This document shows positions 1-46,449 of a stretch of DNA of 46,449 nucleotides, piece by piece. The DNA comes from a virus. The number at the start of each line of letters is the position of its first letter. Within the stretch, counting starts at the first letter, position 1. The notes beneath the pieces were generated by a model. The model was not told the DNA's origin and made no database searches. It saw only the letters and a list, made by a program, of their open reading frames with translations. Position numbers and translations under genes: made by a program. Location of the stretch: the IMG/VR virus record IMGVR_UViG_3300021478_000005, positions 1 through 46,449 of that record. One strand, 5' to 3'.

Positions 1-127
1 AACTTGCGGCCAACCTTCTTGCGCGGTCCACACATGGCGGCCTTGACCACGCCGGGATCGACCTCGATGCACCGGAGATCCCGTTCGGCGGCGGCCAGCT
101 CCACCATGTTGACCAAGCCGGTGAGCA
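1..127. repeat. terminal direct repeat, left copy
   Basis: These bases are identical to the last 127 bases of the window (46323-46449). The copy lies inside the RuvC-like gene, which reads continuously across the join. The length of exactly 127 matches a common largest assembler k-mer, so this is best read as assembly overlap of a circular or permuted genome, not a biological terminal repeat. Confidence 0.95.
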
Positions 128-362
128 ACCTACGGGTGTGCCACTTGTCGCGCGGCAGGAAGATCGGCGCTTCGAACGCCACGATGTCGGGATGAAATCG
201 GTCGATCAGCCGCCGCACCTGGGCCAGCATTGCGATGTTGCGGCGGCCGTAGTCGAGTCCGGACGGCAGCGGAAAGCTGCCCAACGCCGGGTGAGCGCGG
301 GCGCTGGCAAAGCACGCCCATCCTGTTGTCGACGAACAATCGAACGCGAGAACGCGCGCCAT
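1..362 (-). CDS. RuvC-like Holliday junction resolvase, N-terminal part (cut by contig end)
   Basis: The gene starts at the ATG at 362 and runs off base 1. Its 3' end is at 46178, giving 168 residues over the circular junction with no frame break. The N-terminus contains MARVLAFDCSSTTGW, the first RuvC/RNase H-fold strand with its catalytic Asp, followed by a second strand, IVAFEAP, with a catalytic Glu. The C-terminal part has DDHQADACGVA, the expected acidic helix. Phage RuvC-like enzymes resolve branched DNA before packaging or help recombination. It lies 27 bp downstream of the 390-845 gene and overlaps the next gene by ATGA, so it is part of the leftward operon. Confidence 0.8.
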   Translation of the reverse strand, partial: MARVLAFDCSSTTGWACFASARAHPALGSFPLPSGLDYGRRNIAMLAQVRRLIDRFHPDIVAFEAPIFLPRDKWHTRRLLTGLVNMVELAAAERDLRCIEVDPGVVKAAMCGPRKKVGRK

Positions 363-389
363 GCCCAACCTCCCCACGAAGTTGGACGA

Positions 390-845
390 TCAGCGCAGTT
401 CGTCCTGCAGCGCCGTCTGTGCTCTTGTGTACTCGTCCTCGTAGGCAACGAAAGGTTCGCTGCCGGGGGAATGGGGGTTTTCGTTGGGCAGACCCTGTGC
501 GCCCGCCCTGCGTCCCGCGATCGCGGCTGTCACCGTGACCGGAAGCTCTGACGTGCGGAACAAGTCCATCTGCACCGCGAGCGGAGATTTCATCAGGCGC
601 AGCACGCGCCCGGTGTTGGCATACTTGGTGGCCACCTCGAGGTGGTCCAGTTTGTCCTTGTCCTGTGCCTCCACAATCGCGTCGGTGTCCACACCCTCGG
701 CCGTGGCGGCCTTGTAGATGTTGGAAAGCTCCGATTTACGCGATTTGAGGGGCGTGTTGGCCCGTTCCACGGCGGCCCGTGCGTCCGCGATTTTTTTGAT
801 CCATCGCAGATACACTTCGTCGCTGACCACGCCGCTGGTGGCCAT
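390..845 (-). CDS. hypothetical protein, helical, acidic C-terminus
   Basis: 151 residues from the ATG at 845 (reads MATSGVVSDEVYLRW). The body is charged and helical (LKSRKSELSNIYKAA, then a DAIVEAQDKDKLDHLEVA stretch), and the tail is rich in Glu and Asp. The pattern resembles helical phage accessory proteins of alphaproteobacterial phages, but I cannot assign a function. A longer reading from 929 would add a basic, low-complexity N-terminus and is less likely. It lies between the HTH regulator and RuvC in the leftward block. Confidence 0.65.
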   Translation of the reverse strand: MATSGVVSDEVYLRWIKKIADARAAVERANTPLKSRKSELSNIYKAATAEGVDTDAIVEAQDKDKLDHLEVATKYANTGRVLRLMKSPLAVQMDLFRTSELPVTVTAAIAGRRAGAQGLPNENPHSPGSEPFVAYEDEYTRAQTALQDELR

Positions 846-1158
846 TTTTCGCTTTGAGTTGTGGCCTACGGCGCCGTTTCCTGCCTTTCGGCTTGGGCGA
901 CGCCTTCCGCCCGTTGCTCTTTCCGCCATTTGTGGCTCCGCGATTTGAGTGATCGTGCTCTCGCGCGAATGCCCACGACATCGGAAGCCTGACCTTGAGA
1001 CGGCGCAGTGCTAAAAACACCAGAGGACGGCCCTCATTGCTGATGCCGCGGCGTCTCCAGTTCGCCATGCGTGTCTCGATGATGCGCAGCTTGGCCGCCG
1101 CCTTGGCAACGGTCCCGTAGCGCCTGATCAAAGTCTCGATGGCGTCTTGGTCATTCAT
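736..1158 (-). CDS. HTH DNA-binding regulator (Cro-like), first gene of leftward block
   Basis: Up to 140 residues. Residues 4-40 look like a helix-turn-helix: AIETLIRRYGTVAKAAAKL, then a turn and a recognition helix ending NWRRRGIS, as in YdaS/Cro-type regulators. The rest is a long, very basic tail (KPKGRKRRRRPQ) that may bind nucleic acid nonspecifically. It is the first gene on its strand, facing the divergent intergenic region, which is the usual place for a repressor or Cro. The last 110 bp overlap the next gene in another frame, more than is normal here, so the true C-terminus may be shorter or a frameshift may lie near 740-850. Confidence 0.55.
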   Translation of the reverse strand: MNDQDAIETLIRRYGTVAKAAAKLRIIETRMANWRRRGISNEGRPLVFLALRRLKVRLPMSWAFAREHDHSNRGATNGGKSNGRKASPKPKGRKRRRRPQLKAKNGHQRRGQRRSVSAMDQKNRGRTGRRGTGQHAPQIA

Positions 1159-1460
1159 GGCGACAGGGTACGCACTTCACGGGAGCGCGAGCAAGATGGA
1201 AAAAAAAATCGGTGATCAACATGCAATTCCCGCCGGTTGTGGCCGGTGTTGTGTCCACTCCAATAGTTCGAAGGGCGCGTGCATATCCAGAGTGCGCATT
1301 CTTTGTGTTGTCACGGTGTGAGAACAGGCGTAATCCGCGAGACAGAAACAAGTAATCACTAAGCATGTAATCACAGTCCGACATCGTACGCCGACGCCTA
1401 ATAGAGCAGTCGACAACCGTACGCCGGGCCGGTCAGCGATCTTCTAAGAAGGGGATTTGG
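1159..1460. promoter_or_regulatory. divergent intergenic region with short direct repeats
   Basis: No convincing gene lies here, and both transcription blocks start from it. Two copies of GTAATCAC lie about 16 bp apart around 1350-1374, and two copies of CGTACGCCG lie around 1385-1430. These are candidate operator sites for the adjacent HTH protein. A weak TTGTCA box with a 17-base gap to TAATCC could be a rightward promoter near 1310-1340. No -10/-35 pair is strong enough to be sure. Confidence 0.4.
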
Positions 1461-1586
1461 ATGAACACGGTACCGGCCGCACGGCGGCGGTTGAGGAGGC
1501 GCGTGCGCGCCACCCTCTCCACCCTCACCTTCACCATCGGGATCTTCCTCGCGGCGCTCGCGCTGTTCGACATGGTGTCAAAGTGA
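1461..1586 (+). CDS. small single-span membrane protein
   Basis: 41 residues from the ATG at 1461, preceded by a purine-rich AGAAGGGG ribosome site. The N-terminus is strongly basic (ARRRLRRRVRATL), followed by one hydrophobic span (IGIFLAALALF). The layout predicts an N-in inner-membrane peptide. It is the first gene of the rightward block and its stop is coupled to the next start (GTGA). Function unknown; small early membrane peptides in phages can act in exclusion or host takeover, but nothing here shows that. Confidence 0.5.
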   Translation: MNTVPAARRRLRRRVRATLSTLTFTIGIFLAALALFDMVSK

Positions 1587-1831
1587 CGGTGATGATCGGC
1601 CGAAACTTCGCCGACCAGGCGCGGATCGCGGCCAACGATCCAAACACATCGACGGGCACCGTCCGGGAAGGGCTGCGTAGCGCCGCCGACATCCTTGACA
1701 CCAACGCAACCCTGATCATCGCCCAGCAGCGGATCATCGAACACCAGCGGCTGCGGTGCGGTGCAACCCTCGCGGTAGCGATCATGTTCGGGGTTCTTCT
1801 GGCCGCCAACCTGTTGGTGGGCTGGCCATGA
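1583..1831 (+). CDS. small protein with C-terminal membrane anchor
   Basis: About 82 residues if translation begins at the GTG overlapping the previous stop (GTGA at 1583); an ATG at 1592 is an alternative start. The N-terminal two thirds are soluble and helical (REGLRSAADILDTNATLII), and the last 25 residues form one hydrophobic segment (LAVAIMFGVLLAANLLVGW). It is tail-anchored, probably with the soluble domain in the cytoplasm. It overlaps the next gene by ATGA. Function unknown. Confidence 0.5.
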   Translation: MTVMIGRNFADQARIAANDPNTSTGTVREGLRSAADILDTNATLIIAQQRIIEHQRLRCGATLAVAIMFGVLLAANLLVGWP

Positions 1832-2025
1832 AACTGTTGGCCTGCCCCTGCGGATCACATGTGCCGATCATGCTGTGGCGCAAACGGTCGGCGTCGAACT
1901 TCTACGTGATGCGCTGCCCCACCTGCAGCCGCCAGAGCGACGTGGCCACCACCGATTTCGAAAAACTGGACATGCTCTGGAACGACACGGTGCGCATGGC
2001 CAATCGACGCGGAGGCCGGCCATGA
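1828..2025 (+). CDS. small zinc-ribbon protein
   Basis: 65 residues from the ATG at 1828. Two cysteine pairs (CPCG near the start and CPTC around residue 28) form a likely four-Cys zinc ribbon. This resembles the Lar-type restriction alleviation proteins of phages, which share a CPFCG...CxxC layout and length. That match is by pattern only, and the remaining conserved residues are not diagnostic. Translationally coupled to both neighbours. Confidence 0.55.
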   Translation: MKLLACPCGSHVPIMLWRKRSASNFYVMRCPTCSRQSDVATTDFEKLDMLWNDTVRMANRRGGRP

Positions 2026-2345
2026 CGTGGCGTCGGCCCGAGACCAAGGACCAGCAGCGCGAGCTTGTGGACCAGTTGATCGTCCAGCAGCGCCACGCGA
2101 TGACCCTTGGCGGCGATCGCCTGAAGCACGTCCTCGATGGCCTCGAGGTGTTGCGCAGCGCCATGCACAATCGGGTGCCCGAACAACGGGGCCGCTCCAC
2201 GTCGTTGCGGGTGACCGACGCCAAGCGCGACGAGGTCCGGCGGCTCCGGGCCGAATATCCCGAGTGGTCGCAGCAGGAAATCGCCAACCACAGCGGCGTC
2301 AACATCGGCCGCGTGTCCGAAATTCTCAAAGGGAAGCGGCAGTGA
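2022..2345 (+). CDS. HTH-domain protein
   Basis: 107 residues from the ATG at 2022. The N-terminal half is charged and helical. The C-terminus carries a compact helix-turn-helix (WSQQEIANHSGVNIGRVSEI), of the kind that binds DNA in resolvase or sigma-like small phage regulators. It overlaps both neighbours by a few bases. Likely an early DNA-binding protein; the target is not visible. Confidence 0.55.
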   Translation: MTWRRPETKDQQRELVDQLIVQQRHAMTLGGDRLKHVLDGLEVLRSAMHNRVPEQRGRSTSLRVTDAKRDEVRRLRAEYPEWSQQEIANHSGVNIGRVSEILKGKRQ

Positions 2346-2575
2346 TGGGCAAGGAGTGGGCCGTCCGTTACCTCATCAACATCATCCGCCGCAACAAGCC
2401 GATGACGAAGACCACGTTCGACCTGCTGATGAAGTGCCTGCGCCAGCTCGGCCTCAACTCCACCGAAATGCGCGGCGTGGCCAGCCACATGAACCTGATC
2501 GATGAAAACGGCGCACCGTGGATGGAAGCGATCACCAAGGTGCCATGGGAATTCACGCGGGAGGGCGGACGATGA
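2345..2575 (+). CDS. hypothetical protein
   Basis: 76 residues, beginning at the ATG that overlaps the previous TGA by one base. It is soluble and mixed in charge, with no motif I recognise. It sits in the tightly coupled early operon and its stop overlaps the next ATG, so it is probably translated. Confidence 0.55.
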   Translation: MGKEWAVRYLINIIRRNKPMTKTTFDLLMKCLRQLGLNSTEMRGVASHMNLIDENGAPWMEAITKVPWEFTREGGR

Positions 2576-2787
2576 CCGACTTTGAAAACCGCCTTGCCGA
2601 CGCGCTGGCGCTCGCCGCCCTGGTACGCGAGGCCCAAGACGAATACTTTCACACGCGTCGTCAGAGCAGCGACGGCGAACAGGTAATCAAAAAACTGGTC
2701 GCAGCTAAACAGGCCGAAAAGAAATTCGACGCCGTGTGTGGCCCGATACTGGCCGAGGCCCGCTCGCGCGGGTGGGCACCGTCGTGA
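2572..2787 (+). CDS. hypothetical helical protein
   Basis: 71 residues, predicted almost entirely helical (LADALALAALVREAQDEYF, then VIKKLVAAKQAEKKF). No known domain is seen. ATGA overlap upstream and GTGA overlap downstream place it firmly in the operon. Confidence 0.55.
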   Translation: MTDFENRLADALALAALVREAQDEYFHTRRQSSDGEQVIKKLVAAKQAEKKFDAVCGPILAEARSRGWAPS

Positions 2788-3167
2788 CGAACGAAATCGG
2801 CGTGCCCCGCGCCGGCTTCTACCAGTGCCGCCTGATCCGTGGCGGCATGTGGGTGCCGGTGGAGATCTATTTCGGCCGCCCGATGGTGGACGGTGAATTG
2901 CTCGACCGCAGTCCACGGTGGTGTGCCGTGGTGGACGGGCGCACCGACCGCAACGACTACGACGCCGACGGAAACCTGCTGGGCCGCGTGCCCCTCGATC
3001 CCATCCTCGACGAGGTGTGGATGTGGTGCTGCGGCCATCCCATCACCAAGGCGGAATACGAATTCAAAACCCGCCTGCGCCTGTGGGCCAAGGAACACGA
3101 CCCGGACCACCCGGCCGCCAATCCGACCAAGCCGATCGACATCCGCAAACTCAAGCCTGCGTGGTGA
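2784..3167 (+). CDS. hypothetical protein
   Basis: 127 residues from a GTG start overlapping the previous stop. A compact Trp/Tyr-rich fold with a C-terminal charged tail (HDPDHPAANPTKPIDIRK). The segment WMWCCGHPITKAEYEF is distinctive. It resembles small phage proteins of unknown role that carry this WxWxxGxPIT pattern, but I cannot name a function. Confidence 0.6.
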   Translation: MTNEIGVPRAGFYQCRLIRGGMWVPVEIYFGRPMVDGELLDRSPRWCAVVDGRTDRNDYDADGNLLGRVPLDPILDEVWMWCCGHPITKAEYEFKTRLRLWAKEHDPDHPAANPTKPIDIRKLKPAW

Positions 3168-3173
3168 GGGCAC

Positions 3174-3371
3174 ATGATCATGGAACGCCACCTCCATCAG
3201 CCGACACAACGGTTCAAGTTTCCAACCACGTCGTCGCTGGCCGAAGACATCGCGCGGATCGTAGGCGAACACGGTCAGGGCTGCGTCGTGGGAGCTGCCG
3301 GTGAGTGCCCGGTGTGTACCCTGGCCGCCCTTCACGCCATCGAACTGCGCCTGCTGATGGAACACATATGA
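3174..3371 (+). CDS. small hypothetical protein with CPVC pair
   Basis: 65 residues from the ATG at 3174 (ATGATCATG; the second ATG at 3180 is an alternative start). Has a GECPVCTLAALHAIELR helix. The cysteines are too few for a full zinc ribbon unless Cys 37 and the His residues take part. It overlaps the next gene by ATGA. Function unknown. Confidence 0.5.
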   Translation: MIMERHLHQPTQRFKFPTTSSLAEDIARIVGEHGQGCVVGAAGECPVCTLAALHAIELRLLMEHI

Positions 3372-4120
3372 GCTACGACATCGGCCCGGGCCACAACCAG
3401 CCGCCCGAAGACGAGGAACTGGCCGCGCTGTTCAAGCGGGTGGACGAGCTCGTGGCCAACGCCAATCGATGGCGCGCCGAACGGCCCATGATCATCGACA
3501 CGGAAATGGCGGGTGCCGCGCAACGGTTCATCGAACAGTTGCGCGAGGTTGGAGCCGCCCTTAAGGCCGCGATGAAGGACATGCTCGAACCGATCGCCAA
3601 CGCCGAGGCGCTGGTGCGGATGCAGTTCCGCGAGCCGTTGGCGCTGGTCGACTTGGCGCTCGACGGTGTGGTGAAGCTCAACACCGATTTCCTGCAACGG
3701 GAACGGGACCGGCTGGACGAGGAACGGCGGCGGCAGGAACAGGAAGCCGAGGCGGCTCTGGTGCGGGCCCACGACCTGGCCGAGGCCGCCAAACGGCCCG
3801 GCGCCACGGTTGAGGAACAACGCGCCGCCATCCTTGCCGAAGACAAGGCCACTGACCTTGCCGCCAAGGCCCTGTCGATCCCCGAACGGCCACAGATACG
3901 CGACGATCAGTCGAGCCGCGCGATGTCGCTGCACGCCAGATGGAAAGCCCGGGTGATCGATGAAACGGCGGCGTTGCGCGCCTACGCCAAACATCCCGAC
4001 GTCCGCGCCGCCGCACTGGCCCAAGTGGTGAAGACCGCCACGCGCGAGGCGCGGCTGCAGAAGGACAAGACCAAGGCCAAGCCGGGCATCGAATACTACG
4101 TTGAGGAACGCGCCACATGA
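3368..4120 (+). CDS. coiled-coil protein of the IGHNxPP type, unknown function
   Basis: 250 residues. The N-terminus reads MSYDIGPGHNQPPEDEEL, similar to the IGHNNPP start seen in many proteobacterial phage early proteins. Residues 105-160 form a Glu/Arg-rich coiled coil (RERDRLDEERRRQEQEAEA). The C-terminal part is basic and helical. It lies upstream of zinc-finger and recombination-like genes, which would fit a DNA-metabolism accessory role, but that is inference from position. Confidence 0.6.
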   Translation: MSYDIGPGHNQPPEDEELAALFKRVDELVANANRWRAERPMIIDTEMAGAAQRFIEQLREVGAALKAAMKDMLEPIANAEALVRMQFREPLALVDLALDGVVKLNTDFLQRERDRLDEERRRQEQEAEAALVRAHDLAEAAKRPGATVEEQRAAILAEDKATDLAAKALSIPERPQIRDDQSSRAMSLHARWKARVIDETAALRAYAKHPDVRAAALAQVVKTATREARLQKDKTKAKPGIEYYVEERAT

Positions 4121-4461
4121 GGGTGTGCGGATATTGCGGCGAGAGCATCGACCATCGACAGGTGAGCGCTCTTTATTGCAACCGTATCCACGCCAACCGG
4201 GCAGAGAAGGCCCGTTGGTGGCGGCGAAGGGTACTGACAAGACTAAGGCCCCGTCCAAGGCCACCCCGTCCAAGGCCACCCCTCGTATGTGCGATGCCCG
4301 GATGCACGGAGATCGCCACCAGCGTACCCGGCCAAGGTCGGACGCGGCTCTATTGCAGCGCCGTGTGCCGCCGAAAACACGAAACCATCAAAAAACAAGA
4401 AATCCGCGACGACGCGATGCGCTATCGACTGCTGATGGAGGCAACCCATGACCACCGCTGA
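4117..4461 (+). CDS. double zinc-finger protein with Arg-Pro repeat linker
   Basis: 114 residues. Two Cys/His clusters are visible: CGYCG...CNRIH at residues 4-25 and CAMPGC...CSAVCRRKH around 58-90. They are joined by a basic RPRPRPPRPRPP linker encoded by a 15-bp tandem repeat. Proteins of this plan bind DNA or RNA in phages, often annotated only as hypothetical zinc-finger proteins. ATGA overlap upstream; the next gene starts inside its last codons. Confidence 0.55.
   Translation: MRVCGYCGESIDHRQVSALYCNRIHANRAEKARWWRRRVLTRLRPRPRPPRPRPPLVCAMPGCTEIATSVPGQGRTRLYCSAVCRRKHETIKKQEIRDDAMRYRLLMEATHDHR
4249..4278 (+). repeat. 15-bp tandem repeat inside coding sequence
   Basis: Two exact copies of CCCCGTCCAAGGCCA lie side by side (4249-4263 and 4264-4278). 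The unit is a multiple of three, so it adds Arg-Pro residues to the linker of the zinc-finger protein without shifting frame. Likely a slippage-derived length polymorphism. Confidence 0.8.
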
Positions 4462-4948
4462 ACTCGTTACCACCACTGGCGCACGAGGCCACCGGGACGA
4501 AAGCCTAAGAGCGTTCCTCGATGATCTCCGCCGTGAACGGCCGGCACTGTTCACCGACCGCCGACTTGATGAAATCGTGGACGAGATCGAGGGTTACGCC
4601 GCACGTGCCACCAAGCGGGACAGTTTTCGATTGTCGGTGCAAGCCTACCTGTCGAGTGTGGACCCACAGACCCGCCGACCCGCGCCACTTCGAGCCCGTG
4701 AAACCCGTGTTCAACGCGCCAACCGCTTGGCCACCGACGTGGCACGTGATTTACGTCGGCTGCTTGGCTCCATTGGACCCACCACAATCATTGGCGACAA
4801 GCCGCTCGGGGACTGGAAACTGGGCGAGCTTCGCAGCTTGGGTGGTGCGTTCACCACCATCTTGGAGATCGCTGGCCCGGGTGATGACGAACGGCTCGTG
4901 CGTAACGTGATGAAGGCCGCGCACTGGCGTCGGCTTCGGGCCACATGA
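4448..4948 (+). CDS. hypothetical protein
   Basis: 166 residues from the ATG at 4448, preceded by a good GGAGG site at about -10. It is helical and charged, without transmembrane segments. The middle is Arg-rich (RARETRVQRANRLATDVA). No family recognised. Its stop overlaps the next start by ATGA, within the early operon. Confidence 0.6.
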   Translation: MTTAELVTTTGARGHRDESLRAFLDDLRRERPALFTDRRLDEIVDEIEGYAARATKRDSFRLSVQAYLSSVDPQTRRPAPLRARETRVQRANRLATDVARDLRRLLGSIGPTTIIGDKPLGDWKLGELRSLGGAFTTILEIAGPGDDERLVRNVMKAAHWRRLRAT

Positions 4949-5172
4949 CCACCTTGGACCCTGCCCGCGTGGCGATGATCGTGGACCGGATCAAGCCGCA
5001 CCTCGTGGGCTACCACCCGGCCTATCAGGGTGCCGCCATCGCCAACCTGCTGGCGATCTGGCTGTCGGGCCACCACGCCGACATGCGCGACGAAATGCTG
5101 GCGATGCACGTGGCCACGGTGAAGGAACTGGTGCCGGTGTACGTGGCCGAAATGGGAGTGTTCGATCGATGA
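4945..5172 (+). CDS. hypothetical protein
   Basis: 75 residues. A predicted helical bundle with one mildly hydrophobic stretch (AAIANLLAIWLSGHHA) that is too short for a clear membrane span. No motif recognised. Coupled by ATGA overlaps on both sides, which supports translation. Confidence 0.55.
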   Translation: MTTLDPARVAMIVDRIKPHLVGYHPAYQGAAIANLLAIWLSGHHADMRDEMLAMHVATVKELVPVYVAEMGVFDR

Positions 5173-5387
5173 CCGACCGTTCCATGGTAGGCGCGTTCGA
5201 ACGCTTCATGATCATGGCGGACGTGGAGCGCGGCGACTTTGACCCGATGGACTACAAACGCCTGAAGGCCTCGTTTATCGCCGGGCTGCAACTCGGCATT
5301 TCGTTGCAAACCGTGGACGTGGACAAGGCCGTGGCCCTTGCCGACCAGTGGGCCGACGAGATCGACGCATTTTGGGCAGACACCTGA
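5169..5387 (+). CDS. small acidic hypothetical protein
   Basis: 72 residues, acidic (DVDKAVALADQWADEIDAF). Similar in size and tone to the gene before it, but not obviously a paralogue. ATGA-coupled upstream. A short gap with an AAAGGAAAA ribosome site separates it from the larger gene at 5403. Confidence 0.55.
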   Translation: MTDRSMVGAFERFMIMADVERGDFDPMDYKRLKASFIAGLQLGISLQTVDVDKAVALADQWADEIDAFWADT

Positions 5388-5402
5388 AAGGAAAACACCG
5401 AC

Positions 5403-6389
5403 ATGGCCATCACCGACCTGTACGACGACGACATCGACGCGCCCCACCTCGTGGACATCCTCGCCGCCGAAGCGCCACCACCCGGGCGGGCGCTGGCCGA
5501 GATCAAGCAGGAAGACCTCGTCAAACTGTCGGCCCTGCACTTCGCGCCGATCACCGCCGTGCGGTGCGAGGTGGAACGGTCACAGGCCAAGGTGCTGCTC
5601 CGCATCCGCGAGGACGCCGCGATGGGAGGCTCCGAATTCTTCTACTCGTTCCCGGTCAAAAAAAAGGGCGGCGGCGTGGACTACATCGAGGGCATCACCA
5701 TCGACGGCGCACAGGCCACCATGCAGGCCTATGGCAACTGTGAGGTCGATTGCCGGTTCATCGACACCGCCACCGCGTGGGTGTTCCTTGCCCGGTTCGT
5801 GGACTACGAGCGCGGCACGTCGTTGATCCGTCCGTTCATGCAGCGCAAGTCCGGCGGATCTCGGTTGGGCGGCGAAGACGAAGGCCGCCGCCTCGAGGCC
5901 GCGTTCAACATCGGTGCCAGCAAAGCCACCCGTAACGTGATCGCCAACGCGATCCGGCCCTACACAAATTTCTGCTTTGCGGAAGCTAAGAACGATCTGG
6001 TGAAACGGGTGGGCGCGCGACTGGCCGAACACAAGCAGCGGGCGGTGACGCGGCTGTCGGAGTTGGGTGTCGATCTGGCCCGGGTGGAAGCCCTGCAGGG
6101 GCGCGTGCTGGCCGACTGGACGGCCCGCGAGGTGGCCGGTGTGCTGACGCAGATCACCGCCATCCGCCAGGGTCTCGCCGTTCCCAACGACGTGTGGCCC
6201 GTGCCCGTGCCCGAACCCCGCCGAGCCGATACTGCCGCGCCTCACCCCACCTCCACTTCTCCCCCGGAGGCTGGCGGCGGCACCGGCGATGGCCCCGTGC
6301 CGTCGTCGGCTTCCTCTCCACCGGCCGAACCCGCCAAGGTTGATGCTCTCAAAAAGGCCGCCGACAAGAACGCCGGGGGCAAACCGTGA
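5403..6389 (+). CDS. putative recombination protein (single-strand-annealing-like family)
   Basis: 328 residues. The core around 80-200 contains a GGG..IEGITIDGAQA segment, then a GNCEVDCRFID strand, an ARFVDYERG strand and a conserved ASKATRNVIANAIR helix. This order (EGP/EGI helix, GN strand, V-D-E strand, ASKARRNAI helix) matches a widespread phage family often found in place of RecT/Erf-type annealing proteins. The C-terminal 60 residues are Pro/Ser-rich linker ending in a Lys-rich tail. I infer a DNA-annealing or recombination role; no catalytic motif proves it. It sits among small zinc-ribbon genes in the early region. Confidence 0.45.
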   Translation: MAITDLYDDDIDAPHLVDILAAEAPPPGRALAEIKQEDLVKLSALHFAPITAVRCEVERSQAKVLLRIREDAAMGGSEFFYSFPVKKKGGGVDYIEGITIDGAQATMQAYGNCEVDCRFIDTATAWVFLARFVDYERGTSLIRPFMQRKSGGSRLGGEDEGRRLEAAFNIGASKATRNVIANAIRPYTNFCFAEAKNDLVKRVGARLAEHKQRAVTRLSELGVDLARVEALQGRVLADWTAREVAGVLTQITAIRQGLAVPNDVWPVPVPEPRRADTAAPHPTSTSPPEAGGGTGDGPVPSSASSPPAEPAKVDALKKAADKNAGGKP

Positions 6390-6652
6390 AGCGGCGACGT
6401 CGGCGCAACGCCACCCAGCTCGTGGCCGCCCGGACGTTGATCGACATCCGGCAGAAAAAGCGGACCTTTCTCAAAGAGGTTGGCGCGATCCTGAGTGAGG
6501 CGCTGGGTTTCGACGTCAAGGTGTCCCTGTCCAAGCCCGACCCGCACGCCAACCTGTCGCCCGAGCAACGCCGCTATGCCCGGATGAGCCGCGCCGATGC
6601 CCGCGCCCAGGTCCGCGACGCGTTCGCGCCGCTCGATGGCCGCAAGTCATGA
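6386..6652 (+). CDS. small basic protein
   Basis: 88 residues starting MKRRRRRNA, overlapping the previous stop. Strongly basic at the N-terminus, helical afterwards, and it may bind nucleic acid. Directly downstream of the candidate recombination gene, so a partner role is possible but unproven. Confidence 0.5.
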   Translation: MKRRRRRNATQLVAARTLIDIRQKKRTFLKEVGAILSEALGFDVKVSLSKPDPHANLSPEQRRYARMSRADARAQVRDAFAPLDGRKS

Positions 6653-6837
6653 TCAAGGCCATTCCGATGATCCTGACGTGCCCGGCCTGTGGAGCGCGGC
6701 ACATCGACAAGGGCGAATTCACGTTGAAGCTGCACCACACCCACGCGTGCCAATCCTGCGGGATGTTGTGGCGGCCGGCGCTGGTGCCGACCGTCGGGGT
6801 GAAGTTCCTGCCCGGCTGCAAGGACAACGACCCATGA
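6649..6837 (+). CDS. small zinc-ribbon protein
   Basis: 62 residues. Two Cys pairs, CPACG (residues 11-15) and CQSCG (34-38), with spacing typical of a rubredoxin-like zinc ribbon, and a HH between them. This small family recurs in alphaproteobacterial phages. No enzymatic residues are visible. ATGA overlaps on both sides. Confidence 0.6.
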   Translation: MIKAIPMILTCPACGARHIDKGEFTLKLHHTHACQSCGMLWRPALVPTVGVKFLPGCKDNDP

Positions 6838-7016
6838 GCGCGGCCCTGATCCGCACCTACCTCAACGCGGTGATCACCATGCGGCGCGTTCAACGTCGTT
6901 GCCAGATGGCCGATGCCACCGACGACACCCGGGCCGAGTGCCGGTGTGCCGAACAGATGGTGGACCAGCTTACCAACGAGATGGGCCGCCGCATGGCCAA
7001 GGACCCGAACTTCTGA
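6834..7016 (+). CDS. small helical hypothetical protein
   Basis: 60 residues, predicted as one or two helices with three cysteines (RRCQMAD, ECRCAEQM). No family recognised. It overlaps its neighbours by a few bases, with its stop shared with the start of the excisionase-like gene. Confidence 0.5.
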   Translation: MSAALIRTYLNAVITMRRVQRRCQMADATDDTRAECRCAEQMVDQLTNEMGRRMAKDPNF

Positions 7017-7294
7017 TGGCCTCCCGTGAGCGCCGCATCGCGCCGCGCCGCGGGCTCGACCTGGTCGACGCCGCAGGCTTTGTCGGCGTCGGTGTAAACA
7101 AGTTTCGAGATCTCGTGGCGCGCGGACTGATGCCGCGCCCGAAACTGATCGATGATCGGCGCGTGTGGGACGTCGATGCCCTCGACATCTACTTTTCGGC
7201 ACTGCCCGAGGATGATCGGGCCGACTCCGCGCGGACCCCGCAGGGAAGACAGAACCGGACCGACCCCCGGCCGGACGGAATTCCGTGGAAATAG
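7016..7294 (+). CDS. xis: excisionase-like winged-helix DNA-binding protein
   Basis: 92 residues. Residues 15-60 match an AlpA/MerR-type winged helix: LVDAAGFVGVGVNKFRDLV, then the wing with GLMPRPKLIDDRRVWDV. The usual motif is (S)xxTFxxxVxxGxLPxPxxIGxRxxW. Such small proteins act as excisionases or prophage regulators that bend attachment-site DNA. It lies about 1 kb upstream of the integrase on the same strand, which fits an Xis role. Regulator of the AlpA type is the alternative. Confidence 0.6.
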   Translation: MASRERRIAPRRGLDLVDAAGFVGVGVNKFRDLVARGLMPRPKLIDDRRVWDVDALDIYFSALPEDDRADSARTPQGRQNRTDPRPDGIPWK

Positions 7295-7421
7295 TCGAGG
7301 TGCAGCCATGGGTTGCACTCCCCTTGTCCCATGTGCGGCAGGGGTTACACCTTATCCCCCGGGCAGAACCCGGGGCCCGGAGGGTCGAGCACCCCCGGTC
7401 AACACCACGATGGAGTAGAAG
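7295..7421 (+). promoter_or_regulatory. structured leader upstream of first paralogue
   Basis: 127 noncoding bases. A 7-bp GC hairpin lies at 7357-7375 (CCCCGGG / CCCGGGG, loop CAGAA). A second hairpin lies at 7377-7398 with loop TCGAGCA, followed after 9 nt by CGATGGAG (7408-7415) and, 6 nt later, the start codon. The second hairpin and its spacing recur in the leader at 7934-8041. It probably acts as RNA, controlling translation or mRNA stability. Confidence 0.55.
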
Positions 7422-7742
7422 ATGACGACGACGACCAAGACCCCCGCCGAAAAGCGGGAAGCCGCCAACGCCCGCCGCCGCGCAGCACGGGCCGCCGCCC
7501 GGGCCAAGGGCGGCAAACCCAAGGTGGAGACCAAGGCCAAGGCGGAACCCGCCGACGTCAAGGTGAAGCCCACGAACCCGAAGCTGGTGACGCTGGTCAA
7601 GGAACACGCGGAGAAGAACAAGGACCGTAACGGGTGGGACAAGGTGGCCAAGATGAAGGACGCCGACCTGATCACCTTGCTCGCCGGGGCCAAGACCCCG
7701 AACGCCGCCGTGAAGCGGGCCCGTGCCGTGGCGAGCGCGTGA
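7422..7742 (+). CDS. small protein, paralogue A, with basic Ala-rich N-terminus
   Basis: 106 residues. The first 45 are Ala/Lys/Arg-rich (RRRAARAAARAKGGK). The C-terminal 55 form a small domain: LVTLVKEHAEKNKD, NGWDKVAK, D.DLI..L, AAVKRAR. The same pattern occurs in the 8042-8281 gene, so the two are tandem paralogues separated by one gene. Function unknown. The N-terminal tail resembles histone-like or ribosomal-tail sequence and may bind DNA or RNA. Confidence 0.6.
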   Translation: MTTTTKTPAEKREAANARRRAARAAARAKGGKPKVETKAKAEPADVKVKPTNPKLVTLVKEHAEKNKDRNGWDKVAKMKDADLITLLAGAKTPNAAVKRARAVASA

Positions 7743-7933
7743 TGGACTACACCATCGTCCTCACCCGGGGTGACGGCAGCCGCCTTGGCCCGGATGTCCT
7801 GTTGCGGAAAACCTATCCGCCGACCGTGAAGGTGAACCACGCGGTGGCGTCGTTCATCAACGACATGATCGCCAAGCAGATCGTGTGGGAGTTGGACATG
7901 GCCCTGCACATCGATGATCCGCGCAACGATTAG
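7742..7933 (+). CDS. small hypothetical protein
   Basis: 63 residues, its ATG overlapping the preceding TGA by one base. Compact, mixed alpha/beta, no motif recognised. It lies between the two paralogous genes and is followed by a structured leader, so it probably belongs to the first copy of the duplicated module, with no second copy present. Confidence 0.5.
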   Translation: MDYTIVLTRGDGSRLGPDVLLRKTYPPTVKVNHAVASFINDMIAKQIVWELDMALHIDDPRND

Positions 7934-8041
7934 GGACCATTGACGGTGAGGTCGGGGGAGCGATCCCCCGGCCGATCCGCCAGCGATCCCGCTGGACCCG
8001 TGGCTTGAGCACCACGGGTGATACCTACGATGGAGACTAAA
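7934..8041 (+). promoter_or_regulatory. structured leader with three hairpins upstream of second paralogue
   Basis: 108 noncoding bases with three consecutive hairpins: 7953-7970 (CGGGGGA / TCCCCCG, GCGA tetraloop), 7980-7995 (CCAGCG / CGCTGG) and 7997-8018 (CCCGTGG / CCACGGG, loop CTTGAGCA). The third resembles 7377-7398 in loop and position but has a different stem sequence. CGATGGAG follows at 8028-8035 and the ATG at 8042, the same spacing as in the first leader. Confidence 0.6.
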
Positions 8042-8281
8042 ATGACAGACGACAAATTGAGCCCGTGGCCCACCACCGCCGAGCTTGTGGAAGCGGTTAA
8101 AGCCCACGCCAGCCGCAACTACGAGAAGCGCGGCGGGTGGGACATCATCGTGGAGTGTTACTCGGACGGCGAGATCGAGGACATGGTCCGAGGGTGCCGC
8201 TCCAAGTCGGGCGCGATCAAGAAAGTGGGCCAGACCGCCCGCCTTCTCGATGATCGCCGCCGCGACATCCAGAACGCCTAG
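8042..8281 (+). CDS. small protein, paralogue B
   Basis: 79 residues. The domain LVEAVKAHASRNYEK, GGWDIIVE, SDGEIEDM, GAIKKV aligns with the C-terminal half of the 7422-7742 protein, so both derive from one ancestral gene. It lacks the basic Ala-rich tail of paralogue A. It is the last gene before the integrase. Function unknown. Confidence 0.6.
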   Translation: MTDDKLSPWPTTAELVEAVKAHASRNYEKRGGWDIIVECYSDGEIEDMVRGCRSKSGAIKKVGQTARLLDDRRRDIQNA

Positions 8282-8288
8282 GTGGACC

Positions 8289-9479
8289 ATGAGCAAGAAC
8301 TGGCCCGCCGAGTGGGGAAAGCGCCCCAACTACGTCACCGCCTATCGGGGCAAGCCCACGTTCCAGCGCCGCAAGGGCTCGCCCCGCGTGGTGATGTCCA
8401 CCGACCCGCGAGACCGGGTGGCGTTCGAGCGTGAACACCTCCAGATGATGGCCGCCGCCGCCAATGGCAACCTCACGGCCCGTGTGGCCGGTGGTGTCCA
8501 GTCGGATCACCATCGGAACAAGCACAAGCGATCCCTCGGGGACCTCGCCACTCAATGGCGCGGCTCCACGGCGTTTCAACGGTGCAAACTGGAAACCCAG
8601 CGGCAGAACCTGCGGTATGTGGACCGCATCCTGACCACCACCAACCCGGCCACGGGCGCGCCGTTCGCCCACATGCTGGTGCCCGACATGATGATGGCCG
8701 ACGCCATCGCGATCAGGAACGCCCTGCCCAAGCCCAGCCGGTCACGATGCAAAACCGACAGCGCCTTCCGCGACCACCACATGCGGATCGCGCGAAATAT
8801 GTTTCACTGGGGCCTTGGCGAGGGTGGGGTGGACTACGTCAACCGGAACCCGTTTGCCCGGCTGAAGCCGCTGACCTCCGAGACCGAACTGGACTACGCG
8901 TGGCGGCCGCGCGATTGGGAGAAGTTCGCCACGTTCTTCCCGGTGGGATCGATGCAGCACCTTGCGATCATCCTGCTCCGATACCTCGGGGTCCGGGTGA
9001 GTGATCTGGCCGACCTCGGGGCCGACAACGGGCGGCTGTCCTACATCGAGGACGACGACAAGCCCGGCAACAAGACCGGCAAGCGCATCCACTGGGTGGA
9101 GTACAAGAACCGCACCAGTCAGGCCAAGCCGATCACCAAGCGGCGGAACCTGAAGGTCCACCCGGTTCTGTGGGCCACGTTGAAGGCCACACCCGGGGCA
9201 CTGGACCGTCCCACGTTCCTCGTGTCCCGGCTGGGCGGCGCGTATCAGCACGACACCATCGGCGAAATGTTCAATCGATGGTGCGTGGAAGCCGGATTGC
9301 CGGATCAGGCGCGGGCACATGGTGTGAGACGTGGGACCGCCCAGCACCTTGCCCACAACGGTGCCAGCCTCCACCAGATAAAGGCGTTCGGTGGTTGGCG
9401 GGCCCTGTCCAACGTCCAGCGATACACCCGTGGTGCCGACGACGGCGTGATGGGTGACGACGCGTTGGACAATCTGTGA
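8289..9479 (+). CDS. int: tyrosine recombinase / phage integrase
   Basis: 396 residues. The C-terminal catalytic domain shows the tyrosine-recombinase set: Arg about 236 in LLRYLGVRVSDLADL, His-x-x-Arg at 344-347 (HGVRRG), Trp about 370 in GGW in place of the second His, and the nucleophile Tyr about 379 in VQRYTRG. The N-terminal part has a core-binding-like helical region (FRDHHMRIARNMFHW). Length is normal for phage integrases. The enzyme inserts the phage genome at attB, with the excisionase-like protein upstream as likely partner. I could not identify attP next to it. An upstream-extended reading from 8085 runs through paralogue B and is rejected. Confidence 0.9.
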   Translation: MSKNWPAEWGKRPNYVTAYRGKPTFQRRKGSPRVVMSTDPRDRVAFEREHLQMMAAAANGNLTARVAGGVQSDHHRNKHKRSLGDLATQWRGSTAFQRCKLETQRQNLRYVDRILTTTNPATGAPFAHMLVPDMMMADAIAIRNALPKPSRSRCKTDSAFRDHHMRIARNMFHWGLGEGGVDYVNRNPFARLKPLTSETELDYAWRPRDWEKFATFFPVGSMQHLAIILLRYLGVRVSDLADLGADNGRLSYIEDDDKPGNKTGKRIHWVEYKNRTSQAKPITKRRNLKVHPVLWATLKATPGALDRPTFLVSRLGGAYQHDTIGEMFNRWCVEAGLPDQARAHGVRRGTAQHLAHNGASLHQIKAFGGWRALSNVQRYTRGADDGVMGDDALDNL

Positions 9480-9493
9480 GGGTGGAGGCAACC

Positions 9494-9667
9494 ATGCTGA
9501 TGATGAACATGTCCACACGTGATGTGAGATCGATCGACGCGGCCCACCCCTCGGTGGCCGCGTTGTGGGACCTGCTGATCGAACTTGGTTACAGGCCGTT
9601 CTGTGCCGCGGCGCGCCTGTACGCGGACCAGGTTGCGCGCGGCGCGGCGGCGGAGGGCGGACAATGA
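9494..9667 (+). CDS. small hypothetical protein
   Basis: 57 residues from the ATG at 9494, which has a strong GGTGGAGG ribosome site just upstream. A GTG at 9476 would overlap the integrase stop and is the alternative start. Helical, no motif recognised. Overlaps the next gene by ATGA. Confidence 0.45.
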   Translation: MLMMNMSTRDVRSIDAAHPSVAALWDLLIELGYRPFCAAARLYADQVARGAAAEGGQ

Positions 9668-10200
9668 CACACGATCTCCCCGGCCATCTGCAGCCGATGG
9701 TGGACCGTGCCATCGCCGCCACCCGTGAACTGATTGAGAAAGGCGGCGAGCTTCCGGGCGTCGCCTTCATCGACACCAATATGGCCGAGGACAAGCCCGA
9801 ATTCGTGGTGATCCCCATGGAGACGGTCCACCGGGCGATGCCGGGTGTAAGCGGCGGCGACAGCAAGGACATGTGGGCCAAGATGGTCAACATGGCCTCG
9901 CGCGCCACCGAGGCCCGGTTCGTTATGACGGTGTCGGAGGTGTGGTACCTCGCCGCCGAACACGCCAAGGACAACGACGCCATCGTCAAACGATATGGTT
10001 CCATCGCGAGGGCCCCCATGGCCATCGAGGGTGTGCACCTGATCGTGGAAACCCACGCGGGTCTGTGGATGGCCCTTGTGCCGATAACCAAGGCACCGAA
10101 CGGCAAGCGTTCGTTCGGTGAGATCAAACTGACTCTCACACCGGGAATGAGCGGCCGGCTGGTGGGGCTGCTGGGCTCCGCGCCCAAGCCGAAAAACTGA
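9664..10200 (+). CDS. hypothetical protein
   Basis: 178 residues, alpha/beta, with a Met-rich composition (MWAKMVNMASRATEARFVM). The pattern suggests a compact globular protein, but no domain is recognised. It is the largest gene between the integrase and the YkgJ-like gene. Preceded by GGAGGGCGGACA, a good ribosome site. Confidence 0.6.
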   Translation: MTHDLPGHLQPMVDRAIAATRELIEKGGELPGVAFIDTNMAEDKPEFVVIPMETVHRAMPGVSGGDSKDMWAKMVNMASRATEARFVMTVSEVWYLAAEHAKDNDAIVKRYGSIARAPMAIEGVHLIVETHAGLWMALVPITKAPNGKRSFGEIKLTLTPGMSGRLVGLLGSAPKPKN

Positions 10201-10218
10201 ACAACGATGGAGACGACA

Positions 10219-10476
10219 ATGACACAATATTGGCTGATCACTGAACCCGCGCGAGGCACATCGATCAGGATCGAGGTGCCCGACGGCGTCGATCCCGAAG
10301 ACGCCATCGAGGCATGGGCCGACCAGCACATGCAGACACGTGACACCCTGATCGGCTGGCGCGAGCGGTGCGCAGGCGAGGGCGACTTCCACGATTACTT
10401 CTCCACGTTCTACGCCGACGAGAGCGGCGAGCGGGTGGAGCTGATCGAAGAGACGAATAGCTGGAGCCCGCGATGA
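10219..10476 (+). CDS. small acidic hypothetical protein
   Basis: 85 residues from the ATG at 10219. The upstream ATG at 10207 lies in the CGATGGAG ribosome element and is not the start. Acidic, with conserved-looking Trp residues. No family recognised. The stop overlaps the next ATG. Confidence 0.55.
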   Translation: MTQYWLITEPARGTSIRIEVPDGVDPEDAIEAWADQHMQTRDTLIGWRERCAGEGDFHDYFSTFYADESGERVELIEETNSWSPR

Positions 10477-10739
10477 CAGACAAACCACCGTTCGATGCCG
10501 CGTTGCGCATCGGCATGTACGTTCACTGCCGCCTGTGCGGCAACGAGGTGTTGACCGGCAAGATGAGGGGCAAGGTTTCACCCGCCGACTACGCGCGGTT
10601 CGCCGTCGGATGGACCCAGCAGGGCCTTCAGGTGTGGTGCAATCGGCACAACGTGAACGTCCTCCACATCGATTTCGAGGGCCACCAGCATCCGGCGATC
10701 ACGGGCCGAAATCCAACCCTGCCCGGGGAGGTTCACTGA
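10473..10739 (+). CDS. small protein with Cys/His zinc site
   Basis: 88 residues. CRLCGNE (residues 19-25) with CNRHN (around 58-62) and other His residues could build one zinc site. It resembles other short Cys/His proteins in this block but is not clearly homologous to them. ATGA-coupled upstream; overlaps the next gene by one base. Confidence 0.55.
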   Translation: MTDKPPFDAALRIGMYVHCRLCGNEVLTGKMRGKVSPADYARFAVGWTQQGLQVWCNRHNVNVLHIDFEGHQHPAITGRNPTLPGEVH

Positions 10740-11362
10740 TGGCCGCCAAACGAACCTGCGGCGACTGTCAGTTGTGCTGCCGCCTGTTGCCGACCGAGGA
10801 AATCGGAAAGGCGGCCAACGTGCGGTGCCAGTATCAGAAACACGGCGTGGGTTGCGCGATCCACTCTCACAAGCCCGCGTCCTGTTCGTTGTGGAACTGC
10901 CGGTGGCTGATCAACGACGACATGGACGACCAGCAGCGGCCGGATCGCACGGGCATCGTCCACGACATCATGCCCGACGTTCTTCGGATCGTTCCGAACG
11001 ATGGCACCCCGCCGAAGATGGTGCCCGCCATCGTGGTGTGGATCGACCCCGACCGGCGCGACTTGTGGCGCACGTCGGCCGGGTTTCTACGATACGTGGC
11101 GCGGCAGAAGTGCCCGGTCTTGGTTCGGTTTTCATCGAGTGAGGGCACGGTGCTGTTGCCGCCAGCGGTGACCGGCGATCACGAGATCATCGAACACCCA
11201 TCATCGACGGTGGGCGACATGCCCACCACCCTACAGGAGAAGGCGGCGGCCCTCGGGGCCACGCTCCAACTACCAGACGACAACTCGATCTATGAACCCG
11301 CCGTCGTCACGATGCCCGATGGGCGGCAAATCAAACTGGCAACCAAGTGGAGAGAGAAGTGA
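10739..11362 (+). CDS. YkgJ-family cysteine cluster protein (metal-binding)
   Basis: 207 residues. The N-terminus has CGDCQLCCRLLP (the CxxCCxxL cluster), then single Cys residues at about 31, 42 and 50-54 (CSLWNCRW), the cysteine layout of the YkgJ (CxxCxxCC) family that binds zinc or iron. The role of this family in phages is not established. The C-terminal 100 residues are unrelated and carry a possible regulatory domain. The length is about twice that of minimal YkgJ proteins. Confidence 0.6.
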   Translation: MAAKRTCGDCQLCCRLLPTEEIGKAANVRCQYQKHGVGCAIHSHKPASCSLWNCRWLINDDMDDQQRPDRTGIVHDIMPDVLRIVPNDGTPPKMVPAIVVWIDPDRRDLWRTSAGFLRYVARQKCPVLVRFSSSEGTVLLPPAVTGDHEIIEHPSSTVGDMPTTLQEKAAALGATLQLPDDNSIYEPAVVTMPDGRQIKLATKWREK

Positions 11363-11712
11363 AAACCCTGAAGACCCTGATCGCCGCCGCCCTGATCGCG
11401 CACGTCGGCGGCGCGGCGGCCGCCCAATCGGCCAAGATCGAAGTGGTCAGCCTCAAATACCACCTTCGTGGCGGCGTGATGCTGATCGATGAACTCACCC
11501 TGTCGTCGTTCAACGACCGGCCCGTCAAGGACATGGTGCTTCGATGCACCACCAGTGGCCGCAGCCGCACGGACCTGACCGAGATCACGATCACCCTTCG
11601 CGACTTCATCGAACCGAAAGGGGTGCAGTATTTTTACAACGTGACCCTCGGGTCGGTCGATCCGCAGTCCACCTCCATGGAATGTGACGTCAAGGCCGCC
11701 AAGGTCCTCTGA
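11359..11712 (+). CDS. secreted small protein with signal peptide
   Basis: 117 residues from a GTG at 11359 overlapping the previous stop. Residues 1-22 form a signal peptide (Lys start, hydrophobic LIAAALIAHVGG, AAAA-Q cleavage zone). The mature part is a beta-rich domain of about 95 residues with two Cys. Expressed as a prophage gene it would act in the periplasm, for example in superinfection exclusion, but no motif confirms this. It is the last gene before the terminator. Confidence 0.55.
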   Translation: MKTLKTLIAAALIAHVGGAAAAQSAKIEVVSLKYHLRGGVMLIDELTLSSFNDRPVKDMVLRCTTSGRSRTDLTEITITLRDFIEPKGVQYFYNVTLGSVDPQSTSMECDVKAAKVL

Positions 11713-11730
11713 TCACCACATCGACACGCG

Positions 11731-11761
11731 AGCGGCGGTCCACACGGGCCGCCGCTTTCTC
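11731..11761 (+). terminator. intrinsic terminator ending first part of rightward block
   Basis: The 11-bp arms at 11731-11741 and 11746-11756 pair with one G-T position, loop ACAC, followed by TTCTC. It lies 19 bp after the stop of the 11359 gene and before a 500-bp gap, which is consistent with a rho-independent stop. Confidence 0.65.
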
Positions 11762-12101
11762 ACTGGTCACCACGTGAGGACCGCGCTAGGCTTGTTCCCG
11801 ACGTCGCCTGCCCCCAAGTTGGAGACGTGGATCGGTTTCCCCGGTGTCTGATCTCCGTCGTCGCCGACGGTGCCGGTCCGGGGGAGAGCCCGGTGGCGCT
11901 CAACCACATACGGGCTTTCCCCCCGCCCCGGGGGAATTCCCCCACATTCACCCACCCGACCTCCAAGCCGTTGGCACTACTGGTGCCGGTCAGTCTGCAT
12001 CAGACGTCCGAACACCAATGAAAACAGGGGTCTAATTCCCCCGGTTTCCCCCACACCATGTGCGAACCATGGTGGGATCGGACCCCAGCCCTACCCCGTA
12101 A

Positions 12102-12190
12102 GTCACCCCTCGCACGGGGTCTGCTGGGTGACCTGCAGGGGTGACCGGGAACGGGTGACCTATCCTACGGACCCTCACCCGGATCACCCT
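12102..12190. repeat. GGGTGACC repeats (iteron-like)
   Basis: GGGTGACC occurs at 12126, 12139 and 12153, spaced 13 and 14 bp apart. Inverted copies of the core (GTCACCC, CTCACCC, ATCACCC) lie at 12102, 12174 and 12183. Regular spacing near one helical turn plus suggests binding sites for one protein on the same DNA face, as an operator array or a replication origin. Confidence 0.6.
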
Positions 12191-12221
12191 GCACGGGGGG
12201 CGCTTTGGTGTGCGAATTGGT

Positions 12222-12242
12222 GATCTCACATCGTGTGTGATC
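12222..12242. promoter_or_regulatory. palindromic operator
   Basis: Arms GATCTCACA and TGTGTGATC around a TCG centre, matching at eight of nine positions. It overlaps the region where a -35 box would stand for the promoter with -10 TATAGT at 12249-12254. A candidate binding site for one of the HTH regulators, most simply the XRE protein encoded at 12737. Confidence 0.6.
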
Positions 12243-12280
12243 GAGGTCTATAGTGGACACAAGACAAAACAGCGATGGAG
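12243..12280 (+). promoter_or_regulatory. promoter -10 and ribosome element for 12289 gene
   Basis: TATAGT at 12249-12254 is a good -10 match. No strong -35 stands 17 bp upstream, where the palindrome lies, suggesting an activated or repressed promoter. CGATGGAG at 12273-12280 is the phage's recurrent ribosome-binding element, 8 nt before the GTG start. Confidence 0.45.
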
Positions 12281-12288
12281 GGGAACCC

Positions 12289-12720
12289 GTGAAAAAAATC
12301 GATGGAATGCCGGTGGGCAACGCGTTCATGCCGATACGGCTGAAGGTGACGGAAGCCGACATCAAGAACGGCGCTCGCAAAAATGAGAACGCCTGTGCGA
12401 TCGCGGTGGCGGCGGTCCGACAGGTCAAGGGCGTCACGGCGGCCAAGGTCCACCTCGGGGTGATCTACCTGTGCCAGAACGGCCAGTGGAAACGGTGGCA
12501 CACGTCGAACGGGGCTCGCACGGAGATCATCGTGTTCGACCGAGGCGGACGGTTCGTCCCGGGCGAATACGATCTGCTGCCCGTGCCACCGCAGTCACTG
12601 TTGAGGCGGTACCGCGCGGCGGCGAAGCCCCGACCTGGTCCGAAGCGGCGGCGGCGGCGCAAGCCCCACTACGTGGAGGACGTCCGCAACAGCGCCCACC
12701 GAAACGATCCCGACAACTGA
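12289..12720 (+). CDS. hypothetical basic protein
   Basis: 143 residues from GTG at 12289 (reads MKKIDGMPVGNAFMPIRL). The first 100 residues form a small alpha/beta domain. The last 40 are strongly basic (RRYRAAAKPRPGPKRRRRRK), which suggests nucleic-acid binding. First gene behind the operator/promoter. Function unknown. Confidence 0.6.
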   Translation: MKKIDGMPVGNAFMPIRLKVTEADIKNGARKNENACAIAVAAVRQVKGVTAAKVHLGVIYLCQNGQWKRWHTSNGARTEIIVFDRGGRFVPGEYDLLPVPPQSLLRRYRAAAKPRPGPKRRRRRKPHYVEDVRNSAHRNDPDN

Positions 12721-12736
12721 GCCGATGGAGAACGAT

Positions 12737-13207
12737 ATGCCGACAGGAAAGCCCAATCCCAAAGCCCTCACACTGCGTGAGCAACTGGAACACGAGATGG
12801 CGCAAATTCAGGAGCGCCTACGCCTTGAAGACATTCGCGAGCAACAGGCCGCCAAGCTCGCCAAGTTTCTCACCGACCACGCGTTCCTGCTGCCCCGGTC
12901 GCAGATATTGAAGGTGATCAAGGCCCTGCCGCCCGACCCCGACCGGCTGAACGGTGCTGCGGCCACGGCGACGCTGGGTGTCAAACGGCGCGGGATGAAC
13001 CCACCCTCCGGGGCGCTGGGCACCGCGATCCGAAAGGCCCGCATGGACAAAGGGTGGACCCTCACCGTGGCGGGCAAAAAAATCGGCGTGAACGGCGGAT
13101 CGATCTCGGGATGGGAAAACGGCCACTTCAAACCGCAGGACCCCAAGCTCCACGCCAAGATCAAGTCGGTGCTGGGCGTGGACGCGGCCAAGATACTGGC
13201 CCCTTGA
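12737..13207 (+). CDS. XRE-family helix-turn-helix regulator
   Basis: 156 residues from the ATG at 12737, with CGATGGAG 6 nt upstream. An ATG at 12725 lies inside that ribosome element and is not used. The N-terminal half is a charged helix (EHEMAQIQERLRLEDIREQ). The C-terminal half is a helix-turn-helix: LGTAIRKARMDKGWTL, AGKKIGVNGGSISGWENG, then LHAKIKSVLGV. Placing the DNA-binding domain at the C-terminus, behind a coiled region, is uncommon for XRE proteins. Possible repressor or activator of the rightward promoter at 12222-12254. Confidence 0.7.
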   Translation: MPTGKPNPKALTLREQLEHEMAQIQERLRLEDIREQQAAKLAKFLTDHAFLLPRSQILKVIKALPPDPDRLNGAAATATLGVKRRGMNPPSGALGTAIRKARMDKGWTLTVAGKKIGVNGGSISGWENGHFKPQDPKLHAKIKSVLGVDAAKILAP

Positions 13208-13220
13208 TGGGAGAAAGCCG

Positions 13221-13730
13221 ATGGGAAACCTACCCGACAGTTGCGCCATAGGCACCGACGGCAGCGTTGGCGCACTGATCATTCGCCGCGACGCGCCGGG
13301 GTTCACCTACTATCGGGGCGTTGCGTTCGATGAGTACAACCGCTCGCACTCGGTCGCGCCGAACCACGTGTCGGCGATGCTGCTCGGTGCGGTCGCCGGC
13401 TGGAGATCGGTGATCGTTGATCCCGACCTCTTCGACGCGAGCGGCCAGCTCGTCAACCAAGTCGTCATAAGCCACACCGAGATGCCCGACGAGATGTCTC
13501 TTTGTGCCTTCTGGTGCGCGGCCAACGGACTGACTGGCAGCGAGGAAGATGATCGTCGGCTGCCAGCCCTGCTGTCGATCGCCACGCGCGAGCGCATCCG
13601 CGAAAACCGGAAGGCGTTCATGGCGGTCGTTCGGTTTCGAGCGGCCTTTGTGGACACGCTTAAATTCGCGCTGGCCACGTTCCGAGATCACCACCCCAGC
13701 ATTTCCACCCGTCGATTTGAGCGAGGCTAA
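13221..13730 (+). CDS. hypothetical protein
   Basis: 169 residues from ATG 13221, with a GGGAGAAAGCCG ribosome site. Mixed alpha/beta N-terminus, helical C-terminus with a basic end. No motif recognised. Its role in the late part of the rightward block is unclear. Confidence 0.6.
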   Translation: MGNLPDSCAIGTDGSVGALIIRRDAPGFTYYRGVAFDEYNRSHSVAPNHVSAMLLGAVAGWRSVIVDPDLFDASGQLVNQVVISHTEMPDEMSLCAFWCAANGLTGSEEDDRRLPALLSIATRERIRENRKAFMAVVRFRAAFVDTLKFALATFRDHHPSISTRRFERG

Positions 13731-13731
13731 A

Positions 13732-14007
13732 ATGGTGAAGCTGCCGCCGCCGCTGTCGATGCAGCTCCAAGACGAGATCGATCGACTGAAGGCCAAGGTT
13801 GGCCGGGTGGCCTATCGGGGTCGGCGCATTGTCGAGCGCAAGGTCGACAAGCGGCTAGGCTGGGTGGAGGTGCTGGAGTGCGGCCATATCCACGTGATGA
13901 CCAAGGCCGACAAAATCAACTTCCCCTATCTCGGCAAGGTCGCCGACGGCCACCGATTTACTTCGCGCCACTGCTTCGAATGCGTAAAAAAGGAACGGCC
14001 CAAATGA
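13732..14007 (+). CDS. small protein with coiled N-terminus and Cys/His pair
   Basis: 91 residues. The N-terminal 30 residues are coiled-coil-like (LQDEIDRLKAKVGRV). A later LECGHIH and CFECVKK could hold a zinc. No family recognised. Overlaps the next gene by ATGA. Confidence 0.55.
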   Translation: MVKLPPPLSMQLQDEIDRLKAKVGRVAYRGRRIVERKVDKRLGWVEVLECGHIHVMTKADKINFPYLGKVADGHRFTSRHCFECVKKERPK

Positions 14008-14333
14008 ACGGGCCGCTTCAAGTCCGCATCGTTGTTGAGCCCGACGCCGACCCGGTGATCGATGCGTTGCGCCGTCTTGGGATCGACGTGGGGTCCTCGG
14101 CGGCGGCCATCCTCGATCCCCGTGCCCCACCGGATATGCGCCTGCTCACCGTGTCGGTGGTGAACACGGCGGCGGTGATCGACCTCGGTGTGGCCCTCCG
14201 TCACGAGCTCGCGGATCATCCCAAGGCGCTGGCGCTCACCAACAGGGTCCTCAGCCTGCGGGGGCCGCTCGACACGGTGGTGCTGGCGTTCCTCGACATC
14301 GCCGCCATCGAGTGGAAACCGGCCGGGGACTGA
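14004..14333 (+). CDS. hypothetical protein
   Basis: 109 residues, mostly alpha/beta with hydrophobic strands (LLTVSVVNTAAVIDLGVAL). No domain recognised. Ends 154 bp before the next plausible gene. Confidence 0.55.
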   Translation: MNGPLQVRIVVEPDADPVIDALRRLGIDVGSSAAAILDPRAPPDMRLLTVSVVNTAAVIDLGVALRHELADHPKALALTNRVLSLRGPLDTVVLAFLDIAAIEWKPAGD

Positions 14334-14487
14334 CCGCATCGGCCCGTCTTTCCTCGGACCTTAGCGGGCTACTGGTCCCCGACCGGCCCAGCACGGGCAG
14401 GTGTAGGTGCGCCCACCCGGTGGTTGCAAGCCGCCGTCGGCAGCGGCATGTTTCACGACGAACAGCTTAGAACCCGTCGAAACTGCG

Positions 14488-14706
14488 ATGCTGATCTGCA
14501 GCGGATGCTCCAAGCCCCATCGTCGCCGTGGCCAGCGGTACTGCCTTCGCTGCCACCGCGAGTACCAGTCCACCTACAGGCGCAAGGCCCGCCGCCGCAC
14601 GATCTCCGGTGTGAACGGGTTGCTGGCCGAGACCCGGTCACGGGTCCGTGTGATCTCGATCAGCGACGGCGGCCACCTGAAGACCAGACGAATGCCAGCC
14701 GGGTAA
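14488..14706 (+). CDS. small zinc-finger protein, last rightward gene
   Basis: 72 residues from the ATG at 14488. A Cys cluster CSGCSKPHRRRGQRYC..CH (residues 4-22) followed by a basic region (YRRKARRRT) suggests a nucleic-acid binding zinc finger. The 14334-14487 gap before it holds nothing else I can support. It is immediately upstream of the convergent terminator. Confidence 0.5.
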   Translation: MLICSGCSKPHRRRGQRYCLRCHREYQSTYRRKARRRTISGVNGLLAETRSRVRVISISDGGHLKTRRMPAG

Positions 14707-14724
14707 ATCGGGCGCTGGAACGAC

Positions 14725-14762
14725 AAAAGGGCGGGGCAGGCCACCATGGCCCACCCCGCCCT
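14725..14762 (-). terminator. convergent hairpin terminator between the two blocks
   Basis: Perfect 9-bp outer stem AGGGCGGGG / CCCCGCCCT at 14728-14736 and 14754-14762, then an inner GGCC/GGCC stem and loop ACCAT. AAAA at 14725-14728 gives a U-run when read leftward, so it is a classic intrinsic terminator for the long leftward block. Read rightward it has no U-run but may still slow transcription. Confidence 0.75.
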
Positions 14763-14813
14763 GATCGAGTCCAGCGAGTCAAAAAACCGACCTAGCGAAA
14801 ATATCGCAGATTA

Positions 14814-15434
14814 TTACTCGGCCGCCTGTAATTGGCGCAGATCTCCGAACCACTGGGCCGCGATCGCGCCCGCGATCCCCGGCATGGTGCGGCTGCGGTT
14901 CTTCTGGCGATCCGGCCCCGGCACCTCGAGGTGGACCCGCGCGTGCCGTTCCAGTGGTGTCAGGTCGGCGAAAAAATCCGGCGCGTCACGGTGCGTCGGC
15001 ACCAGCGGCGGCCATCCTCTGATCCACAGACACGTGGCCTTCACCTCGGGATCGCCGAACATCCACGGCTGCACGACCTGATCGGGCTCGCGCCACAACG
15101 TGGACAGGCGGCCAATCGGGTTTTCGATGGCCACCCGGTCGATCGGCATCAGCCACAGCGCCTTCACGTGGTGCAGGGCCGCGAGCTGGGCTTCCTGCCG
15201 CCATTCTTCGGAGACGTTCCACCGGCCACCGGACCGGGTGAGAAACGTGCAGTCGGGGAAGTAGATCGCCCCGTCCCAATGTTGGCGCACCACCCGCATG
15301 TCGAAGTAGCTGCACTGGAGGTGGTTGCCGGGTGTCTCGCTCGGCCGCACGTCACACGACCACGCATCGTGGCCCAACGCAGCCGCGGCGTCACGGCACC
15401 GGCCCGAAAACTCGCCGCCGAACAGAAGGCGCAT
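14814..15434 (-). CDS. cytosine-methyltransferase-like protein, altered motif
   Basis: 206 residues from ATG at 15434 with an AGGAGG site. The N-terminus LLFGGEFSGRCRDAAAALG is the SAM-binding start of phage C5-methylase-like proteins, followed by DAWSCDV and the region with FPDCTFLTRSGGRWN. Related proteins read HPPCTYL...SG.RWL, so the catalytic PC is preceded by Asp instead of Pro here. It may methylate cytosine, or it may be a degenerate or changed-activity homologue. It is the last gene of the leftward block. Confidence 0.6.
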   Translation of the reverse strand: MRLLFGGEFSGRCRDAAAALGHDAWSCDVRPSETPGNHLQCSYFDMRVVRQHWDGAIYFPDCTFLTRSGGRWNVSEEWRQEAQLAALHHVKALWLMPIDRVAIENPIGRLSTLWREPDQVVQPWMFGDPEVKATCLWIRGWPPLVPTHRDAPDFFADLTPLERHARVHLEVPGPDRQKNRSRTMPGIAGAIAAQWFGDLRQLQAAE

Positions 15435-15472
15435 GATGGTCCTCCTGTCCGGCGGCGGTCCCGTGGTGTGGG

Positions 15473-15973
15473 TTACTTCCGCTGCGGTGTAGGCGCGGGC
15501 GTTACCGGCGGTGTGCCTGCCACGGGCGGCGCTCCTGGCGGCAAGCCCTGATCAGGACCAACCGGCGGCGGTACCGGCACCGGCTTGGGCGGTGCGCTGC
15601 CCGGTGCCAGCTCGTGGTAGTGCCAGATGCCCATCTGGTCGCGCACCAGCACCAGCACGGCTCCCGGTGCCACCGTCGGCGGTCGGCTCGGTGGCCGGTT
15701 GTCGGGATGACCGGGCGCGCCCGGCAAGGTGTTGTCGACACCCGGCGGCGCGCTCGGCAGACCGTGGTCAGGATGGCCGGGATGGTAGATCGGCGGGCTC
15801 ACATGACCGGGCCCGCCGGGCAGGTCGTGACCGGGACGAAGCCAAACCGGCAGATCGTAGCCGGGATCGCCGCCGCCACCGCCGCCCGGGCGACCGTAGC
15901 CGGGGTCGACGCCTTCAACGCTGTGGATGTACGCGAGGTTCGCGCCGATGTGACGAATGAACACAACAGGCAT
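15473..15973 (-). CDS. Pro/Gly-rich low-complexity protein
   Basis: 166 residues. After a short N-terminal segment (MPVVFIRHIGANLAYI) most of the chain is Pro, Gly and Asp repeats with many PGxPxHP-type units. A short ordered patch VLVLVRDQMGIWHYHEL lies near residues 110-126. No function recognised. Similar proline-rich proteins near lysis genes are known in alphaproteobacterial phages. Confidence 0.55.
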   Translation of the reverse strand: MPVVFIRHIGANLAYIHSVEGVDPGYGRPGGGGGGDPGYDLPVWLRPGHDLPGGPGHVSPPIYHPGHPDHGLPSAPPGVDNTLPGAPGHPDNRPPSRPPTVAPGAVLVLVRDQMGIWHYHELAPGSAPPKPVPVPPPVGPDQGLPPGAPPVAGTPPVTPAPTPQRK

Positions 15974-16004
15974 AGTTCTCTCCTTGGTTGGTCGTTTTGC
16001 AGTT

Positions 16005-16295
16005 TCACCAGTGACGTCTGGTTGGCGAGGGATGACGCCCGATCAGGGCGCGGCCCAGGTCGAGCAAACGCGCGCGCTTTGCGTCAAGCTCCACCCATCC
16101 CCTTGACTGCGCGTGATCGAGCGCCGCACGCAGCACCGGGCCTTCCAGCGGAAGTTTCCGCTGTAGCACATGCACCATCACCCATCGATCGGACTGGCCT
16201 TGGCTCGCCCGATAAAGTTCCAGCACCGCAAGGCGGGCGTGGCTCTGGTGAGGTTGATGATCCGACAGAGCCACCCGAGGCCGTTCGTCCGTCAT
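16005..16295 (-). CDS. small winged-helix-like protein
   Basis: 96 residues. The central part LAVLELYRASQG, then VHVLQRKLPLE, GPVLRAALDHAQSRGWVEL and ARLLDLG has the spacing of a winged helix. Similar phage proteins are annotated as VpaChn25_0724-like or DNA-binding, with uncertain role. Its start overlaps the endolysin stop by ATGA, so it is co-translated with it. Confidence 0.5.
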   Translation of the reverse strand: MTDERPRVALSDHQPHQSHARLAVLELYRASQGQSDRWVMVHVLQRKLPLEGPVLRAALDHAQSRGWVELDAKRARLLDLGRALIGRHPSPTRRHW

Positions 16296-16783
16296 GCAAC
16301 GATGCCGTTGTAAGTGCCGCCGTCGTTGATGGTGAGACATTGGGCGCGCGGCGTGGTGGGCGGGATCGCGCGCCCGATATGGACCCAAGTCATTTCATAA
16401 ATAAGTTGGTCGACGCCCCACTCGTTGAGGTGCGGCTCGATGGCGTGGCACACGTCGAGCGGCGAGCCGAAGTCGGGGATGATGAAGTCGGCAGCGCAAC
16501 CGTAGAGGTGCGCGCTGTTAGCCGCGCCACCGACCGCCGCGTTGAGCTCCGGGCAGCGGAAGCCACTCGAGATCAGGACCGGCTGGCCGCCGCAGAGCGC
16601 CCGGACTTTTTCGAGCAGCAGCGCCGTCTCGCCCAACTCGTCGACCTCGTCGGCATCGGGCAAGTTTTCGATGCCTTCAGCGTCGGCGGTGTCACTGGCG
16701 ATCATTTCGGCCAGGGTGAAGTGTGGAGTCAGATGGCCGGGGGGCAACCGTGGCGGCTGCGGCGGCTCGTGGGCTTTGGGCAT
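16292..16783 (-). CDS. endolysin, peptidase M15 family
   Basis: 163 residues. The catalytic motifs of M15 carboxypeptidases are visible: SAHLYGCAADF (SxHxxGxAxD, zinc His and Asp) and WVHIG (zinc His). The N-terminal part has a signature HFTLAEMIASDTA start typical of M15A lysins. There is no signal peptide, so release would need a holin. It lies next to the holin-like gene at 16790. The predicted role is peptidoglycan cleavage at host lysis. Confidence 0.8.
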   Translation of the reverse strand: MPKAHEPPQPPRLPPGHLTPHFTLAEMIASDTADAEGIENLPDADEVDELGETALLLEKVRALCGGQPVLISSGFRCPELNAAVGGAANSAHLYGCAADFIIPDFGSPLDVCHAIEPHLNEWGVDQLIYEMTWVHIGRAIPPTTPRAQCLTINDGGTYNGIVA

Positions 16784-16789
16784 GGTTCC

Positions 16790-17023
16790 TCACTTCCGGG
16801 TGACGCCAGCGAAGGCAAGCGCCGCCGCCAACGCTGCGGCAAGCAGACCCATCAACCGGCTGTTGGGATCGCAGTTCACGTCGGCCGCCGTGATCACGAT
16901 CTCGGCGTGCCAGATGCACGCGGCGGCGAAACTTAGGATGACAAGCGCGTGGACACCGATGACGAAGGCCACCAGCAGGAACGCCGCGCGTTGCGGATCG
17001 AACGGCGGCCGGTCATTCGACAT
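16790..17023 (-). CDS. two-span membrane protein, probable holin
   Basis: 77 residues. Two hydrophobic spans, about 14-36 (FLLVAFVIGVHALVILSFAA) and 58-73 (LLAAALAAALAFAG), joined by a 20-residue segment with a basic end. Size, topology and its place just upstream of the endolysin on the same strand fit a class II holin. Holins have little sequence conservation, so this is a contextual call. Confidence 0.6.
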   Translation of the reverse strand: MSNDRPPFDPQRAAFLLVAFVIGVHALVILSFAAACIWHAEIVITAADVNCDPNSRLMGLLAAALAAALAFAGVTRK

Positions 17024-17041
17024 GCCACGGCCGCCTCTTGA

Positions 17042-17293
17042 TTAGGCCGGTTGGTGAGTTGGTGCGTCCGGCGGCGGCGGGGGTGGATCAGGCGGCGGCT
17101 CGACCGGCGGCGGGTCGGGCAATTCCTCGGCCGTCACGGCACCCCACATGATATTCCCCATGCAGTGGACCAGCGTGGGATTTGAGTTGTCCTCGGCGGC
17201 CTGCATCGCGACGTGCGGGTTGCCCGACAGGGCCACCCACGCCATCCATTTTTCTTCGTCGTGCTGGGTCATCGGCTTGGGATCATCGGCCAT
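17042..17293 (-). CDS. small protein with Pro-rich C-terminus
   Basis: 83 residues from ATG 17293 with a GGAGGAAGACC ribosome site. The first 55 residues are soluble, and the last 28 are nearly all Pro with Asp and Glu. No membrane span or signal. Part of the lysis-to-tail interval; function unknown. Confidence 0.5.
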   Translation of the reverse strand: MADDPKPMTQHDEEKWMAWVALSGNPHVAMQAAEDNSNPTLVHCMGNIMWGAVTAEELPDPPPVEPPPDPPPPPPDAPTHQPA

Positions 17294-17313
17294 GGTCTTC
17301 CTCCTTGGCTGGT

Positions 17314-17475
17314 TTAGACGCGTCGAATGATGATGATCGGCGCCACGAATTGAATGGGCTGCGCGTAGTATTGCCACGCCGTGTTGCTCTGCGGCGCGTA
17401 GGCCACTGGCCCGGCGATCACCATGGTGGCCGACTGTCCGCAGGCGAGCAGTGCGCCGACGATGCACGACAGCAT
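17314..17475 (-). CDS. small hypothetical protein, possible lipoprotein
   Basis: 53 residues from ATG 17475, with a GGGAGGCTCGCC ribosome site. A short N-terminal hydrophobic stretch ends in LLAC at residues 9-12, a lipobox-like pattern, but the stretch is short and lacks a basic start. An o-spanin role near the lysis genes is possible only by position. Confidence 0.4.
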   Translation of the reverse strand: MLSCIVGALLACGQSATMVIAGPVAYAPQSNTAWQYYAQPIQFVAPIIIIRRV

Positions 17476-17486
17476 GGCGAGCCTCC

Positions 17487-17840
17487 CTAATTTTGGCGGG
17501 GCTGGAAACCATATTGCTCGGCTTGATAGGGCGCGAGCATCGGCAGTTGCTGTGTCGGCGGCGTGACGGTCGGTCCAGCGCCCACCGCCGGGCCGCCGGT
17601 TGACGGGTTGATGACGATGGTCGAGCCCTGTGCGCCCGCGCTCGGATCACCGACGCCGTTGCCAGAGTGGACCTCGCCCTCCGGCGTGATGGTCTGCCAG
17701 TAGCCGTTGGCGCATTGGATGGTGTTGTTCACTCCATTCGGCACCGACCAGCACGGCACCTGCTGCGCCATCGTCGCCGTGATCACCAGCACCACGATCG
17801 ACAGAGCCAGTGCGATCAACAGGCCCTGCCGAAATGTCAT
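17487..17840 (-). CDS. membrane-anchored protein with periplasmic Pro/Gly tail
   Basis: 117 residues from ATG 17840, which overlaps the previous stop by ATGA. One N-terminal span (LLIALALSIVVLVITATM) acts as signal anchor or cleaved signal. The mature part has two Cys (QVPCWSV, IQCANGYW) and a Gly/Pro-rich tail. An earlier start at 17855 is less likely. Function unknown. Confidence 0.5.
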   Translation of the reverse strand: MTFRQGLLIALALSIVVLVITATMAQQVPCWSVPNGVNNTIQCANGYWQTITPEGEVHSGNGVGDPSAGAQGSTIVINPSTGGPAVGAGPTVTPPTQQLPMLAPYQAEQYGFQPRQN

Positions 17841-18622
17841 CAGATGTAGCCGCACGAAGCGCCCGCCGTTCCGACAGCGACCTCACGACCACGAGCGTCC
17901 ATGCACGCGAAGCGCCCTGTCGGCTGGAACGGCTGCGCGGTGGTCGTGCGCATGATCGGCTGCGGCGTCGCCGCCACAGGACCAGGTGCGGGCGTGCCGT
18001 CGAACTGCGGGCGCGGCTGACAGGGCTGGCCGGACGAACGGAAGGCGAAGTAAGTGGCCTTGTCGTTGCACATCAGTTCCTTGGCCGCACCGGCATAGCC
18101 CGCGTTGTGGATCATCGCGATCTTCTGCCTCGTCGCGCAGTCCTCGTCCACGAAGGTGCCGCCCGCCGCCGCACCCCAGCCGATCACCGAGACGCCACCC
18201 GACACCGCGAGCGTGCACGGGTTGCCCCCGGACACCGGCGGCGCATACACGGTCGGTGTGGTGCGCACCGTGATGTCGGACTGACCGTAGAACGGCGGAT
18301 TGTTGCCGCCGCCTCCGACGCCGTTGCTGCCGTTCGCGCCAGCAGGTCCGGCCGGGTCAAGCGGGCTGCCCGCGCCCGAGTTGAACGTGATCGGAATGTT
18401 GTTGTTGGTCGTGGAGTTTACGCGCTGGTTGGTGCGCTGCTGATTGGACGACGTGCCCGAGGTGGTTGACGCGCCGCTGGCACTGCCGCTCGAACTGGTT
18501 GCGGTCGAGCCCGAGCTGGACGTTGAGGAAGAACCGGAAGTGGAGGTCTGCGCCTTGGCAGGCAGGCCCTGCAGCGCCAGCGCGGTCACGGCCAGCGCGG
18601 CGAAACTCACAAGAGCTTTCAT
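17840..18622 (-). CDS. exported Ser/Thr/Asn-rich protein
   Basis: 260 residues. A signal peptide of about 24 residues ends at AKAQ. Next comes a Ser/Thr/Gly low-complexity region with an NQQRTNQRVNSTTNN segment, then a domain with five or more Cys and Trp (residues 125-260). Exported proteins of this type, near a second one at 18731, recur in Rhizobiales phages; I cannot assign a role. They could coat the host surface, help lysis or act in exclusion. Confidence 0.6.
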   Translation of the reverse strand: MKALVSFAALAVTALALQGLPAKAQTSTSGSSSTSSSGSTATSSSGSASGASTTSGTSSNQQRTNQRVNSTTNNNIPITFNSGAGSPLDPAGPAGANGSNGVGGGGNNPPFYGQSDITVRTTPTVYAPPVSGGNPCTLAVSGGVSVIGWGAAAGGTFVDEDCATRQKIAMIHNAGYAGAAKELMCNDKATYFAFRSSGQPCQPRPQFDGTPAPGPVAATPQPIMRTTTAQPFQPTGRFACMDARGREVAVGTAGASCGYI

Positions 18623-18668
18623 GGGTGGAGATCCTGACGAGTGGGTTGAAGTGATCCTTCGCCACGCG

Positions 18669-18701
18669 CCGTCCCCGAGGGTGGGTGTTCCCCGAGGACG
18701 G
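18669..18701 (-). other. hairpin between exported-protein genes
   Basis: Imperfect stem (18669-18678 with 18692-18701, one mismatch and one G-U) between two exported-protein genes on the leftward strand. No T-run follows, so it may be an RNA-stability element or a weak terminator instead of a strong stop. Confidence 0.3.
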
Positions 18702-18730
18702 CGATGGCACCCGATAACCTGACGTCAGGC

Positions 18731-19144
18731 TTAGGGCAGGGGCGACAGAACGATGGTGAAGAAATTGCCGGTCGTCGCCGCACCGGAATTGCCGTTGGCA
18801 CCGGCATTCGATCCGCTGACATTGATCGCGCCGCCGATGGCGAACGAAGCATTGTTCGCCTGCGTCTGCGACGTGTTGACGTGGCTCGACGTTCCGGTGG
18901 TGCCGCCCGGCGTGGTCTGTGAGGTGCCGGTTGCCGTGCCGGTATTCTGGCCCGCTCCGGTGGTGGTTCCGGCGGTGACGCCGAAGATGGCCGTCGCGCC
19001 ATTCGACGCGCTGGCCGAGTTGGAAGCACCCTGGCTGACGGTTTGGCTGGAGCCGACAGCGACGGTGAGCGAGGCCGCCTGTGCGATGCCGGACAGGGCG
19101 AGCAGGGCGGCAAGAGCGACAGAAGCTAGAAGATGCTTACGCAA
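18731..19144 (-). CDS. exported Gly/Thr/Ser-rich protein
   Basis: 137 residues from a TTG at 19144 with GGGAG seven bases upstream. Signal peptide (LLASVALAALLALSGIAQA, cleavage after AQA) followed by a mature region almost entirely of Gly, Ala, Thr, Ser and Asn. Resembles a surface-exposed or adhesin-like low-complexity protein. Function unknown. Related in composition, not in sequence, to the 17840 protein. Confidence 0.55.
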   Translation of the reverse strand: MRKHLLASVALAALLALSGIAQAASLTVAVGSSQTVSQGASNSASASNGATAIFGVTAGTTTGAGQNTGTATGTSQTTPGGTTGTSSHVNTSQTQANNASFAIGGAINVSGSNAGANGNSGAATTGNFFTIVLSPLP

Positions 19145-19260
19145 GGTGTATCTCCCAAAATGAAGCGGGGCACAGGACCATCCTGCGACCGGCGCGGCTA
19201 CTTATCACGTTGTGCGCGAAATTAAGTGACGATCCGCACGCCGGTCCCAAAAAAGTCGGC

Positions 19261-19428
19261 CTAGCGCAGTGGCGGCCCGAACACCTGCCAGCCGAGCAAG
19301 GCGAAGAGCAGGAACGGGATGAGCGCGATGCCCAGCACGCCATAGGTGCCGAGCAGCGCGAAGTGCCATGCGATGCCGACGACGAGCCAGATGATCATCA
19401 GCACCCAAAACGCGAGCCCTCGTGTCAT
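19261..19428 (-). CDS. small two-span membrane protein
   Basis: 55 residues from ATG 19428 with GGGAGGTTCACC upstream. Nearly all hydrophobic: a first span (AFWVLMIIWLVVGIAW) and a second (VLGIALIPFLLFALLGW), joined by a short loop. Typical of small phage membrane proteins such as holin-like or antiholin-like peptides; the holin candidate at 16790 is a separate gene. Too short for default gene callers. Confidence 0.55.
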   Translation of the reverse strand: MTRGLAFWVLMIIWLVVGIAWHFALLGTYGVLGIALIPFLLFALLGWQVFGPPLR

Positions 19429-19480
19429 GGTGAACCTCCCTTGTGAACAAGGCCGATCAAAGTGGCGGGCGCATCGTCAC

Positions 19481-19903
19481 TCACAGCGTGGCTGCGAGTT
19501 GGAAGAGGGTGTCGATCTCTGCCGGGGTCATGTTGAGCGGGTCCTGTGCGAACGACAGCACAAGCGGGTCGTTACGCGCGAAGACCGCGGCGCGCGCCCA
19601 CAAGCGTTGCGTGAGCGGGTCTGCCTTGGCCATGGCAGCATCGACCGCTCCGAGCAGTCCGCGTTGGTCAAGCGCGCTGATCAGTTGAGTGGCATTGACT
19701 TGCATCGGCACGAAGGGCGGCGGCGGCGGCGGCGGCGTCGGATCGATTGGCGCGCCGCCGTTCCAATGCCATCCAAGGGAAACGGGTCCGTCGGCGAAGG
19801 CATGGGCCGTCATACCCTCTGGCGGCTGCCATGGGGAAGACGCGGGGTCCCACTCGATCAGGTTCACGATCACATCGTCCGAGGAAACCACGGCATATCG
19901 CAT
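19481..19903 (-). CDS. tail-fibre-associated protein
   Basis: 140 residues. The N-terminal 55 residues (MRYAVVSSDDVIVNLIEWD..., later GWHWNGGAPIDP) match the short domain at the start of many phage tail-fibre accessory proteins, which begin MRYAIV...VVNVIEW. A Pro run follows, and then a helical C-terminus (LISALDQRGLLGAVDAAMA). It lies directly downstream of the glycine-rich fibre gene, as expected for a fibre partner or assembly protein. Confidence 0.6.
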   Translation of the reverse strand: MRYAVVSSDDVIVNLIEWDPASSPWQPPEGMTAHAFADGPVSLGWHWNGGAPIDPTPPPPPPPFVPMQVNATQLISALDQRGLLGAVDAAMAKADPLTQRLWARAAVFARNDPLVLSFAQDPLNMTPAEIDTLFQLAATL

Positions 19904-19916
19904 GATGCTCTCCTAG

Positions 19917-21050
19917 CTACACCGACAGATATTCGGTGATGACGACAATGCCCGGCGCGCCAGCCGCCCCGTTGATCAGACTGCTATTGCTGTCCGTCGT
20001 CGCGCCGCCCGCGCCGCCACCGGGGATTGTTCCGGGATTGCCACCATTGCCGCCCGCCGAACTCATCGTGCCGGCCGCGCCGCCGCCGAAGTAACTCGAG
20101 CCGCCCGTGCCGCCCAGCCCGTAGCCGTTCGAAGCCGTGACGAGAAATCCGGCCCCACCGCCGCCGCCGACTGCCGTAAAATCTCCCGTCGCGCCCGCTC
20201 CGCCTGCACCTCCCGGAGCGTTGGAAGGCAAATTCCCCAAACCGCCGCCGCCGCCCGGCGCGATGCACAAAGTCCCGACGCTGGTCGTCCCTCCCGCGCC
20301 GCCGTTCACTCCGGCACCACTACCAGCAACACCGCCCGCGCCGATGGTCACTGGTAACGAGGCCCCAATCATTGCCGCTGTGGCGGTCTTGCGCGCATAG
20401 GCTCCGCCGCCGCCGCCGCCGCTCCCCAACGAGTAGCTCGAACTGTTCGCGTTACCAGCCACCGCACCGCTGCCGCCACCGCCGCCGACTGTTTCGAGCA
20501 CGCAGTAGATCATGCCCGGCGTCGGCACGTAGGTGCCGGTGCTGGTGATTGTCCGCACCTTGATCGCGTTGGGGACCGACGAGATCGAGCCACTGCGCCC
20601 GAACGTGATCGAGTTTTGCAGCACCCCCGCGTCGTTGTAGCTCGACAGCACCAGCGCACCCGCGCCGTTCACCGTCATGCGCCAGTCTTTGACATCTATC
20701 GGATTGCCGGTCGCGTTCCAGCGCACCATCGGGTTCGCCGCCGCCTGCGCGAGCAAGACCGCAGCGGCAAACTGGCCACCAGCCGCAGCGCTGATCGTGA
20801 CGGCCCCGGTCGTGGTGTTCAGGGTGAACAGCGGCACGTCACCTACGGCGGCCGACACGAACCATTCAAGTATCCACGCACTCGCGCCGCCCGCATCGTT
20901 GATCCACAACTGGCCCGGCACCACATAGGGTGGCCGGGTGCCGCCGCGATGGTAGGACAACAGGGCGTCGCGGAACTGGTTGAGGTCGTCCGCGAGCTGC
21001 ACGCCGTCGACCACATACGGGTCGATTACGCCGAAATCGAACTGGCTCAT
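19917..21050 (-). CDS. glycine-rich tail fibre / adhesin
   Basis: 377 residues. The N-terminal 110 residues form an ordered tail-attachment-like region. Residues about 180-370 are very rich in Gly (GGGGGSGAVAGN, GGAGGTTSVG and many more), resembling the polyglycine sandwich domains of gp38-type receptor-binding proteins. It ends with a short hydrophobic IVVITEYLSV. It follows the J homologue, the normal position for host-recognition proteins. The actual receptor cannot be read from sequence. Confidence 0.7.
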   Translation of the reverse strand: MSQFDFGVIDPYVVDGVQLADDLNQFRDALLSYHRGGTRPPYVVPGQLWINDAGGASAWILEWFVSAAVGDVPLFTLNTTTGAVTISAAAGGQFAAAVLLAQAAANPMVRWNATGNPIDVKDWRMTVNGAGALVLSSYNDAGVLQNSITFGRSGSISSVPNAIKVRTITSTGTYVPTPGMIYCVLETVGGGGGSGAVAGNANSSSYSLGSGGGGGGAYARKTATAAMIGASLPVTIGAGGVAGSGAGVNGGAGGTTSVGTLCIAPGGGGGLGNLPSNAPGGAGGAGATGDFTAVGGGGGAGFLVTASNGYGLGGTGGSSYFGGGAAGTMSSAGGNGGNPGTIPGGGAGGATTDSNSSLINGAAGAPGIVVITEYLSV

Positions 21051-21083
21051 TGTGGGTCTGCCCCGCTTTTGGATTTTGGGCGT

Positions 21084-24000
21084 TTAAGAGTGGCCGCCGT
21101 AGCCCTGTACGAAGTAGTCGATGGAACCGCCTGCCGTTGGTGCGCCAGACGCGTTGCGATGTTCGACCTTGAAGTGGTTGGCGTCGGACTCGATCACCAC
21201 GATATTGCCGCCCGCGATCAACCCCTGCCGCGCCGTGATCTGCACCGTTGGGGTGGCGAGGAACCCGACCACGTAGGTGACCACCAAGTGTCCGGTGCCA
21301 TCCATGGCCACGTCGCTGCCTTGGATGTTGCGCAAGGGGATGTTGAGAATGACCGCCGCGCGTATCGTTCGCATCGTGGTGAGCAAGTCATAGAGCGCCC
21401 CCACCAGCCGGAACTGAAAGGCGCGGCCGGTGATGATGGTGGACTTGAGTGGAAACCAAGGGGCGTAGGTGCTGCCGTCCTGACTGACGGCGCACTCGAT
21501 GTGACCGTCCCACTGTGAAGACGATCCCATGGCCAGCGGCATCGCCTGCGCGAGCGGCACCCACGAGGACATGGTGTTGTTGGCTCCCGAGGCCAACGGC
21601 TGGGCCACGGAGATCGACGGCACCCACTGGGCCATCACCGTGCCGAGGTACATGCCATAAGCCAGAACGATCGCCACAACGGACACGTTGCTGCACACGA
21701 TCCCGAGGTCGAGGGTGTTCTGAAAACCGTAAACGGCAACGCGCGTTGCCGTCTGGTTGAGGGCCACGCCACGGTCCCCGGGGAAGATGCCGGGCGGTAT
21801 CGTCTCTGGCGCGGCGGGCGGCGGCAACATCAGCTCGCCGAGATTGACATGCCAGTTCGCCCCTCGGTTGCCCAGCCAAAGCGGCTGTTCCTCGATGTCC
21901 GTCACATGCACCAGTTCGGTGATCTGGGGGATCAGGATCGCCATCGCCGCGTCCACCGACTCCTGCCCCAGCGAGTCGATGGTCTTCACCATGTAGGTTC
22001 CGGCGCGCGACGGCGTGTTGATCTGAGTGGTGTCCACACTCACTCGCGCGATCGAGGTGGTGGCCCGTTCCCACGTGGCGCTGCCGTCAGTGACCGGCGA
22101 CCATTTGAGCCAGAAATACAGCACGTCCAGTTCGCCGGTCGGTATCCAAGCCACGGTCACCAGCGGCCCGTTCGGCGAAAGGAAAATGTTCGACGGCACC
22201 AGCGGCCTGGCCGACAGGCCGATGGGAGTGAATGTCAGTGTGATCGGCGCGGAAGCGTGGCCCAGGTTGTCGTAGGCGGTCACGGTGACCGTCCACTGGC
22301 CCGGCCGCATCAGCGGCACGTCCTGCACCACAGTGTTGAGATTGCGGAACGTGCGGTAGTCCGCGTTCGGTCCGCTCATTTCGAGCTGGTAGCGGGTGAC
22401 GCGCCCGTCCGGTGACCCGGTCCACGACACGATGACGCCGAACTGCGGATAGCCCGTGCCGTCGAGGTAAATATATTCTTTGTAGTTGAGGTTTGACGCA
22501 GGCGCGAGCGGCCCGGTTGGGATCAACGACGTCGGCGGCTCGGGGATCACCAGACCATAGTCGACGTACGCATATTTTTCCGGGTGGTGCTGCGTGGCCA
22601 TGATCTCGTACAGGCCGGAACCCTTGTCGCTGATCGAGGCCACGCGCCACGTGGTGGGTTCCACCACGTTGCTCACGATCATCCAATTGGAGCCCGGCAG
22701 AAACGCGCCCGGGTTCGGCTTGCCGGACACGCGGATCTGATTGGGGTTCGCCGCGACCATTCCCACCACGCCAAGGCTGAACAGGCTCGGCCGGTAACCA
22801 TCGGCCGCCGACCCGGCGGTGACGTAAATGGTCCACCCGGTCCAATCGCCGGGATAGGGCAGGCGGTCGAGCGTGAGGGTGTCCACGCCTTGGTCGTCGA
22901 GCAGCCGCCCGGCCATGCGCGCACCCACGCGCGACGGGTCGGAAATGTTGATGATGTCGCCGGGCCGAAGGTCGGCGTTCTCAAGCCCGACCTGAAACGT
23001 GGCCAGTTCGGTTTCGTTCTGGTTGGTGTAGATGGTCCATCGGCCCAGCCGGATCGCCTGCGTCCTCACCGTGCAGCCGTAGGCCACCACCGTGTTGGAC
23101 TCGCGATAGCTCTGCGTGGCCACGTAGCTGGGGTCCTGCACCAGCTCCACGGCCTGCTGATAGGTGTCGGCGGGATCGATCCATTGAACCGGCACCGCGT
23201 TCCAGCGGCTCTTAACGTCGGCCCCGGCATAGTCGAAAATTCCGTTCACCACGTCGGACGGCGAGAACAGCCGGATGGGATTGCCGGGCCGGTCCTGCGC
23301 GAGAAATACCGTGCCGTTGGCGAAGTAGATCTGCGCCAGCATGTTGGACGCCACGGCGGTGAGGACCGTGTAGGCGTCCTGCCGGGTGTTGATGATGCCG
23401 TTGAAGGTGAACCGGGGCTCGTAGCCACCGAACTGCGCGGGAACGCCGCCGTCGCAGTATTGGGCGGCCTCGTAGAACGACCACTTGTCGACGTTGGCGG
23501 TGTTGAGGTAGCGGCCCAGCCCCCACCGTTCGTTGGTCAGCAGCGCGTAGAGTATCCACGCCGGGTTGTTGGTCCACTGGACATAGAACGACCCGTCCCA
23601 ATCGCCGCTGTAGCTGCGCGAGCGCGGTTCGTAGTTGGTGGGCAGTTCCACCATGATCCCGTCGAGCATGTAGGCGCGGCTCGGGATGCTCGGGAACTGT
23701 TCGGCGTCCACCGTGATGGAGATCATCGCCGTGTCGTCGTAGGCGAGCTGCTGGTAGAGCATTTCGGTGTAGCTCGACCAGATAAGATCGTTCGTCGTCT
23801 TGGGCTCCACGTCGGGTGACAGCCGCTCGATGCGGATGTTCTGGGTGCCGTCGGTGTAGGGAACCGACGCCACCACGGAACGCATATACGGGGAGTTGGT
23901 CTTTCCCCAGATCGCCTCCGTCACCACGTTGGTCCAAAGACCGCCATCGGTTTGTACGTCGAACGCATAGGCCACCGACGCCCCGTTGATGTCGCCGTCG

Positions 24001-24503
24001 TCCTCGGTCATCCACAGCGCGGGGATTTGCAGCTTGTACCGCACGGCGTGAATTGGGGTGTTGATGGCCTTGACGATGGGCACGCCGAACATGGCCTGCA
24101 CACCCACGTTGAATTCCGCCTCGATGAACGGAAAACCGGCGATGGCGTCCTGTGAGGGGTAGCCGTAGCGGGCGTCGGCCTCGAGGATGTTGAACTGCCA
24201 GTTTCCGCCGAAGTCCTCGACTTGGGTGCCGTCGAGGTAAACGGCCTGCCACCACGAGGTGGCGGGTGCGGCCGGTCCATAGATCACGCCCTCCGACACC
24301 ACCTCCAGAATTCGCGCGGTGGACATCGAGCGCAGCGTGTTGGCGAAATTCACCGGCTGGTGCGGCGTCTGCTGCACAGGCTGGGCACCGGCACCACCCT
24401 TGCCGCCCTTGGCCGCGATCCGATTTCGTTCATTAAGTCTGCGCGGGTCGGCAATTCGGCGCACGTGAACGCCGACCTGGGTGTCGCGGCCGCGGCGGTT
24501 CAT
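21084..24503 (-). CDS. J: tail tip host-specificity protein, lambda gpJ-like
   Basis: 1139 residues from ATG 24503, almost the length of lambda gpJ (1132). N-terminal regions (VSEGVIYGP..., YLDGTQVEDFGG) belong to the central tail-hub fold. A fibronectin-III-like segment is seen around residues 680-780 (VVSWTGSPDGRVTRYQLEMS, WTVTVTAYDNLGHAS). The C-terminus is likely the receptor-binding end. ATGA overlap with the I-like gene upstream. Forms the trimeric tip of the siphovirus tail. Confidence 0.85.
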   Translation of the reverse strand: MNRRGRDTQVGVHVRRIADPRRLNERNRIAAKGGKGGAGAQPVQQTPHQPVNFANTLRSMSTARILEVVSEGVIYGPAAPATSWWQAVYLDGTQVEDFGGNWQFNILEADARYGYPSQDAIAGFPFIEAEFNVGVQAMFGVPIVKAINTPIHAVRYKLQIPALWMTEDDGDINGASVAYAFDVQTDGGLWTNVVTEAIWGKTNSPYMRSVVASVPYTDGTQNIRIERLSPDVEPKTTNDLIWSSYTEMLYQQLAYDDTAMISITVDAEQFPSIPSRAYMLDGIMVELPTNYEPRSRSYSGDWDGSFYVQWTNNPAWILYALLTNERWGLGRYLNTANVDKWSFYEAAQYCDGGVPAQFGGYEPRFTFNGIINTRQDAYTVLTAVASNMLAQIYFANGTVFLAQDRPGNPIRLFSPSDVVNGIFDYAGADVKSRWNAVPVQWIDPADTYQQAVELVQDPSYVATQSYRESNTVVAYGCTVRTQAIRLGRWTIYTNQNETELATFQVGLENADLRPGDIINISDPSRVGARMAGRLLDDQGVDTLTLDRLPYPGDWTGWTIYVTAGSAADGYRPSLFSLGVVGMVAANPNQIRVSGKPNPGAFLPGSNWMIVSNVVEPTTWRVASISDKGSGLYEIMATQHHPEKYAYVDYGLVIPEPPTSLIPTGPLAPASNLNYKEYIYLDGTGYPQFGVIVSWTGSPDGRVTRYQLEMSGPNADYRTFRNLNTVVQDVPLMRPGQWTVTVTAYDNLGHASAPITLTFTPIGLSARPLVPSNIFLSPNGPLVTVAWIPTGELDVLYFWLKWSPVTDGSATWERATTSIARVSVDTTQINTPSRAGTYMVKTIDSLGQESVDAAMAILIPQITELVHVTDIEEQPLWLGNRGANWHVNLGELMLPPPAAPETIPPGIFPGDRGVALNQTATRVAVYGFQNTLDLGIVCSNVSVVAIVLAYGMYLGTVMAQWVPSISVAQPLASGANNTMSSWVPLAQAMPLAMGSSSQWDGHIECAVSQDGSTYAPWFPLKSTIITGRAFQFRLVGALYDLLTTMRTIRAAVILNIPLRNIQGSDVAMDGTGHLVVTYVVGFLATPTVQITARQGLIAGGNIVVIESDANHFKVEHRNASGAPTAGGSIDYFVQGYGGHS

Positions 24504-25171
24504 GGCGCAATGTCCGATGCATCGACCATGGCCGACACCACCACGCTGCCGGTCAGGTGCGTGCCGAACACCAGCGGCACCGGCCCACCCTGCTGGGTGT
24601 TGTTGACGATGCCGTTGAACAGGAACGACGGACGGTCCTGCGGCGGCGCGCTGTCGGTGGGCGAGGCGTTGACGCCGGGAATTCCCTGCGGCGGCTGGGC
24701 CATCATTCCGGCCACCCCTCCCAGCACCATCGACGCTCCCAGCACCGCCACGTTGGCCGCCGATATGCCCATGAAGCTCGCTCCGGTCATGGCCGCCCCG
24801 AACCCGCCCAACGTGCCCATCGCGGCAAAACCGGCGGGCGCGGCAAGACCGGCGGTCACGATCGACGCCCCGATCAGCACCACACCGGCCGCAACCTTGC
24901 CCACACCATCGCCGCCCGCCGCGCCAGTGGCCGGAACCAGGTGCAGCGGCAACGCGCCGATGTTCATTGCCGCCGTGTGAACCTGTATCGCGTTCGCGAT
25001 GTGAGGTGATCCCACGATGATCCGCCACTGGCCCTCGCGGATGGCCTCGCGCAGACCCGGACGCAATGTCATCAGGGCCCGCACCGCTTCGGCTGGCGAC
25101 GACACGTCAAGGCGGAAGCGACGCCCGAACCGTCTGCCCGCTGCGCCGTAGAGGAAAACATCCCGCATCAT
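24500..25171 (-). CDS. I: tail assembly protein, lambda gpI-like
   Basis: 223 residues, the same length as lambda gpI. The N-terminal part (FLYGAAGRRFGRRFRLDVSS, later MTLRPGLREAI) forms the ubiquitin-like region. A hydrophobic middle follows (VGKVAAGVVLIGASIVTAGLAAPAG), and the C-terminal FLFNGIVNNTQQGGPVPLVFG matches the conserved NxxxQGxPVPxxYG motif of tail assembly protein I. It lies between K-like and J-like genes with ATGA overlaps. Confidence 0.8.
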   Translation of the reverse strand: MMRDVFLYGAAGRRFGRRFRLDVSSPAEAVRALMTLRPGLREAIREGQWRIIVGSPHIANAIQVHTAAMNIGALPLHLVPATGAAGGDGVGKVAAGVVLIGASIVTAGLAAPAGFAAMGTLGGFGAAMTGASFMGISAANVAVLGASMVLGGVAGMMAQPPQGIPGVNASPTDSAPPQDRPSFLFNGIVNNTQQGGPVPLVFGTHLTGSVVVSAMVDASDIAP

Positions 25172-25926
25172 TTTCGGCGCAACCCCATGGTGAAGTGACG
25201 GGTGTAGCGCACGCGCGGCACCGCCGCCGACAGTCGGGTGCTGTCCACGGCCCGCACACCCGCCGCGTGGTGGAGCAGCAGGTGCTGGTCGAGCACCACG
25301 GCCCCGTGCATCGGAACCTTGTTGTTGAAATTCATCAGCACCAGATCGCCGCGCTGGGTGGCGGTGGCCGGGTCGATCCTGACGAACCCCGCCCGTTCGA
25401 AGTTTTCGGTGTAGAGGTCCTGTCCCTTGGTCCACCACTCCCAATCGCGCGGCCCGTCGTGAAACTCGATGCCCTGCTCGCGGAAGAAATCCCGGATCAG
25501 GGAACAGCAGTCGTGCACACCATGACGGAAGCCCCGACCCACCAGCGGCGCGGGCTTGAGCATGTCGCCCCAGCAGAACGTGTCGGGCACCGGCCACACC
25601 ATCACCACGAAGGGGATGCCGAGCTGTATCTGGTAGACCATGTCCGTCTGCGACGGCGAACCCAGCCCGTCCGGATGGCTGTGAAAGAACACGTCCGCGT
25701 CGGCCACGCGCAACAGGTCGGCGTCGGACAGGAACACGTCGGCGTCCGGGGTGCGGCTTATGTTGTCGAGGCGCACATACTGGCCACCCTCCACAATCCC
25801 GGCGGCCTCGAGGGGATAGACCTCGGCCGTGTGGTCTCGCGCCGCTTGGTGGATCTCCGCCGTCCACGCCTCGGGCCAAGCCGGGCACATCGGCACGGGG
25901 AAGCGGGCGGTGATCGTGGTGTTCAT
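25168..25926 (-). CDS. K: tail tip peptidase, lambda gpK-like (JAB plus NlpC/P60)
   Basis: 252 residues. The N-terminal JAB/MPN domain shows FFHSHPDGLGSPSQTD (HxH...SxxD, zinc ligands). The C-terminal NlpC/P60 domain starts at HGVHDCCSLIRDFF, with the catalytic Cys, and has a later His (MHGAVV). Phage gpK enzymes cleave peptidoglycan or take part in tail tip assembly. The catalytic residues of both domains appear intact. Confidence 0.85.
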   Translation of the reverse strand: MNTTITARFPVPMCPAWPEAWTAEIHQAARDHTAEVYPLEAAGIVEGGQYVRLDNISRTPDADVFLSDADLLRVADADVFFHSHPDGLGSPSQTDMVYQIQLGIPFVVMVWPVPDTFCWGDMLKPAPLVGRGFRHGVHDCCSLIRDFFREQGIEFHDGPRDWEWWTKGQDLYTENFERAGFVRIDPATATQRGDLVLMNFNNKVPMHGAVVLDQHLLLHHAAGVRAVDSTRLSAAVPRVRYTRHFTMGLRRK

Positions 25927-26621
25927 TTAACTTTTCCAACGCCGGGGAAAAACCGCGCGGGCAAGACGCTTTCCCCGAACCGGAACCGACAGCCCTGCAA
26001 GGTTTTCTGGCAGACGTCGTGGGTGGGGTCGGTCGGGCTGTTGTTCACGTCATAGAAGCCGTTGCCGCTGTAGGGGCAGGTGGCCAGCGAGTAGTCGAAC
26101 GCCCCGGTGTTCGGGTTCCAGAAACGATAGGTGTGACTGCAAACGTCGCGAAGAATTTGCCGCCGGGGAAGTTGAACGCCCTCCTGATCCATCCGTGACG
26201 CCAGCTTGAACACGATGGCCAGCGCGTTGTGGCTGGTCTTTTGGGCCACCACGAATTCGTTGCGCGTGATGTAGGCGTTGGCGTCCGGCGTGGACCCGTC
26301 ATCGAGAAACCGGCGCAAGGTGAGGATGCGGACCAAGATAGCGCCGATCAGTCCCCGATAGCTGTCCAGCAGCAGGTTGCCCGCGCCAAACAGATTGGAA
26401 ATCGTCACGTTGGGCGTGGGGATCGAGCCGCGCGTGGTCATTTCAAAACCGGACGCGTCCATCGGCAGAGCGGCGTACTGTTGGCCGCCCCAGAAGATCG
26501 TGGTGTCGAAATCCTCGGCCGACGTGAAGTAGAACATCTGGCCGCCGAGGTTGCGCGTGTCGAGCTGGAACAGGGTGATCAGCCCCTCGGTGACGAGCGG
26601 GTCGTCCCACCGGACCGTCAT
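25923..26621 (-). CDS. L: minor tail protein, lambda gpL-like (likely Fe-S)
   Basis: 232 residues, the length of lambda gpL. Four conserved-looking cysteines lie in DVCSHTYR, ATCPYSG, and DVCQKTLQGC, the arrangement of the iron-sulphur cluster known in this family. It lies between the M-like and K-like genes. Role: tail tip complex. Confidence 0.85.
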   Translation of the reverse strand: MTVRWDDPLVTEGLITLFQLDTRNLGGQMFYFTSAEDFDTTIFWGGQQYAALPMDASGFEMTTRGSIPTPNVTISNLFGAGNLLLDSYRGLIGAILVRILTLRRFLDDGSTPDANAYITRNEFVVAQKTSHNALAIVFKLASRMDQEGVQLPRRQILRDVCSHTYRFWNPNTGAFDYSLATCPYSGNGFYDVNNSPTDPTHDVCQKTLQGCRFRFGESVLPARFFPGVGKVK

Positions 26622-27010
26622 GGGTGGGGCTGGATCGGCTGAGGGTTGAACGCGCGGTTGAACGTGGCCGCCAGCGTGCCCACCACGCCACTGCCGTCAC
26701 GGTTTTTGACCTGTATCGTGTATGTCCATTCGTCGGCGGTGACATACACGGGGGCCGCTTCGCCGGGCGGCTGGTAGTAGAACCCCTGAAGTGCGTTGGC
26801 CTGCAGGAACGTGTCCATCTGGGCCATTTCATCGTCGCTGGTGAACGCGAAGGTCACCCCGTAGGCCGGGCGCACGGGATTGAGGCCGCGCGTGGATCGA
26901 TGAACGTAGCCGTCGCCGAACGCGTTGATGTCCACGGCCAGCTTGGCGTCCTTGGTGTGGCCGGGCATCGGGCAGAACGGCCAGAAGGGTTGCGGTAGCG
27001 GATCGGCCAT
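26618..27010 (-). CDS. M: minor tail protein, lambda gpM-like
   Basis: 130 residues from ATG 27010 with GGAGG upstream. Features the FGDGYVHRSTRGLNP and FAFTSDDEMAQMDTFLQ segments typical of the phage minor tail (gpM/DUF2460-like) fold. It lies between the tape measure and the L homologue. Likely part of the distal tail. Confidence 0.75.
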   Translation of the reverse strand: MADPLPQPFWPFCPMPGHTKDAKLAVDINAFGDGYVHRSTRGLNPVRPAYGVTFAFTSDDEMAQMDTFLQANALQGFYYQPPGEAAPVYVTADEWTYTIQVKNRDGSGVVGTLAATFNRAFNPQPIQPHP

Positions 27011-27022
27011 GGTGCGCGCCTC

Positions 27023-29062
27023 CTATGCCGACTGCCGGGTGTAGAGGACGCCACCCGGCCGCTTCTCGTTGGAAATCGTGTCCACCACCGCGGCCTTGAT
27101 CCGGCGGGCAAACTCGGCGGTGTTGCGCGGGTCGTTTTGCGGACCGCTGTTGCCGCTCATGTCCACGTTGACGGTGACCCCACCCGATTGACCGCCGCCG
27201 TTCGGCACGATGTTCCCTGCCGCGCTCGGCACGAACATCTCGGGCCCTTGCTCCCCCACCACGTAGGCCTGTCCGGGCATCACGGGCCCACCCCCGGCAA
27301 GACCCGGAATGGACGGCAATCCTGCCGCGATGTTGGCCGCGTTGATCCCTGCCGTGCCTGTGAAGCCGCCCGCACCCACCGCCAAATTCGGAGTGACACC
27401 GCCCGCCCCGGCGAACAGCAGTTTGAACGCCTGTGACGCCGCCGCCTTGATCGCCATTTCCGCCAGCATGTTGGCGAAGTCCAAAAGGATCTGGCTGAAG
27501 GTCTTGGTGCTCTGGCCCTCCAGCGCCTTCAGCCCGTCCGTCATCGAGGTGGTCAGCCCGGTGAAAATCTGTTCGCCCTGTGAGTACAGGTCGTTGCTTC
27601 GCGCGTAGGCGTTGGCCGCGTGTTCGAACCCGGCGGCGAGCGAGCCCAGGTTGTCGTCGTAGCGTTGCGCCGCGAGCGCCGCCTGATTGATCGCCTCGGT
27701 TCCCTCCGCGAGGGCACGATTGAAATCGGTCTGGCTGATGCGGTGCGTCGCGAGCTGGTCGCTGAGGTCCTTGTGGAGCTTGGTGAGGGCCACGGTGCCG
27801 TCGCCGTATTTCTTGTCGGTCTCGACGGCGGCGGTCTCGACCTCGATCAGTTTCAGTTCGGCGGCGTGCTTGGTCTCGTAGGCGAGCACCGCGTCGTAGA
27901 TCGCTTTTTTCTGTTCCTCGGACACCTGCTGGCCCCGGGCGATCAGCTTGGCCGCGATGTCGTCGGCCTGCTGCTGCGCGGCAACCTGGCGCTTCAGATC
28001 CTCGATGTTCTGGGTGTAACCCTCGTTGATTTTTTTGAAGGCCGCGTCCGCCGCGTCACCCATCGCTTTGTAGCGCGCGATCTGCTTGTCGATGGTGTCT
28101 TCTTGGGTGCCACCGCCGCCGCCACCAGCCGGCAGTGGCGGATTGTCGGCAGCAGCAAGGCTGATCGGCACGCCCAGCGTGGACCCGAAGCCACGGCCCA
28201 TCTGGCGCTGGTTTTCCTGATAGCGGCGCGCGGCTTCGGCAGCGGTTACGGCATTGCTGGTGCCATCGAACATCCCGAAGGCACCGCCAGCGCCGGTCGG
28301 GCCACCGCCCGCCGGGCCGGTCTTGTAGCCATATTGAGCCGCTTGGGCGCGGCCCATCTTCTCCAGCTCCGCACCCGACACGGTGGCCTGCGCTGCCACT
28401 TTGCCGAGCCAACCGACCAGATCGATGGTGGCGGCTATCACGAGCCGCATGCCCTCCGCCGTGGTCTTCAGCTGGATCACAAGTCCGTTTGCGAGGACAT
28501 CGACTACCCGATTGACCGACGGGACGAGCTTTTCAAACCAGTCGAAAAGTGCGTTAGCTTCCTTGCTGGCCCAGTCCATCGCGCCGCTGCCGTCACCCGG
28601 CCGTTGCGTCAGTTGCAAATAGAGGTCGTGCATGCGCTGGCCCAGCACGAAGGTCTTGTTGCTGAAGTCCTCGCTCGCGGTCTCGGCCTTCTGCACGCGC
28701 GCCAGATAGTCCTCGGTCCACTCGCGCCCCATCGTCTTGTAGAGCTCGGCGAGCTTCACACTGTCGTCAGTGAGCCCTCGCACCGACCGGGAGGCCGCGT
28801 CGGTGCGCAGGGAATACGCTGCCAGCGCTTCCCCGGCTTTTTGCATCTGGTCGTTGTAATCGATGACCTGCTTGATGGCCTCGCCAATGGCCAGCGCGCC
28901 GGTCACGCGCTTTGCCAGCGCAATGAAGCCTTCGATGCTCTGGCCCGCCTTGGCGATGCTCTGCGACCAGCTTTCAATCTCCTTTTGGCTTTTCGCCATG
29001 TTGGTGGAGAAGTCGGCGAAGTCCGCCACGAATTTGACGAGGATGTCGCCGATTGCTGCCAT
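27023..29062 (-). CDS. tape measure protein
   Basis: 679 residues. Predominantly helical (IADFADFSTNMAK region at the start, EIESWSQSIAKAG, long coiled stretches 330-430), with hydrophobic Ala/Gly-rich central parts, and a C-terminal segment (PGQAYVVGEQGPEMFVP) conserved in tape measures. By the usual 1.5 angstrom per residue, the tail would be about 100 nm; this is an estimate. Directly downstream of the frameshifted tail chaperone pair, the standard position. Confidence 0.85.
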   Translation of the reverse strand: MAAIGDILVKFVADFADFSTNMAKSQKEIESWSQSIAKAGQSIEGFIALAKRVTGALAIGEAIKQVIDYNDQMQKAGEALAAYSLRTDAASRSVRGLTDDSVKLAELYKTMGREWTEDYLARVQKAETASEDFSNKTFVLGQRMHDLYLQLTQRPGDGSGAMDWASKEANALFDWFEKLVPSVNRVVDVLANGLVIQLKTTAEGMRLVIAATIDLVGWLGKVAAQATVSGAELEKMGRAQAAQYGYKTGPAGGGPTGAGGAFGMFDGTSNAVTAAEAARRYQENQRQMGRGFGSTLGVPISLAAADNPPLPAGGGGGGTQEDTIDKQIARYKAMGDAADAAFKKINEGYTQNIEDLKRQVAAQQQADDIAAKLIARGQQVSEEQKKAIYDAVLAYETKHAAELKLIEVETAAVETDKKYGDGTVALTKLHKDLSDQLATHRISQTDFNRALAEGTEAINQAALAAQRYDDNLGSLAAGFEHAANAYARSNDLYSQGEQIFTGLTTSMTDGLKALEGQSTKTFSQILLDFANMLAEMAIKAAASQAFKLLFAGAGGVTPNLAVGAGGFTGTAGINAANIAAGLPSIPGLAGGGPVMPGQAYVVGEQGPEMFVPSAAGNIVPNGGGQSGGVTVNVDMSGNSGPQNDPRNTAEFARRIKAAVVDTISNEKRPGGVLYTRQSA

Positions 29063-29065
29063 GGG

Positions 29066-29344
29066 TCACTCTCCCCGCCATTGCGCACGCAGCCGGTCGA
29101 TCTCGGACACCTCGGGCTTGGCTGGTGCGGTGCGATCGCGGATCACGAAGAAATCGTCAGGCGCGACCGGCGCTGCATCGGGGGCGCGTTGGAGGTTGAC
29201 CATGGTCGACAGGATCATCCCGGTGTGGATGTCGGCCAGCCGGTCGGGCAACGGCTCGTGCACGGCGTCAAACCACTGCCAATCGCGCAACTCGCGCGTG
29301 GACATGGTGGCCTTGATTTCAGCGACAGTTTTGTGGAGCGCCAA
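29066..29344 (-). CDS. tail assembly chaperone T part, expressed by frameshift
   Basis: 92 residues from a TTG as written. The open frame continues upstream of that codon (reading LTPERLFLHRLALALHKT) into the 3' end of the 29377-29712 gene. It is therefore most likely translated as a -1 frameshift extension of that protein, like lambda G and GT. The domain is helical and precedes the tape measure, as in tail chaperones. The frame is open across the overlap, and the weak start supports this. Confidence 0.65.
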   Translation of the reverse strand: MALHKTVAEIKATMSTRELRDWQWFDAVHEPLPDRLADIHTGMILSTMVNLQRAPDAAPVAPDDFFVIRDRTAPAKPEVSEIDRLRAQWRGE

Positions 29345-29373
29345 AGCGAGCCGGTGAAGGAACAGCCGCTCCG

Positions 29374-29388
29374 GCGTCAGGGGGAAGG
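29374..29388 (-). other. candidate -1 ribosomal frameshift site
   Basis: On the leftward strand the end of the upstream gene reads CCT TCC CCC TGA. A -1 slip on the five-C run moves the ribosome from CCC to CCC and bypasses the stop, joining the downstream frame (next codons CTG ACG CCG). The stop codon in the A site would promote slipping. It is placed exactly between the two tail chaperone frames. Confidence 0.6.
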
Positions 29389-29712
29389 GCTGGCGGCCGA
29401 CCCGTCGTGGCCATTGCTGGCTCCCGGCAGCGGCGCGTCGGGGTCGGCATCCTGCAGCCCGTTCGCATAGGCGGCCTTGGCGGCCAGCCGCTGCAATACC
29501 AGCCAGAAACGCAGAGGTTGAGCGTAGATCTCGTCAACGCTGGTGAACACGGGTTCCTCCGTGTCGGCCCAGCGCATCGTTGCCACCAGCAAGGCATAGC
29601 GCCCCGCCCTGGCTTGACCAGCGGCAATGGTGTCGATGATCGGCTCGCCTTCGCGGATCGACAGGGAGGCGAAGTTTACCGGCCTGCCGTCCCAAATATC
29701 GCGCCCGCTCAT
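29377..29712 (-). CDS. tail assembly chaperone, G-like
   Basis: 111 residues. Short, with helical segments (DEIYAQPLRFWLVLQRLAAK) and a Pro/Ser/Gly-rich end. It follows the major tail protein by 4-bp overlap and precedes the frameshift extension and tape measure. The position and size fit gpG-type chaperones, which bind tape measure and tube subunits. Confidence 0.6.
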   Translation of the reverse strand: MSGRDIWDGRPVNFASLSIREGEPIIDTIAAGQARAGRYALLVATMRWADTEEPVFTSVDEIYAQPLRFWLVLQRLAAKAAYANGLQDADPDAPLPGASNGHDGSAASPSP

Positions 29713-30446
29713 GCGGCGGCCTGCATCGGCGGGTTAGTCTGTGGCCTCGGAACCGTGCCCTGTTGGGTCACCAGCGGCACGAAGCCGGGTGCCGGTGTCT
29801 TGTAGAAGTTAACGCGCCCGTCGATCTGGCCGCCCAGCGTGTTGGCCACCGCCACGTTGATGCCCAGCGTCACGTCGAAGGTGTTGACGATGGCCATGTA
29901 CGTGAAGCCGCAGCCGTCGGGCAGGCGGATGTCGAGCACCACGTCCTCGCCCGTCCGATAGGCGTCGCGCGCCCGTGCAAGCGCGGTGTCCTGACAGTCG
30001 TAGAAACCCGCCGCCGTCCATGTGCCGATGGCGGGCAACCCGGCCACGATACGGTGGGCGGTGTCGCACAGGGTCGTCACGTCGATGGTGGCACTGGCCG
30101 GCTGATTGGCCGTGAAGTTGCTGCGGCACAGCTCGAGGAACGTGGGAACCTCGATGGTTCCTTGCGGCGTGCCCGTGGTGTTGATCGTGTTGGGCTCGCG
30201 CGTGGTGTCGCTGTCCTCCAGCGTGAGAGCCCCGGCCGCCACGGCACTCACCTTGAACGGCATCGCCTCGATGCTGTTCCAGCCGGTGTTGCGCGGCACG
30301 ATGATGTCGCCCACCACCGGCTCGCCCGCGCCGGTGGCAACGGTGATGACGCATGGCTTGGCCTTGGTCGCGCTCATGATGTCGATGGGTGTCGGCGGCA
30401 CTTCGTCGCTGATCATGATCACGGTTCCCTGTGACGCAATACGCAT
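29709..30446 (-). CDS. major tail tube protein
   Basis: 245 residues from ATG 30446. Beta-rich composition with a repetitive hydrophilic surface (IDGRVNFYKTPAPGFVPL near the end). It sits between head-tail genes and tail chaperones, the place of the tube protein. A C-terminal tail rich in Gln and Pro is typical of an extension on the tube exterior. Confidence 0.65.
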   Translation of the reverse strand: MRIASQGTVIMISDEVPPTPIDIMSATKAKPCVITVATGAGEPVVGDIIVPRNTGWNSIEAMPFKVSAVAAGALTLEDSDTTREPNTINTTGTPQGTIEVPTFLELCRSNFTANQPASATIDVTTLCDTAHRIVAGLPAIGTWTAAGFYDCQDTALARARDAYRTGEDVVLDIRLPDGCGFTYMAIVNTFDVTLGINVAVANTLGGQIDGRVNFYKTPAPGFVPLVTQQGTVPRPQTNPPMQAAA

Positions 30447-30456
30447 GGTGTTCTCC

Positions 30457-31065
30457 CTATCGCTTGGGCATGGCGCTGACCGCCGCGTCGATCAGCTTGG
30501 TGAAGATGTCGCGGCACGAGTTGATGGCTTGTGCGCCCGTCTGGTTGAACGTCGGTCGCAACCACGGCATGGGCTTGATGCCGCCGCGTGATGGGGCGGC
30601 CTCCCAGCGGGCGCGCGCACGTGCGGACCTGGTGCCCGGCCGCAGGTTTCTGCGTTTGGCTTTCGGTGTGGCCACCGATTTGCGCGGGTTGGTTCCGAAC
30701 TCGAGGTAGCGCCACCAGAACGCAACCTGCTGCAGGTCGACCTTTTTTTTGGCTCGGGCGGCGCGTTTGCGGACCAGCGTTTTGAAGGGCGTTTCTGCAC
30801 CGCTGATTTTCTGGGGATACTCGACAACGTAGGCCTTCAGCCGGTCGTCTTTGGGGTCGTGCTGGACCGCCACCGAAAGGCCGGTCCTGATCGCCCCCGT
30901 GATCCGCTTGAAACCGCTGGTGTAGGTGGCCTCGCGCATCGGCTTGGTCATTGCCCAGCACGCCTCGCGCAACGCGTCGCGCCCGATCTCATGTTGCGCA
31001 TCGGTGGTCAGCTTTTTCATGTTGTCGAGGCATTGGCGAAGGCCTTGGACTTCGAACCCTGCCAT
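30457..31065 (-). CDS. HK97 gp10-like tail/neck protein
   Basis: 202 residues from ATG 31065. Contains the WWRYLEFGTNP motif around residue 125, typical of HK97 gp10 family, and a basic segment (KRRNLRPGTRSARARARW). These proteins link head to tail during assembly. Immediately after the tail terminator-like gene (3-bp gap). Confidence 0.7.
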   Translation of the reverse strand: MAGFEVQGLRQCLDNMKKLTTDAQHEIGRDALREACWAMTKPMREATYTSGFKRITGAIRTGLSVAVQHDPKDDRLKAYVVEYPQKISGAETPFKTLVRKRAARAKKKVDLQQVAFWWRYLEFGTNPRKSVATPKAKRRNLRPGTRSARARARWEAAPSRGGIKPMPWLRPTFNQTGAQAINSCRDIFTKLIDAAVSAMPKR

Positions 31066-31067
31066 CG

Positions 31068-31544
31068 CTATGGCCCCGGCAACGGCGCGGGCGGCGTGTC
31101 GGGGAAGTTCGGCCAGTTGCCGAAACCTGGGCCGCTTGCATCGCGCCGCGTCTGGAACTGGTAGTTGGCGGTCATGGCCACTTGCCACCACTCGCCCATG
31201 GCCTCGGGGTCCACATCGTGCGGACCGTCCACACTTAGGATCAGCAGCCCGTCCGAGCGATAGCCGTGGAAGGTCTGGCGCACGTAGTCCACCGCCTGAT
31301 CGAGCGCCGCCGGACCTTTGCCGGAACGGGTGAACAGGCCGATCAGAATGGTGCCGGTTTCCTCCACCCATGGCGTGCTACCGAGCGTCACGTCCACCCG
31401 GGTGGTGGGTTGCACCACCGCCGCGCCCCACGGGTCGGGGGCGTCGTTGATGTTGGTCTGCAGGTTGACCGCCTCAATGTAGGTGATCGCGGAAGGCGGG
31501 ATCGCGGCCTGCCATCGGGCGAAAAAGATTTCGAGCGGCGTCAT
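31068..31544 (-). CDS. tail terminator-like protein
   Basis: 158 residues. The start at 31544 overlaps the upstream stop by ATGA. A mixed alpha/beta fold with ITYIEAVNLQTNINDAPDPWG and a strand-rich second half fits the tail completion/terminator (gpU/gp17-like) proteins by position. Sequence support is moderate. Confidence 0.55.
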   Translation of the reverse strand: MTPLEIFFARWQAAIPPSAITYIEAVNLQTNINDAPDPWGAAVVQPTTRVDVTLGSTPWVEETGTILIGLFTRSGKGPAALDQAVDYVRQTFHGYRSDGLLILSVDGPHDVDPEAMGEWWQVAMTANYQFQTRRDASGPGFGNWPNFPDTPPAPLPGP

Positions 31545-31882
31545 TGTGAGCCACCGCGCAACAGCAGTTTGAAGAACACCGGGGCGTCGTCGTTGGGCGA
31601 TCCGCGCCATTCCTCGACGGCGTACGACATGGTGGAGGTGCGGAGCCGGTCATATCGCGCGGGGATGGGCCGGGCCGGGAACAGGGTTTTGAATTCGGCC
31701 GCGTCGATCACGGCGGCGTTGTCCTGCTGCATGGCGCTCGCGAACAGGTCTTCAGATCTCACACCACGAATGAACGCCATCAACGTGGCCGACGCACCGG
31801 CACCCGGCACATAGGTCGCCGGTCGGGCCGTCAGTTTGAACACGTACCGCCAGCCCGGTGCCGCGAAATCGACGATGTTCAT
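31541..31882 (-). CDS. head-tail joining/neck protein
   Basis: 113 residues from ATG 31882, overlapping both neighbours by ATGA. Beta-rich, with a long central stretch (GASATLMAFIRGVRSEDLF). Likely a stopper or neck protein because of its place between the connector and the tail terminator. No signature motif. Confidence 0.45.
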   Translation of the reverse strand: MNIVDFAAPGWRYVFKLTARPATYVPGAGASATLMAFIRGVRSEDLFASAMQQDNAAVIDAAEFKTLFPARPIPARYDRLRTSTMSYAVEEWRGSPNDDAPVFFKLLLRGGSQ

Positions 31883-32682
31883 GGCGGCGGCACCACGGGT
31901 GTGGTGGTGGGAATGAGCGGTGATCCCATCTGCACCCGGGCATCCACGTAGCTGTCGAGGAAGGTGATCCACGGGCCCAGCATGGGATCGCCGCCGCCAC
32001 GGGTGCGGGCGGCGCTTTCGATGAACGACCCTCCGGTGTCGATGTCGATGTCGCCGACGTCCACCACGTTGATGCGGGAAATGGAACCACCGCCGATGGC
32101 ACCCCCCATCTGCTGCGACTGGCGGCCCTGCCATTGGGGCCGGATGCACCCGAGCAGCGCCTCGTAGAGATCGCCGGGAATGGTGGTCCACCCGGCCGTG
32201 TAGGTAATCTGCGCTCGCTGGCAGCGCAGCCAATGGCTGACATCGTGGGCGTAGCCGCCCGTTGATCCGTCGAGGGTGAACAGCTTGCCGCTGGCGGCCT
32301 CGAACCTCACCAGTGTGGGGTCGGCTGTCCCGCCGTTGAGGGTGATGGCGTCCACGCTGACCACCGGGCAGTACCGCAGGAACGGCGAACCGACCGGCCA
32401 GAAATCCATCATGGGTGGCTGCACGCGGTTGGAGTGCTCGCCGATCATTCCCCAGTCATCGATGAATTGAGCCGGGGGCACGGGCAGGACGCGGCAGCAA
32501 TACTTTTCGAAACGGGCCCACACGTTGTCCATGCGCCGTTGCAGCCACGCGTCGTTGGTGGTGTCGTCGAGCGGGATGTTGAGATCGTCCTTGATCGTGT
32601 CGAGCAAACCGGGCGGCGCATCGGCCGGAGTCACGGTTTGCCCATCGGATGCCGCGAGGCGCGGCCCGTTCGGTTCGGTCAT
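31879..32682 (-). CDS. head-tail connector, gp6-like
   Basis: 267 residues. The start at 32682 has GGGAGC upstream. The N-terminal helix-rich region (DTIKDDLNIPLDDTTNDAWL) resembles the gp6 head-tail connector family. The middle carries Trp/Tyr patches and the end is Pro-rich. It is part of the connector series after the portal. Confidence 0.6.
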   Translation of the reverse strand: MTEPNGPRLAASDGQTVTPADAPPGLLDTIKDDLNIPLDDTTNDAWLQRRMDNVWARFEKYCCRVLPVPPAQFIDDWGMIGEHSNRVQPPMMDFWPVGSPFLRYCPVVSVDAITLNGGTADPTLVRFEAASGKLFTLDGSTGGYAHDVSHWLRCQRAQITYTAGWTTIPGDLYEALLGCIRPQWQGRQSQQMGGAIGGGSISRINVVDVGDIDIDTGGSFIESAARTRGGGDPMLGPWITFLDSYVDARVQMGSPLIPTTTPVVPPP

Positions 32683-32694
32683 GTGGGTTGCTCC

Positions 32695-33357
32695 CTAAGC
32701 GGCCTTGCCGAGGTGCTTGGCCACCACCGCCTCGATCACGCTTGTGAACATCGGCTTGATCGACCCCACGTCGCGGCCGTTCTCGGTGAGAACGCCGGTC
32801 GTCTCGTCCAGCGACCACGTGAGAGAACGGGCATACTTGCCGCCGACCTTCTCCCACACCCCTTCGGCGTCTGTACTGGTGGGATCGACGCCAAGGGACA
32901 TTTTCACCGCCGAATGTTCGCCGTATCGAAACACCCGGTCGCCCGGCATGTAGGTGGCTTCGGCGTTCCAGTAGCCGCGCACGATGGGGACGGCGATCTC
33001 CCGTTCGGCCTCGACCATGCGACCATCGGAGAGGTGGGCCATACAGACGAACTTGTGGTCATCGACCCAGCGCATATCAAAGCCCGCGAGCCCGACGACC
33101 AGCGGCAACCACGAGCCATCGTCATCCGCCAGGGGTTGGGCTGTGGTGTCGCGCCGCGCCATGAAGATCCCGCCATGGGCACGCACCACCGTGCCCGCGC
33201 CGTGCTTGCCCTCGGTCCACACCGGCGGCGGCACGAACGGCGGCAACGGCTTGGCCGCGATCGCACGGTCGATGTGGGCGATCAGATCGTCGCGCAGCCG
33301 GGCGAAATGTTCGGCCATAACGTCGGCAACCAGGGCGTCGATTTCCTCGCGCGTCAT
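32695..33357 (-). CDS. virion protein with two carbohydrate-binding-like motifs
   Basis: 220 residues. Two segments resemble chitin-binding type 3 (CBM5/12-like) repeats: VWTEGKHGAGTVVRAHGG with FMARRDTT (about residues 46-75) and YWNAEATYMPGDRVFRYG (about 129-146). Such modules are common on phage decoration proteins. The N-terminus is helical (MTREEIDALVADVMAEHF). ATGA overlap with the portal gene. The role could be capsid decoration or neck. Confidence 0.5.
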   Translation of the reverse strand: MTREEIDALVADVMAEHFARLRDDLIAHIDRAIAAKPLPPFVPPPVWTEGKHGAGTVVRAHGGIFMARRDTTAQPLADDDGSWLPLVVGLAGFDMRWVDDHKFVCMAHLSDGRMVEAEREIAVPIVRGYWNAEATYMPGDRVFRYGEHSAVKMSLGVDPTSTDAEGVWEKVGGKYARSLTWSLDETTGVLTENGRDVGSIKPMFTSVIEAVVAKHLGKAA

Positions 33358-34736
33358 GCGGCCCTCCGTAGTCGATCGCGGACCATCGAGCGCACGCGCA
33401 ACGGATCGGGTGCGCTTTCGGTGGTGGCGGGTGCCGGTGGTTGATCGGCGGGACCGGGCGCGGGGTCGGCCGCCGGTGGTGGAGCGTTGGCCGCCGACAG
33501 CGGCACGTACTGCATCTGCACGCGCGGTTCCTCGCCGCCCGGAACGGGTTCAAGGCCCTCTTGTGCCCGCACTTCGTTGATGGATTGCCACCCGGCGTTA
33601 AGCGACGCCTGATAGGCCGTATAGCGGACGTCGATCTCGGTGCGCAGCAATTGGGTGAGGTCGAACTTGATTTCGTAGGTGATGGGAAACTGAAAGGCGC
33701 GTTCGAACCGCTTCTCGATCGACTCGATGTGCCAGGCGAGACACCCGGTTAGATACGCGCGGGCGAGCTGTTCACTGTTGCGATAGGTCACCTTGCTCAC
33801 GTCGCCCAGCATGAACGTGGGCACCCGGAACACCCGGGCCACGTCCTCCACCGACCATCGAAGCTGCTCGATCAGTTGCGCGTCCTGCGCGGTTATGGTG
33901 ATCGGCTTCCAGTCCAGACCGTTGGGCAGGATGGCCACCTTGCCGTATTCGCGTCCCCGATAGGCGATGTCCCATTCTTCCTTGGCCTTGCGCCTCTGTT
34001 CGTCACCGAGGTTGATCGTCGATTGCAGAAGTCCCGAAGGCCGCGCCGAGTTGGCGAAGAACTGCTGGCTGTCCTGAAGGATTTTGATCCCCACCGCGCT
34101 GGAGGCCGCCGCGGCGAAGATCGGCGTCACCCCGATCAGGGGGAACCCCGGCACCAGCGGCAGGCGATGGTGGATCATGTCCCGTTCGGGCACCCGGGTG
34201 TTGACCTTGAGCCCGGCCAGAAAATCCTCGCCGCACTCGTAGAACACCGAACCGTCTTCGGCGATGTAGGGGCGCACCCGATAGGGGTTGAGGACGTGAA
34301 GCTCGGTGGTCTCCCCTCGGCCGTTGCGCCGGCCCGTGTACATGTAGGCGTTGCCCTGCAGCAGATAGCTTTGGACGAACGAATAGATCAGGTCGGCGCG
34401 GGTCTGATACTCGTTGGGATCGCGGAACAGGCCGGCATAGTAGTCGGTGCGCTGCAGGGACCGGGCACCCGTGTCCAAGTCCACCTCGTAGATCATCAAC
34501 GGTAGCTTGGCCACGTCGCTGGCGATGGTGTTGACGCACGCGTAGACCGCCGAGAACGCCACCAGTTCGAGCCCTTGCTGGTGGTTGCGCTGATACATGG
34601 TCTGCCACCAGCCGGGTGGTCCACGGTCGCCATTGCCCGGGCCGCTCGGCCACAGCCACTGTCCGGTCGGTGCCGCCTTGGCGAACAACGCGGCGGCCAG
34701 ACGGCCCAGCCATCGGCGGGAAACGAGCGCGGCCAT
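33354..34736 (-). CDS. portal protein, HK97 family
   Basis: 460 residues. HK97 portal signatures: FSAVYACVNTIASDVAKLPL (stem/wing region), VQSYLLQGNAYMY, WSVEDVARVFRVPTFMLGD. It ends in a Pro/Ala-rich tail. It forms the dodecameric ring at the head vertex and docks the terminase. It lies after the major capsid gene, not directly after terL as in HK97. Confidence 0.9.
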   Translation of the reverse strand: MAALVSRRWLGRLAAALFAKAAPTGQWLWPSGPGNGDRGPPGWWQTMYQRNHQQGLELVAFSAVYACVNTIASDVAKLPLMIYEVDLDTGARSLQRTDYYAGLFRDPNEYQTRADLIYSFVQSYLLQGNAYMYTGRRNGRGETTELHVLNPYRVRPYIAEDGSVFYECGEDFLAGLKVNTRVPERDMIHHRLPLVPGFPLIGVTPIFAAAASSAVGIKILQDSQQFFANSARPSGLLQSTINLGDEQRRKAKEEWDIAYRGREYGKVAILPNGLDWKPITITAQDAQLIEQLRWSVEDVARVFRVPTFMLGDVSKVTYRNSEQLARAYLTGCLAWHIESIEKRFERAFQFPITYEIKFDLTQLLRTEIDVRYTAYQASLNAGWQSINEVRAQEGLEPVPGGEEPRVQMQYVPLSAANAPPPAADPAPGPADQPPAPATTESAPDPLRVRSMVRDRLRRAA

Positions 34737-34946
34737 CTATCGATCCGAACGCATGTCGCGCCGATTGTAGGCGGCAACCTGGTCGGCGTCGGTCGGCCTC
34801 ACATCGCGAACGAAATTCAACGCCTTCAGATCGGCCGCGTCGGCCGCCGTCATTCGCACGATGTCGTTGGCCCACACCTCTTTGCCGTTGTGCTTGAAGC
34901 GAGCGCCAGCCACCACGGTGACAAGGCCATCGTCCTTTTTGGCCAT
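34737..34946 (-). CDS. small head-associated protein
   Basis: 69 residues from ATG 34946. Beta-rich, with a VAGARFKHNGKEVWANDIV core, and ends at the portal start. A small protein between capsid and portal may be a head decoration or stabilising protein. A start at 34988 would run through the terminator hairpin and is unlikely. Confidence 0.5.
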   Translation of the reverse strand: MAKKDDGLVTVVAGARFKHNGKEVWANDIVRMTAADAADLKALNFVRDVRPTDADQVAAYNRRDMRSDR

Positions 34947-34960
34947 CGCTACCTCCAAAG

Positions 34961-34985
34961 AAAAACCGGGGCACAAAGGCCCCGG
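34961..34985 (-). terminator. intrinsic terminator after major capsid gene
   Basis: Leftward reading: CCGGGGC / GCCCCGG stem (34966-34985, perfect 7 bp, 6-base loop) followed by five T. It would end most mRNA after the capsid gene and before the small head gene, and so may separate high capsid expression from the rest. Confidence 0.8.
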
Positions 34986-35012
34986 CAAGTTTGGCTGCCA
35001 AATCCCCCTCGA

Positions 35013-36437
35013 TCAGGTCTGGAAGCCCGAGATGTAGCCCACGGCCTTGTCGTGGCGCCGAACCCAATACTGGTACTGTTCGGCGCGGATCGCCCACATG
35101 TTCATCTGGAACATGGAGGCCAGCGGCGTGGGCGGCGTGGCGGGGGCGCTGTCGAGCTGCAACGACGCTTCGTTGCTGGCCTGCACGTCGATCACGGGAT
35201 CGCTGGCGTGGAAAATCTGCGACGCGTCGCAGAGGATGATGTTGCTCTGGCCGATGGGCACTACCGTTGACGTGGCGATGTTGTTGCTCTCGATCACCGG
35301 ATAACCCCGGAACGTCGGGTTGACCCCGGCGATCAGCGTGCCGCCCGCTCCCGACAGCTCGGGGAAGGCGATCAGGTCTTGGCTGGTGCGGGTGTTCTGC
35401 AACGTGATCCGCGCGGCTGGCGTCATCAGCCAGTACATCGAGGTCATCGGCAGGTTGGCCGCCGCCATCTGCTTGAGCAGGTTGGTGACGTCGGCGGTGA
35501 TCGCCGCCACGGTGACCCCCGTGCTTGGCACCACCACCACGTTCGTGCCCGCCACACCGTTGGTGACCGCGCCCGGGCGAACCCCGGCGGCCGGGGCAAC
35601 GGTCGGGTCCACGAACTGCGTGTCGAGGAACTGGACGATGGTGTTGACCAGATCGTCGCGCACCAGCATTTCGGCGCTGGGGTCCGCGAACCGGATCAGC
35701 TCGTCGGTGATCACGCTGATCACCGAGGTCTTGGCCCACGGGATCGGCAGGCGATCGAAGCTGAGAGCGGCCACCGGCTTGCTCTGCCCTTCACCCACCC
35801 ACCCGGCGGTTGCGCCGCCGGTCTGCCGGGGAATGCTCACGTTGAACGGCACGGACCGCAGCGGCAGCCTGCCGATGATGGTCTGCGGCCGAAGGAACTC
35901 GATGAATTCCGACGACAGGTTCTGCGCGTAGATCAGCGGCCCCGCCCACGTTGCGTTCGTCGCGGTTCCCGCCGCCACCGCCGCCCGCAGCACTTCACCG
36001 GGCAGTTCCCCGGTCTGTGCCATGGCACGCAAAACGATCTCCACCTCGGGGGTGGTGTCCTTCCAGCGGAGGGCGGCAAACTCGGCCGCCGCGTGGGCGT
36101 TGCCCTTGTTGCGGGCCATGGCCGTCACGAGCCGCACGAACCCCTGGCCCTTGAACGGCTTGAACGCCCGCACCTCGAGGCCGGGTGTCGGCTTGGGTGG
36201 TTCCAGCGGCGTCGGCGCGGGCTTCGCCGTCCGGGCCATCATCTGTTCCGCCGCCTCGAGGCGGCCCATCTGGTCGTCGATGTCTTTCACTTCACCTTGG
36301 GCCTTGTCGAACGCCTTCTGTTCGTCCTCGGTGAACAGGCGACCCTCGGCTTCGGCCAATTGTGCGGCCCCCATCATTGCGTCGATGTGGCCGTTGCGCT
36401 TGGCCTGTAGTCCGTCGATCTGTTTTCTAAGCGACAT
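35013..36437 (-). CDS. major capsid protein, HK97 fold
   Basis: 474 residues from ATG 36437 (MSLRKQIDGLQAKRNGHID). Residues 1-90 are a coiled scaffold-like delta domain, probably removed by the adjacent protease. The rest has HK97 capsid traits: P-domain region ATNATWAGPLIYAQNLSSE, FIEFLRPQTIIGRLPLRS, and the C-terminal YQYWVRRHDKAVGYI. The start overlaps the 3' end of the protease gene by 11 bp. Confidence 0.85.
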   Translation of the reverse strand: MSLRKQIDGLQAKRNGHIDAMMGAAQLAEAEGRLFTEDEQKAFDKAQGEVKDIDDQMGRLEAAEQMMARTAKPAPTPLEPPKPTPGLEVRAFKPFKGQGFVRLVTAMARNKGNAHAAAEFAALRWKDTTPEVEIVLRAMAQTGELPGEVLRAAVAAGTATNATWAGPLIYAQNLSSEFIEFLRPQTIIGRLPLRSVPFNVSIPRQTGGATAGWVGEGQSKPVAALSFDRLPIPWAKTSVISVITDELIRFADPSAEMLVRDDLVNTIVQFLDTQFVDPTVAPAAGVRPGAVTNGVAGTNVVVVPSTGVTVAAITADVTNLLKQMAAANLPMTSMYWLMTPAARITLQNTRTSQDLIAFPELSGAGGTLIAGVNPTFRGYPVIESNNIATSTVVPIGQSNIILCDASQIFHASDPVIDVQASNEASLQLDSAPATPPTPLASMFQMNMWAIRAEQYQYWVRRHDKAVGYISGFQT

Positions 36438-37089
36438 GGTTGCCACCATTAAAAAAGCCCGGCTTGAACCGGGCGATGGTGAGAAGGTTGCGCCGTCTTT
36501 GACCCACGACGCGGGCACCTGCCCTCTCGTCGAAGACCATCAATCGACGTTGCGTCGCATCGCTGAACGCGAGCGAGCGGGCGAGGGCGAGGGCCTGCGG
36601 ATTGGCAGGCACCGGCACCACGCTTAATTCGAGCAGCTCCTGTCCGACGTACTCGTAGCCGGTCGGCCATTTCTCATGCTTGGGATCGTCCTCGGCCCAC
36701 AGCATGTTCGGCTTTTGGGTGGGCAGGAAACCCACAGACACGGCGTTGATGAACCCGCCCTGAAGGCCCTTGTAAACATCGTCGGCGATAGCGTTGTCAC
36801 CCTCGGGGCGAAACTCCACGCTGGCGATCAGGCGCGTTCCTTCGACGTGGATGTCGGGCACCTTGCCGATGGGTGGTTCCCTCGATTGGTGCGACCACAG
36901 CAGCACGTTGTTAATTCGGAAGTTGCGGAGATCCCATCCGCTTGCCCGAACGATGTCGCCGTAGCGGTCCACGCTTTCATCGGACGCCACGAAGGTGGCG
37001 GTGCGTTTGCCGTCGGCGGTGACGATCCTGTCGATCTTGCCGTCGCGGATCAGGTGTTCGCCAACCTTGGGCATCGGGCGCTGGTTCAT
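36427..37089 (-). CDS. prohead protease, HK97 family (S78-like)
   Basis: 220 residues. Catalytic motif regions visible: LLWSHQSREPPIGKV (the catalytic His in WSHQ) and FINAVSVGFLPTQ (the catalytic Ser), then LLELSVVPVPANP. It cleaves the capsid delta domain during maturation. A terminator-like hairpin lies in its last codons. Gene order is protease, capsid, portal. Confidence 0.85.
   Translation of the reverse strand: MNQRPMPKVGEHLIRDGKIDRIVTADGKRTATFVASDESVDRYGDIVRASGWDLRNFRINNVLLWSHQSREPPIGKVPDIHVEGTRLIASVEFRPEGDNAIADDVYKGLQGGFINAVSVGFLPTQKPNMLWAEDDPKHEKWPTGYEYVGQELLELSVVPVPANPQALALARSLAFSDATQRRLMVFDERAGARVVGQRRRNLLTIARFKPGFFNGGNHVA
36451..36474 (-). terminator. terminator-like hairpin in 3' end of protease gene, before capsid
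   Basis: On the leftward strand: GCCCGG / CCGGGC 6-bp stem with a 6-base loop (36457-36474) followed by six T. It lies inside protease codons (reading RFKPGFF), just before the capsid start at 36437. Either an attenuator or an RNA-processing element; together with 34961-34985 it brackets the capsid gene. Confidence 0.6.
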
Positions 37090-37101
37090 GGTGACTGTTC
37101 C

Positions 37102-37269
37102 CTATCGTTCGCGCCGACCGACACGGTTGCTCGTGGGCTTGGCGCTTTTGACGGCGGTGGACTTCAGGCCGAGTTTGCCGCGCGCCTTCTGGACCTGGGC
37201 CTTGGACGCCACGTGCGAGGTGAGGCCCAGCCGTCCGCGCGGGCGCGTGTGGCCGGTCTTGGTGGGCAT
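37102..37269 (-). CDS. small basic protein
   Basis: 55 residues from ATG 37269. Strongly basic with repeats RGRLGLTSHVA and RGKLGLKSTAV, suggesting an internal duplication. Found between terL and the protease. Function unknown; longer readings of this frame are shadows of terL. Confidence 0.45.
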   Translation of the reverse strand: MPTKTGHTRPRGRLGLTSHVASKAQVQKARGKLGLKSTAVKSAKPTSNRVGRRER

Positions 37270-37280
37270 GGTGCCTCCGA

Positions 37281-39002
37281 TCAGATGATGAAAATCGACT
37301 GGTCGCCGCCGGCGAGGCTCGCGGTGTAGCGGCCGATGGCCATGATCAGCGCCGTCATCCCGTCGATGCGGCCGACGCTGTGGCTCTTGTGGGGCATCTC
37401 GTTGAGGTTCTTGTCCCGTTGCACTTTGAGGTTGGACGCCATCACGGTCAGCACCGGGTTGTTGCCGTGGTCGAGGATGTGGGCCGCCAGCATGGCCGCC
37501 AGTTCCTTGGTCGGCGCGGTGTAGGACCGCAACCCCTGAATAAACTCCACCATGTTGACGCCTTCCGACATCAGCTCGCCCGAAAGCTGCGTGGCGTTCC
37601 ATGGATCGAACGCGATGTCCTGAAGGTCGAACCGCTTGGTGTCCGCCAAGACCGCCGCCTTGATCTCGGCGTGGTCGACCACGTTGCCCGGCGTCACCTC
37701 GATCCATCCCTCGTCCACCCAGCGGCGATAGGGCATTCGATCGCGGTCGGCCCGTTGCTCCAAAGTGTCGGCAGGCATCCAGAACCGCGCGGCCACCCGC
37801 ATCCGCCCGTCCTGATCGGGTTCGAACAGCTTTACGAACGCGGAAATGTCGATCTTGCTCGACAGGTCGAGCCCGCCCCAGCAGCGCATCCGTTCGATCT
37901 TGTCGGGGTCGAACCGTCCCCGGCTGTTCCTGTTCCATTGTTCCATGTCGATGGCGTTTTCGACGCTGGCGGTTCGGACGTTGAGCCGCAGCCGCTTGAA
38001 CGCGTTCAACGAGTCGGGAGACTTGGCCGCCTTGCGGGCCTGCCGCCGCAGGTCATCGAGCTTTACGCTGACGCCGAGATTGGGATTTGCCTTGGCCCAT
38101 GCCTTGGGATCGTCCCATCGATCGCCCTTGTCGATGGTGGCGATGAAGGCGAACACGTCGTCGTCCTCCACCACCGCTTCCAGCACCTTGATCGCGTAGT
38201 CGTTCTCCGTGGCGTACACGCTCTCCGGGCTGTCGTCGCCCGCCGTTGTGATGATCCACAACAGGGGCTGACGGCGCGATCCCATGGCCGTGTCCATCAC
38301 GTCGAGCAAGGCCCGGGTGCGGTGCCGGTGGAGCTCGTCGATCAGCACGCAATGAGGGTTGAGACCGTCCAGTGTGCGCTCGTCGCTCGACAGGGGTTCG
38401 AACTTGCTGCCGGTGGCGTCGATGGACAGGTTGAGCTTGAACCGGGCCACCATGGCGGCCAGTTCCGGTGACGTGGCCACCATCCTCTTGGCTTCGTCGA
38501 AAATGATCCGCGCCTGGTCGCGCTTGGTGGCGGCGGCGTAGATCTCCGCGCCGGGTTCGTCGTCGCACAGCAGGATGTCCAGCCCCACGCCCGCCAGCAG
38601 GGTGCTCTTGCCGTTCTTGCGGGGCACTTCCAGATAGGCCCACCGGAACCGCCGGGTGCCGTCGCGCCGTTTCCAGCCGAACACAGACCCCACCACGAAC
38701 CTCTGCCACGGTGACAGCACGATGGGCTGGCGGGCCCACTCCCCTTTGGAGTGGCGCAAAAAGTCGCCGTAGAACTCCATCCGGAACTGCGCGGCGTGGA
38801 CGTCGAAAAACAGACCCCGTTTCTTCCCCGTTTTCAGGTCCTGCAGGTGGCGACGGCAGGCCAGCATCACGTAGCGGCAGGCCGGGATGGTCTTGGCCAC
38901 CACCGCCCGGGCATAGGCGGAAACGTCGTCAGCCGTCGAGCCGGTCGGGTTTCCTTGCGAGGTACGCCGAGAGCCGCGTGACGCCGATCGGTCTGCCGCC
39001 AT
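37281..39002 (-). CDS. terL: terminase large subunit
   Basis: 573 residues from ATG 39002, overlapping terS by 74 bp; the exact start is uncertain because the frame stays open upstream. ATPase: VPRKNGKSTLLAG (Walker A) and HCVLIDELH (Walker B). Nuclease: WGGLDLSSKIDIS and later acidic residues (IDGMTALIMAIGRY). It belongs to the HK97-type Terminase_1 group, which usually uses cos ends. It drives DNA into the prohead. Confidence 0.9.
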   Translation of the reverse strand: MAADRSASRGSRRTSQGNPTGSTADDVSAYARAVVAKTIPACRYVMLACRRHLQDLKTGKKRGLFFDVHAAQFRMEFYGDFLRHSKGEWARQPIVLSPWQRFVVGSVFGWKRRDGTRRFRWAYLEVPRKNGKSTLLAGVGLDILLCDDEPGAEIYAAATKRDQARIIFDEAKRMVATSPELAAMVARFKLNLSIDATGSKFEPLSSDERTLDGLNPHCVLIDELHRHRTRALLDVMDTAMGSRRQPLLWIITTAGDDSPESVYATENDYAIKVLEAVVEDDDVFAFIATIDKGDRWDDPKAWAKANPNLGVSVKLDDLRRQARKAAKSPDSLNAFKRLRLNVRTASVENAIDMEQWNRNSRGRFDPDKIERMRCWGGLDLSSKIDISAFVKLFEPDQDGRMRVAARFWMPADTLEQRADRDRMPYRRWVDEGWIEVTPGNVVDHAEIKAAVLADTKRFDLQDIAFDPWNATQLSGELMSEGVNMVEFIQGLRSYTAPTKELAAMLAAHILDHGNNPVLTVMASNLKVQRDKNLNEMPHKSHSVGRIDGMTALIMAIGRYTASLAGGDQSIFII

Positions 39003-39435
39003 CCGAAAACTCCGGGGCTCGACTGCCCAGCCCAGCACGCGCCGCCGGGCTGAACCCCAACTCGGACACAACGCGTATCATGATCAGGGCTTGGCGGTTA
39101 AGGATCGACAGGTAAGGGTTTTGAATGATGTTGCCGTCTTTGGTGGTCACCACGTCCCCGAGCTGGCCCACCTTGGCTGCGGCGTTGGCGTGTTTGACGC
39201 AGGCCACCACCCACACCACCAGAATTTCCCGGTCGGTGGCCGTCAGCAGGCCGGGTGGTGCCCATTCGAGGGCGTAGGCCCACTGTTCCCGCTGTTCGTC
39301 GTTGAACCAGAGGGGTGGAGCCCACAACTGGCCCTGCCCTTGGGGTTCGATGTCGGGGTCGACCGGCCGCCGCCCGGGATTGCCGTGCAATACCTTGAGC
39401 ATGGTTGGCACTGGCTTGCGTCCGGCTGTCATCAT
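38929..39435 (-). CDS. terS: terminase small subunit, P27 family
   Basis: 168 residues. N-terminal LKVLHGNPGRRP, then PPLWFNDEQREQWAY and LLTATDREILVVW, the P27 family pattern. The C-terminus (LGFSPAARAGLG) is also typical. It recognises the packaging site and passes DNA to TerL. It directly follows queE by a 4-bp overlap, so the packaging site is not between them. Confidence 0.8.
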   Translation of the reverse strand: MMTAGRKPVPTMLKVLHGNPGRRPVDPDIEPQGQGQLWAPPLWFNDEQREQWAYALEWAPPGLLTATDREILVVWVVACVKHANAAAKVGQLGDVVTTKDGNIIQNPYLSILNRQALIMIRVVSELGFSPAARAGLGSRAPEFSDGGRPIGVTRLSAYLARKPDRLDG

Positions 39436-40094
39436 CGCACCGAGATCAATTTGTGGGTCTGGATCGACAGTCGCCAGTTATGGGCCCGGCACGCCTCGAT
39501 GCAGAGCTTCGTGGCGGCGCTGTCGAGGGACACGGGCTGAAGGCTGATCTTGTCGCGCTCGATCAGGTCGCCCAGCGGTTCGATCACCTCGAGGAATTTT
39601 TCGATGTCCTCTTGGTCGGCCACGGGCAGCTTGATCTCGTCGGCCCGGATCATCACCCCCGGCAGAACATCGAGCCCGCCGGGCATGTCGATCTTGGGCG
39701 ACACGGTCACCCACGTGTCGATCGACACGTTGACGGGATAGGTGCCGCTGGTTTCGATCTGCACGCGCCCGTGGCGGCCCAGCAGAACGGTGAGGTCGTA
39801 GATGTCCTGCGCCGCCGGTTCGCCACCCGTGATCACGAAATGCCGCTGCCCCAGTTCCAGCGCCACGTCTTCGATCTGCTCGGCGGTCATCGGCGACCAG
39901 GTCGGCGCGTCGCCGGTTTTGTGGAGCATCACGTCGATGTCCACCTCCTTGCGGCTCGCCGTGGGCCACGTGTGCTTGGTGTCGCACCACGGGCACCCGA
40001 CCGGACAGCCCTGCAGGCGGATGAACGTAGCGGGCACTCCTGCGAACACTCCCTCACCTTGGAGGGTGGCGAAGATTTCGTTGACGTTGATCAT
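39432..40094 (-). CDS. queE: 7-carboxy-7-deazaguanine synthase
   Basis: 220 residues from ATG 40094. Radical-SAM CxxxCxxC at residues 30-37 (GCPVGCPWCD) after the LQGEGVFAGVP start; VITGGEPAAQD is the SAM-binding GGEP motif. It converts 6-carboxy-tetrahydropterin to 7-carboxy-7-deazaguanine (CDG). Overlaps queD by ATGA. Fits the deazaguanine pathway with folE and queD upstream. Confidence 0.9.
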   Translation of the reverse strand: MINVNEIFATLQGEGVFAGVPATFIRLQGCPVGCPWCDTKHTWPTASRKEVDIDVMLHKTGDAPTWSPMTAEQIEDVALELGQRHFVITGGEPAAQDIYDLTVLLGRHGRVQIETSGTYPVNVSIDTWVTVSPKIDMPGGLDVLPGVMIRADEIKLPVADQEDIEKFLEVIEPLGDLIERDKISLQPVSLDSAATKLCIEACRAHNWRLSIQTHKLISVR

Positions 40095-40540
40095 GGCCGG
40101 TATTCCGCGCTGTTGGCCCCGTGTTCGGCCACCTTGGTGCTGGCCACGCGCACGCGCCCGTTCTGGCTGGTCTCGTGGAGCCACTGGTCGGCCAGCCGCC
40201 ACACGTGATGTGCGAAGGCCTCGCATCCCACCATCGGCAACGTCACGATGTCCACCACGCCCGCGCTTTCCGCGATCGACCGCAGCGGCCACAGCGCGGG
40301 ATCGTCAATCGCCAGCACGGTCTTGTGGTCGAACGTGTCCACCACCGTTTGCTTCAACCCTTTCAGGCCGCCGAAGTCGATCACCCATCCCCGTTCGTCC
40401 AGCTCGTCGGCCTCGAACGTCACGGAGATCGCGAGCGCATATCCGTGGATTTTGGAACAGTGGCTGTCGGCCCGATGCTGCCGGAACGCGCACGACAGGC
40501 CCACATCGTGGCCCCACGTCTTGGTCACCTGCCACACCAT
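40091..40540 (-). CDS. queD: 6-carboxy-tetrahydropterin synthase, variant
   Basis: 149 residues. PTPS-like: SHCSKIHGYALAISVTF near residues 26-42 and WVIDFGGLK. The catalytic Cys (28) is kept, but two His seen in QueD metal sites appear changed: AAH to AFR and HGH to HGY, by my alignment. A QueD variant of this type occurs in phages, and it may bind metal differently. Predicted step: dihydroneopterin triphosphate to 6-carboxy-tetrahydropterin. Confidence 0.75.
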   Translation of the reverse strand: MVWQVTKTWGHDVGLSCAFRQHRADSHCSKIHGYALAISVTFEADELDERGWVIDFGGLKGLKQTVVDTFDHKTVLAIDDPALWPLRSIAESAGVVDIVTLPMVGCEAFAHHVWRLADQWLHETSQNGRVRVASTKVAEHGANSAEYRP

Positions 40541-41229
40541 CAGAACCCCTGTCCCCGCAGGATCGCCATCAGCTCGGCCCGAGCGGTGGCGTTGTCGAGG
40601 AAAAATCCGCGCATCACGCTGGTCACCATCGACGTGTCGGCATCCTGCACGCCCCGCCACGTCATGCACTGGTGCTCGGCCCTGATCAGAACGGCGATCC
40701 CCTGCGGACTGATCGCCTTTTCAATCTCGTCGGCCAGCATGATCACCGCTTCCTCTTGGATATGCGGCCGGGCCAGAACCCACCGCGCGAGCCGGGTGAA
40801 TTTCGACAGCCCGATGATCCGCTCGCTGGGCCTGATCCCCACCCAGCACTGCCCCCGTATCGGCAGCAGGTGATGGGCGCACATCGAGCGCACCGTGATC
40901 GGCCCCACCGTGTAGATTTCGTCAAGGTGCTTGGCGTTGGGGAAGTCGGTGAGCCGCGGCGGTGCCGTGTATCGGCCGACGAAGGCCTCCCGCACCAGCA
41001 TCCGTGCCACCCGGCGGGCCGTTTCCTTGGTGTTGTGATCGTTGGCGGTGTCGATGATCAGGGCTTGCAGCGCATCCTCGATGTGACGGCGCACCTCGTT
41101 CTCGATGGTGTCCAGATCGCGGTCGTGAAGGTGTTCGGCGATATTGTCGTTGCACCGAAACGGCACCCCCCACGCCACCAGTGTCTTGCGGATCGCGCCG
41201 GTCGTGGTGTGAGGAAACGCGGTGTCCAT
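40540..41229 (-). CDS. folE: GTP cyclohydrolase I
   Basis: 229 residues. Zinc and substrate residues are visible: SMCAHHLLPIRG (Cys117, His119/120), IIGLSKFTRLARW, and AEHQCMTWRGV (Cys188). It opens the GTP ring to make dihydroneopterin triphosphate, the first step of both folate and deazaguanine synthesis. The stop shares bases with the queD start. Confidence 0.9.
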   Translation of the reverse strand: MDTAFPHTTTGAIRKTLVAWGVPFRCNDNIAEHLHDRDLDTIENEVRRHIEDALQALIIDTANDHNTKETARRVARMLVREAFVGRYTAPPRLTDFPNAKHLDEIYTVGPITVRSMCAHHLLPIRGQCWVGIRPSERIIGLSKFTRLARWVLARPHIQEEAVIMLADEIEKAISPQGIAVLIRAEHQCMTWRGVQDADTSMVTSVMRGFFLDNATARAELMAILRGQGF

Positions 41230-41627
41230 CACTGGCCCCGCACGTTGTAAACCGTGAACGAGTCCGCGTGGCCGATCCGATCCGGCACGCCGCGCACCGC
41301 CAGTTCCACGCCGACCAGGGCGTATTCGCCGCCGCGCTTGCGGATCGCTGGCGCGGTCCACTCCACGAAGTGGCGGAACAGCATCCGCGCGATGTCCTCG
41401 TTGGTGTGGTCCTTCAGCGCTTCCGCGAAAATCTTCTTCAACTCCTCCTGCACCTCCGCGTGTGTGTCCTCAAACGATGGGAAACCGAGATCCTTCCCCA
41501 TGTAGACCGGGCTCGCACGGTAGGTGAACCGGACGGTGGCGAAGTGGCTGTGGCCCGCGAGACCCATCTGCCGGTTAAGATTGGTGAAAAACACGCTGAA
41601 CGGCCCGATGGTGTTCTCGGTGATCAT
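41229..41627 (-). CDS. unknown protein of the deazaguanine cluster
   Basis: 132 residues from ATG 41627, overlapping dpdA by ATGA and the folE start by one base. Predicted strand-helix-helix-strand-strand order: SHFATVRFTYRAS, EDTHAEVQEELKKIFAEAL, ALVGVELAVRG, SFTVYNV. This order is compatible with the T-fold of QueD, FolE and QueF, but no conserved motif proves it. It sits between folE and dpdA in a pathway lacking QueC, so it could process CDG (for example decarboxylation, as proposed for DpdL) or act in transfer. The assignment is inference. Confidence 0.7.
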   Translation of the reverse strand: MITENTIGPFSVFFTNLNRQMGLAGHSHFATVRFTYRASPVYMGKDLGFPSFEDTHAEVQEELKKIFAEALKDHTNEDIARMLFRHFVEWTAPAIRKRGGEYALVGVELAVRGVPDRIGHADSFTVYNVRGQ

Positions 41628-42502
41628 GCCGCCGACTCCGTGGCCAACGCCGCGTCGCGCACATAGTCGGCGTCGCTGTTGGTGGTGCACACGAAAAAGA
41701 ATTTGTAGTCGTTGCCGTGCCGCCGTTTCATCCACTCGTTCATTTTCAGGTACGACGTGGCCACGATCCCGCCGAACGCGGAGCGGGGCGATCCCTCCAC
41801 CTCGAGGAAATTGAACCGCTCGAAATTGTGCTCGCGCAGCCGCTCCTGATGGTGGTTGAACGCGCGGTGGTCCTTGTAGCCGAACCCCTTGAAGTCGCCG
41901 CTCAGCGGATCAAACAGGTGGACCGCGCCGAACCGGAAGCCCGATCCCCACGCCGAGCTGTCGGTGGTGGCCCATGGGAACAGCCGCAGCAGGGTGGTGT
42001 TGCTCACACCGAGACCGTGAACCTTGGCCCGACCGGCAACGATGCGGAAGCACTTGCCGAGATAGGGGATGATCACCTTGGGCCGCCCGGTGAACGGCAC
42101 GATCCGGCCGATGGCCACGTGATCGTACTCGGCGGCGTAGGCCTCCAGATATTTGAAATCCTCGCCCACGTGGAACACCGGCATGGGCGACAGGCCCTGC
42201 CGCTCCATCTCGCGCTGATTGGCCAGCGTGATCTCCGGCTGTTTCATGTCGTCGAGGTTGCAGTAGGTCCACAGTGACGGCGCGTTGGCGTGGCAGTAGC
42301 CGATGTAGTCGTCCAGCTTGATCGTCACGCCCATGGTGAACGCCGACCACGCGCCGCTGTCGAGGAACACGCTGGGAAAAACTTCGCCGAACACCTTGCG
42401 CAAAAACTCGGCCATGTTGAGCCGCTTGAAGTAGTGATAGCTCAACAGCAGGTTGACCCGCTGATCCTGGCCGCGCTCGAACGTGACGATGCGATCACCC
42501 AT
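41624..42502 (-). CDS. dpdA: DNA guanine transglycosylase DpdA
   Basis: 292 residues from ATG 42502. A TIM-barrel of tRNA-guanine transglycosylase type: FLDSGAWSAF (Asp48, base recognition), YCNLDDMKQPEI (Asp84/85 as nucleophile candidates), VHGLGVS (162-167) and TDSSAW (181-185). Phage DpdA replaces guanine in DNA with a 7-deazaguanine base, which shields it from restriction. It overlaps the ParB-like gene by 8 bp. The exact subfamily was not determined. Confidence 0.85.
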   Translation of the reverse strand: MGDRIVTFERGQDQRVNLLLSYHYFKRLNMAEFLRKVFGEVFPSVFLDSGAWSAFTMGVTIKLDDYIGYCHANAPSLWTYCNLDDMKQPEITLANQREMERQGLSPMPVFHVGEDFKYLEAYAAEYDHVAIGRIVPFTGRPKVIIPYLGKCFRIVAGRAKVHGLGVSNTTLLRLFPWATTDSSAWGSGFRFGAVHLFDPLSGDFKGFGYKDHRAFNHHQERLREHNFERFNFLEVEGSPRSAFGGIVATSYLKMNEWMKRRHGNDYKFFFVCTTNSDADYVRDAALATESAA

Positions 42503-43151
42503 CCCCCACCTCGATGTCCAGCAGGATCGCGAGCCGCCGCCAGTCGTACTCCGCGCCTGCCACGGCATCGAGGGCGCTGCGCACCTGGTCGAACACCAGC
42601 GGCGGCATTTTGATTTCCAGCGTGGGCCACGTGGCGTCCTCGGCCGGGTCGGTGTCGGCAAGATGGCGCTCGCCTTCCGTCGGTTCGGCCAGCAGGCTCG
42701 ACACTTCCAACGGCGTGAACCCCATCAACGACAGGTCCGCCGTCAGCGACCGCAGGTCACCCACCTCGAGGGCCAGCAATTCCCAATCCCAGCCCGCATT
42801 CAGGCCGATCTTGTTGTCCGCGATGATGTAGCTGCGCTTCTGTTCGCTGGTCCAGTGCCGCGCCACCACCACCGGCACCTCGGCCAGCTTCAATTGCAGT
42901 GCCGCCATCACCCGGGCGTGGCCCGCGATGATCCCGTCGTTCTCATCGACGAGCACCGGCATGGTCCAGCCCCACTCCGTGATCGACCGGGCCACCTCGG
43001 TGATCTGCGCTGGCGTGTGGGTTCGCGCGTTCCGTTCGTAGGGCTTCAACTTGGCCACCGCCCGCTTTTCCACCTTCAGGGCGGGCCACCGGGCCACGGC
43101 AGGGGTGGTCGCGCCGTTCAACGCGCTCTTCACCATTCCAACCACCCCCAT
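42495..43151 (-). CDS. ParB/Srx-like N-terminal domain protein
   Basis: 218 residues from ATG 43151. Residues 25-110: KLKPYERNARTHTPAQI, WGWTMPVLVDENDGIIAGH, RVMAALQLKLAEVPVVV, the ParB N-terminal fold. No classic ParB HTH domain is seen after it. Phage ParB-like proteins of this kind often accompany methylases or terminase genes. Here it overlaps dpdA, which may imply a role in directing modification or packaging. Confidence 0.75.
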   Translation of the reverse strand: MGVVGMVKSALNGATTPAVARWPALKVEKRAVAKLKPYERNARTHTPAQITEVARSITEWGWTMPVLVDENDGIIAGHARVMAALQLKLAEVPVVVARHWTSEQKRSYIIADNKIGLNAGWDWELLALEVGDLRSLTADLSLMGFTPLEVSSLLAEPTEGERHLADTDPAEDATWPTLEIKMPPLVFDQVRSALDAVAGAEYDWRRLAILLDIEVGDG

Positions 43152-43200
43152 GGTAAATTTTGCGCCTAGACGTGTAAGACCCCGTAAACGGTTTCCGTTT

Positions 43201-43629
43201 TTAGCGGCGCGTCGAACCCACCCCCCCTACGCGCTGGCCGTCCAACGCTCGCGCGTGGCCGAAGCCCTGCTCTGCGCCCGTCCGCCGTGAGTGATGACGA
43301 TGACAGAAGGCGCGAAGGTTTGACCATTCGAGGCGAAGGTCGGGTCGCTTGCGTACGCTCTCGATGTGATCGACGTCAGTGGCAGGCTCACCACACCGGG
43401 GCCATTGGCACGTGGGGCAGGCGGCCAGGAACCGCCCTCGCAGCTTACGCCAATCCCTATCGTAACCGCGTGCCTTTGAACTGGGCCGAATGGCCTCGTA
43501 CTGCTGACGGAGCAGGGCCAGCCGCTGTTGTTGCGTTCGATGCCATGGCACGCGGTGCAACGGCGCTCGCTGTGGCATTGGAACCTCGTGGCGATGGTGG
43601 GGATGCCCGCATTTGACCACCAGACGCAA
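43201..43629 (-). CDS. HNH endonuclease
   Basis: Up to 142 residues from a TTG at 43629; other starts (43620 GTG, ATG at 43578) are possible. HNH core: ARGYDRDWRKLRGRFLAACP, CGEPATDVDHIESV and LRAFCHRHHSRRT, the HNH/McrA-like ββα-metal layout. HNH nucleases near terminase genes often assist packaging in HK97-type phages. The first 170 bp overlap the preceding gene, so the N-terminus is not settled. Confidence 0.7.
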   Translation of the reverse strand: MRLVVKCGHPHHRHEVPMPQRAPLHRVPWHRTQQQRLALLRQQYEAIRPSSKARGYDRDWRKLRGRFLAACPTCQWPRCGEPATDVDHIESVRKRPDLRLEWSNLRAFCHRHHSRRTGAEQGFGHARALDGQRVGGVGSTRR

Positions 43630-44215
43630 TCGCGTGGTGTGTGGGGGTGGTCATCATGGAGGTGGGAAGATGGTGGCCAGTGGGGCCGTTTCCCCGGCTG
43701 GCGATGGCCTTTTGGCCATAGATAATTTCTACGTGCATTGGCAACACATCAGGCGGCGGCCTGTCAATCCCAAAACTCCGTGGACGTGCGCGATCCGACC
43801 GAACCTTGTCCCACAATCGTGTGGCCCGACGCAGCACCTCGACGGAGCCGATCGACTGGTCGTCTTCGATCCACGCCACCAGCCGCGTGGGCAACCCGAC
43901 CGGGAGCAGCATGGCCCACGCGAACCAGACGGCGCACCGTTCGGCGTCGCGGTCCGACATCGATCCGGAATAATTGGCAACGATTTTTTCCAAACCGCCC
44001 GAAAGGCCAACAACACCAAGGCCATGGGTGAGAACGTGGAACGTCTCCACGATCTGCAACGCCGCCTCGAATTCATCGCTGTCGATGCCGCCGCCTTCGG
44101 GTCCGGCGGCCAGAAGCGTTTGCATCGGCCAGGGCCGCCGGTGCTGGGCGGCTTCGGGTGGCGGCTTCACCCGTTCTTCACGGTGGACGGTGCGACGGCG
44201 GCGCTTACGGGCCAT
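43457..44215 (-). CDS. hypothetical basic protein, uncertain C-terminus
   Basis: 252 residues from ATG 44215, with GGGAGG upstream. N-terminus MARKRRRRTVHREERVK, then a helical middle (EFEAALQIVETFHVLTHG, ERCAVWFAWAMLLPVG). After residue about 185 the composition becomes low-complexity and overlaps the HNH start in another frame, so the real end may be earlier or a frameshift may exist. Unknown function. Resembles small phage proteins found next to helicases. Confidence 0.45.
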   Translation of the reverse strand: MARKRRRRTVHREERVKPPPEAAQHRRPWPMQTLLAAGPEGGGIDSDEFEAALQIVETFHVLTHGLGVVGLSGGLEKIVANYSGSMSDRDAERCAVWFAWAMLLPVGLPTRLVAWIEDDQSIGSVEVLRRATRLWDKVRSDRARPRSFGIDRPPPDVLPMHVEIIYGQKAIASRGNGPTGHHLPTSMMTTPTHHAIASGGQMRASPPSPRGSNATASAVAPRAMASNATTAAGPAPSAVRGHSAQFKGTRLR

Positions 44216-44354
44216 GTGATCCTCCCAAAAAAACCGCGACGGCAAGACTGAGGGCACCGGCCAAGGCAAGGACGACACCGACGGTGACGAGCTTGTTCAA
44301 AGTGTCACTTTCTGCCTGCCTCTCGTCCCGGCCGATGACAGGCGTGCGTGACAT
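44205..44354 (-). CDS. small single-span membrane protein
   Basis: 49 residues from ATG 44354, after GAAAGGGGTGTGTC. A charged N-terminus (SRTPVIGRDERQAESD), then one span (LVTVGVVLALAGALSLAVAVF). The start codon lies in an inverted repeat, so its translation may be regulated. Overlaps the next gene start by 11 bp. Function unknown. Confidence 0.45.
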   Translation of the reverse strand: MSRTPVIGRDERQAESDTLNKLVTVGVVLALAGALSLAVAVFLGGSHGP

Positions 44355-44453
44355 GACACACCCCTTTCAGGGGGTGTGTGTCATGTGTCACTGGCACGCT
44401 TTCGCCCGGCAATGACGGCAGCGGTGACAGCGTCTTTTTACTAAGTGTCACTG
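44299..44453. repeat. palindromic AGTGTCACT repeats and long inverted repeat
   Basis: AGTGTCACT (perfect palindrome around T) at 44301-44309 and 44444-44452, and TGTGTCACT at 44384-44392, spaced 83 and 60 bp. An imperfect inverted repeat runs from 44348 to 44391 (arms GTGACATGACACACCCC and its bulged complement). The region lies below the helicase stop and over a small gene start. Candidate operator or replication-origin sites. Confidence 0.55.
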
Positions 44454-45661
44454 TCACCGCCTTTGACCATGTCCGGTCGCCAGCACAGGTCGCCTTCGAT
44501 GCGAAGGTGACCACGTTCCTGCAACGCCGACTTGATGCTGCGCACCCACTGTTGGGTCTGCGTGTTTTTGGTTGCCTCGGTGTTGATAATCGAAGCCCGT
44601 TCAAGGGCTTGGCGGAAATGCGCCACTGTCGTCATGTTGACGTTGGGCAGTCGGCCGCCGGGCGATGGTTCGGGGAAATCCACCAAGGCGTTATCGAGAA
44701 CATCGAGCGCCAGTTGCCACCGTTGCCGCTTGGTGGTCTTGCGGCGCTTGCCCACCGTGCCGATGTCGGCCGGAACCACCACGCACGACGTAATCGGCTG
44801 GCCTTCCTCGTCGGTGCCGACCTCCACCACCTCAAGGTTGAACGCCTGTTCGGCATTGTCGAAGCCGTCCCGGCTCTTGCGGGTGCGGATCACCCGGCCA
44901 GCGTCGGTGCGCTCTACCTCCAGTTCCGCGTCCATTGCCGCTCGCAACGAACTGTGGCCGCGTGCGCCCAACGTTTGGTTTTTGCCGCTGTGGTGGACGG
45001 TGATCGGCGTGGCCTTGGTCTGCCGCCGGATCGCATCCATGTTGGCCACGAACGCGCCCATGTCGGCTGCGTCGTTCTCGTTGGCACCGGGTGTGGCCCG
45101 CGCCATGGTGTCCACCACGATGATGTCGATCGACGCGTTGATCCGCTTGGCCCACCGTTCCGCCGCTCGCATCACCGCCGCCACGTCGCCGTTGCCGGTG
45201 CGGCCGAGGTTCACATTTTCAAGCACGAACCCGAACGGGATCATCGCCCGGGCTTCCTCGTCCAGATTGTGGTGGCGGCAAAAGGCTTCCACGCGATTGG
45301 CCCACCCACCGCTGCCTTCGGCCGCGATGTAGAGAACGCCGCCACCCTTGACCTTGTGGCCCATCCATTCCCGGCCAAGGGCGTAGTGGGCCACCATGTC
45401 GAACGTGATGAACGATTTTCCGCTGCCGCTTTCGCCGTACACCATCACGAGCTGATCATTGCCAACGAGGCCGCCCACAAGGTTGTCGTGGGCCTGTGGC
45501 CGCGAAAGGCTGTTCCAGTCGGCCACCTCGATCTCGCGCGGCTTGTGATCGTGTCCGTTGCGCAACGGCGGCACGTCCGCACCAGGTTGGCTCTGGCGCG
45601 TGGCGGCTTCCTTTTCCGCCCGGCGGCGCTTGGCTTCATCGAGGGTGATTTTCTCAGCCAT
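44441..45661 (-). CDS. RecA-fold helicase/ATPase (RepA/AAA_25-like)
   Basis: 406 residues. Walker A GESGSGKS at 76-83 and IIVVDTMARATPG (Walker B). ITVHHSGKN and GHSSLRAAMDAELEV fit the RepA-like replicative ATPase group. There is no primase domain. Likely a replication helicase or loader. It precedes the repeat region at 44300-44453, and it starts at the ATG overlapping the preceding gene's stop. Confidence 0.8.
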   Translation of the reverse strand: MAEKITLDEAKRRRAEKEAATRQSQPGADVPPLRNGHDHKPREIEVADWNSLSRPQAHDNLVGGLVGNDQLVMVYGESGSGKSFITFDMVAHYALGREWMGHKVKGGGVLYIAAEGSGGWANRVEAFCRHHNLDEEARAMIPFGFVLENVNLGRTGNGDVAAVMRAAERWAKRINASIDIIVVDTMARATPGANENDAADMGAFVANMDAIRRQTKATPITVHHSGKNQTLGARGHSSLRAAMDAELEVERTDAGRVIRTRKSRDGFDNAEQAFNLEVVEVGTDEEGQPITSCVVVPADIGTVGKRRKTTKRQRWQLALDVLDNALVDFPEPSPGGRLPNVNMTTVAHFRQALERASIINTEATKNTQTQQWVRSIKSALQERGHLRIEGDLCWRPDMVKGGDSDT

Positions 45662-46181
45662 CGAACTGTACCCGCGCCCGCTCGGACGGCGGCAACAACG
45701 CCACCACCCGTTCCATCAGTTCGATGGTCTCGCACGTGAACGACGGCACCTGATCGAACGCGCGCCGTATCTCGGACAGTTTGAACAGGTAAACCGGCTC
45801 GGCGCGGGCGTGGGCCGCCACGTTGCTCGCCAGCGGATACCGCAACCACGCCATGGCACTCGACAGTAGGTGCAAGTCGCAACACCACGTGCGCGCCTTT
45901 TCGATCCCATCGATGCCCAGCCCGTGGCCCAAGCCCATGCGGGTGGCGCAATGGTTGGTCTGCGGATCGACGGCGCATAGATCGATCAGATCTCCCTCCA
46001 CCACGGGCGCGATGAACGCCATCGTGCGCCCGTTGGGGTCAGGTTCGTACAGCTCCCGGTCCGCACCGTAGAACGACACCGCCGCCACGCCCCATTGGAC
46101 GCGATGGGACAATGGGAAATCGATGCCGGTGGCCTTGGCCAGCCGGATCGAGCGCATGAATTCGTGTTCGATGTCGATCAT
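45654..46181 (-). CDS. hypothetical phage protein
   Basis: 175 residues from ATG 46181, overlapping RuvC by ATGA and the helicase start by a few bases. Trp/Cys-rich middle (IDGIEKARTWCCDLHLLSSA) and a helical end. It may be a replication or recombination accessory because it lies between RuvC and the helicase, but no domain is recognised. Confidence 0.6.
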   Translation of the reverse strand: MIDIEHEFMRSIRLAKATGIDFPLSHRVQWGVAAVSFYGADRELYEPDPNGRTMAFIAPVVEGDLIDLCAVDPQTNHCATRMGLGHGLGIDGIEKARTWCCDLHLLSSAMAWLRYPLASNVAAHARAEPVYLFKLSEIRRAFDQVPSFTCETIELMERVVALLPPSERARVQFDG

Positions 46182-46449
46182 ACGATCCCTCCATCGGCCA
46201 TGCGGTGGAGGTGGCCGTAGGTGGCGACGGCTACGCCGCACGCATCGGCCTGATGATCGTCGGCCACGTGCCAGCCCATGTTGACGGCGGCAATCACCAT
46301 CTCGTCTTTCGACGCGGACTTGAACTTGCGGCCAACCTTCTTGCGCGGTCCACACATGGCGGCCTTGACCACGCCGGGATCGACCTCGATGCACCGGAGA
46401 TCCCGTTCGGCGGCGGCCAGCTCCACCATGTTGACCAAGCCGGTGAGCA
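46178..46449 (-). CDS. RuvC-like Holliday junction resolvase, C-terminal part (continues from base 362)
   Basis: This is the 3' part of the gene whose start is at 362. The last 127 bases repeat the first 127. Within the window a truncated reading starts at Met 46438 (VNMVELAAAERDL). It contains DDHQADACGVAVATYG, the acidic helix. The two parts join in frame when the duplicate 127 bp are collapsed, giving 168 residues. Confidence 0.8.
   Translation of the reverse strand, partial: LTGLVNMVELAAAERDLRCIEVDPGVVKAAMCGPRKKVGRKFKSASKDEMVIAAVNMGWHVADDHQADACGVAVATYGHLHRMADGGIV
46323..46449. repeat. terminal direct repeat, right copy
   Basis: Identical to bases 1-127. Collapsing the two copies gives a circle of 46,322 bp. 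It shows that the contig is complete or nearly so. Confidence 0.95.

Follow-up and report, generated by a model that had tools for sequence, protein, structure and literature searches.

Does a hairpin that stands in front of each of two paralogous phage genes act as a regulatory RNA, or was it simply carried along when a leader and its gene were copied? The question arises from the window analyzed here, an entire virus record of 46,449 bp with a GC content of 64.6%, in which early genes occupy the plus strand to about 14.7 kb and the structural genes beyond lie mostly on the minus strand. An earlier note on this DNA had described two small paralogous genes, each behind a hairpin with a similar loop, and had proposed a selected RNA element whose stems covary. 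We confirmed the observation of two hairpins before two paralogs; the reading of them as a conserved, covarying RNA regulator has as yet found no support.

The reported interval coincides with an inserted, moron-like cassette, which the earlier note had not recognized. Upstream of it lies a gene for an excisionase/AlpA-like regulator (7019-7294, plus strand), whose PHROG matches are weak (regulator 25900, E 2.7e-4; excisionase 66, E 9.7e-4), and downstream a tyrosine integrase gene (8289-9479, plus strand; PF00589, E 4.8e-13). Near relatives of the phage were reached via the portal protein. One of these, G001 (21.6 kb), has an identical portal and no match to the early region; in two others, G003 and G006, the early region is present without the whole insert, and in both the homolog of 7019-7294 is followed directly by the integrase gene, at a distance of 13 nt (locus L110) and 9 nt (L111), respectively. 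A third phage (L120) shows the same compact state with a gap of 12 nt, compared to 994 bp in the window. Because the excisionase-like and integrase genes are nearly adjacent in three other phages, 7295-8288 (plus strand) is an insert, and since all three share the compact state, a gain in this lineage is the simplest reading. Phage morons and lysogenic-conversion cassettes likewise place additional genes where relatives have two neighboring genes, and in relatives of this phage the stretch is indeed missing from between its two flanking genes. It differs from many of them in that its GC content (0.61-0.68) is like that of its flanks; a base composition unlike the flanks is common in morons and not obligatory. 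On the coding strand of the insert, a scan that covers sigma-70-like promoters and U-tract terminators found neither. Searches of viral contigs with the integrase, gene 1 and excisionase-like proteins returned no close relative of the insert. Elsewhere in the early region, the genes at 4945-5172 and 6386-6652 have homologs in G003 (L110 6592-6795 and 6141-6365) that stand in another order, before the homolog of 2781-3167, and this difference in gene order indicates that small early genes have been shuffled between relatives.

Within the insert, gene 1 (7422-7742, plus strand; 106 aa) encodes a lysine/alanine-rich N-terminal tail and a GWD-type helical domain, a 63-aa ORF for which no family was found (7742-7933, plus strand) overlaps its stop codon, and gene 2 (8042-8281, plus strand; 79 aa) encodes a GWD-type phage protein with a four-helix model (pLDDT 90.5). 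The paralogy of genes 1 and 2 was borne out by BLASTP (32% identity over 53 aa, E 6e-9), and querying the record with protein 2 recovered gene 1 at E 1.3e-6. Compared to gene 2, gene 1 has the lysine/alanine-rich front tail in addition and is missing most of the last helix. Pfam gave no family above its cut-off for gene 1 and contains none for the gene 2 family, which is marked by an invariant GWD motif. Members of that family occur in phage and virus records; none was found in plasmids, and the 398 sampled Pseudomonadota genomes gave a single match, the centre genome, which had been chosen because it matched. A structure search with the high-confidence gene 2 model returned no PDB match with E <2, leaving it without a solved relative, and the viral structure library yielded two significant matches, both to uncharacterized Pseudomonas phage proteins.

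Both genes stand behind GC-rich leaders on the plus strand. Leader 1 (7295-7421) has four predicted hairpins and folds at -55.1 kcal/mol over 7295-7424; leader 2 (7934-8041) has three adjacent hairpins and folds at -58.6 kcal/mol over 7934-8044. Hairpin 1 (7377-7398, plus strand; apical UCGAGCA) and hairpin 2 (7996-8019, plus strand; 8 bp, loop CTTGAGCA) appear both in the predicted folds and in the ensembles, where they are the most probable local structures, with pair probabilities of 0.90-1.00 across the whole-leader ensemble. Each is immediately preceded by another strong hairpin that the earlier note had passed over, at 7357-7375 (CCCCGGG-cagaa-CCCGGGG, in the MFE structure) and 7980-7995 (CCAGCG-atcc-CGCTGG, in the predicted fold), both on the plus strand. 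The coordinates first given for the two hairpins (7377-7398 and 7997-8018) stand for hairpin 1, whereas stem 2 gains the pair A7996-U8019 and ends 8 nt, not 9, before CGATGGAG; the distance of 9 nt is thus correct for hairpin 1 only. The likeness of the loops is also narrower than described. The word GAGCA is common to both, but U7385 pairs with A7391, leaving hairpin 1 with a bulged A7381 and a loop of only 5 nt (CGAGC), and because of this pair the common word takes in one closing base of hairpin 1; the loop of hairpin 2 has 8 nt. In the predicted fold of leader 2, CCATTG (7937-7942) pairs with CGATGG of the ribosome site (8028-8033), closing a multi-branch loop that lies over the ribosome site and encloses the three hairpins. 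Leader 1 has no counterpart of this pairing, and for that reason we do not build upon it.

Part of the reported constancy is generic, in that CGATGGAG is the ordinary extended ribosome site of this phage's early genes. It occurs five times on the plus strand (7408, 8028, 10205, 12273 and 12723), always just upstream of a start codon (7422, 8042, 10219, 12289 and 12737), and a hairpin accompanies it in two of the five cases. The spacing CGATGGAG-N6-ATG is exact for gene 1 (site at 7408-7415) and gene 2 (8028-8035), as had been noted, yet the same N6 spacing recurs without a hairpin at 10205 and 12723, and 12273 has CGATGGAG-N8-GTG. Ensemble prediction leaves the ribosome site outside both stems. 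Predicted openness of the site is 0.43 and 0.34 beside the hairpins, compared to 0.65, 0.02 and 0.39 at the three genes that have none, and greater accessibility beside the hairpins is therefore not predicted.

Aligned at their start codons without gaps, the leaders are identical at 33 of 49 nt, and at 20 of 32 when the ribosome site and start codon are left out, a level that random 32-mer pairs from the window reach at a frequency of 1.3e-4. As to chance hairpins before unrelated starts, in such GC-rich DNA 9-10% of the shuffled versions of each leader form a stem of 7 bp or more whose end lies 12 nt or less from the ribosome site. However, the joint frequency of two such hairpins with near-equal spacing and a common five-letter loop word was about 1e-4 in a shuffle test, all of these chance tests having been framed after the data had been seen, and the genes are paralogous in any case; of all the explanations weighed here, chance is hardly credible and the least probable. 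The duplicated leader within the accessory insert is real, and the claim of a duplicated leader-plus-gene module holds, on the paralogy and on the gapless leader match. The alignment indicates that the two leaders are most likely duplicates related by descent, and descent would be sufficient alone to account for their common loop and spacing.

The covariation that had been read into the stems did not withstand analysis. In the homologous register, five of the eight stem pairs are unchanged (alignment columns 2-23, 3-22, 5-20, 7-18 and 8-17), one is compensatory (4-21, C-G to G-C), and two (1-24 and 6-19) no longer pair in leader 1, which recovers stability through a one-base slip that bulges A7381. 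Random re-dealings equaled the observed covariation in 244 of 500 trials; the stems appear to hold no covariation signal, and two sequences cannot show any. A single compensatory change against two broken pairs, equal to shuffles, is what would be left if the hairpin were only a relic of duplication, copied with leader and gene, passed on in GC-rich DNA and serving no function itself. The stability of leader 1 (7295-7407), ordinary for its base composition (z -1.84 relative to shuffles), with 6% of shuffles matching the hairpin 1 region, is consistent with such a relic, as is the finding that the hairpin is kept in no homolog. Less easily reconciled with it are the much greater stability of leader 2 (7934-8027) compared to shuffles (z -4.68, 0 of 1000), where the hairpin 2 region is exceptionally stable (0 of 2000), and the fact that leaders matching at 33 of 49 positions, with both stems still pairing, precede proteins that have diverged to 32% identity. 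On balance, we regard a relic as possible, if doubtful.

None of the collections searched yielded a homolog of either leader. The pattern TTGAGCACC-N6-18-CGATGGAG gave 53 matches in 2.9 million viral contigs, the script's hairpin flag being a rough filter, and these were judged, by eye and by folding, not to be leader hairpins. Hairpin 2 had a BLAST match in Pseudomonas phage PaP_Se (35 nt, E 0.09), which falls within a coding sequence on the opposite strand and was attributed to chance. The earlier note had called for a covariance model; ours (R1), built from the two sequences only, gave as its best match outside the window, in 52 loci, a different hairpin that lacks the GAGCA loop and precedes a DUF3489 gene of G003 (19.1 bits, E 0.036), and it found no match in 398 Pseudomonadota genomes in a run without a positive control. 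The leaders share with the cis-regulatory families of Rfam their position before a gene, whereas the whole window has no Rfam match at the gathering score, and a relaxed scan gave chance-level matches only. A lack of conserved structure among homologs, which the earlier note itself regarded as evidence against its proposal, is in part what we observed: no GAGCA hairpin or loop precedes the homologous genes in about 20 relatives (24-57% identity), all of them distant and from unrelated phages, and two relatives of this phage hold the region without the whole insert. Given the distance of these gene relatives, the result is compatible with an element restricted to this lineage. The members of a broad protein alignment (A1) varied too much to support a scan of loci.

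The gene relatives without the hairpin argue against an autogenous translational operator, in which protein 1 or 2 would bind the UYGAGCA loop and block ribosomes in the manner of gp43-type phage operators. The position is suitable, with a common-loop hairpin just upstream of the ribosome site of each of two paralogs and a basic tail on the product of gene 1, and there is a precedent: T4 gp43 binds an upstream hairpin whose length varies between T4 and RB69, while its top bases and loop are kept (PMC3014915). That operator, too, lies upstream of a phage gene's ribosome site. However, it extends into the ribosome site and is bound by a DNA polymerase, and relatives of the window genes lack the hairpin. 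The protein model, in addition, has no solved structural relative that would hint at RNA binding, and we consider an operator of this kind unlikely.

GC-rich stems lying between genes could also be transcription terminators or pause sites that separate the cassette genes from upstream transcription. The window does have a terminator-like hairpin on the minus strand (34986-34965), GCCGGGGC-CTTTGT-GCCCCGGT, in which TTTTTCTTT follows the stem and a GGAGG ribosome site comes immediately after. The G003 locus L118 also has, near 12293 on the minus strand, a hairpin of terminator type that differs from this one, carries a T run and lies before a ribosome site. No T run follows the stems of the two leaders (the following sequences are TCAACACCA and GATACCTA), neither hairpin was listed by the terminator scan, and this explanation is very unlikely. 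It is conceivable, too, that the elements act in DNA, as an inverted repeat (spacer 7-8 nt) whose two copies, in direct orientation, serve the neighboring tyrosine integrase or mark cassette joints; they lie beside the integrase gene and within the insert, and their layout resembles core sites. The arms of recombinase sites are expected to be alike, yet the arms differ between these two sites, the symmetry of site 1 is broken at two of eight pairs, and the window contains no further copy, which makes a DNA-level role highly improbable.

Structured leaders are found elsewhere in this group of phages. Toward the far end of both G003 and G006, small genes are arrayed with hairpin-rich leaders, and one two-hairpin leader is identical at 58 of 59 nt between them (L118 17502-17588 in G003, L119 18798-18889 in G006) and more stable than shuffles in both (z -3.6 and -3.4). 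It precedes a superinfection-immunity gene in G003 (PF14373, E 7e-16) and a family-less 74-aa ORF in G006, and its upstream stem shows one double change that keeps pairing (TCGG/CCGA versus TCCG/CGGA). Its core hairpin was not found in the 398 sampled genomes. Possibly it is a mobile structured leader. Like the window leaders, it has two adjacent strong hairpins, with a small accessory gene and its ribosome site behind them; it differs from them in sequence, in loops that are unlike GAGCA, and in standing nearly unchanged before unlike genes. The G003 and G006 leaders do not show the window leaders to be the same element; they suggest that this group of phages habitually places structured leaders ahead of accessory genes. 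In the same G003 locus, the DUF3489 gene (L118 16405-16789) has a lysine-rich N-terminal tail, as window gene 1 does, and lies behind a hairpin leader. A broader conjecture strikes us as quite unlikely: that the small accessory genes of this group travel with short two-hairpin leaders, the UYGAGCA hairpin being one kind, that a factor of phage or host reads these and thereby determines expression in the lysogen, and that such leaders could be swapped between unrelated genes, as the leader common to G003 and G006 suggests.

We favor a passive structural role for the hairpins, with a relic of duplication as its nearest rival and an autogenous operator third, although the available sequence does not decide among them. 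The favored reading, held tentatively and at somewhat less than an even chance, is that 7295-8288 is an accessory gene cassette between excisionase-like and integrase genes, with duplicated multi-hairpin leaders in which the hairpins probably serve as a passive barrier or stabilizer. Weighing against it are the failure to find leader homologs in the collections searched, the ordinary stability of leader 1, ribosome sites predicted to be no more open than those without hairpins, and the lack of a promoter-like site in the scan of the insert. On this reading, the cassette carries one module in two old copies, each a GWD-family small phage gene behind a GC-rich leader with several hairpins, and the hairpin beside the ribosome site was inherited from the common ancestor of both leaders. 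The insert, the paralogy, the likeness of the leaders and the predicted stems are established; we infer that the stems matter, and how they act. Most likely, the stem, stiff and positioned 8-9 nt ahead of CGATGGAG, would work passively in the mRNA, either shielding the 5' side of the message or preventing transcript farther upstream from base-pairing with the ribosome site.

What had been suspected of being an RNA switch is thereby recast as a structured leader within an accessory insert, a case that can be tested. The analysis also points to a better-supported structured leader in the sister phages, where it stands before a gene for superinfection immunity. Should leaders of this kind be modular, they would illustrate how phages equip incoming genes with ready-made expression control.

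Follow-up and report, generated by a model that had tools for sequence, protein, structure and literature searches.

FolE, QueD and QueE convert GTP to 7-carboxy-7-deazaguanine (CDG) by an established pathway, and a phage that encodes these enzymes beside a DNA guanine transglycosylase and lacks QueC raises the question of which base enters its DNA. We examined this question in a viral DNA record of 46,449 nucleotides (IMGVR_UViG_3300021478_000005), the whole of which is referred to as the window. A 2019 survey left open which base is carried by QueC-less phages such as Bipper (PMC6884629); the absence of QueC from Bipper and the possible role of CDG were noted then, and what is new here is the recognition of the gene in the QueC slot as one encoding a predicted T-fold protein.

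An overlapping operon in a closed genome

The module forms an overlapping minus-strand operon in the order parB-dpdA-(132-aa gene)-folE-queD-queE-terS:

42495..43151, minus strand: parB-like gene, first of the operon (phrog_620, 3.3e-50)
41624..42502, minus strand: dpdA, DNA guanine transglycosylase, 292 aa (phrog_887, 3.8e-37)
41229..41627, minus strand: gene for the 132-aa T-fold I protein, occupying the QueC slot, proposed substrate CDG (predicted fold and synteny)
40540..41229, minus strand: folE, GTP cyclohydrolase I (PF01227, 1.6e-42)
40091..40540, minus strand: queD, 6-carboxytetrahydropterin synthase (PF01242, 6.2e-19; alignment)
39432..40094, minus strand: queE, CDG synthase of the radical SAM type (PF04055, 5e-09; phrog_2076, 8.2e-41)
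38929..39435, minus strand: terminase small subunit, terS (PF05119, 7.7e-12)
37281..38969, minus strand: terminase large subunit, start tentative, listed frame from 39071 (PF20441, PF03354)

Neighbouring frames overlap by 8 (parB/dpdA), 4 (dpdA/132-aa gene), 1 (132-aa gene/folE), 1 (folE/queD), 4 (queD/queE) and 4 bases (queE/terS), and these coordinates, together with the profile matches, bore out the original prediction that dpdA, an uncharacterised gene, folE, queD and queE constitute one overlapping operon. The 132-aa gene probably starts at the ATG at 41627 and not at the GTG further upstream that opens the listed frame of 168 aa. Alignment of the operon's QueD revealed that the conserved Cys, Asp-His and Glu are all retained, and the window contains a DpdA homologue along with FolE, QueD and QueE, the combination by which phage Dpd modification genes are recognised. 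The terminase small subunit gene serves as a marker of the module's conserved position.

No match to QueC (PF06508) was found across the whole record, whereas PF06508 was detected in 12 of 14 genomes in the control for this search; likewise, none of the 21 virus records with T-fold I matched PF06508. QueF, YhhQ, GATase_6 and UbiD were each without a match in the six records searched (the window and five relatives), in agreement with the earlier statement that no QueC, QueF or Gat gene is present in the window. The first and last 127 bases of the record are identical, giving a circle of 46,322 bp, and contig L001 spans the junction at 100% identity; the absence of QueC therefore holds genome-wide, and a fragmentary contig is ruled out as its cause. 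A UbiD-type decarboxylase, a group to which TubF is linked, was rejected as the missing enzyme on the basis of the same six records. TubF of tubercidin is described as a likely user of prenylated FMN (PMC12648386).

A predicted T-fold family in the QueC slot

The 132-aa protein of the window matched no Pfam or NCBIfam family (best PHROG E-value 0.078), and sequence searches of its family, T-fold I, against solved structures returned nothing below an E-value of 0.6. Ten residues are invariant in the 22 full-length members (N16, N18, H26, H28, T55, D73, E77, D116, H120 and Y127); Cys is missing from the window protein and is invariant at no position of these members. PF01242 was absent among the matches at E≤1 for 19 members, and PF14489 (QueF/QueF-like) was matched weakly by one of the 19 (E=0.051) and not by the window member. 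Sequence-profile comparisons linked T-fold I neither to QueD or FolE nor to a second phage family, T-fold II (hhalign probability 0.4% for QueD and 4.3% for T-fold II), so that the fold of T-fold I rests on prediction.

The T-fold (tunnelling fold) is the fold of QueD, FolE and QueF. Two AlphaFold2 models of T-fold I (pLDDT 81.9 and 80.6) both adopted it, with the beta-beta-alpha-alpha-beta-beta subunit predicted, and their best structural matches reached Z scores of 12.1 and 11.2. Enzymes of the T-fold superfamily accounted for 49 of the 50 and 50 of the 50 best structural matches of the two models, the exception being 3jyg, uncharacterised by its title. The original prediction had proposed comparing the structure of this protein with QueC, DpdL and QueF; T-fold matches were obtained, QueF and QueF-like structures among them (Z 9.9 and 10.3), and Pfam matched the window protein to neither QueC nor QueF. 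With Foldseek, nothing reached E≤0.001 in the PDB (best 2.0e-3, the top rows being weak matches to PTPS/QueD) or among viral models (best 5.6e-3). T-fold I is regarded as a family of its own, with a predicted T-fold, and this fold does not show the reaction that it performs.

T-fold I resembles QueD/PTPS (PF01242) in its predicted T-fold (Z 10-12) and in an HxH motif at the start of strand 2, but differs in lacking the catalytic Cys and any PF01242 match. An Asn of T-fold I presumably lies near the position of QueD's first zinc-binding His.

T-fold I is under purifying selection in relatives (dN/dS of 0.17-0.52 in eight pairs of these). These values, along with the intact overlapping frames of the operon, argue against a decayed or unexpressed module and ordinary phage DNA, a reading for which we saw no supporting point and which we consider highly improbable.

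Gene order and an apparent pairing with DpdA

T-fold I accompanies dpdA, folE, queD and queE in mycobacteriophages, in prophage-like Streptomyces loci and in most of 14 further viral contigs; among 24 T-fold I sources, QueD, QueE and FolE were found in 23 and DpdA in 22, and dpdA and T-fold I adjoin in most of those loci. The gene order is reshuffled in L038 and L048, where the module genes nevertheless remain together, and in L043/L052 T-fold I occurs without pathway genes, at the contig start. A parB-like gene adjoins dpdA in many relatives, including those with modules of the QueC type.

Mycobacteriophages provide the direct comparison. CRB2, Saguaro, Sour and Sonali share the order parB-dpdA-QueC-queD-queE-folE (with a small ORF preceding queE in Sour), and LizLemon has the same order with QueC, its first gene being annotated as hypothetical; Bipper and Typha have parB-small ORF-dpdA-Tfold-queD-queE-folE. 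T-fold I thus occupies the QueC slot in Bipper and Typha relative to the CRB2-type phages, the two modules agreeing in genes and order apart from this one gene and their DpdA proteins belonging to different branches. Among Mycobacterium records, 52 matched QueE, 45 QueC and 7 T-fold I. Rosebush DNA carries dPreQ0 (PMC6884629, Table 2); the genome read here was that of LizLemon, classed as Rosebushvirus rosebush, Rosebush itself not having been found under NC_004684. The Bipper module contains, like the window, parB, dpdA, T-fold I (gp4, annotated as hypothetical), queD, queE, folE and terminase and lacks QueC, but it places folE last, has an extra small ORF and encodes proteins about 24-41% identical to those of the window (T-fold I 41%, the highest of the cassette; FolE 35%, DpdA 34%, QueE 34% and QueD 26%).

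The window DpdA scored 149 bits against that of Bipper and 73 against that of CRB2, whereas FolE (90/80), QueD (27/30) and QueE (59/58) displayed little preference; D49 and D182, which we take to be the TGT-type Asp residues, are invariant in the five aligned DpdA sequences. From these sequence comparisons, DpdA seems to have travelled together with T-fold I. The deep forks of the DpdA tree are open, and long branches meet there. The trees left out L001 (which comes from the phage of the window itself), fragments of DpdA or FolE shorter than 150 aa (DpdA of L048; FolE of L036 and L037) and loci in which the gene was not found (L043, plus L051 for DpdA).

Proposed reaction and competing readings

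We propose that the operon makes a 7-deazaguanine base and inserts it into the phage DNA. The FolE, QueD and QueE homologues would convert GTP to CDG; the QueC step is absent, and its slot, as gene order shows, is held by a protein with a predicted T-fold, which may bind CDG and remove or alter its carboxylate without ATP, most likely by decarboxylation to 7-deazaguanine. The matched DpdA would exchange DNA guanine for the T-fold I product, and the modified base would shield the phage DNA against restriction, a protection reported for other 7-deazaguanines (PMC6884629). To this scheme as a whole, in which FolE-QueD-QueE make CDG, T-fold I alters it and the matched DpdA inserts the product, we give an even chance. 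Since a small protein of a different predicted fold replaces the QueC of related phages, the modified base in this phage's DNA is probably not the usual one.

The original prediction had offered two options: insertion of CDG, either as such or after conversion by the uncharacterised protein, and borrowing of the host's QueC. The former is well supported, because T-fold I stands in the QueC slot and is linked to dpdA, folE, queD and queE across unrelated phages; the latter is unlikely in general, because this module is also found where the host has no QueC. Proteobacterial hosts often carry QueC and the window's host is probably proteobacterial, judging from terminase and tail-fibre matches, which would suit a borrowed host enzyme, dPreQ0 as product and an incidental T-fold protein. 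Against this, Mycobacteria have none of these genes, QueC included (PMC6884629), and six Streptomyces genomes yielded no full-length QueC, only partial, PP-loop-sized matches, some of which exceed the Pfam cut-off of 22 bits; such borrowing is very improbable.

The exact QueC position of T-fold I would also be consistent with an analogue of QueC that makes preQ0, or with another CDG derivative (an amide, an ester or an unknown base), and T-folds include QueF and QueF-like enzymes acting on 7-deazaguanines, a family (PF14489) that one T-fold I member matched weakly. We regard this as unlikely. QueC chemistry requires ATP (PMC13329287), and the SGG[LMIVFY]DS loop, present as SGGLDS in the QueC of CRB2, was found in none of the 24 fetched stretches in six frames; with preQ0 still the end product, DpdA would not be expected to change along with QueC.

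Cui et al. reportedly proposed in 2023 a decarboxylase, DpdL, acting on CDG, the same step as proposed here. The novelty of T-fold I is therefore conditional on whether DpdL corresponds to T-fold I, T-fold II or another protein. It is possible, and we advance it tentatively, that T-fold I represents a CDG-tailoring enzyme not described before, one that needs neither ATP nor prenylated FMN, and that it took the place of QueC along with a DpdA matched to it. It would then have founded a separate modification branch whose base (7-deazaguanine, CDG or one unseen in DNA) is unlike the preQ0 of phages with the same host and an otherwise syntenic module. If so, phages could switch from one chemical variant of a protective base to another by exchanging a single tailoring gene along with its transglycosylase, and the T-fold enzymes might gain a new reaction. 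With a single gene in QueC's slot, the question of the Bipper-type base becomes testable between syntenic mycobacteriophages of one host.

Acinetobacter phage SH-Ab 15497, which we assumed to be a deazaguanine phage, was set aside (no annotated pathway gene and no HMM match), as was NC_021806, assumed to be phiSM, the record being phi14:2.

T-fold II (phrog_17812) is a small T-fold-like protein in 25 phage records, Cellulophaga phage phiST included; it is recognisably QueD-like (hhalign 94%) and a sequence family distinct from T-fold I. All but one of the 11 stretches read contained a match to folE or queE. QueC was without a match in nine of the 11 records and matched in two, Vibrio D479 at 32.8 bits, a score that passes the cut-off (positions 133-201 of 210), and, short of the cut-off, Xanthomonas X1 at 16.2 bits, which counts against a tidy rule of T-fold instead of QueC. 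In Faecalibacterium phage Roos, T-fold II adjoins a DpdA-like gene (HMM E=1.3e-5) and a YhhQ-like protein, the latter judged from sequence by eye, and no FolE, QueD or QueE match occurs in the 7.9 kb read, so that this T-fold better suits a partner of DpdA than a CDG enzyme. Such a partnership, together with the DpdA neighbour of T-fold I in most loci and their apparent co-travel, would fit a non-catalytic T-fold I that binds CDG or serves DpdA as a delivery or specificity subunit, with unmodified CDG being inserted (dCDG). We consider this rather doubtful: the roughly ten invariant polar residues of T-fold I, three His among them, resemble an active site, and the Roos protein belongs to the other family. 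In phiST, the DpdA HMM gave no match, and a DpdA-like neighbour of T-fold II was recognised by eye.

Operon and genome of the window phage

The original prediction of an overlapping five-gene cluster, consisting of dpdA, an unknown gene, folE, queD and queE, was borne out; the genes lie on the minus strand, with neighbours overlapping by 1–4 bases and the cluster flanked by parB upstream and terminase genes downstream. The window features referred to by position are:

39432–40094, minus strand: queE
41229–41627, minus strand: the unknown gene, T-fold I
14814–15434: DNA methyltransferase-like gene
1–127 and 46323–46449: identical 127-bp ends

For the unknown gene the most plausible start is the ATG at 41627, giving a protein of 132 aa, and this start shares an ATGA with the dpdA stop; the protein and its family are here termed T-fold I. 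FolE, QueD, QueE and DpdA of the window were recognised by Pfam or PHROGs; the T-fold I protein was recognised by neither. Of the 60 matches listed for the window's QueE, those in Salmonella houtenae and a short Salmonella phage record share 52–53% identity with it, and the following one 36%.

Because the 127-bp ends are identical and an 8,032-bp contig (L001) spans the end junction at 100% identity, the record represents a complete circular genome of 46,322 bp. QueC had been predicted to be missing, and indeed no QueC match was found in the whole record; as the genome is closed, this absence applies to the entire genome. Judging by an integrase-like gene, the phage is probably temperate, and terminase and tail-fibre matches point to a proteobacterial host. 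A putative RuvC-like gene is split across the two ends of the record, and the methyltransferase-like gene (phrog_757, 3.6e-53) is perhaps a second DNA-protection layer.

The QueC slot and the company of T-fold I

Comparison of syntenic phages revealed the order parB-dpdA-QueC-queD-queE-folE in Mycobacterium phages CRB2, Saguaro and LizLemon (in which the first module gene is annotated as hypothetical), Gordonia phage Sour (with an extra small ORF ahead of queE) and Arthrobacter phage Sonali, and the order parB-small ORF-dpdA-Tfold-queD-queE-folE in Bipper, Typha, Hilltopfarm, Nadezda and Cracklewink. Iggy and RHEph04, QueC-type phages of other hosts, carry dpdA, QueC, queD, queE and folE in a different order. 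Among Mycobacterium phage records, QueE matched 52, QueC 45 and T-fold I seven, and no T-fold I phage occurred among the QueC-matching records (44 listed of 45); the sum of these sequence-match counts fits mutual exclusion of QueC and T-fold I. A 2019 paper reports dPreQ0 in the QueC-type phage Rosebush, none of the pathway genes in mycobacterial hosts, and Bipper as lacking QueC and possibly using 7-carboxy-7-deazaguanine (CDG) (PMC6884629). As far as our searches of the open-licence PMC literature reach, no description of the T-fold I gene was found, and the family, its predicted fold, its QueC-slot position, its presence in prophage-like loci of Streptomyces and in the window phage, and its pairing with DpdA are new.

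A tblastn search found T-fold I in 7 of 50,697 phage records, all from Mycobacterium phages (Bipper, Typha, Hilltopfarm, Nadezda and Cracklewink, two of them present as two versions). Scanning genomes brought in four further loci, in Streptomyces. The gene was present in 4 of 392 genomes of the genus Streptomyces, two of them new, and in 1 of 396 genomes of the phylum, namely the genome taken as centre. A viral scan with a wider alignment gave 17 loci, 14 of which were new.

The accompanying genes were scanned in 24 sources (23 loci, including L001 from the window's own phage, plus the window) using HMMs trained on some of the same loci: QueD, QueE and FolE were each found in 23 and DpdA in 22. 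Setting aside the eight sources that supplied training rows or duplicate a phage that did, the values were 15 of 16 and 14 of 16, respectively. In the two exceptions, L043 and L051, the T-fold I gene lies at the contig start, and the remainder of L043 matched none of the pathway HMMs; in L038 and L048 the gene order is reshuffled with the module genes still together. QueC was matched in none of the seven and none of the 14 virus records with T-fold I, several of the 14 possibly being fragments. Six Streptomyces genomes gave QueC matches, some above the Pfam 22-bit cut-off; these span at most ~80 of 210 positions within open frames of 357–1128 aa and are read as probable other PP-loop enzymes. 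Five loci (L012, L013, L044, L046 and L047) carry a tandem pair of dpdA matches ahead of the T-fold I gene. In the Streptomyces sp. TRM68367 locus (L012, 6678–8366), an in-frame insert that looks like an intein splits queE right after the CxxxCxxC motif, and the QueE HMM match falls in two pieces.

Predicted fold, DpdA pairing and proposed role

AlphaFold2 models (seven sequences) of the window protein (pLDDT 81.9, pTM 0.78) and a Streptomyces member (pLDDT 80.6, pTM 0.73) both predict a beta-beta-alpha-alpha-beta-beta tunnelling fold with a short third helix ahead of the last two strands. The top structural match of both was the PTPS 2dj6 (Z 12.1 with 109 residues aligned at 2.6 A, and Z 11.2 with 107 residues aligned at 2.9 A, respectively), E. 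coli QueD gave Z 11.3 and 10.1, and structures of dihydroneopterin aldolase, QueF-like enzymes and FolE ranked closely after. By title, 49 and 50 of the best 50 matches are enzymes that we take to belong to the T-fold superfamily, the sole other being the uncharacterised protein 3jyg. Foldseek by itself gave weak matches (best E 2.0e-3), and sequence-profile comparison gave no link between the family and QueD.

Thirteen residues are invariant in the 22 full-length members (N16, N18, H26, H28, T55, D73, T75, N76, E77, D116, H120, T125 and Y127); none is Cys, and the window protein has no Cys at all. In the models, H26-x-H28 opens strand 2, where QueD presumably places two zinc ligands, and Asn lies near what we take to be the position of its third, a His; the catalytic Cys of QueD presumably has no counterpart. 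Because of these last two differences T-fold I should not function as a QueD, and the operon's own QueD retains the QueD-site residues.

FolE, QueD and QueE lead to CDG, on which QueC carries out ATP-dependent amidation and then nitrile formation (PMC13329287). QueC's place in the module is taken by a small predicted T-fold protein without an ATP loop. Decarboxylation requires just proton transfer and a pocket for a guanine-like ring, which T-folds supply, and for this reason we rank first, at roughly even chances, that T-fold I would decarboxylate CDG to 7-deazaguanine. We infer that the product would be inserted into DNA and would protect it.

DpdA, in turn, appears to travel with the T-fold gene. 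Between Bipper and CRB2, identity is 67% for FolE, 54% for QueE and 50% for QueD, falling to 36% for DpdA, and the window DpdA scored 149 bits against Bipper versus 73 against CRB2. The FolE tree nests Bipper and Typha within QueC-type actinophages (97/97). The DpdA tree sets four QueC-type actinophages apart on a separate branch (100/100), outside which Bipper, Typha and L050 cluster (96/86); two changes of T-fold label are required on the DpdA tree versus three on the FolE tree. Because deep forks are open and long branches meet, these trees are no more than supportive of the pairing. T-fold I could instead be a carrier or DpdA partner, with CDG itself inserted, a reading we rank second and consider rather unlikely beside decarboxylation.

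A second small-protein family, T-fold II

In Cellulophaga phage phiST, a small protein of a separate family (T-fold II, phrog_17812) adjoins folE, queE and queD, with no QueC match and, by our reading of the sequence, a TGT-like gene beside it. The T-fold II profile is QueD-like (94%, E 1.3e-7) and matched 25 phage records; a QueC match was absent in 9 of the 11 examined. Two such families in similar places strengthen the idea that DpdA is accompanied by a T-fold protein, acting either as a pathway step or as its partner. DpdL was reportedly proposed in 2023, in work cited by PMC13329287, and T-fold I or T-fold II could be that protein.

Faecalibacterium phage Roos (L025, 5276–7872) carries parB, T-fold II, a DpdA-like gene and a putative YhhQ-like gene consecutively; FolE, QueD and QueE were not matched within the 7.9 kb examined, and the locus may represent a salvage variant of this pathway. 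T-fold II forms the C-terminal part of a longer protein in Chryseobacterium phage MA9V-3 (L023, 5434–6315) and Vibrio phage Bakedbeans (L028, 5221–6372).
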